A stretch of DNA of 35,804 nt. Origin: Planctomycetota bacterium (lineage in GTDB: Bacteria; Planctomycetota; PLA2; JAEUHO01). The translations under genes were made by a program, and so were the position numbers. Positions 1 through 35,804 of the stretch are shown one piece after another; the first letter of the stretch is position 1, and each line of letters begins with the position of its first letter. The notes under the pieces are model-generated. The model did no database searches and was not told the origin of the DNA. It saw only the letters and a program-made list of their open reading frames with translations. The stretch spans positions 1 to 35,804 of the forward strand of contig JASJDY010000039.1 in NCBI GenBank assembly GCA_030065025.1, in the 5' to 3' direction.

Positions 1-463
1 CGTACGGACGATCGCCGACCTCGCACGCCACGGCGACCTCACCGTCGGAGGCGATCCGGAGGTCTTCGGCCGGCCGGAGTGGACGCGCGTGCGTGACGCC
101 TACGGCCTGGGCAGCCTGCGCACGCGCGCGATGGACTCGACGTTCATGTACGGCGCGGTGCGCGACCGGCAGGTGGACTTGATCACCGCCTACTCGACGG
201 ACGGCCGCATCGACGCGTTCGACCTGGTCGTGCTCCGCGATCCCAGGCAGGCGTTCCCCCCCTACGACGCGGTGGTCCTGCTCTCCCCGCGTGCGGCGAC
301 GACGACGGGCCTCGTGGACGCCCTGCGCCCGCTCCTCGGAGGCATCTCCGACGCCCGCATGCGCGCGGCGAACCGCGCCGTGGACATCGACGAGCGCGCC
401 CCGGCGGAGGCGGGTCAGGACCTTTGGACCGCAATCCGCGCAGGTCGAGACGCGGCCCGCTAG
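1..463 (+). CDS. ABC transporter osmoprotectant-type substrate-binding domain (3' end only)
   Basis: The reading frame is open from base 2 and ends at the TAG at 461-463, so the gene starts outside the window. The visible 153 residues look like the C-terminal half of an OpuC/OsmF-type glycine betaine/choline binding domain: GDLTVGGDPEVFGRPEW, then MYGAVRDRQVDLITAYSTDG, then FPPYDAVVLLSP. In this family such domains bind quaternary amines, either as a lipoprotein or fused to the permease; which form this is cannot be seen. The frame closes with the usual helical tail (AMRAANRAVDID-like). The flavoprotein gene follows 35 bases later on the same strand, so the two may be co-transcribed. Ligand identity is inferred from the family only. 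Confidence 0.75.
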   Translation, partial: VRTIADLARHGDLTVGGDPEVFGRPEWTRVRDAYGLGSLRTRAMDSTFMYGAVRDRQVDLITAYSTDGRIDAFDLVVLRDPRQAFPPYDAVVLLSPRAATTTGLVDALRPLLGGISDARMRAANRAVDIDERAPAEAGQDLWTAIRAGRDAAR

Positions 464-498
464 TCCGCCGTCGGGCGAGTGGACACATGGAGAACGCC

Positions 499-1877
<1,379 letters not shown>

Positions 1878-1881
<4 letters not shown>

Positions 1882-3620
1882 CCGATCTGCACGCCCGCTT
1901 CCTCGAGCGCCGCCCGGATGCGCGGCAGCACGTCGTCGGCACTGATGACCTCGGTCTCGCCGCCCACGCGGGGCTTCCACTCGACCTTGCGGTCGGCCGC
2001 GTCTCGACCGACGACCACACGCAGCGGGATACCCACCAGGTCGGCGTCCTTGAACTTGGCGCCCGCGCCGAGCTTGCGGTCGTCCCAGAGCACGTCGACG
2101 CCCGCCGCGTGCAGCTGATCGTGCAGCTCCTGGGCGAGCGCGTCCTGGGCCTCGTCGCCCGCACGCATCTGGATGATCATCGCGTGGAACGGAGCGATGG
2201 GCAGCGGCCAGATCATGCCGCTCTCGTCGTGCCCCTGCTCGATCGCAGCGGCGGCGGTGCGGCTGACGCCGATGCCGTAGCAGCCCATGTGGAACGGCTG
2301 CAGCTTGCCGTTCTCGTCGGCGAAGCTGCAGCCCATCGCTTCCGAGTACTTCGTGCCGAGCTGGAAGATGTGCCCGACCTCGATGCCGCGCGTGATCTCG
2401 ATCGTGCCCTCGCCGTCGAGGGTCTGGTCGCCTGCCTGCACGAGGCCGAAGTCGTGCGTCGGCGGCTGCTCCAGGTCGCGTCCGAACCACACGTCGAGGT
2501 AGTGCGTGTCGGTCTCGTTGCCGCCGCACAGGAAGCCCTGCACGCCCTCGACCGAGCTGTCGGCGAGGAGCAGCACGTCCTTCTTCAGACCGATCGGGCC
2601 GGCGAAGCCGACGTCCGCGCCGGTCGCCTCCTTCACGAGCCTCTCGTCGGCCAGCTCGACCGCCAGGGCGTCGAGGTGGTTCGTCAGCTTGACGACGTTC
2701 AGCTCGCGATCGCCGCGGCACATGACGGCGACCGTCTGCTCGCGGTCGGTCCACACCGCGCGGTACAGGATCGTCTTGAGCATGCGCTCGAGCGGCAGGT
2801 CGGGGAACAGCGCACGCAGGTCCTCGCACGACTTGGCGTCGGGCGTCGGCTCCTTGTGCATCGGCACCTCGGCGGGGATCGCCGGCGGCGGCGGGATGCG
2901 GCTCGCGGCCTTCTCGACATTGGCGGCGTAGCCCGTGGCGTGGCAGACGGCGATGGCGTCCTCGCCCGTATCCGCGTCGACCATGAACTCCTCGCTGCCG
3001 GAGCCGCCGATCGCGCCGGGATCGGCCTCGACCGGCGTGAAGCGCAGGCCGCAGCGCGTGAAGATGCTGCGGTAGACGTCGCGCAGGACGGCATAGGACT
3101 CGGCCATGCCCTCGGCGTCCGCGTCGAAGGAGTAGGCATCCTTCATGACGAACTCACGGCCGCGCATGAGGCCGAAGCGCGGACGCATCTCGTCGCGGAA
3201 CTTCGTCTGGATCTGGTAGAGCGTCTGCGGCAGCTGCTTGTAGGAGGTCAGCTTGCCCTTCACGAAGTTCGTGATGACCTCTTCATGCGTCGGGCCCAGG
3301 CAGACCTCGCGCCCGCGGCCGTCCTCGAAGTGGTAGAGGATCTTCTCCTGCACGTAGCGATCCCAGCGGCCGCTCTCCTCCCACAGCTCGCGCGGCTGGA
3401 GCGCCGGCATGAGCAGCTCCTGGCAGCCGGCCTTGTCGTGCTCCTCGCGCACGATCTGCTCGACCTTCTTGAGCACGCGCCACATGAGCGGCCCGTACAC
3501 GTAGATCCCGGCCGCGATCTGCTGGATGAACCCGGCGCGCACCATGAGGGCGTGGGAGCGGACCTCGGCGTCGGCCGGCTCCTCCTTCAGGGTGACGAAC
3601 AGCGTCTTGGAGATTCGCAT
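1878..3620 (-). CDS. proS: Prolyl-tRNA synthetase
   Basis: 580-residue class II synthetase that charges tRNA-Pro in the cytoplasm. The N-terminus (MRISKTLFVTLKEEPADAE), the motif 2 region (FRDEMRPRFGLMRGREFVMK) and the motif 3 region near GCYGIGVSRT are clear. About 180 residues between motifs 2 and 3 form the INS editing domain of the bacterial-type enzyme, and a C-terminal anticodon-binding domain ends the protein. A longer frame opens upstream at 3716, but its extra 32 residues only translate the hexamer repeat, so ATG 3618-3620 is the start. No Shine-Dalgarno is visible; a TAGGAT hexamer lies 8 bases upstream, suggesting a leaderless transcript. It shares 4 bases (1878-1881) with the convergent flavoprotein gene. 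Confidence 0.95.
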
Positions 3621-3642
3621 GGCGGCGGATCCTACCGCCGCC
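3621..3642. repeat. Hairpin next to hexamer array, proS/xthA intergenic region
   Basis: GGCGGCGG (3621-3628) and CCGCCGCC (3635-3642) form a perfect 8-bp stem with a 6-base loop. The loop contains the putative -10 hexamer of proS. The stem directly abuts the proS start codon on one side and the GT-hexamer array on the other. Confidence 0.6.
3629..3634 (-). promoter_or_regulatory. Putative leaderless -10 element of proS
   Basis: On the minus strand TAGGAT is followed by 8 bases (CCGCCGCC) and the proS ATG, with no Shine-Dalgarno. The arrangement matches that of dapC (TAGGAT, 8 bases, ATG at 17296). Confidence 0.45.
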
Positions 3643-3645
3643 CCC

Positions 3646-3681
3646 GTGCCTGTGCCCGTTCGCGTGCCCGTGCCCGTACCA
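3646..3681 (+). repeat. GT-hexamer tandem array, site 1 (six units)
   Basis: Six hexamers stand in perfect register: GTGCCT, GTGCCC, GTTCGC, GTGCCC, GTGCCC, GTACCA. The array follows the hairpin at 3621-3642 and fills the space before xthA. The last unit plus the next T forms TACCAT, the putative -10 element of xthA. Related arrays lie at 11864, 23995 and 31573. Confidence 0.7.
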
Positions 3682-3682
3682 T
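3677..3682 (+). promoter_or_regulatory. Putative leaderless -10 element of xthA
   Basis: TACCAT ends 8 bases before the ATG at 3691, and no Shine-Dalgarno intervenes. It is built from the last repeat unit of the hexamer array. The same TACCAT with the same spacing precedes the gene at 23307. Confidence 0.45.
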
Positions 3683-3690
3683 CCGCCCCC

Positions 3691-4476
3691 ATGCGGATCC
3701 TCTCCTGGAACGTCAACGGCCTGCGCGCCTGCGAGAAGAAGGGCTTCTCGCGCTGGCTCGCGTCCTGCGGCGCGCACGTCGTTGCGCTGCAGGAGGTCCG
3801 GGCGAGACCGGAGCAACTCCCGGATCACGTGCGCGAGCCGGACGGGTGGCACGTCCACGTCGTCAGTGCCGAGCGGCCGGGCTACAGCGGCGTCGCGCTC
3901 TACTCCCGCGAAGCGCCCGACCGCGTCGTCACGTCGCTAGGCGAGGAGCGCTTCGACGCCGAGGGCCGCCTGCAGCTGGCCTCCTTCGGCCGCCTCGTGA
4001 TCGCGAACGCGTACTTCCCCAACGGGAACGGCAGGGACAGGGACAACAGCCGCATCCCCTACAAGCTCGACTTCTACCGCGCGCTCTACGAGCGCGTCGA
4101 CCGCCTGCGCCGCGGTGGCCGGCGCGTGCTCGTGCTGGGCGACTTCAACACGGCGCACCGTGAGATCGACCTCGCCCGGCCCAAGGCGAACGTCAAGACG
4201 TCCGGCTTTCGGCCGGAGGAGCGCGAGGAGCTCGACCGCTGGATGCGGAGCGGCTGGACCGACACGTTCCGCCACTTCGAGACCGGTCCCGGGCACTACA
4301 CGTGGTGGTCGCAGCGCTTCGGCGTGCGCGAGCGCAACGTGGGCTGGCGCATCGACTACGTGCTCGCCAGCCGGGCGGCCATGCGCCACGTGCGCTCCGC
4401 CGGCCACCATCCCGATGTCCTGGGCAGCGACCACTGCCCCGTGGGCGTCGACCTCGATCCGGCGGTGCGGGCCTGA
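3691..4476 (+). CDS. xthA: Exodeoxyribonuclease III (AP endonuclease family)
   Basis: 261 residues of the exonuclease III / AP endonuclease fold, which cuts DNA at abasic sites in base-excision repair. Visible active-site motifs are SWNVNGLRA at the N-terminus (metal-binding Asn), the LQEVR glutamate, LGDFNTAH (catalytic Asp and Asn), RIDYVLAS and GSDHCPV (catalytic His). Length is normal. The frame is open further upstream, but only through the hexamer repeat, which would give an artificial Val-Pro tail, so ATG 3691 is chosen. The gene is divergent from proS with only 70 bases between the start codons. Confidence 0.93.
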   Translation: MRILSWNVNGLRACEKKGFSRWLASCGAHVVALQEVRARPEQLPDHVREPDGWHVHVVSAERPGYSGVALYSREAPDRVVTSLGEERFDAEGRLQLASFGRLVIANAYFPNGNGRDRDNSRIPYKLDFYRALYERVDRLRRGGRRVLVLGDFNTAHREIDLARPKANVKTSGFRPEEREELDRWMRSGWTDTFRHFETGPGHYTWWSQRFGVRERNVGWRIDYVLASRAAMRHVRSAGHHPDVLGSDHCPVGVDLDPAVRA

Positions 4477-4538
4477 GCGGACCGGAACGTCCATCTCGGG
4501 CGCTTTCGGACGATTCGCGGCCTGACGCCCCCGCCCCA

Positions 4539-4568
4539 TTGCCGCGCCGGCAGGCGGCTCGGTAGCCT
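4539..4568 (+). promoter_or_regulatory. Putative promoter of the DUF2780-DUF4332-dodecin cluster
   Basis: TTGCCG (4539-4544) and TAGCCT (4563-4568) are separated by 18 bases, close to sigma-70-type spacing. They lie 25 bases upstream of the first start codon, which has its own ribosome binding site. Confidence 0.4.
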
Positions 4569-4593
4569 GGGCGCGCACGTGAGAGGAGGCTCC

Positions 4594-5001
4594 ATGCTCG
4601 ACTTCATCCAGGACGCCGCAGGCAAGCTTGGCATCGGCGAAGACACCGCGAAGTCCGCCACGGGCGGGCTGCTCGGCCTCATCCAGGAGCACGCCGATCC
4701 GGCGGACGCGAGCGAGATGCTCTCCAAGCTCCCCGGCGCGGCCGAGCTCATCCCCTCGGGCGGCGATTCGGGCGGCGGCGGCCTGCTCGGCGGCCTCGGC
4801 GACGCGCTCGGCGGTGCGCTGGGCGGCGGCGCCGGTGGTGCGCTCGGCGCCGTGGAGGCGCTGTCCAAGACGGGCCTCAGCGCCGACAAGCTCGGGAGCT
4901 TCCTCGAGCTGTTCAAGAACTTCGCCCTGCCCAAGCTCGGGCCGGACCTGCTCCAGCGTCTGCTGGGCAAGATCCCCGGACTGGGCAGCCTGCTGGGTTG
5001 A
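4594..5001 (+). CDS. DUF2780-like glycine-rich small protein
   Basis: 135 residues of unknown function. The N-terminal part (MLDFIQDAAGKLGIGEDTA, then a segment ending KLPGAAELIP) and the C-terminal helical part (ALSKTGLSADKLGSFLELF) resemble the DUF2780 layout. Between them is a glycine-rich stretch of GGLL/GGAL repeats (about residues 49-85) that could be flexible or self-associating. AGAGGAGG at 4582-4589 fixes the ATG at 4594; the in-frame GTG at 4579 precedes that site. No signal peptide is visible. It opens a run of three small genes with short spacing (51 and 21 bases). Confidence 0.6.
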   Translation: MLDFIQDAAGKLGIGEDTAKSATGGLLGLIQEHADPADASEMLSKLPGAAELIPSGGDSGGGGLLGGLGDALGGALGGGAGGALGAVEALSKTGLSADKLGSFLELFKNFALPKLGPDLLQRLLGKIPGLGSLLG

Positions 5002-5052
5002 GACACGACCGGCCGGAGCACCCGGCTGGAACGCAAGAACAAGGGAGATCCC

Positions 5053-5460
5053 GTGAGCTACAAGATCGATGAAATCGAGGGCATCGGTCCCTCCTACGCC
5101 GAGAAGCTGGCTGCCGCGAAGATCGCGAACACCGACGACCTGCTGAAGCTCTGCTGCGACCGCAAGGGCCGCAAGAGCACGGCGGACTCGACGGGCGTCA
5201 GCGAGAAGCTGCTGCTCAAGTGGGCCAACATGGCCGACATGATGCGCATCAAGGGCATCGGCCGTCAGTTCGCCGAGATGCTCGAGGCCGCCGGTGTCGA
5301 CACCGTCAAGGAGCTGGCCACGCGCCGCGCCGACAACCTGACGGCGAAGATGAACGAGGTCAACGAGGCCAAGAACCTCGCCAACGCCACGCCGGCCCAG
5401 ACCGTCATCGAGGGCTGGATCGCCGAGGCGAAGCAGACCAAGCCGACCATCACCCACTAG
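5053..5460 (+). CDS. DUF4332 helix-hairpin-helix protein
   Basis: 135 residues with GTG start and a good ribosome binding site (AAGGGAG about 5 bases upstream). Two helix-hairpin-helix-like motifs are visible: IEGIGPSYAEKLAAAKI near the N-terminus and IKGIGRQFAEMLEAAGV mid-protein, as in DUF4332 and related DNA-binding folds. The family has no settled function; non-specific DNA or protein binding is the usual guess. The remainder is helical and charged, without membrane segments. Position between a DUF2780 gene and dodecin suggests a small-protein operon, perhaps for stress or storage, but that is inference. Confidence 0.75.
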   Translation: MSYKIDEIEGIGPSYAEKLAAAKIANTDDLLKLCCDRKGRKSTADSTGVSEKLLLKWANMADMMRIKGIGRQFAEMLEAAGVDTVKELATRRADNLTAKMNEVNEAKNLANATPAQTVIEGWIAEAKQTKPTITH

Positions 5461-5481
5461 TCCAGACTGAAGGAATCCACC

Positions 5482-5688
5482 ATGTCCGTCGCCAAGGTCA
5501 TCGAGATCTCAGCCGCGTCCCCGTCGAGCTTCGAGGACGCGATCCGTCGCGGCATCGAGACCGCCTCCAAGACCGTCAAGGGCATCCAGGGCGCCTGGAT
5601 CAGCGAACAGAAGGTGCAGGTCACCGACGATCAGGTGAGCGAGTTCCGCGTCACCATGCGCATCAGCTTCGTCGTCAAGGACAGCTAG
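5482..5688 (+). CDS. Dodecin family flavin-binding protein
   Basis: 68 residues, the typical dodecin length. Dodecins form hollow dodecamers that bind and buffer flavins. The strand-helix-strand-strand pattern is clear: MSVAKVIEISAASPSSF, helix EDAIRRGIETASKTVKG, then GAWISEQKVQV with W39 at the position expected to stack on the isoalloxazine ring, and the final strand EFRVTMRISFVVKD. AAGGA lies 8 bases before the ATG. It is the last gene of the three-gene run; a strong hairpin follows at 5710. Confidence 0.9.
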   Translation: MSVAKVIEISAASPSSFEDAIRRGIETASKTVKGIQGAWISEQKVQVTDDQVSEFRVTMRISFVVKDS

Positions 5689-5709
5689 CGAAGACGACGC
5701 CAACCCGAA

Positions 5710-5746
5710 GGCGACGCCGGCTCACACACGGAAGGCCGGCGTCGCC
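5710..5746. terminator. 12-bp hairpin between dodecin and the HerA-like gene, holding the HerA-like stop
   Basis: GGCGACGCCGGC (5710-5721) pairs perfectly with GCCGGCGTCGCC (5735-5746) around a 13-base loop. The loop contains the TGA of the minus-strand ATPase gene (5722-5724). There is no T-run on either side. It could serve as a shared bidirectional terminator for two convergent genes. Confidence 0.6.
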
Positions 5747-8157
5747 ATCCCGCTCTCGTCGATGGTCCACGGCGTCCATGCGAGCACGACCGGCTCGATG
5801 GCGATGTCGGCCTTGCGCGGACGCAGCGGCACCGCCTCGATCTCGAAGTTCGCGGGATCGTACTTGTCCTTCAGCGCGTCCGTCTTCTCGCGGAACTCCT
5901 CCTCGAGCTCGGCGAGGTCCTGGTGGCGTGCGTCGAGGTCAGCCTTCGCGCGCTCGACGTCCTGCTTCTCCTTGCTCGCACGGCCCATCCCGCGCGCCGC
6001 CGTGCCTGCACGGCTCGCCGTGCCGATCGAGCCCACCTTGCGGCCGAACAGCGCGCCGAGCACCGTCGTGCCGACGGAGATCCAGCTGCTCTGCTTGGCC
6101 TGCTTGTACTGGTCCTTCTCGCGGCCGATCTTCTGTTCCGCCTTGCGGATGCGCTCCTGCACGCGATCGAGCTTCGGGGTGTAGCGATTGCGCAGCTTCT
6201 CGACCTCGAGGTCACGCTTCTCGCGAGCCGCCTGGGCGACGCGGGCGACGAAGTCGCCCTCGATCTCCTCGGGCTCGGAGTAGAGCTTCAGAGGCTTGCA
6301 GCGCCACATGGGCATCGGGCACTCGCGGTAGAGGAACGACTTGAGCACCGTCTTCCAGGAGCGGTAGCTCTTCGCCTGGGCGGCCGCGCCCGGCAGCTTG
6401 GCGTAGCCGGCGCTATCGTCCGGCGCCTCGTCGAGCTCGGGCCCCTCCGCGGCCAAGGCCTGGGCCTGGGTCCACGGATCCGCCGGCACGCGACCCGAGA
6501 GCGGCGCGAGCAGCGAGAGCTCCTTCCAGAGGTCGATGCCTCGCGTGGCCTGTGCGTAGTGGAGCTTCGCGCGTCCGAGCAGCGCCGGCCGGTACACGAG
6601 CTTGCTGCCGTCGGGCACGGAGCCCGTGCGCAGGACGAACGCCTCCGGCACGGCCGGCGGCACGACCGGGCGTGTGCCTTGCGCCTTGCCCTTGGCCTGC
6701 TCGGGCCCGACGCCGGGCGTGGCGGCCTTGGCCGCATCGCGCTTCGCCTCCATGAGCCGCTTGATCTGCGCGCGCGTCAGCGGGCCGCGCAGGTACGACA
6801 TCGCCCAGCGGGTGTGGAAGACGGTCGGACCGTCGTCGTGCACGTTGTTCATGTAGAAGACGCGGCTGCGCATGCCGCTGAGGATCGCCTCGACGCGGCG
6901 CCGGTCGAACGTGCCGCCGGTCGTGGCCGACGCCCCCTCGAGCCCGTCGAGCACACGGGCCTTGTCGCGCTCGGTCTGCAGCCGGCCGAGGAACCAGGTA
7001 CCGGCGTTCGACAGCCCCTTGTAGTCGAGGTCGACGGGGTTCTGCGTGGCCAGCACGACGCCCAGGCCGAAGGCGCGCGCCTGCTTCATGAGCGTGAGCA
7101 TGGGCGTCTTCGAGGGCGGGTTCTTGGACGGCGGGAAGAAGCCGAAGACCTCGTCCATGTAGAGCAGCGCGCGCAGCGTCGTGGCGCCGGGCTGCGTGCG
7201 CATCCACGCCACCACCTCGTTGAGCAGCAGCGTCACGAAGAACATGCGCTCGCTATCGGAGAGATGCGCGATCGAGACGATCGTGAGCCGCGGCTTGCCC
7301 TCGGGCGTCCACAGCAGGCGCTGGACGTCCAGCGGCTCCCCCTCCATCCACGCGCTGAAGCCCGGGGAGGCCAGCAGGTTGTTCAGCGTCATGGCGAGGC
7401 CGAAGCGATCCTTGGCCGGGTAGAACGCCTCGAGGTCCATCACGCCGATGCGCTCGAACGGCGGCTCCTGGATCGCCTGGATCAGCGAGCCGAGGTCGAG
7501 GTCGCGGCCGTCGCGCCACGCGCGATCGAGGATGTTCGACAGCAGGATGTGCTCGCGACTGCGGATCGGGTCCGCATCGACCCCGAGCAGCGCCAGCAGG
7601 CCGGAGACCGAGGCCATGACGCGCTCGCGCATCGCGTCGCCGTCTTCGAGAAGCTCGGGGGAAGGCGCGGCGAAGGAGCGCAGGACCGTCAGCGGCAGGC
7701 CCGCGTCGCTGCCCGGCGTGTAGATCGTCATGTCGACGCTGTCGCGCAGACGGCGGATGCGCTCGCCGTCCTGGCCCCACGAGGCGAGCCCGTTGCGCCA
7801 GAGGTCCGCGGTCTTCGCGGCGTACTCGGGCACCGTCAGGCCCTTGCGCGTCGCCTGCCCCTCTTCGATCCAGGGCTGGAACTCCTCCTTCGTGAGCCCG
7901 GGGAAGGACAGGAGCAGGTTGCCGAGGTCGCCCTTCGGATCGATGGCGATGGCCGGCACGCCGTCGATGGCCGCCTCTTCGAGCAGGGACAGGCAGAGGC
8001 CGGTCTTGCCCGAGCCGGTCATGCCGACGCAGACGGCGTGCGTCGTCAGGTCCTTCGCGTCGTAGAGCAACATGTCGTCGAGGACCTTGCCCGTGTCGAC
8101 GTCGTAGTCCTTGCCGAGGTAGAAGGCGCCGAGCTTCTCGTAGTCGGGGAGCGACAT
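5722..8157 (-). CDS. HerA/DUF87-type ATPase with C-terminal coiled coils
   Basis: 811-residue P-loop ATPase of the FtsK/HerA superfamily. Walker A is GMTGSGKT (45-52), followed by AIDPKGDLGN, and Walker B is ALLYMDEVFGF (D335, E336). QARAFGLGVVLATQNPVDLDYKGL is the expected sensor region. The N-terminal HAS barrel of classical HerA is absent; the ATPase begins almost at once. The C-terminal third has two charged coiled-coil stretches separated by a glycine- and small-residue-rich segment (about 685-725) that could bend or touch membrane. GGAGGA upstream supports the ATG at 8157. HerA normally pumps DNA with the nuclease NurA, but no nurA is adjacent, so partner and substrate are unknown. Confidence 0.8.
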   Translation of the reverse strand: MSLPDYEKLGAFYLGKDYDVDTGKVLDDMLLYDAKDLTTHAVCVGMTGSGKTGLCLSLLEEAAIDGVPAIAIDPKGDLGNLLLSFPGLTKEEFQPWIEEGQATRKGLTVPEYAAKTADLWRNGLASWGQDGERIRRLRDSVDMTIYTPGSDAGLPLTVLRSFAAPSPELLEDGDAMRERVMASVSGLLALLGVDADPIRSREHILLSNILDRAWRDGRDLDLGSLIQAIQEPPFERIGVMDLEAFYPAKDRFGLAMTLNNLLASPGFSAWMEGEPLDVQRLLWTPEGKPRLTIVSIAHLSDSERMFFVTLLLNEVVAWMRTQPGATTLRALLYMDEVFGFFPPSKNPPSKTPMLTLMKQARAFGLGVVLATQNPVDLDYKGLSNAGTWFLGRLQTERDKARVLDGLEGASATTGGTFDRRRVEAILSGMRSRVFYMNNVHDDGPTVFHTRWAMSYLRGPLTRAQIKRLMEAKRDAAKAATPGVGPEQAKGKAQGTRPVVPPAVPEAFVLRTGSVPDGSKLVYRPALLGRAKLHYAQATRGIDLWKELSLLAPLSGRVPADPWTQAQALAAEGPELDEAPDDSAGYAKLPGAAAQAKSYRSWKTVLKSFLYRECPMPMWRCKPLKLYSEPEEIEGDFVARVAQAAREKRDLEVEKLRNRYTPKLDRVQERIRKAEQKIGREKDQYKQAKQSSWISVGTTVLGALFGRKVGSIGTASRAGTAARGMGRASKEKQDVERAKADLDARHQDLAELEEEFREKTDALKDKYDPANFEIEAVPLRPRKADIAIEPVVLAWTPWTIDESGMATPAFRV

Positions 8158-8247
8158 GCGTGGTTCCTCCGGGAACGTGCGTCACGGCAATCTACGCACC
8201 CCCACGCCGAGGCGGAAGCGCGGCCCCGCGAAATCGACCGCGGCAGG

Positions 8248-9222
8248 TCAGCTGTAGCGCCGCACCGACTCGAGCACGCCCTGCGAACGCCGGGCGAGGG
8301 AAGGCGGCAGCGGCTCGGGCGAGGGTCGTGCGACACAGGAGCGCAGCCAGCGCACCACGGCGCGCACACGCCACCAGCGCCGCCGGGCGACGGCGGCGAG
8401 GTGCGGACGCGCCTCGTGCCAGAAGCCCGCCCGCCGCAGCTCCGCCCCCAGCTGACGCTGCATGCCGAAGTGCAGCCGGCGCAGGGTACGGCGCACGAGC
8501 GGGCGCTCGCGGTACGGCTGCAGCATGCGCACCTGCGCGAACTGATGGGCGAACTCCAGCTCGTCGTTCTTGCGCACGGCCCGGCCGGCCCGCCAGACCG
8601 CGTGTCGCTCGCGATTGAGCGCGAGGCGATGGCCGGCGTGGTGGAAGCCCAGTAGGAACACCGTGTCCTCGGAGAACGCGTACGACTCGTCGAAGCCGAC
8701 GTCGCGCGCGATGGCCGCACGCACGACGAGCGCCGAAGGCAGGCCCCAGCCGCCGCCCAGCATCGCGTCGAGGCTGGTCGGCTCCCGCCACACGGGATCT
8801 CCGAACTGGTGCTCGGCGCGGTCGATGCCGTCGTAGTCCGCGTCACCCAGGACGGCGTCGACGTCGTCGCGTGCGAGCACGGCGAGCTGCGAGGCGAGAT
8901 AGCCCGGCTTCCAGAGGTCGTCGCTGTCGAGGAAGGCGACCCACGCTCCACGGACCTCCTGCAGACCGCGATTGCGAGCCGAGGCCGAGCCGCCGTTGGG
9001 CTTCTCGATCACGCGCAGACGCGGCTCGTCTGCGTAGCGCGCCCGCAGGTGGTCCGCCGTCCCATCCGTGGAGCCGTCGTCGACCACGACGACCTCGAGG
9101 TCCGACATCGTCTGCGCCAGCGCGCCGTCGATCGCCTCCTCGACGAGACCGCGGCGCTGGTACGTGGGGATCACCACGGAGACGCGCGGGGCGGCATCAG
9201 GCGAGGACACGCCGGCGTCCAT
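8248..9222 (-). CDS. Family 2 glycosyltransferase
   Basis: 324 residues with the GT-A fold of GT2 enzymes: RVSVVIPTYQRRGLVEEAI, VVVDDGSTDGT for nucleotide binding, the NGGSASARNRGL segment, and AFLDSDDLW as the metal-binding DxD. The C-terminal third is arginine-rich and helical, without membrane spans. The acceptor sugar cannot be read; a role in surface polysaccharide or glycolipid synthesis is typical. The ATG at 9220-9222 has no Shine-Dalgarno and directly abuts the inverted-repeat element at 9223-9471, so its leader lies inside that element. A 78-codon open frame in the element is in frame and its TAG is immediately followed by this ATG. Confidence 0.88.
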   Translation of the reverse strand: MDAGVSSPDAAPRVSVVIPTYQRRGLVEEAIDGALAQTMSDLEVVVVDDGSTDGTADHLRARYADEPRLRVIEKPNGGSASARNRGLQEVRGAWVAFLDSDDLWKPGYLASQLAVLARDDVDAVLGDADYDGIDRAEHQFGDPVWREPTSLDAMLGGGWGLPSALVVRAAIARDVGFDESYAFSEDTVFLLGFHHAGHRLALNRERHAVWRAGRAVRKNDELEFAHQFAQVRMLQPYRERPLVRRTLRRLHFGMQRQLGAELRRAGFWHEARPHLAAVARRRWWRVRAVVRWLRSCVARPSPEPLPPSLARRSQGVLESVRRYS

Positions 9223-9471
9223 CTAGCGCGACCTGTGCATGAAGCGCGCGTCGCTCGGACCCCAAGTCCCTGGCTTGCGGAGACTTGCGATGACCTGTAC
9301 GGCCTCTGCGTCGGACCAGGTCGTTCTCGCGACGGACTCGCGCCTGAGGTCGAAGCCGAAGTGAGGATGCGGGGCTGATCCCCCCTCGGACGAGCTTCGG
9401 CAAAGAGATCGGGCGCGAGGACGAGCGAGAACCGCGCGACTCGGCCTTGGTTCATGCATAGGTCGGGCTAG
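9223..9471. mobile_element. MITE-like element with 21-bp near-perfect terminal inverted repeats
   Basis: The left end 9223-9243 (CTAGCGCGACCTGTGC then ATGAA) is the inverse of 9451-9471 (TTCATGCATAGG then TCGGGCTAG) at 19 of 21 positions. Both ends carry CTAG, which could be part of the repeats or a 4-bp target duplication. The interior has no gene I recognise but holds partial internal inverted repeats (GTTCTCGC...CTCGCGCC near 9322 against the stretch around 9412-9431). One minus-strand frame (9459 to 9223, 78 codons) is open across the whole element. The size and ends fit a non-autonomous transposable element or foldback repeat. Mobility is inferred; other genomic copies would prove it. 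Confidence 0.55.
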
Positions 9472-9521
9472 CTCGGACGGTGGCGGGCCGGGAGCACGTC
9501 GCCTTGCCCCGCCGCCCTGCG

Positions 9522-9527
9522 TAGCAT
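9522..9527 (+). promoter_or_regulatory. Putative leaderless -10 element of the membrane protein gene
   Basis: TAGCAT is followed by GCCGCC and the GTG start at 9534, a 6-base gap with no Shine-Dalgarno. Confidence 0.4.
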
Positions 9528-9533
9528 GCCGCC

Positions 9534-10001
9534 GTGCGCCCCACCGAAGCCCACCCCGAGCTGGTCCCGATGCTCACGACGCTGAGGATCATCGTCGCCG
9601 CCCTGGCCCTCGGGCTGGCAGGCTTCCTGGCATTCGCCTACTGGTGGCACGAGATCTCCGGGCCGCGCGACGTCCCGGAGTTCGCCTCCTTCCTGTCGTG
9701 GGTGGCCGTGGCGCTGGCCCTCACACAGCCGATCGTCTTCACGTTCACACGCATGGCCCTCGCGCGCGAGGCCCTGCAGAAGTACCGCAAGGATGACATC
9801 GGGCCCTTCCGCAAGGGGTACATGGCGGCCGTCATCGTGGGCGCTGCGGGCATCGAGGGCGGCGGGCTCCTCGCCGCCGTCGCCTACTTCCTGGAGGGGC
9901 GCGTCGTCGCCCTCGGCGCAGCCGCGCTGTGCGTCGTCATCCTGCTGCTCTCGTTCCCTTCCCGCAGGAGTTTGGACAACCTCATCGCTCAGCGCCCGTG
10001 A
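9534..10001 (+). CDS. Small four-helix membrane protein, family not recognised
   Basis: 155 residues, not recognised. Four hydrophobic segments are visible at about 15-37, 52-73, 97-120 and 123-141, with a charged loop (AREALQKYRKDDIGPFRKG) between the second and third. The GTG at 9534 is chosen because a TAGCAT hexamer lies 6 bases upstream; ATG at 9570 (MLTTLRII) is an alternative that would begin right at the first helix. It precedes the thioredoxin/cytochrome/copper fusion by 55 bases on the same strand, but that gene seems to have its own TATACC hexamer, so linkage is uncertain. Confidence 0.65.
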   Translation: MRPTEAHPELVPMLTTLRIIVAALALGLAGFLAFAYWWHEISGPRDVPEFASFLSWVAVALALTQPIVFTFTRMALAREALQKYRKDDIGPFRKGYMAAVIVGAAGIEGGGLLAAVAYFLEGRVVALGAAALCVVILLLSFPSRRSLDNLIAQRP

Positions 10002-10056
10002 GCGCAACGAGGGCGCGGGGAAGCGGTATACCTTCGTGATCGTCCCAGGGGACCTC

Positions 10057-11838
10057 ATGCGCATTCTCTTCGCCACGGCCTGCCTGCTCTCGCTCCTGTC
10101 CGCCGCCGCCGTCCTGCAGGCGGACGACCTGGAAGGCCGCCCGCGTCCGGTGAAGGCCGCGGCACGCGGCGTCGGCGCGCTCGTCCCCGACCTCACGTTC
10201 GAGGATCTCGCGGGCAAGGCGGGCCGGCTGTCCGAGTTCCGCGATCGCAAGGCCCTCGTGATCGCCTTCACGAACGCGGGCTGCCCCGTCTGCAAGCGCT
10301 ACGGTCCCAAGCTGGCCCGCATGGCGCGTACCTGGGCTGAGCGCGACGTCGCGTTCCTTCTCGTGAACCCGACGCCGCACGAGGACGTAAAGGTGGTGCG
10401 CGCCGCCATCGACGCGCACGGACTCGAGGCGCGCTACGTCCTCGACACGGACGGGCGATTCGCCCAGGCACTGGCGGGCCGCACGACGGCGGAGTGCTTC
10501 GTGCTCGACGCCTCGCGCACCCTGCGCTACCGAGGCGCAATCGACGACCAGTACGGCGTGGGCTATGCGCTCGAGCGCGCAACGCAGCCCTATCTCGAAC
10601 GCGCGCTGGAAGCCGTCGTGGCCGGGCTGCGTCCCGAGATCGAGGCGACGACGGCGCCTGGGTGCACACTCGAGGTGCGGCGCGCCAAGCCCGACGGACG
10701 CGCCGTCACGTGGCACGAGCACGTACAGCGCATCGTCCAGGCCCGCTGCCAGGACTGCCACCGCGAGGGTGAGAACGGTCCGTTCGCGCTCATGACGTAT
10801 GCCGACGCCAAGGGCAACGCGCCGATGATCGCGTACGTCGTGCGGGAACGTCTCATGCCGCCGTGGTTCGCGAGCGACGAGAGCCTCGCAATGCTCAGCG
10901 ACCACAGCCTGACGGCGCGCGAGCGCTCCTTGCTCCTGCGCTGGGTGGAGACAGGCACGCCCGAGGGCGACCCGAAGGACGCCCCGCTGCCGCGCACGTT
11001 CACGAAGGGCTGGAAGATCGGCAAGCCGGACGCCGTGCTGCAGATCCCCAAGGCCTTCCGCGTCCCGGCCGAGGGCACGGTCAAGTACCAGTACTCGACC
11101 GTCTCCACGGATTTCGCCGAGGACCGCTGGATCCAGGCGTTCGAGATCCGTCCGACCGCGCCGCAGGCGGTGCACCACGTGCTCGTCTTCGTTCGCTACC
11201 CGAAGGACCATCCCCGTGCCCACGAGCAGCCCAGACCTCGTGGCGGCGTCGAGGGCTACTTCGCTGCCATGGTGCCGGGTCAGAGCGCGTTCCGCTTCCC
11301 CGCCGGGACGGCGCGCTTCCTGCCGAAGGGCGCACAGCTGCGCTTCCAGATCCACTACACGACGAACGGGCAGGAGGCCGTCGACCAGACGCGCATCGGC
11401 TTCGTGTTCACGAAGGACGGCCGGCCGCAGCACGAGATGCGTAGCACGGGCATCTACAACCTCCGACTGCGCATCCCGGCGGGCAAGGCGCACCACGTCG
11501 AGCAGGCGAGCCGCATGCTGCCGATCAAGGCGCGGATTCACGGCTTCACGCCGCACATGCACGTGCGCGGCAAGGCCTTCCACTACGAGGCGGTACTGCC
11601 GGACGGCACGCGCAAGACGTTGCTGGACATCCCGCGCTACGACTTCAACTGGCAGCTGCACTACCGGCTTGCGGAGCCGCTGGAGCTACCGGCGGGCACG
11701 AGGATCCGGTGCACGGCGGTGTACGACAACAGTGCGGGCAACCCGGCGAACCCGAATCCGAACAAGACGGTCCGCTGGGGCAACCAGACGTGGGAGGAGA
11801 TGCTGATCGGGTATGTGGACTGGCACCCTGTGAAGTAA
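10057..11838 (+). CDS. Secreted thioredoxin-like / cytochrome c / type II copper monooxygenase fusion
   Basis: 593 residues. A signal peptide (about 1-22) is followed by a thioredoxin/AhpC-like domain with redox pair GCPVC (C76, C79), a single c-type haem site CQDCH (231-235) in a domain ending MPPWFA, and a C-terminal domain like ascorbate-dependent type II copper monooxygenases. In the last, the expected ligands of both copper sites are visible: H373-H374 (VHHVLV), H433 (QIHYT), H500/H502 (PHMHVRG) and M582 (TWEEM). The N-terminal half thus suggests electron delivery to copper in the periplasm. Such fusions are common in Planctomycetota and Acidobacteriota, but no substrate is established that I know of. 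TATACC at 10027 may be its -10 element. Confidence 0.82.
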   Translation: MRILFATACLLSLLSAAAVLQADDLEGRPRPVKAAARGVGALVPDLTFEDLAGKAGRLSEFRDRKALVIAFTNAGCPVCKRYGPKLARMARTWAERDVAFLLVNPTPHEDVKVVRAAIDAHGLEARYVLDTDGRFAQALAGRTTAECFVLDASRTLRYRGAIDDQYGVGYALERATQPYLERALEAVVAGLRPEIEATTAPGCTLEVRRAKPDGRAVTWHEHVQRIVQARCQDCHREGENGPFALMTYADAKGNAPMIAYVVRERLMPPWFASDESLAMLSDHSLTARERSLLLRWVETGTPEGDPKDAPLPRTFTKGWKIGKPDAVLQIPKAFRVPAEGTVKYQYSTVSTDFAEDRWIQAFEIRPTAPQAVHHVLVFVRYPKDHPRAHEQPRPRGGVEGYFAAMVPGQSAFRFPAGTARFLPKGAQLRFQIHYTTNGQEAVDQTRIGFVFTKDGRPQHEMRSTGIYNLRLRIPAGKAHHVEQASRMLPIKARIHGFTPHMHVRGKAFHYEAVLPDGTRKTLLDIPRYDFNWQLHYRLAEPLELPAGTRIRCTAVYDNSAGNPANPNPNKTVRWGNQTWEEMLIGYVDWHPVK

Positions 11839-11863
11839 CGACCGCGCTTGTCCCAAGCACGCC

Positions 11864-11909
11864 GTGCCGGTGCCCGTGCCGGTGCCTCTGCCCGCCGGTT
11901 CCCGTGCTT
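11864..11909 (+). repeat. GT-hexamer array, site 2
   Basis: GTGCCG, GTGCCC, GTGCCG, GTGCCT and CTGCCC are in register (11864-11893); after a 4-base shift GTTCCC and GTGCTT follow (11898-11909). An imperfect small hairpin (GCGCTTG, TCC, CAAGC-AC-GC, 11844-11862) directly precedes the array. The site lies between two convergent genes. Confidence 0.6.
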
Positions 11910-11931
11910 TCGCCTACGTTACGGAAAGGAA

Positions 11932-12048
11932 GGGCGGGCATTGCAGCCCGCCCCTACCGGGTAGGTCCGGATTGGAGCTCGCGAACCCGCGGGCGGCCAA
12001 CCGCCCTTCGACTCCCTTCGGTCGCTCAGAGCTCAGGCCGCCCCTACA
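11932..12048 (-). repeat. REP-like double palindrome at the 3' end of the sensor kinase gene
   Basis: Two related units read on the minus strand as GTAGGGGCGG-C, loop, G-CCGCCC. Unit A (11957-11932) has a 6-base loop between GGGCGGGC and GCCCGCCC; next to it CCTACC-G-GGTAGG (11953-11965) is a palindrome. Unit B (12048-11991) has the same GTAGGGGCGGCC and GGCCGCCC arms separated by a longer insert containing GAGCGACCGAAGGGAGTCGA. The kinase stop codon (12044-12046) lies inside unit B, so the last residues of the kinase may be repeat-derived. This resembles dispersed extragenic palindromes of other GC-rich genomes. Confidence 0.6.
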
Positions 12049-14482
12049 AGGGCCTGGGCTTCGGCAGCGAACTGAGCTGCAGGGCGTTCTGGATCTCCCC
12101 CATCAGATCCACCGCGCGATACGGCTTCTGCACGAACCCGGCCACGCCGTCGCCCTCCAGCCGCCCGCGCGCCTCCTGCTCCGTGTAGCCGCTAGACAAC
12201 ACGACCGGCACGTCCGGGCTGATCTCGCGCAGCTCGCGGAAGGCCTCCTCACCGCTCAGCCGCGGCATGGTCATGTCCAGCAGGACCAGGTCGATCTCGT
12301 CCGCCTGCTCGCGGAACAGCTCGACGGCCTCCTGACCGTCGCACGCCACGACGACCTCGAACCCTGCGGACTCGAGCATGAGCGTCGACACCTGCAGGAC
12401 CATCTCGTCGTCGTCCGCCACGAGCACGCGCAACGTGCCCGCCGCGACGCGCTCCTCGCGCTTGGTCGGTTTCGGTGCGGGCGCTCCGCCCGGAGCCAAC
12501 GGCAGGAGGATCTCGAAGACGGATCCGCCGCCCGGCGTCGTCTCGACGCAGACCGCACCGCCGTGTCCGCGCACGATGCCGAGCACGCCCGCCAGGCCGA
12601 GCCCGCGCCCCGTGAACTTCGTGGTGAAGAACGGATCGAAGATGCGCCGCCGCGTCTCGGCGTCCATGCCGACACCGTCATCGGACACCGTCACGCTGAT
12701 GCACGGCCCAGGCGGGATGTCGCCAGGGCAGTTGCATGCGACGAGCTGATTGCGTGTGACGTCGCGGTTCCGCGTGCGGACCCGGATCGTGCCCGACTGG
12801 TCCTGAAGCGCCTCGGAGGCGTTCGTGATGAGGTTCATCACGACCTGACGCATCTGGCTGGCGTCCGCTTCCACGGCCGGCAGCGGGTCCTCCAGGTCCA
12901 GCTCGAGTGTCGCCTTCTTCGAGATCACGGTCTGCAGGAGGCCCGTCATCTCCCGGACGATGCGGTTCATGCAGATGGTCTCGATGACGAAGCGACCCTG
13001 ACCCGAGTAGGCGAGCATCTGGTTGGTCAGCTCCGCGGCGCGAACCGCGGTCGTCTCGATCTGCTTGAGGTACTGGCGCCCGGCCGTGCCGGGCGGAATC
13101 TCCTGGAGCGCGAGGTCGGCGCTGCCGAGCACGCCCATCAGGAGATTGTTGAAGTCGTGCGCAATCCCTCCGGCGAGCACACCGAGGCTCTCGAGGCGCT
13201 GTGTCTCGAGCACCCTGCGCTCGAGCACGCTTCGCTCTTCCGCGGCCTGCTCCCGCTCCGTCACGTCGATCGCGACGCCGAGGCTGCCGATGACCGAGCC
13301 CTTCCCGTTCCTGCGGGGGATGAAGCGCGCGTGGAAGATGCGCGAGCCGACCTCGACGATCTCCTCGATCGACTCCCCCTGCAGACTGCGGCGGGTGCGG
13401 TCGAGGATGATCGGATAATCGGCGTACAGGTCGTAGACCGACTGTCCGACGACTTCGCCCGGTCGGAGCGCGAGCGCGTCGAGACCACGTCCCTCCGAGA
13501 GCGTGAAGTTCCCCTCCGCATCGAGCGCCCACAGCACCACGGGCGCGTGCTGGATGACCATGCGCAGGTGCTGCTCGCTCTCGCGCAACGCCCGCTGCGT
13601 GTCCTTCAGGAAGGTGACCTCCTGGACCACCGTGCCCACACCCTCGATCGCGCCCGTGGGGCCACGCAGGGGGTGGTAGTTGATCACCCAGTGGCGCTTC
13701 GCCCCCGGGAACGCCTGCGTCGCTCCCATGATCTCGCGGTTCAGGACTGGTTCCCCCGTGTCCAGCACGCCCTGGTACAGCGGCTCGATCTGGTCAACCA
13801 GCGCCGCCGGAAGCACCTCGCGCAAGGTACGGCCTAGGTGCACCTCCTTCGGCAAGCCGTTGATCTCGGCCATGCGGTCGTTGATGCGGACGAACCGCAG
13901 CTCCCGATCGAGCAGGCAGAGGCCGATCGGCGACGTGTCGTAGAGGTGCTCGATCTCACGCAGCTGGGCTTCCGCGCGACTGCGTTCCTCTTCCACCTCG
14001 AGCCTGGCGGATTCGATGTCGCTGACGTCCACGAGGAAGAGCACGACCTCGCTGACCTTGCCGTGTGCATCGAGGACGGGACGCACCGAGCCGCGCATCC
14101 ACGTGGCGAAGGCGGGATTCCCGTCGTCCGGGCGGACGACGTACTTCGTCACAGGGAACTCGGCGGCTTCGCCTCCGAAGGCGCGCACCAGCTGCGCATG
14201 GACCGCGGGCTCGACGTTCTCCTCGTCCCGCAGGATGTTGTAGTGGCCCTCGAGCGCCGCCTGCTGCTCGTCCGTGACGCGGAACATCTCCTGCATGCGC
14301 CGGTTGGTGAACTTCAGGGTGCCGTCTGGCGCGTACACGGCGATGGCGCCGATCGAGGGGCCATCGAACAGCGCCTTCCAACGAGCCGCGTCCGCACCGG
14401 CCTGGGGAGCATCGCGCAGCCCGTCGAGCGCAGAGGGCAGCGGGAACCCCCGCCCTTCCTGTCGCGCGCGTCCGGTGCCCAT
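12044..14482 (-). CDS. Soluble hybrid PAS sensor histidine kinase
   Basis: 812 residues with no membrane segment. Three PAS-type sensor domains (about 35-155, 172-295, 303-412) precede a HisKA dimerisation domain with H-box GGIAHDFNNLL (H442), an HATPase domain (N554 in LITNASEAL, DDGVGMD at 601-607, FDPFFTTKFTGRGLGLA) and a C-terminal receiver domain (ADDDEM near 689; phospho-acceptor D736 in LLDMTMP; K786). The REC domain fused at the C-terminus implies a phosphorelay. No response regulator or transport gene is adjacent, so the signal is unknown. ATG 14482 has GGGAGG 6 bases upstream; the frame stays open to 14662 but those residues are not PAS-like. Three palindromes sit upstream. Confidence 0.9.
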   Translation of the reverse strand: MGTGRARQEGRGFPLPSALDGLRDAPQAGADAARWKALFDGPSIGAIAVYAPDGTLKFTNRRMQEMFRVTDEQQAALEGHYNILRDEENVEPAVHAQLVRAFGGEAAEFPVTKYVVRPDDGNPAFATWMRGSVRPVLDAHGKVSEVVLFLVDVSDIESARLEVEEERSRAEAQLREIEHLYDTSPIGLCLLDRELRFVRINDRMAEINGLPKEVHLGRTLREVLPAALVDQIEPLYQGVLDTGEPVLNREIMGATQAFPGAKRHWVINYHPLRGPTGAIEGVGTVVQEVTFLKDTQRALRESEQHLRMVIQHAPVVLWALDAEGNFTLSEGRGLDALALRPGEVVGQSVYDLYADYPIILDRTRRSLQGESIEEIVEVGSRIFHARFIPRRNGKGSVIGSLGVAIDVTEREQAAEERSVLERRVLETQRLESLGVLAGGIAHDFNNLLMGVLGSADLALQEIPPGTAGRQYLKQIETTAVRAAELTNQMLAYSGQGRFVIETICMNRIVREMTGLLQTVISKKATLELDLEDPLPAVEADASQMRQVVMNLITNASEALQDQSGTIRVRTRNRDVTRNQLVACNCPGDIPPGPCISVTVSDDGVGMDAETRRRIFDPFFTTKFTGRGLGLAGVLGIVRGHGGAVCVETTPGGGSVFEILLPLAPGGAPAPKPTKREERVAAGTLRVLVADDDEMVLQVSTLMLESAGFEVVVACDGQEAVELFREQADEIDLVLLDMTMPRLSGEEAFRELREISPDVPVVLSSGYTEQEARGRLEGDGVAGFVQKPYRAVDLMGEIQNALQLSSLPKPRPL

Positions 14483-14496
14483 GCACGGCCTCCCAC

Positions 14497-14542
14497 GGCA
14501 TGGTAGCCATGCCCGAATCGGGAAGGCACGCCCGCAGGCGGG
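14497..14542. promoter_or_regulatory. Palindrome cluster between divergent sensor kinase and DUF455 genes
   Basis: Three inverted repeats lie in 46 bases: GGCATGG-TAG-CCATGCC (14497-14513), CCCGA-A-TCGGG (14512-14522) and CCCGC-AG-GCGGG (14531-14542). The first overlaps a minus-strand TACCAT hexamer (14500-14505) that could be the kinase -10 element, so it is placed like an operator. The regulator is unknown. Confidence 0.35.
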
Positions 14543-14583
14543 ACCCCTTACGTTTCCCACACAGTCGTGCCGAGCGCGGCGTG

Positions 14584-14589
14584 TAGATT
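14584..14589 (+). promoter_or_regulatory. Putative leaderless -10 element of the DUF455 gene
   Basis: TAGATT is followed by CGCCGG and the GTG start at 14596, a 6-base gap with no Shine-Dalgarno. Confidence 0.4.
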
Positions 14590-14595
14590 CGCCGG

Positions 14596-15402
14596 GTGGA
14601 GACGCGCGCGTTCGCCTTGGCCCTGCTGGAATCCGACTCGCTGGCCGCCAAGCTGCGTCCACCGCCCGCGGACCTCAGCGACGACACCCCGGGAGAGCCC
14701 CTGTTCGTGAAGGGCCCGATCCGCCCGCCCGAGCTGCGCCACGACCCCGTGCGCAAGGTGAAGGTCCCGCCCCTGAGCGGCATGCCGGATCCCGAGCAGC
14801 GCGTACGGATCCTCCACGCCCTGGCGAATCACGAGCTGCAGGCTGCGGAGCTCTTCGCGTGGGTCCTGCTCGCCTTCCCCGACATGCCGCGCCCCTTCCG
14901 GCGCGGCTGCGTGGCCGTGCTTGCGGATGAACAAGAGCACTGCCGCCTGTACGTGGAACGGCTCGAGGCGCTGGGCGCGCGCTTCGGCGACTTCGGCGTC
15001 ACCGCTCACTTCTGGCGCAAGGCCGCTCGCATTCGCACCCCGCTGCAGTTCGTGTGCGAGATGGGACTCACACTCGAGAACGCCAACCTCGACTTCGCGC
15101 AGGAGCACGCTGCAGCCGCGCGCGCCGCCGGTGACGAGGACACCGCACGCGTGCTCGACCGCGTGCACGAAGACGAGACGCGCCACGTCGCCTTCGCGTG
15201 GGCGTGGTTCCAGAAGCTGAAGCCCGCCGACGAGGACGACTGGGAGGTGTACCTAGCGAACGTGCACCGCCCCGGCGGCCCCGAGCGTGCCCGCGGCGCG
15301 ACGTTCGACGCACTCGCCCGGCGGGCCGCGGGCCTCGATCCCGAGTTCATCGAACACCTCGAGAGGACGAGGCCGACGCGGCCGGGCGGAGCGCCGCGAT
15401 GA
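14596..15402 (+). CDS. DUF455 family ferritin-like protein
   Basis: 268 residues with the helical layout of DUF455, a ferritin-like family expected to carry a di-metal site. Candidate metal ligands are in ANHELQAAELFAW (E80, E85), DEQEHC (E112, H115), TLENANLD (E161) and HEDETRHVAFAW (E194, H197), i.e. repeated E-x-x-H motifs in separate helices. The N-terminal 60 residues are basic and proline-rich. No reaction is established for the family to my knowledge; an oxygenase or oxidase role is inferred from the fold. GTG start is preceded 6 bases upstream by TAGATT. Its TGA overlaps the ATG of the ATP-grasp gene (ATGA, 15399-15402), which implies translational coupling and a shared pathway. Confidence 0.8.
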   Translation: METRAFALALLESDSLAAKLRPPPADLSDDTPGEPLFVKGPIRPPELRHDPVRKVKVPPLSGMPDPEQRVRILHALANHELQAAELFAWVLLAFPDMPRPFRRGCVAVLADEQEHCRLYVERLEALGARFGDFGVTAHFWRKAARIRTPLQFVCEMGLTLENANLDFAQEHAAAARAAGDEDTARVLDRVHEDETRHVAFAWAWFQKLKPADEDDWEVYLANVHRPGGPERARGATFDALARRAAGLDPEFIEHLERTRPTRPGGAPR

Positions 15403-16484
15403 GCAAGCGCACGTGGATCCTCGGCAACCTCGACTGCGAGGACGACTGGGCGCGCATGCGCGCCGGCGACTCCGGACGCTGGCCGCGCCGTCTGCCCCTC
15501 GACGTGCTCCAGCGCGCTTCCCTGTATGCATCCCTCCTGCGCGTGTTCGCGAACGAGGGCGACGTGCTCTGGACGCCCGCACCCGTCGACCCGGCGCGAC
15601 TGCGACCCGTACCCGGTCTGCCGGACATCGAGCTGGTGCACGGTCCCGACTCGCTGCCCCCCGCCGGCGCCGACGTCCTCGCCTGGGCAGCCGCGCCGCC
15701 GAATCCCATCCCGCGCGAGCGTGTGGCCGTCGCCGCGCGGGTGAACGATCGCGTGTTCGCGCTGCGCCTCGCCGAGCGCTTCGGCGTCGCGCTTGCCGGC
15801 AGCCAGGTCGTGAAGTCGCTGGAGGAGCTCCTCGCGACCGAGGTCGCCGGCGGACCGTGGGTGGCCAAGGCGCCCCACGGCACGGCGGGGCGCAACCGGG
15901 TGCTGGGGCGCGGCCGGCAGCTCGAGGAGAACCAGCGCGGCGCCGTCGCCGCCCTGCTGGCCGAGCACGGCCGGCTCGTCCTGCAACCGTGGGTGCGGCG
16001 CACGTTCGACTTCGGCCTGTGGCTGCAGCCGGAGGAAGGCGGTCGCTGGCGGCGCGGCATCAGCGAGCAGGTCATCGACGCTCGCGGCCGGTTCCAGGGC
16101 GTCGTCGTCTCGGATCCGCCCCCGGACCTCGACGCGGCCGCCTTCCTCGAGACGCTCGGCACGCTGGTGCGTGACCATCTCGACCAGGCCGGCTACGAGG
16201 GGCGCTTCGGCATCGACGGGTTCGAGTACGAAGGCGTCACCGGCGCGCCCTTGCTCATGCCGCTGCTCGAGATCAACGCGCGCATGACCTTCGGCATGGT
16301 CGCCCACGCCCTGGTCGAGCGGGTGGCACGCGCGCACTGGGGCGAGAGCGCCACACGCGTTGCGCTGCGCTTCGGGCGCGCGGGCGAGCCGGAGACGCAC
16401 GACACGCGTCTGCCGTTGCTCGGCGCGCCGGACGAGCCGCTCATGCACGCCTGGCTCGAGAAGCTCGAGCCCACGGAAGCCTGA
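15399..16484 (+). CDS. ATP-grasp superfamily protein coupled to DUF455
   Basis: 361 residues. The ATP-grasp signature is visible: WVAKAPHGTAGRNRV (153-167, Lys plus glycine-rich loop), the hinge LVLQPWV (193-199), GIDGFEYEG (271-279) and the Mg-binding end EINARMTFG (E291, N293, R295). ATP-grasp enzymes activate a carboxylate with ATP and join it to an amine or thiol; the partners here cannot be read. The N-terminal third (starting SKRTWILGNLDCEDDW) is unlike well-known ligases such as RimK or D-Ala ligase. The start overlaps the stop of the DUF455 gene by ATGA, so the ferritin-like protein and this ligase are probably made in equal amounts. Confidence 0.75.
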   Translation: MSKRTWILGNLDCEDDWARMRAGDSGRWPRRLPLDVLQRASLYASLLRVFANEGDVLWTPAPVDPARLRPVPGLPDIELVHGPDSLPPAGADVLAWAAAPPNPIPRERVAVAARVNDRVFALRLAERFGVALAGSQVVKSLEELLATEVAGGPWVAKAPHGTAGRNRVLGRGRQLEENQRGAVAALLAEHGRLVLQPWVRRTFDFGLWLQPEEGGRWRRGISEQVIDARGRFQGVVVSDPPPDLDAAAFLETLGTLVRDHLDQAGYEGRFGIDGFEYEGVTGAPLLMPLLEINARMTFGMVAHALVERVARAHWGESATRVALRFGRAGEPETHDTRLPLLGAPDEPLMHAWLEKLEPTEA

Positions 16485-16496
16485 GCGGAGGTTGGC

Positions 16497-17219
16497 CTAG
16501 GCGCTCACGCGCGCGGACTTGAAGCGCTGGAGCCAGGCATAGAGCGCGCTGCCGGGACACTCGGTCGGCTTGAGGTCGCGATGGCCGTGGAGCTCGTCGA
16601 TCGGGATCCCGTAGTACGCGAGCTGTGCCTCGAGGAAGCGCTGGGTCGTGCGAAGCTGCCGCGCGGGGGGCAGGCCCTGCGTGAAGTCGCCGATGACGCT
16701 GATGCCGAGGTTCTCGCCGTTGTTGCCGCTGCCGGCGTGGGCTCCCTGGACGTCGAGCGCACGGCCCTCGTACACGTGACCGTCGAGGCCGATGATCCAG
16801 TGGTAGCCGATATCGGCCCAGCCGCGCTTGTTGCGGTGGAAGTCCTGGATGCCCTTCACGAGCTCGGCGTCGGAGCGCGTGCCCTGGCCGGCCACTTCCG
16901 CGGTGTGGTGCAGGGTGATGCGCCGCACGCGCTGCATGGGGTCGTGGTTGGGCTTCAGGGCCTCGGCCCCCCACTCGCTACGGCGGACGATGCGGTACGG
17001 GGGGAGCTTGGGCTCGGGCGGCGCGGGACGGCGCGAGACGGGCGGGCGGGCCGGCACGGAGCGGGCCGGGGCGCAGGCGGTGAGCAGCAAGCTGCCCAGG
17101 CCGGCGAGCACGACGCGACGGTCGAGGCCCCAGGGCTGCTGGGAGGCCGAATGATGGCCTCCGGCCGCAGGGCGCGAGCCCGGCAGCGGCAGGCATTCCT
17201 GGGGGATCGTCTCGCACAT
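16497..17219 (-). CDS. Lipoprotein N-acetylmuramoyl-L-alanine amidase (PGRP/amidase_2 fold)
   Basis: 240 residues. A long N-terminus leads to a twin-arginine and hydrophobic stretch (LDRRVVLAGLGSLLLTAC) with lipobox Leu-Thr-Ala-Cys (C49), so it is probably a Tat- or Sec-exported lipoprotein. A proline-rich linker (50-75) precedes the amidase domain. Zinc ligands are H104 in TLHHTA, H213 in HGHRDLKPTECPG and C221; GYHWIIGLDGHVYEGR is typical of the fold. It should cleave the bond between MurNAc and L-Ala in peptidoglycan, for remodelling or recycling. ATG 17219 has GGAGGGG 7 bases upstream. It is divergent from dapC, 76 bases apart, fitting a cell-wall theme. Confidence 0.88.
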   Translation of the reverse strand: MCETIPQECLPLPGSRPAAGGHHSASQQPWGLDRRVVLAGLGSLLLTACAPARSVPARPPVSRRPAPPEPKLPPYRIVRRSEWGAEALKPNHDPMQRVRRITLHHTAEVAGQGTRSDAELVKGIQDFHRNKRGWADIGYHWIIGLDGHVYEGRALDVQGAHAGSGNNGENLGISVIGDFTQGLPPARQLRTTQRFLEAQLAYYGIPIDELHGHRDLKPTECPGSALYAWLQRFKSARVSA

Positions 17220-17281
17220 GGGGTGCCCCCTCCAGAGGGCCGAACACCTTGACACAGCCCCCCGACGGTCCCGAAAGCCCG

Positions 17282-17287
17282 TAGGAT
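17282..17287 (+). promoter_or_regulatory. Putative leaderless -10 element of dapC
   Basis: TAGGAT is followed by TCGCCTCC and the ATG at 17296, an 8-base gap with no Shine-Dalgarno. A TTGACA lies at 17250, but 26 bases separate it from this hexamer, too far for a normal -35. Confidence 0.45.
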
Positions 17288-17295
17288 TCGCCTCC

Positions 17296-18435
17296 ATGAA
17301 CGAAAATCTGCGGAATCTGAAGCCGTATCCGATGGTCGAGCTGGCCCGCCGGAAGGCCTCCGTGGCCGCCCGGGGCATCGAGGTCCTCGATTTCGGGACC
17401 GGTGACCCCGTCGAACCCACGGATCCGGCCATCCGGGCCGCCCTGGCGGCGGCGGTGCCCGAGATCTCGCAGTACCCCTCGATCGCCGGCCTGCCGGAGC
17501 TCCGCGCGGCGTTCGCGGCGTGGTTCCAGCGGCGCTTCGACGTCGAGCTGGATCCCGAGCGCGAGATCCTGCCCACCCGGGGCAGCAAGGAGGCGATGTT
17601 CCACCTGCCGCTCGTGCTCGTGGATCCCTCAGAGAACAAGCGCACGGTGGTGTACCCGGATCCGGGCTACCCGGTGATGTCGATCGGCAGCATGTACGCC
17701 GAGGCGGATCTGCATCCGGTCGAGCTGACTGCCGAGAACGACTACCGCATGGATCCCGCGGCACTCCCGCGTGAGGTGCTCGCGAGCGCGCGCATCGTGT
17801 GGCTCAACTACCCCCACAATCCGACCGGGCAGGATCTGCCCGAGGCACTGTGGCAGGCGTGGGTCGAGGCCCAACGCGAGCACGGCTTCGTGCTGTGCTC
17901 CGACGAGTGCTACACGGAGATCTACACCGACGCGCGACCGCGCAGCGTGCTCGAGTTCGCGCGCGAGGGCTGTCTCGCGTTCCACAGCCTCAGCAAGCGC
18001 TCGGGGATGACAGCCTACCGCTCCGGCATGCTCGCCGGCGATCCCGAGATCATCGCGCGCTACCGCGCGTGCCGCGCAGCCATGGGGCAAGCGCAGACGG
18101 AGTGGGTGCAGAAGGCGAGCATCGTGGCGTGGCGTGACGAGCGTCACGTGGAGGAGCGTCGCGCGATCTTCGCGCGCAAGCGCGCGATCCTGAGCGAGGG
18201 CTTCGCGCGATTGGGCCTCGAGGTGTACCCCACGACCTCGACCTTCTACCTGTGGGTCTCCGTGCCCGCGGGCGAGACCGACGAGAGCTACGCGGCCAAG
18301 TTGCTCGACGCAGGCATCGTCGTGTCGCCGGGTTCCATGTTCGGCGCGGCGAACGCCGGGTTCTTCCGCGTGGCGCTCGTGCCGACGCCCGAGCAATGCG
18401 AGCAGGCGCTGGACCGCTGGGCCGCGCTCGAGTAG
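17296..18435 (+). CDS. dapC: N-succinyl-diaminopimelate aminotransferase (DapC-type class I aminotransferase)
   Basis: 379-residue PLP-dependent fold-type I aminotransferase. Conserved points are YPSIAGLPELRAA, DPGYPVM, NYPHNPTG, CSDECYTEIY and the PLP lysine in SLSKRSGM, with FRVALVPT near the C-terminus. The family alone would leave several substrates possible, but dapD and dapE follow immediately, so conversion of N-succinyl-2-amino-6-oxopimelate with glutamate to N-succinyl-LL-diaminopimelate is the natural reading. The start is set by a TAGGAT hexamer 8 bases upstream and by the family's N-terminus (LRNLKPYPMVELARRK). dapD begins 22 bases after the stop. Confidence 0.88.
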   Translation: MNENLRNLKPYPMVELARRKASVAARGIEVLDFGTGDPVEPTDPAIRAALAAAVPEISQYPSIAGLPELRAAFAAWFQRRFDVELDPEREILPTRGSKEAMFHLPLVLVDPSENKRTVVYPDPGYPVMSIGSMYAEADLHPVELTAENDYRMDPAALPREVLASARIVWLNYPHNPTGQDLPEALWQAWVEAQREHGFVLCSDECYTEIYTDARPRSVLEFAREGCLAFHSLSKRSGMTAYRSGMLAGDPEIIARYRACRAAMGQAQTEWVQKASIVAWRDERHVEERRAIFARKRAILSEGFARLGLEVYPTTSTFYLWVSVPAGETDESYAAKLLDAGIVVSPGSMFGAANAGFFRVALVPTPEQCEQALDRWAALE

Positions 18436-18443
18436 CGGCAGGC

Positions 18444-18449
18444 TATAAA
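18444..18449 (+). promoter_or_regulatory. Putative leaderless -10 element of dapD
   Basis: TATAAA, five of six matches to the -10 consensus, is followed by GGTCGCCC and the ATG at 18458. It suggests that dapD and dapE can be transcribed separately from dapC. Confidence 0.5.
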
Positions 18450-18457
18450 GGTCGCCC

Positions 18458-19279
18458 ATGACCATGAGCGACCCCCGTGAGGCCATCATCCTGGCCGCCT
18501 TCGACGATCGCGAGCTCCTCGCTGATCCGGACTGTCAGACGGCCGTGACCTCGATCGTCGACGACCTCGACCGCGGCGCCCTGCGCGTCGCGAGCCAGCA
18601 GGACGACGGCAGCTGGACCGTCCACGGCTGGGTGCAGATGGCCGTGAACCTCTACTTCGCCGTCGCGCCGATGGAGGAGCACGAGGCCGGCCCCCTCGAC
18701 TTCCACGACAAGGTGCCGATCAAGCACGGGCTCGCCGAGGCGGGTGTGCGCGTCGTCCCCGGCGGCGTCGTGCGCTACGGCTCGTTCTGCGAGCGGGGCG
18801 TCGTCGTGATGCCCTCGTTCGTGAACATCGGCGCATACGTCGGGGCGGGCACGATGGTCGACACGTGGGCCACGGTCGGCTCGTGCGCGCAGATCGGCCG
18901 CGGGGTGCATCTCTCCGGCGGCGTCGGCATCGGCGGCGTCCTCGAGCCGCCCGGCGCACGCCCCGTGATCATCGAGGACGAGTGCTTCATCGGCTCACGC
19001 TGCATCGTCGTCGAGGGCGTCCACGTCGGTCGCGGCGCCGTGCTCGGAGCCAACACCGTCCTCACCGCGTCGACGCCGATCATCGACGTGCGCGGCGAGG
19101 AGGAAGTGCGCACGAAGGGCTCGGTACCGCCGAACGCGGTCGTCATCCCGGGCACGCGCCCCAAGGAGTTCCCGGCGGGCACGTACGACCTGCCGTGCGC
19201 GCTGATCATCGGCGAGCGCACCGAGAGCACGGACAAGAAGACCTCCCTCAACGAGACGCTGCGGGGGTTCGCGGTTTGA
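18458..19279 (+). CDS. dapD: 2,3,4,5-tetrahydropyridine-2,6-dicarboxylate N-succinyltransferase
   Basis: 273 residues, normal length for DapD. It transfers succinyl from succinyl-CoA to tetrahydrodipicolinate, committing carbon to the succinylase branch of diaminopimelate and lysine synthesis. The left-handed beta-helix of hexapeptide repeats is evident from about residue 100 on (PGGVVRYGSFCERGVVVMPS, NIGAYVGAGTMVDTWATVGS, then IGGVLEPPGARPVIIEDECF). The C-terminus (KKTSLNETLRGFAV) is typical. An N-terminal helical domain precedes the helix repeats. The last bases overlap the TTG start of dapE. Confidence 0.95.
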   Translation: MTMSDPREAIILAAFDDRELLADPDCQTAVTSIVDDLDRGALRVASQQDDGSWTVHGWVQMAVNLYFAVAPMEEHEAGPLDFHDKVPIKHGLAEAGVRVVPGGVVRYGSFCERGVVVMPSFVNIGAYVGAGTMVDTWATVGSCAQIGRGVHLSGGVGIGGVLEPPGARPVIIEDECFIGSRCIVVEGVHVGRGAVLGANTVLTASTPIIDVRGEEEVRTKGSVPPNAVVIPGTRPKEFPAGTYDLPCALIIGERTESTDKKTSLNETLRGFAV

Positions 19280-20385
19280 TCGAAGACGCTACGCCTCTCG
19301 AGGCACTCTCCCTCGAGCTCCTGCGCATCCCGTCGGTGATCGGCGAGGAGGCGAAGCTCGCCGCGCACGTCGAGTCGTGGGCACACGAGCGCGGCATGCA
19401 CCGCCTCGTGCGCGCAGGTGACAACCTCGCGCTGCAGGCACGTCCCTTCCGCGAAGGCGCGCCGCGCCTGCTCCTCATCGGCCACCTCGACACGGTGCCG
19501 CCGGCGGACGACAACCCGCCGCGTCTCGACGACGAGCGCATCTTCGGCCTCGGCTCGTCGGACATGAAGTGTGCCGACGCCCTCATCCTGCACGTGCTCG
19601 AGCGCGCGCGCACCGAGCAGTCACGCTTCGACCTCGCCGGGATCCTCTACGCCCGCGAGGAGGGGCCCTTCGACGAGTCGGGCTTCCCCGAGATCGTCGA
19701 GGCGGCGCCGGATCTCTTCGAGAGCGTCGACCTCGCCATCGCCATGGAGCCGACGGACAACCACTTCGAGCTCGGCTGCCTCGGGACGTTGCACGCGCTC
19801 GTGCGCTTCCACGGCCGGCGCGCGCACTCCGCGCGTCCCTGGGAGGGCAAGAACGCCGTGCACATGGCGGCGCCGCTGCTCGCGCACATCGCGGCCCTGG
19901 AGCCGCGCGACTGCCGCTACGACGGGCTCCTCTTCCGCGAGGTGTGCAGCGCCACGATGGTGGACTACGACGGCGCACGCAACGTGATCCCCGGACGCTT
20001 CGACCTGAACCTGAACTTCCGCTTCGGGCCCGACCGCTCCCGCAGCGAGGCGCTGGCCTGGATTGCCGAGCAGGTGCGCGAGGCGGTCGGCGCCCACGCC
20101 ATCGACGAGGGCGCGGTGACGATCGAGATCACGGACATCTGCCCCTCGGGCCGCGTCTGCAACGACAACCCGCTCTTCCGCTCGCTGGCCGAGACGGCGG
20201 GCCCGAGCGCCGAGACCCGCGCCAAGCAGGCCTGGACCGATGTCGGCCGTCTCTCCGAGATGGGCCTCGACGCCATCAACTTCGGGCCGGGCTCGGGTTC
20301 CCAGGCCCACCAGGCCGGGGAGTGGTGCTCGCGCGCCAACCTCGAAGCCGCCCGCACCCTGCTCGAGGGCTGGATCTTCGCCTGA
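19276..20385 (+). CDS. dapE: Succinyl-diaminopimelate desuccinylase
   Basis: 369-residue M20 metallopeptidase-family hydrolase that releases succinate from N-succinyl-LL-diaminopimelate. Metal-binding and catalytic motifs are GHLDTVPPADDN, GLGSSDMKCADA, LYAREEGPFDESG, AIAMEPTDN and the C-terminal GPGSGSQAHQAGEW. The dimerisation insert spans about residues 170-290. No ATG or GTG fits the N-terminus; the TTG at 19276 overlaps the dapD stop as TTGA and gives MIEDATPLEALSLELLRIPS, the expected beginning. The form resembles the actinobacterial-type DapE. The gene ends 11 bases from the convergent CAP-domain gene. Confidence 0.92.
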   Translation: MIEDATPLEALSLELLRIPSVIGEEAKLAAHVESWAHERGMHRLVRAGDNLALQARPFREGAPRLLLIGHLDTVPPADDNPPRLDDERIFGLGSSDMKCADALILHVLERARTEQSRFDLAGILYAREEGPFDESGFPEIVEAAPDLFESVDLAIAMEPTDNHFELGCLGTLHALVRFHGRRAHSARPWEGKNAVHMAAPLLAHIAALEPRDCRYDGLLFREVCSATMVDYDGARNVIPGRFDLNLNFRFGPDRSRSEALAWIAEQVREAVGAHAIDEGAVTIEITDICPSGRVCNDNPLFRSLAETAGPSAETRAKQAWTDVGRLSEMGLDAINFGPGSGSQAHQAGEWCSRANLEAARTLLEGWIFA

Positions 20386-20396
20386 CCTGAGGCGCG

Positions 20397-21797
20397 TCAG
20401 CGCGCGCGTCGGCTGGCCGCGCGACCGGTCTCGAACCACCAGCGGTAGTCGAAGACCGCGCCGCCGGGCAGCACGATGCGAGCCTCGGCCCGGTAGCGCG
20501 AGCGCGAGCGGAGTGGCGCAACGGGGATGAACGCCACGCTGCCGCGGTTCGAGATGCCCGCGCGCGCGCTCGGCGCGTGACCGGGGTACTGCAGGCGTCC
20601 CTCGAGGGGGCGGGTCCGCCGTCCATCGCGCCGCAGGGTGAGGCGCGGGCGCGACGCGAGCTTCGTTGCCGTGCGCAGCGGCTCGGAGAAGACGTTCACG
20701 GCCGTGCCGAGCCGGTTGCCGTCTGCCGGCACCCCGACCACCGGCATCGGGCTCTCGCCCTGCTCGTGGAAGCGCACCCGCACGTTCGCTGCACCGTGTG
20801 GCGGGAACACGAGCAGCGCGTCCTTCTGCGGTCCGCCACGATGCGTGAAGACGTCGAACAGGAACGTGCCCTGATGGAACACCATGGCCGTGCGCATCAG
20901 GCCGGGCTGGAGCGGCCGCGTGCGGTGGTACATCGTCGCGAGGTGCATCTTCATCGCGGAGAACATCGAGGTGTCGCCGTGCCCGATGATGGAGCTCTTC
21001 GCGGCGCGTTCCCCTTCCGGCGTGTACCCCGGCTTGGCCGGGTCCTCCGCGTGAGCCTCTCCTCCATGGCGCGCGAGGTAGGCGGCGTGCTTGCGCATGC
21101 CGTCCTCGAGCGACGCGTCGTAGCCGAGCGGAAGACAGCCGCACTGCTGTCGCGTCCACTGCAGCAGGCACCACGTGCGGCTGTGATCGCGGTCGGCCGG
21201 ATGCGGAAGCTCGACCGGGGCGTGCTCCCACCCCCCCTGATCGTCCTTGCGGTAGCGCCGCCCCTCGAGCAAGTGCCAGGCCTCGCCGGACCAGGGTCCG
21301 ACCGTGCGGCTCATCGGGGCGACGTAGCCGTCACCCGAGCTACCGAGCTCGCCGTCGAGGTCGCAGTCCAGGAGGTAGCCGAACACACGTCCGACCGGCA
21401 CCCGCATGCCCATGCGGCTGCGGAGCACCCAGCCGCCTTCCTCCGCGCGCACCATGAGGTGATAGGGACCGTCGATCGCCGTGCTCAGGGTCAGCGTGCC
21501 GGGGACGCGGAACGTGCCCGTGCGCGTGCGCTTGTCCTTCTTGCTGTTGCTGTCGATGCGCGTCCACCGGCCGCGGCCGGCCTCGGGCCCGGGCTCGAGC
21601 ACGAAGCGCTCGCCGCCGATGCGCACGGGCTCGGCCCCGCGCACGCGCATCTCGGTCGCGAACAGCGGGCTCTGCAGGTCGTCGAGCTCGCCGGGCTCCG
21701 CGGCCTTCAGTCGGACGGCCTTCCACGGCGAGTCCGCGGCGACAGGTGCGCCGCCGAGCAGCAACGCGAACGAGAAGAGCAGCAGCGACCGGCGCAT
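20397..21797 (-). CDS. Secreted CAP-domain (SCP-like) protein
   Basis: 466 residues with signal peptide (MRRSLLLFSFALLLGGAPVA). The middle carries a CAP/SCP-like core: CGCLPLGYDASLEDGMRKHAAYLARHGGEAH, then DPAKPGYTPEGERAAKSSII, then TMYHRTRPLQPGLMRTAM, the pattern seen in extracellular CAP proteins of Planctomycetota and Myxococcota. A following beta-rich region ends with PVAPLRSRSRYRAEARI and a Trp-rich strand, like the Ig-like tail of these proteins. The function is not known; a periplasmic or extracellular role is inferred. The ATG at 21797 is chosen over the open frame to 21857 because it starts the signal peptide and a TACACC hexamer lies 6 bases upstream. Its stop is in the loop of a 5-bp hairpin (20392-20405). 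Confidence 0.8.
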   Translation of the reverse strand: MRRSLLLFSFALLLGGAPVAADSPWKAVRLKAAEPGELDDLQSPLFATEMRVRGAEPVRIGGERFVLEPGPEAGRGRWTRIDSNSKKDKRTRTGTFRVPGTLTLSTAIDGPYHLMVRAEEGGWVLRSRMGMRVPVGRVFGYLLDCDLDGELGSSGDGYVAPMSRTVGPWSGEAWHLLEGRRYRKDDQGGWEHAPVELPHPADRDHSRTWCLLQWTRQQCGCLPLGYDASLEDGMRKHAAYLARHGGEAHAEDPAKPGYTPEGERAAKSSIIGHGDTSMFSAMKMHLATMYHRTRPLQPGLMRTAMVFHQGTFLFDVFTHRGGPQKDALLVFPPHGAANVRVRFHEQGESPMPVVGVPADGNRLGTAVNVFSEPLRTATKLASRPRLTLRRDGRRTRPLEGRLQYPGHAPSARAGISNRGSVAFIPVAPLRSRSRYRAEARIVLPGGAVFDYRWWFETGRAASRRAR

Positions 21798-21803
21798 CAC
21801 ACC

Positions 21804-21809
21804 GGTGTA
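21804..21809 (-). promoter_or_regulatory. Putative leaderless -10 element of the CAP-domain gene
   Basis: On the minus strand TACACC is followed by GGTGTG and the ATG at 21797, a 6-base gap. The final T of the TANNNT pattern is missing. Confidence 0.3.
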
Positions 21810-21862
21810 CCCCGGATCGACGTGCTGCGCGCGTGGGGCGTACTCCGCGGGCGACACACCGC

Positions 21863-22387
21863 TCAGCGACGGTCGAGGATGCGGAAGAGGAGCTCGCCGC
21901 TCTCGCTGCGCCAGCGCTGGCCCTCTTCCCAGTCGGTCTCGTCGAAGGGCGGGAAGTACGTGTCGCCGGGCACGTCGCGGTCGATGACCGTGATGTACAG
22001 GCGCGTGGCCAGCGGCAGCGCTTCTGCGTAGACCCCGGCGCCGCCGATGACGAACGGGCAGCCGTCGGTCTCGCGCGCCGCCTCGATGGCGCGACCCAGC
22101 GACGTGAACACCTCGCAGCCATTGGCCGTGTAGTCGGGATCGCGGGAGAGCACGATGTTGCGACGCCCAGGCAGCGGACGCCCGATGCTCTCGAATGTCT
22201 TGCGCCCCATGATGAGCGTGTGCTCCATCGTGGTCGCCTTGAAGTGCTGAAGGTCCTCCGCCTCGCTCCAGGGCAGACGGCCCTCGTGCCCGATGACCTG
22301 GCGGTGGGCCCAGGCGACGATGAGGGCGAGGGGCTGGAGGCCGTTCTCAGACGGCGACGGATGCCTTGATGTGGGGCGCCGGGTCAT
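21863..22387 (-). CDS. folA: Dihydrofolate reductase
   Basis: 174 residues. DHFR motifs are clear: [21 protein letters not shown] near the N-terminus with the acidic residue of EAEDLQHF, the [19 protein letters not shown] cofactor-binding region, and [13 protein letters not shown]. It reduces dihydrofolate made by thymidylate synthase, and it directly follows thyA on the same strand. There is no start codon between the ATG at 22387 and the conserved core, so the gene must begin inside thyA with 41 bases of overlap. About 18 extra residues therefore precede the usual DHFR start. AAGG lies just upstream. Translational coupling to thyA is likely. Confidence 0.92.
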
Positions 22388-23195
22388 AGCCTTGAAGCGT
22401 GAAGTCCTCGTACTCGAACCCGAAGATGTCCGTCACGTCCGGGTTGAGCGCCATGGTAGGCAGCGCACGCGGCTCCCGCGAGAGTTGCTCGCGCGCCTGT
22501 TCGACGTGGTTGCTGTAGAGGTGCACGTCGCCGAACGTGTGGACGAACTCGCCGGCCTCCAGGCCGCAGACCTGCGCGATCATCATGGTGAGCAGGGCAT
22601 AGCTGGCGATGTTGAACGGCACGCCGAGGAACACGTCGGCCGAGCGCTGGTACAGCTGGCAGGAGAGCTGCTTGGACTCCGGGTCGACGTGGAACTGGAA
22701 CAGGGTGTGGCACGGGGGCAGGGCGACCTGGTCGGCCTCCTTCGGGTTCCAGCCGCTGACGATGAGCCGCCGGCACCAGGGGTCGGTCTTGATGCGCTCG
22801 ACGACCGCCGCGATCTGGTCGACGCCGTCGGACTGGTAGGTGCCGTCGGGATTCGGCGTGCCCCCGAAGTTGCGCCACTGGTGGCCGTAGACAGGGCCGA
22901 GATCGCCTTCCTGGCGGCCGAAGCGCTCGCACTGCTCGGCCGTGGCCCACTCGTTCCAGATGCGCACGCCCTTCTCCTGCAGCGGGCCGACGTGGGTCTC
23001 GCCGCTGAGGAACCAGAGCAGCTCGTGGATGATCGAGCGCAGGTGCAGCTTCTTCGTGGTGAGGAGGGGGAAGCCGGCGCGCAGGTCGAAACGCATCTGG
23101 CGGCCGAAGAGGCTGCGGGTGCCGGTGCCCGTGCGGTCCTCCCGCACGCTGCCCTCGTCGAGGAGGGCACGCAGCAGATCGAGGTACTGGCGCAT
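22347..23195 (-). CDS. thyA: Thymidylate synthase
   Basis: 282 residues, near the usual bacterial length of about 264. It methylates dUMP with methylene-tetrahydrofolate. Motifs seen are [20 protein letters not shown], the catalytic cysteine in [10 protein letters not shown] (C162), [20 protein letters not shown] and [17 protein letters not shown] 7 bases before the ATG makes the start certain. folA begins within its last 41 bases. The GTG-rich stretch near 23125 encodes the conserved TGTGT motif and is not an intergenic hexamer array. A 5-bp hairpin (22340-22355) places its TGA in a 6-base loop. Confidence 0.97.
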
Positions 23196-23292
23196 CGAGG
23201 TCCTCCTCCTGGGGGTCCGATTCTGGGCTCCGCGTCCGACATGCGCCGGGCGGGCCGACGCGGCGGACTCCGCCGGGAAGCCCGACCGGCCC

Positions 23293-23298
23293 TACCAT
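23293..23298 (+). promoter_or_regulatory. Putative leaderless -10 element of the SirB1-like gene
   Basis: TACCAT is followed by GTGCCGCC and the ATG at 23307, an 8-base gap with no Shine-Dalgarno, as at xthA. Upstream, CGGCGGA-C-TCCGCCG (23261-23275) is a palindrome between the divergent thyA and this gene that could be an operator. Confidence 0.4.
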
Positions 23299-23306
23299 GT
23301 GCCGCC

Positions 23307-23981
23307 ATGCCCCCGCGCTACTGCCGCCGTGCCGCCTACGAACGCTTCGCCGAGCACGCGGAGGCACTCGACACGACCGCCGCGCTCGTCGGCGCGGCGA
23401 CGGCGCTCTCCATGCACGCGCTCGACGACGTTCACGCGGGGGTCGTCGAGGAGCGCATCGAGGCGTTGGCGGCGTCCGTGCGCCAGCGCGTGCACGGCGG
23501 AAGCCGCTCGGCGCTCATGGCCCACCTGCACGCCGTGCTCTTCGACGAGGAGGGCTTCGCGGGCAACCGCGTCGACTACTACGACCCGGAGAACAGCTAC
23601 TTGCCGCGCGTGCTGAGCACGCGGCGCGGCATCCCGATCTCGCTGGCGCTCGTCTACAAGGCGGTGGCGGAGGAGCTGGAGCTCAAGGTCCACGGCATTG
23701 GCGCGCCGGGGCACTTCCTCGTGCGGGTCGAGGACACGGACGGGAGCCTGCTGGTCGATCCCTTCCACGGGGGCCGGGTCCTGACGCGGGAGGAGGCCTT
23801 CCGGCTGATGGAGGGCACCCTGGGGGCGGCCGTGCCACGCAGCGCGAACCTGCTCCAGCCCGTGAGCCACGCGGAGTGGATCGCGCGGATGCTGCGCAAC
23901 CTGGAGGCGATCCACACGAAGCGCGCGCAGCCGAGGGATGCGGCAGCGATGCAGGAACTGCGCATGTTGGTGGCCCCGTAG
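23307..23981 (+). CDS. SirB1/transglutaminase-like family protein
   Basis: 224 residues of the SirB1 / Transglut_core2 family. The conserved centre is clear: FAGNRVDYYDPENSYLPRVL, RRGIPISLALVYKAVAEEL, VHGIGAPGHFLVRV and LVDPFHGGRVLTREE. The fold resembles papain-like transglutaminases, with the His (GHF) and Asp (VDP) of the triad present. The only cysteine in the protein is near the N-terminus (C6), so no cysteine stands where the nucleophile would be, and hydrolase activity is doubtful. Family members are often found near peptidoglycan or tetratricopeptide genes. The stop codon is at the apex of an 11-bp hairpin. Confidence 0.8.
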   Translation: MPPRYCRRAAYERFAEHAEALDTTAALVGAATALSMHALDDVHAGVVEERIEALAASVRQRVHGGSRSALMAHLHAVLFDEEGFAGNRVDYYDPENSYLPRVLSTRRGIPISLALVYKAVAEELELKVHGIGAPGHFLVRVEDTDGSLLVDPFHGGRVLTREEAFRLMEGTLGAAVPRSANLLQPVSHAEWIARMLRNLEAIHTKRAQPRDAAAMQELRMLVAP

Positions 23982-23991
23982 GGCCACCAAC
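23966..23991. terminator. 11-bp hairpin around the SirB1-like stop codon
   Basis: GTTGGTGGCCC (23966-23976) pairs perfectly with GGGCCACCAAC (23981-23991) over the tetraloop CGTA. The stop TAG is 23979-23981. It has no T-run and is followed at once by hexamer array site 3. Confidence 0.6.
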
Positions 23992-23994
23992 CCC

Positions 23995-24046
23995 GTATCC
24001 GTTTCCGTGCGCGTTTCCGTTTCCGGCGTGGACCGGGCCCGTATCC
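23995..24046 (+). repeat. GT-hexamer array, site 3
   Basis: GTATCC, GTTTCC, GTGCGC, GTTTCC, GTTTCC (23995-24024) are in register; after 16 degenerate bases a further GTATCC (24041-24046) appears. The array follows the hairpin at 23966-23991 and lies between convergent genes. Units are T-richer than in sites 1 and 2. Confidence 0.6.
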
Positions 24047-24096
24047 GCCCCCGCCCCGCCGCACCGTCTCCGACAGGGCACGCGCCCGCCCTCTGC

Positions 24097-24555
24097 CTAC
24101 CCCCGCTCGTACGCCCGTCGCTCCAACCGGCCCGCGACGAGCACGATCAGGAGCACGAGGCCGAGCAGCCCGGCGATCGACAGCATCAGGCGCCGCGAGT
24201 CCGGCTGCTTCACGGGCTTCGAGGCGGCCAGCGGCGGTGCCTTCGCCTCACCCGGCTTGCGGGGCGGCATCCGGAGCGCGTCGCCAACCTGCAGCGAGCG
24301 GGGCTTGATGCCCGGATTGAGCGCCAGGATCTCCTTGAAGCGCTTGAACGTGCCGAGCTCGCGCTCGGCGATCGTCGTCAGGGAGTCGCCGCTGCGGACG
24401 CGGTAGTACCACCCCTGGGACGCCCCGGCGCGACGAGCGAGCGCAGCGGGATCCTGGGTTTCGAAGCCGATGCCCGGCAAGAACAGCAAAGCCGGGAGGG
24501 CGAGTGCAAGAGCACCGAGCCAGTGCCGGGCACCGAGCTTCTCCACCTTCGTCAC
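24097..24555 (-). CDS. LysM-domain membrane protein
   Basis: 152 residues. A first hydrophobic segment (about 12-29) is followed by one LysM domain (about 50-97: YYRVRSGDSLTTIAERELG ending LQVGDALRMP), a proline/lysine linker and a second membrane segment (123-142, SIAGLLGLVLLIVLVAG) with a short basic tail. LysM domains bind N-acetylglucosamine-containing glycans such as peptidoglycan. Two membrane anchors flanking a LysM are not the common layout, so this may tether the membrane to the wall. GTG 24555 is the start used here; no strong Shine-Dalgarno is seen. It is divergent from the gamma-glutamyltransferase gene (101 bases). Confidence 0.8.
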   Translation of the reverse strand: MTKVEKLGARHWLGALALALPALLFLPGIGFETQDPAALARRAGASQGWYYRVRSGDSLTTIAERELGTFKRFKEILALNPGIKPRSLQVGDALRMPPRKPGEAKAPPLAASKPVKQPDSRRLMLSIAGLLGLVLLIVLVAGRLERRAYERG

Positions 24556-24656
24556 CTCTGCGCCGCACCGCGCGGCGTCTCTCTCTTTGGTTCGGGCGCA
24601 TGCGGCGTCGCATTGAGCGGGCGGAACGTCCTACACTCCGGCGCGGAGACGAGCCC

Positions 24657-26360
<1,704 letters not shown>

Positions 26361-26370
26361 GCGCGCCGGA

Positions 26371-26877
26371 TCAGAACGAGCCGACGAGGGCCTTGCGGTC
26401 CTTCTTCGCGGCGCTCACGAAGCGGACGTAGTGGATGCGCCCGCCAGCCGCGTCGACCAGCAAGACCCCGTCGGTTCCGAACACGCAGCTGTACTCCAGC
26501 AGCTGCCGCCGCGTGGCGCGGTTGTGGACGCTGCTCGAGGCGGGCCCGTTCTTGAACTCCGCCACGTACGTGCGCCGCTTGCGGCGTACGAGGGCGTCGG
26601 CCCGGACCGTGTACTCCTCGAGGCGGTTGTCAACCTGCACGACGCCGGGGGCCGTGACTTCCTCGTCGAGCAGCTCGAAGCCGTAGCGCTTCAGCAGCTT
26701 CAGCGCCTTGTCGCGCCCGCGCCGCCCGAGCTTCCTGGATGTCGCAGCACCGACCACGACCTTGCGCCTGGCGGCCGCCAGCCCGAGCAGCAGTCCGACC
26801 GCGAGGAACAGGATCAGACAGAGCACGAACACCATCGGTGACGTGCGGTGGACGAGCGCATCGAGCCACTGCAGCAC
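26371..26877 (-). CDS. Membrane-anchored PD-(D/E)XK nuclease-like protein
   Basis: 168 residues. One membrane helix (about 13-37, SPMVFVLCLILFLAVGLLLG) is followed by a basic linker and a compact domain with a PD-(D/E)XK-like core: D94 in VRADALV, then YVAEFKNG (E107, K109), and TRRQLLEYS (Q125, Y129) where the following helix is expected. The end (DGVLLVDAAGGRIHYVRF) is a beta hairpin. The motif order fits the superfamily of restriction and repair nucleases, but family assignment is inference. GTG start with GGGAGG about 9 bases upstream. It ends 10 bases from ggt; no restriction or defence gene is adjacent. Confidence 0.6.
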   Translation of the reverse strand: MLQWLDALVHRTSPMVFVLCLILFLAVGLLLGLAAARRKVVVGAATSRKLGRRGRDKALKLLKRYGFELLDEEVTAPGVVQVDNRLEEYTVRADALVRRKRRTYVAEFKNGPASSSVHNRATRRQLLEYSCVFGTDGVLLVDAAGGRIHYVRFVSAAKKDRKALVGSF

Positions 26878-28564
<1,687 letters not shown>

Positions 28565-28590
28565 CCTCCCCCACCCACTGTGATCTCGAC

Positions 28591-28615
28591 TCGCGGGGCC
28601 CTCGGGGCCCCGCGA
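28591..28615 (+). terminator. 11-bp GC hairpin between gdhA and gcvP
   Basis: TCGCGGGGCCC (28591-28601) pairs perfectly with GGGCCCCGCGA (28605-28615) over the loop TCG. No T-run follows, so it is either a terminator without one or an mRNA-stabilising hairpin. Confidence 0.6.
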
Positions 28616-28651
28616 TCATGTCCCAACTTCCTGCGTTCCTCCGGAGACGTC

Positions 28652-31561
<2,910 letters not shown>

Positions 31562-31572
31562 GCGTCTTCGGC

Positions 31573-31605
31573 CACCTGCACTTGCACGTGCACCTGCACT
31601 TCCAC
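31573..31605 (-). repeat. GT-hexamer array, site 4 (inverted orientation)
   Basis: Plus-strand units CACCTG, CACTTG, CACGTG, CACCTG, CACTTC, CAC are in register. On the minus strand they read GTGGAA, GTGCAG, GTGCAC, GTGCAA, GTGCAG, the same GTGCNN frame as sites 1 and 2 but inverted. Confidence 0.6.
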
Positions 31606-31662
31606 CCCGAGGGTGGGCTGCGTCCGCTTCGAACACTCGCGACTGCGGCCGCCGGGGGTCGA

Positions 31663-31760
31663 CGTACCGGAACCAGGAACGAGTGCGCCGTAATTGCGGC
31701 TCACCGGTTCCGGGAACGACCGGGTCGGCAGACCGGCGCATGTGTTCCTGGTTCGGTACG
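31663..31760. repeat. 98-bp foldback element between gcvP and the CydA-like gene
   Basis: CGTACCGGAACCAGGAAC (31663-31680) pairs with GTTCCTGGTTCGGTACG (31744-31760): 17 base pairs with one bulged G. After a 3-by-3 internal loop a second stem follows, TGCGCCG (31684-31690) with CGGCGCA (31734-31740). The core holds smaller palindromes such as CCGGT...ACCGG (31704-31723). No reading frame stands out. It could be a structured RNA, a REP/BIME-type repeat or a recombination site. Confidence 0.55.
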
Positions 31761-31785
31761 AGAGGAACGACGCCCCCCGCTCTGC

Positions 31786-31814
31786 TTGCACGGACGCCTC
31801 CTGTGTCGAAGAAT
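31786..31814 (+). promoter_or_regulatory. Possible promoter of the CydA-like operon
   Basis: TTGCAC (31786-31791) and AAGAAT (31809-31814) are spaced by 17 bases, 38 bases before the start codon. The matches to consensus are only partial. Confidence 0.3.
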
Positions 31815-31851
31815 GCGGGGGCCCTGCATCCGGGACGGCTGGAGGTAGAGG

Positions 31852-33384
31852 ATGCCCTATCCCTTCTGGGAGACGGACCTGGGCTACGGCCCGTTGATGG
31901 CGGCCATCGCCGTGCTGCACGTGTTCGTGTCGCACTTCGCAATCGGAGGCGGCCTCTATCTCGTTGTCGCTGAGCGTGGTGCCCGGCGCCGAGCTGATCT
32001 GCCACGACTCGCGTTCCTCGAGCGCCTCAGCCGCTTCTTCGCGCTGCTCACCCTCGTCCTGGGCGCGCTCACCGGGGTGGCCATCTGGTTCGTGATCGGC
32101 CTGCTCAGTCCGGACGGCACCGAGGCGCTCATCCGCACCTTCGTCTGGGGGTGGGCGATCGAGTGGACGTTCTTCGTCGTCGAGGTGCTGGCAGCGCTTC
32201 TCTACTACTACGGCTGGCGCCGGCTCTCACCCGGCCGCCACATGGCGATCGGCTGGGTCTACTTCGCCGCAGCTTGGCTGTCCCTCGTGGTCATCAACGG
32301 CATCGTCACCTTCATGCTGACGCCGGGCGCCTGGCTGGAGACCGGGGCCTTCTGGGACGGCTTCTTCAACCCCACGTACTGGCCCTCGCTCGTGCTGCGC
32401 ACGGGCATCTGCATCCTTCTCGGCGGCACGTTCGCCGTCTACGTCGCAGGCGGCATCCCCGAGCGCGACACGCGCTTGTCGACCGTCCGGGGGGCCGGGC
32501 TCTGGGGGCTCACGGGTCTGCTCGTGTCCGTCGTCGGATTCTGGATGTACCTGCGGGTCGACGTCCTCTCGCAGGAGAGCTTCCGTGAGGTCGCCGACCG
32601 GCTCGTCCTCCCGGGCCTGGCCACCGAGTACATGCTGGTCGCGACTGCCCTGCTCGGCGCCGGCCTGCTGATCACCGCCGTCCTGCTGCCCCGTATCCAG
32701 CGCCGCCCCGTGGGGCTCCTGCTGCTGCTCTTCGCGCTGATGGGCATGGGCAGCTTCGAGACCTACCGCGAAGCCGTCCGCAAGCCGTACGTGATCCACG
32801 GCTACATGTACGGCAACGGGCAGCGGAAGGACCGCGTCGAGGCCGGAGGCGAAGAGAGCCTGCTCGAGCGCATCGCGTACCGCACGGGCGACGACGGCCG
32901 CGACCTCTTCAACTACAGCTGTCGCTCGTGTCACCAGCTCGAGGGCTATCGCGCCATCAAGCCCTTCTTCGACGGCACGGACGCGGCGTACATCTCCGGA
33001 GCGCTGGCCGGCGTGCACGTGATGCGAGCGCCCATGCCGCCGTTCGCCGGCAACGCCGAGGAGCGTGCGGTGCTCGGCGCGTGGATCGCAGAGCGCGTCG
33101 ACACCCGCCCGCTCCACGAGATCCACCCCGGGGTCGAGGGCATCGAGCTCGGACGACTCGTCTATAGCGCGCGCTGCGCCAGCTGCCACGCGATCGGCGG
33201 CTACGGGGACGTGCGCGAGACGTTCGAGGACTTCGAGGCCGAGGACATCGCCGAGGTCCTGGCGGACAACGAGATGTCGGAGGAGATGCCGCGCTTCAGC
33301 GGGGACGAGACCGAGCGGGACGCGCTCATCGAGTACATCCTGAGCTGGTACGAGGAAGACGCGCCGGAGGAGGCACCGCGATGA
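31852..33384 (+). CDS. CydA-like quinol oxidase/dehydrogenase subunit fused to dihaem cytochrome c
   Basis: 510 residues. The N-terminal part (1-300) has about eight membrane helices and recalls cytochrome bd subunit I: AVLHVFVSHFAIGGGLY in helix 1 (H23, H28), EWTFFVVE followed by YYYGWRRLSPGRHM (E104, E111), and a TFMLTPGAWLE segment. The soluble tail carries two haem c sites, CRSCH (357-361) and CASCH (442-446), in two cytochrome c modules. Electrons could pass from quinol through haem b to haem c, or the protein could reduce oxygen. bd-superfamily members with cytochrome c tails have been described, but I cannot place this one. GGAGG upstream fixes ATG 31852. It overlaps the next gene by ATGA. 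Confidence 0.72.
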   Translation: MPYPFWETDLGYGPLMAAIAVLHVFVSHFAIGGGLYLVVAERGARRRADLPRLAFLERLSRFFALLTLVLGALTGVAIWFVIGLLSPDGTEALIRTFVWGWAIEWTFFVVEVLAALLYYYGWRRLSPGRHMAIGWVYFAAAWLSLVVINGIVTFMLTPGAWLETGAFWDGFFNPTYWPSLVLRTGICILLGGTFAVYVAGGIPERDTRLSTVRGAGLWGLTGLLVSVVGFWMYLRVDVLSQESFREVADRLVLPGLATEYMLVATALLGAGLLITAVLLPRIQRRPVGLLLLLFALMGMGSFETYREAVRKPYVIHGYMYGNGQRKDRVEAGGEESLLERIAYRTGDDGRDLFNYSCRSCHQLEGYRAIKPFFDGTDAAYISGALAGVHVMRAPMPPFAGNAEERAVLGAWIAERVDTRPLHEIHPGVEGIELGRLVYSARCASCHAIGGYGDVRETFEDFEAEDIAEVLADNEMSEEMPRFSGDETERDALIEYILSWYEEDAPEEAPR

Positions 33385-34412
33385 TCGTCCTCGCCCTGCC
33401 GGATTACGATGCGCTCCCCGCCCCGCTCTGGCTCCTGACCGTCCTGCACGTCCTCACCCTCTCGCTCCACTTCGCAGCGATGGGCTGCCTCTTCGGCGGC
33501 CTCCTGACGCTCTTCGGCGCACGCCTGCCCGGCGGCCTCGAGCACCCTTGCGCGAAGCGGCTCGTCACCTTGTTCCCGAGTCTGATGGCCGCCACCGTGA
33601 CGCTCGGCGTCGCGCCTCTGCTCTTCGCCCAGCTCGTCTACGGACGCGTCCTGTACTCGGCCGCGATCGTGAGCGGGTGGTTCTGGCTCGGCATCCCGAT
33701 CATGGCCATGCTCGCGTACGCGTGTCTCTACGCGGCCGCGTTCACGAAGCAAGGCGTGGGTCGCGTGCGCCTCTGGCTGCTGCTCGCGTTGGCGGGACTC
33801 GTCTACGTGTCGCTGACCTACAGCTCCGTCTTCAGCCTGGCCGAACGCCCGGACGCCCAGAAGACGTACTACGAGGGCGACGCCAGCGGTCTCGTCTGGC
33901 ATCCCGACGTGACGGCCTGGATCATGCGCTGGCTGCACATGCTGGGCGGCACGCTCACGATCGGCGGCTTCTTCTTCGGTGTGCTCGGGCGCCGGGACGA
34001 AGCAGCGAGGCACAAAGGGCAGTTCTTCTTCCTCGTGGGCACAGGTGCAGCCTTCCTCACGGGCATGGTCTACCTGTTCACCCTCGGCGATCTGCTCAAG
34101 CCCTTCATGAAGAGTGCGGGCATCTACAGCCTCACCTTCGGCATCGTCGCGGCCCTGATCGCCGTGCCGCTCTACCTCAAGCAGAGGCTCTGGCTCTCCG
34201 GCCTGTCGCTGGGCCTCGGCTTGCTGGGCATGGTGCATGCCCGGCACGTCGTGCGGGACTTGCGACTCGAGGGCCACCTGGACCCCGCAGCGATGACGGT
34301 GGATCCGCAGTGGGGCCTGTTCGCCCTCTTCGCCGTGTGCCTCCTCGTGGCGCTCGCGGCGGTGGCTTGGATGCTGCGCCTGTTCTTCCGCGCCGACGCG
34401 GCAGGCGCCTGA
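33381..34412 (+). CDS. Second membrane subunit of the CydA-like complex
   Basis: 343 residues, about nine membrane helices, no cytochrome c motif. Helix 1 has two histidines in the same spacing class as its partner (H23 and H30 in VLHVLTLSLHFAAMG) and H186 lies in RWLHMLGGTL, possible haem b ligands. The layout (LHVLTLSLHF, then SGWFWLGIPIMAMLAYACLY) looks like a divergent CydA-type rather than CydB-type chain. Its ATG overlaps the TGA of the fused cytochrome gene (ATGA, 33381-33384), so the two chains are made together and probably form one complex. Its own TGA is in the tetraloop of a 6-bp hairpin. Confidence 0.65.
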   Translation: MIVLALPDYDALPAPLWLLTVLHVLTLSLHFAAMGCLFGGLLTLFGARLPGGLEHPCAKRLVTLFPSLMAATVTLGVAPLLFAQLVYGRVLYSAAIVSGWFWLGIPIMAMLAYACLYAAAFTKQGVGRVRLWLLLALAGLVYVSLTYSSVFSLAERPDAQKTYYEGDASGLVWHPDVTAWIMRWLHMLGGTLTIGGFFFGVLGRRDEAARHKGQFFFLVGTGAAFLTGMVYLFTLGDLLKPFMKSAGIYSLTFGIVAALIAVPLYLKQRLWLSGLSLGLGLLGMVHARHVVRDLRLEGHLDPAAMTVDPQWGLFALFAVCLLVALAAVAWMLRLFFRADAAGA

Positions 34413-34419
34413 GGGCGCC
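34404..34419 (+). terminator. Hairpin with the stop codon of the second complex subunit in its tetraloop
   Basis: GGCGCC (34404-34409), loop TGAG (34410-34413), GGCGCC (34414-34419). The TGA stop is the first three loop bases. Stem is 6 bp, no T-run. Confidence 0.45.
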
Positions 34420-34536
34420 CCCTCCTACTTCTGCGACGTCACTTCGATCCCGTCCGTCAGCGCCGCCCGGTCGCGGCGCAGTTTGAGGCGGGCGGTCACG
34501 GGATCGACATGACGAAACCGGCTCCGCCCTCGTCGG

Positions 34537-34542
34537 TATGGC
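34537..34542 (+). promoter_or_regulatory. Putative leaderless -10 element of the GH53-like gene
   Basis: TATGGC is followed by TGGTCG and the ATG at 34549, a 6-base gap with no Shine-Dalgarno. The match is weak at the last base. The 136 bases between 34413 and 34548 hold no other clear gene. Confidence 0.3.
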
Positions 34543-34548
34543 TGGTCG

Positions 34549-35619
34549 ATGCGTCTACGAGTCTCCTCCTTCTTGGGTGTCTTCCTTGCAGCCTGCGCCC
34601 TGCTGCCCGGGTGCGGCGGCGCGCCGGAGCCCGAATCCGATGTCGTCGCACGAGGAGAGCGACTGCTCGGCATCTCGATCTCCGACCGTGCCGACGGCGA
34701 CTTCGGAACGGCCTACGCGCAGGCGCGGGCAGCGGGCATGCAGGTGACGAGCCTCTCGCTCGCATGGGACGACCTCGAGACGGCACCGGGGGTGTATGCG
34801 CCGGATCCCGACTTCCTCGCGATCGCGGCGTCGTTCTACCCCACCGGCGGCACGAAGCTCGTCCTCGGCATCAACCCGATCGACACGAACGTACGGCGCG
34901 TACCTTCACACCTCGCAGGTCTCGCGTGGGACGACACCCGTCTCATCTCGGCCTTCAAGGCCCTGCTCGACTGGGCACTGCCCAGGGCTGCCCCCCTCGA
35001 TCTCGTGGCGCTCTCGATTGGCAACGAGATCGACGCGACGCTCGCCACCCCAGCGGACTGGACCGCTTTTCAGACCTTCTGGCGAGAGGTGGCTGCGCAC
35101 GCCCGCACGCTGCGACCCGGCCTGCGCGTCAGCTCGAAGGTGACGTACGCCGGACTGACGGGCCCCCTGGCAGACGAGGCTGCAGCACTGAACGCCCACA
35201 CGGACCTCGTGCTGACGACCTACTACCCGCTGAATGCCGACTTCACGACGCAGCCCGCAAGCGCCGTGGAGGACGCTCTCGCGGAGGTGGCCACGCGCTA
35301 TCCGGGACGGCGCATCGCCTTCGCCGAGATCGGCGCACCGTCGTCCTCCATGTGCGGCAGCTCGCTTGAGCACCAGGCGGCGTTCGTGCGCGCCGCCTTC
35401 CGCGCGTGGGATCGTCACGCCGACCAGATCGAGCTCCTGGAGTTCACGTGGATGCATGACATCTCGTCTGGCGCCATCGACACCTATGAGGCGTACTACG
35501 GCGTCTCGGATCCGTGCTTCCTCGCCTACCTGGGAACCCTAGGCCTCAAGAAGCACGATGGAGAAGACAAGCCGGCGTGGCTCACGCTACGTGAAGAGGC
35601 CGGGCAGCGCGGTTGGTAG
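34549..35619 (+). CDS. GH53-like TIM-barrel glycoside hydrolase lipoprotein
   Basis: 356 residues with a lipoprotein signal (Cys16 or Cys22; FLAACALLPGC). The body looks like an (alpha/beta)8 hydrolase of clan GH-A, nearest to GH53-type galactanases: ALSIGNEID (E160, acid/base candidate) and AFAEIGAPSS (E260, nucleophile candidate), with EFTWMHDIS near the C-terminus. Only two acidic residues at the expected strand ends support catalysis; the sugar substrate is unknown and a pseudo-enzyme is possible. It is not linked to other polysaccharide genes here. The TATGGC hexamer 6 bases upstream and the lipobox position support ATG 34549. Confidence 0.65.
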   Translation: MRLRVSSFLGVFLAACALLPGCGGAPEPESDVVARGERLLGISISDRADGDFGTAYAQARAAGMQVTSLSLAWDDLETAPGVYAPDPDFLAIAASFYPTGGTKLVLGINPIDTNVRRVPSHLAGLAWDDTRLISAFKALLDWALPRAAPLDLVALSIGNEIDATLATPADWTAFQTFWREVAAHARTLRPGLRVSSKVTYAGLTGPLADEAAALNAHTDLVLTTYYPLNADFTTQPASAVEDALAEVATRYPGRRIAFAEIGAPSSSMCGSSLEHQAAFVRAAFRAWDRHADQIELLEFTWMHDISSGAIDTYEAYYGVSDPCFLAYLGTLGLKKHDGEDKPAWLTLREEAGQRGW

Positions 35620-35648
35620 TTCAGGAAGCGACACCAGGAACAACGGCG

Positions 35649-35804
35649 TCAGGGCTTGCGGCTCACGTCCACGCGCACCGGTGCCTTGGACGACAACTCC
35701 ACCTCCCGGACCGCGCCGGGGACGCCGGGGATCCGGATGCTCACGCGGGCCGGCACGTCCGTACGCATCCAACCCTCGAAGCGCGCAATCTGCGTGCCTG
35801 CGGC
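35649..35804 (-). CDS. C-terminal end of a minus-strand gene, product unknown
   Basis: The last 51 codons of a frame that enters from beyond the window end; TGA is the complement of 35649-35651. The visible protein alternates short strands (RFEGWMRTDVPARVSIRIPG, then VELSSKAPVRVDVSRKP), which suggests a beta-sandwich or Ig-like tail. No family is recognised. Coding is supported by the lack of stops and protein-like composition; it converges on the GH53-like gene with a 29-base gap. Confidence 0.55.
   Translation of the reverse strand, partial: AAGTQIARFEGWMRTDVPARVSIRIPGVPGAVREVELSSKAPVRVDVSRKP

Follow-up and report, generated by a model that had tools for sequence, protein, structure and literature searches.

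Association with cytochrome c is taken as the defining trait of OR-C, one family of the cytochrome bd superfamily. In the classification of Murali, Gennis and Hemp (2021), cited in PMC13189123, PMC11707229 and PMC8509429, the superfamily comprises OR-C, OR-N and qOR, of which qOR has a quinol site. For OR-C and OR-N, cytochrome c and possibly another donor are named as the electron source (PMC13189123, PMC11707229). Up to 2021 quinol was the donor of every characterised bd oxidase, and an enzyme with another donor was yet to be obtained (PMC8509429). A search of the literature collection used here returned nothing on OR-C beyond its name, biochemical characterisation included. The bd-like oxidases of Nitrospina, Nitrospira and anammox bacteria are long proteins encoded beside mono- and dihaem cytochromes (PMC3578206). 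In E. coli bd, haem d has H19 and E99 beside it, and haem b595 is ligated by E445 (PMC6853902, PMC8585947). A Lys/Glu pair is part of the quinol site (PMC9846854); its E. coli numbering, K252 and E257, is from the present analysis.

The gene pair and its conservation

The DNA analysed, referred to here as the window, is a stretch of 35,804 nucleotides from a Planctomycetota bacterium. Two genes on its forward strand are the subject of this work. The first (31852..33384) encodes chain A, a protein of 510 aa with a CydA-type membrane core and two haem c domains, identified from the open reading frame, Pfam matches, an AlphaFold model and PDB fold matches. A ribosome-binding site, GGAGGT, was read directly at 31841..31846 on the same strand, 5 bases before the ATG. 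The second gene (33381..34412) encodes chain B, a divergent CydA-like membrane protein of 343 aa without haem c, identified from the open reading frame, hhalign to chain A and CydA, an AlphaFold model and conservation. The two genes overlap by an ATGA at 33381-33384. The genes gdhA-gcvP lie upstream, the whole region from gdhA-gcvP through the pair being window 27215-34412, and the pair stands alone at this locus, with no Rieske or cytochrome b neighbour. An open reading frame at window 34549-35619 matches glycosyl hydrolase family 53 below the threshold (E=0.003), and no homologue of it was found in the regions taken from relatives.

The nearest relative of the pair is in a Planctomycetota MAG (L002) and shares 78% identity in chain A and 77% in chain B. 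Compared with this relative, dN and dS are 0.16 and 0.69 for chain A and 0.17 and 0.89 for chain B; since dN is well below dS, both genes are under purifying selection. One scan returned 243 relatives of chain A, 80 of which were kept, and the MAG names among the relatives include Acidobacteria, Holophagaceae, Latescibacterota, Krumholzibacteriia, Ignavibacteriae, Bacteroidota, Verrucomicrobia, Myxococcales and others. The original prediction took the ATGA overlap as an argument for a fixed complex, and fixed pairing of the genes is supported by the relatives. Both genes are complete in 70 loci, and in every one of them B comes directly after A, with the identical 4-base overlap in 24; the other loci stop at a contig edge. 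By dN/dS and constant adjacency, the A-B pair is far from a chance arrangement.

Among 392 genomes from the phylum of the window, A is present in 36 and B adjoins A in 34 of them. The exceptions are a genome in which the B-model match falls inside A (G200) and one with no B match (G177). The distribution is patchy, with A missing from four of the five other genomes of the same genus. The gdhA-gcvP adjacency is kept in several genomes of the same family (G234, G100, G116, G223), and A was not found beside gdhA-gcvP in the same-family genomes compared. The pair looks to have been gained or lost as one unit.

Variations in gene content have also been observed. One of the same-family genomes, G234, has a lone B-like gene at another site (L161 5170-6267). 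In three loci two A genes, each with a single haem, stand one behind the other ahead of one B (L042 5378-7978, L044 5014-7609 and L068 6001-8594). They belong to Bacteroidota/Ignavibacteriae and one unclassified MAG, and their products possibly form a three-chain complex.

Chain A

Residues 16-198 of chain A match PF01654 (Cyt_bd_oxida_I) with E=1e-10, and the predicted helices extend to residue 310. PF13442 is matched twice, the second time at residues 433-496, and CxxCH motifs are located at residues 357-361 and 442-446. Chain A is thus a CydA-like core joined to two haem c modules, as originally proposed. The first motif, CRSCH (C357-H361; 32920..32934, + strand), lies in a PF13442 domain and is invariant as CxxCH. 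Its likely axial Met is M395, which is present in 60 of 61 alignment rows. The second motif, CASCH (C442-H446; 33175..33189, + strand), also in PF13442, is found in most but not all relatives, two haem c motifs being present in 65 of 84 sequences. The AlphaFold model of chain A has a pLDDT of 91.6, and all ten of its best PDB fold matches are CydA-type chains.

The haem ligands were compared by hhalign of the chain A profile with a profile of 31 CydA sequences, which aligned A 16-231 with E=5.6e-14 and a probability of 98. A MAFFT alignment of chain A with canonical CydA, OR-N-like and chain B sequences agrees with it. In these alignments H23 (31918..31920, +) corresponds to the haem d ligand H19 of E. 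coli CydA, E104 (32161..32163, +) to E99, and E111 (32182..32184, +), seven residues past E104, to E107. E307 (32770..32772, +) corresponds to the haem b595 ligand E445, and R310 to R448. All five residues are invariant in 61 diverse relatives, and E307 lies in a larger invariant set of E303, R306, E307, R310 and P312. The equivalence of E307 and R310 depends on a second hhalign segment, A 258-319, that is weak (probability 5.6); both the MAFFT alignment and the invariance of these residues speak for it as well. This is the comparison of haem-ligand positions with bd oxidase that the original prediction proposed, and by alignment chain A keeps the complete residue set of the high-spin di-haem site at which bd reduces oxygen.

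The spacing between E104 and E111 is 7, versus 8 in E. coli, where a Leu101 insertion in CydA has been described (PMC6853902). A spacing of 7 is consistent with the insertion being missing, and a Geobacillus-like arrangement, with E104 near its haem, would be expected for chain A.

The quinol site has a different fate. K252, E257 and the Q-loop are absent from the sampled A sequences in both the profile and the MAFFT alignments. The haem b558 ligands H186 and M393 are not conserved in the alignment either; chain A has L182 at the position of H186 and no conserved Met at that of M393. A reading of the pair as a quinol oxidase was dropped for these reasons. Trp441 of E. coli bd has been discussed as part of electron transfer, and its position is occupied by a Glu (E303) in every A protein. 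The genome of the window has a single PF01654 gene, and no match to CydB (PF02322) was found in this genome, which is 89% complete, or in chain B.

Chain B

Single-sequence searches of Pfam, NCBIfam and PDB gave no match for chain B. Profile comparison with hhalign linked it to chain A (E=1.5e-6, probability 90) and to CydA (E=3.5e-5, probability 72), and gave no sequence link to CydB (probability 0.7). The AlphaFold model has a pLDDT of 94.9. Its fold matches CydB chains with TM 0.52-0.72, and CydA chains also match, with CydB slightly better. An identification of chain B as CydB is therefore rejected on sequence, although the fold is still compatible with it. The original statement that neither chain resembles CydB stands for the sequences and fails for the fold, which CydA and CydB share. 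From the sequence link to CydA, together with a fold that matches both CydB and CydA, chain B probably descends from a CydA-like protein and occupies the place of CydB.

Chain B had been described as a divergent CydA-type chain with histidines in helix 1. The relationship to CydA agrees with the hhalign result, but only one of these histidines, H30, is invariant and H23 is not. H30 (33468..33470, +) aligns with CydA H19. A second invariant histidine, H186 (33936..33938, +), aligns with CydA H186, the haem b558 ligand in E. coli. R183 and R288 are also invariant and R292 is present in 63 of 64 sequences. Both Glu residues of helix 3 are lost, and most sequences have Asp or His where CydA has E445. 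Since two invariant His residues occupy haem-ligand positions, haem binding by chain B is likely, and the haem would probably be a haem b bound via H30 and/or H186.

B-like proteins with their own haem c motifs are found elsewhere (L163, L164, L171, L177 and L180). In L163 (G107:C1, 4084-5532) and L164 (3917-5317) the haem c is C-terminal. The B-like gene of L163 sits between caa3-type oxidase genes and genes for a pentahaem cytochrome and a molybdopterin/FeS protein, surroundings in the style of alternative complex III, with no A present. The B family thus also exists outside the A-B pair.

Gene neighbourhoods and electron supply

No general third partner was found next to A-B when the neighbours were compared in 80 loci. 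A cytochrome b gene accompanies the pair in three of about 100 loci examined, which are from three different genomes, and a Rieske gene is also present in two of them. L121 has B - Rieske - cytochrome b - A. L017 has multihaem cytochromes - Rieske - cytochrome b - A - B - tetrahaem cytochrome, and here the cytochrome b gene overlaps A. In L176 A-B is immediately preceded by the end of a cytochrome b gene. Such an arrangement is expected of an oxidase that is fed by a bc-type complex, and it suggests that A-B receives electrons from a Rieske/cytochrome b complex.

Other neighbours vary. An NrfA-type cytochrome c552 gene adjoins the pair in L004, tetrahaem C554-type genes lie beside it in L008 and L017, and cbb3-type oxidase genes are found upstream of the doubled A in L042. 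In seven loci a gene judged by eye to be ferritin-like or rubrerythrin-like lies downstream of A-B on the opposite strand, about 2.8 kb from the start of A (L039 3732-5054 and six others).

The genome of the window itself encodes a bc-type cytochrome b (L157/L181), NrfD-type proteins and haem-copper oxidases, which makes a cytochrome c pool plausible. A COX1 gene and an NrfD-type gene share one contig, which may represent an alternative complex III-like cluster.

Proposed function and alternatives

The A-B pair is probably a membrane-bound O2 reductase of the bd superfamily that is fed by cytochrome c and not by quinol. This reading draws on the oxygen-site residues that are kept, the quinol and b558 sites that are lost, the haem c that is gained, and the Rieske/cytochrome b neighbours. 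Electrons would pass from reduced cytochrome c or from a Rieske/cytochrome b complex to the haem c domains of chain A, which on the periplasmic side would serve as the entry point in place of haem b558 and the Q-loop. From there they would reach the high-spin pair in chain A, either directly or through haem b in chain B, and O2 would be reduced at the two high-spin haems. Chain B would take the position of CydB as a partner that A cannot do without, and it probably carries a haem b. We infer that O2 is the substrate, that electrons flow in this direction, that chain B contains haem and that A and B form a physical complex. Several points weigh against this reading. The Rieske/cytochrome b link is confined to three loci that do not include the window locus, the NrfA-type and multihaem neighbours (L004, L008) would fit NO or nitrite chemistry as well, the Trp441 position is Glu in all A proteins, and E445 and R448 are matched through the weak hhalign segment. 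A further step, in which A-B would be a physical partner of the Rieske/cytochrome b complex in a bc-bd supercomplex and the low-spin haem would have moved from A to the CydA-derived B, is put forward only tentatively.

The neighbours that suit nitrogen chemistry lead to the alternative that survives best, a detoxification enzyme and not a respiratory O2 reductase. Cytochrome c would then supply the electrons with which the same active site reduces NO, nitrite-derived species or peroxide. Besides the NrfA-type and C554-type genes beside the pair, the quinol peroxidase activity of canonical bd (PMC4899803) speaks for it. We consider it unlikely, however, since the active-site residues are the set of bd O2 reductases and neighbours of this kind are missing at most loci.

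Two functions had been offered originally, an oxygen reductase that takes electrons from haem c and a quinol:cytochrome c electron-transfer complex. The first agrees with the kept oxygen site. The second, in which the pair would act as a quinol:cytochrome c oxidoreductase (or in reverse) in the manner of alternative complex III without reducing O2, has haem c domains fused to a membrane core in its favour. A comparable role has been proposed for the Nitrospina bd-like proteins (PMC3578206), and a quinone site that has escaped recognition in chain B is conceivable. But chain A, with its O2 site intact, has lost the known quinol residues and the Q-loop, and the Rieske/cytochrome b complex beside some relatives would already fill this role, so that this function is very improbable. 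Equally improbable is a canonical bd oxidase to which a cytochrome c tail has been added, with chain B as a normal CydB that has diverged strongly. The slightly better fold match of chain B to CydB favours this reading. Against it stand the lack of a sequence link between chain B and CydB, its clear link to A and weaker link to CydA, the invariance of H30 and H186, which align with haem ligands of CydA, and the missing quinol site in chain A.

Comparison with known systems

The clean split of ligands, with the oxygen site in A and the b558-type His only in B, suggests how quinol and cytochrome c oxidases could turn into each other during evolution. The A-B pair and its relatives in operons with Rieske/cytochrome b offer a small, defined system for the question of a non-quinol bd oxidase, and the supercomplex, if true, would be the first such oxidase with a demonstrated function. 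The novelty implied by the original prediction holds in part. A family without the quinol site, OR-C, has already been published and named, and biochemical characterisation of it was not found; what may be new here is that the partner chain B and the logic of the operon are made visible.

The pair shares with canonical CydAB a two-subunit arrangement of the same fold, and the core helices of chain A carry equivalents of H19, E99, E107, E445, R448 and P450. In contrast to CydAB, chain A has no Q-loop, K252/E257 or b558 ligands, has Glu in place of W441 and has haem c fused to it, and its partner is not CydB by sequence. Archaeal CydAA' also consists of two CydA-related chains with no CydB, a likeness to A-B that is by description. 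It differs, again by description, in that the archaeal enzyme is reportedly quinol-active and without haem c.

Like OR-N, the pair has no quinol site and is associated with c-type cytochromes, and OR-N keeps the H19 and H186 positions, as chain B does. The OR-N-like relatives in the phylum are proteins of about 600-1050 aa with E99 replaced by Tyr, E445 by Ser, and separate cytochrome c genes; one of these long proteins lies beside such genes in L119. Another (L124 2623-5775) has 1050 aa and two separate PF01654 matches and lies beside an open reading frame with eight CxxCH motifs. Chain A, unlike OR-N, keeps both Glu residues, has fused haem c and has no long C-terminal membrane extension. 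This list of OR-N traits is taken from our own comparison and PMC3578206.

In a phylogenetic tree, chain A (support 98), canonical CydA/qOR (100) and the OR-N-like proteins (100) form separate clades, with B apart; the OR-N-like clade was named by gene content and the published description (PMC3578206), without reference sequences. The comparison with the bd-superfamily groups that had been suggested thus sets chain A apart from both qOR and OR-N. OR-C and chain A have in common a bd core, the oxygen-site ligands, the lack of a quinol-binding site and a presumed cytochrome c donor. Chain A has the oxygen-site ligands, no quinol site, two fused CxxCH modules and a clade of its own. From this ligand pattern and the separate clade, chain A is most likely OR-C, a placement that the published description of the family and our tree strongly suggest.
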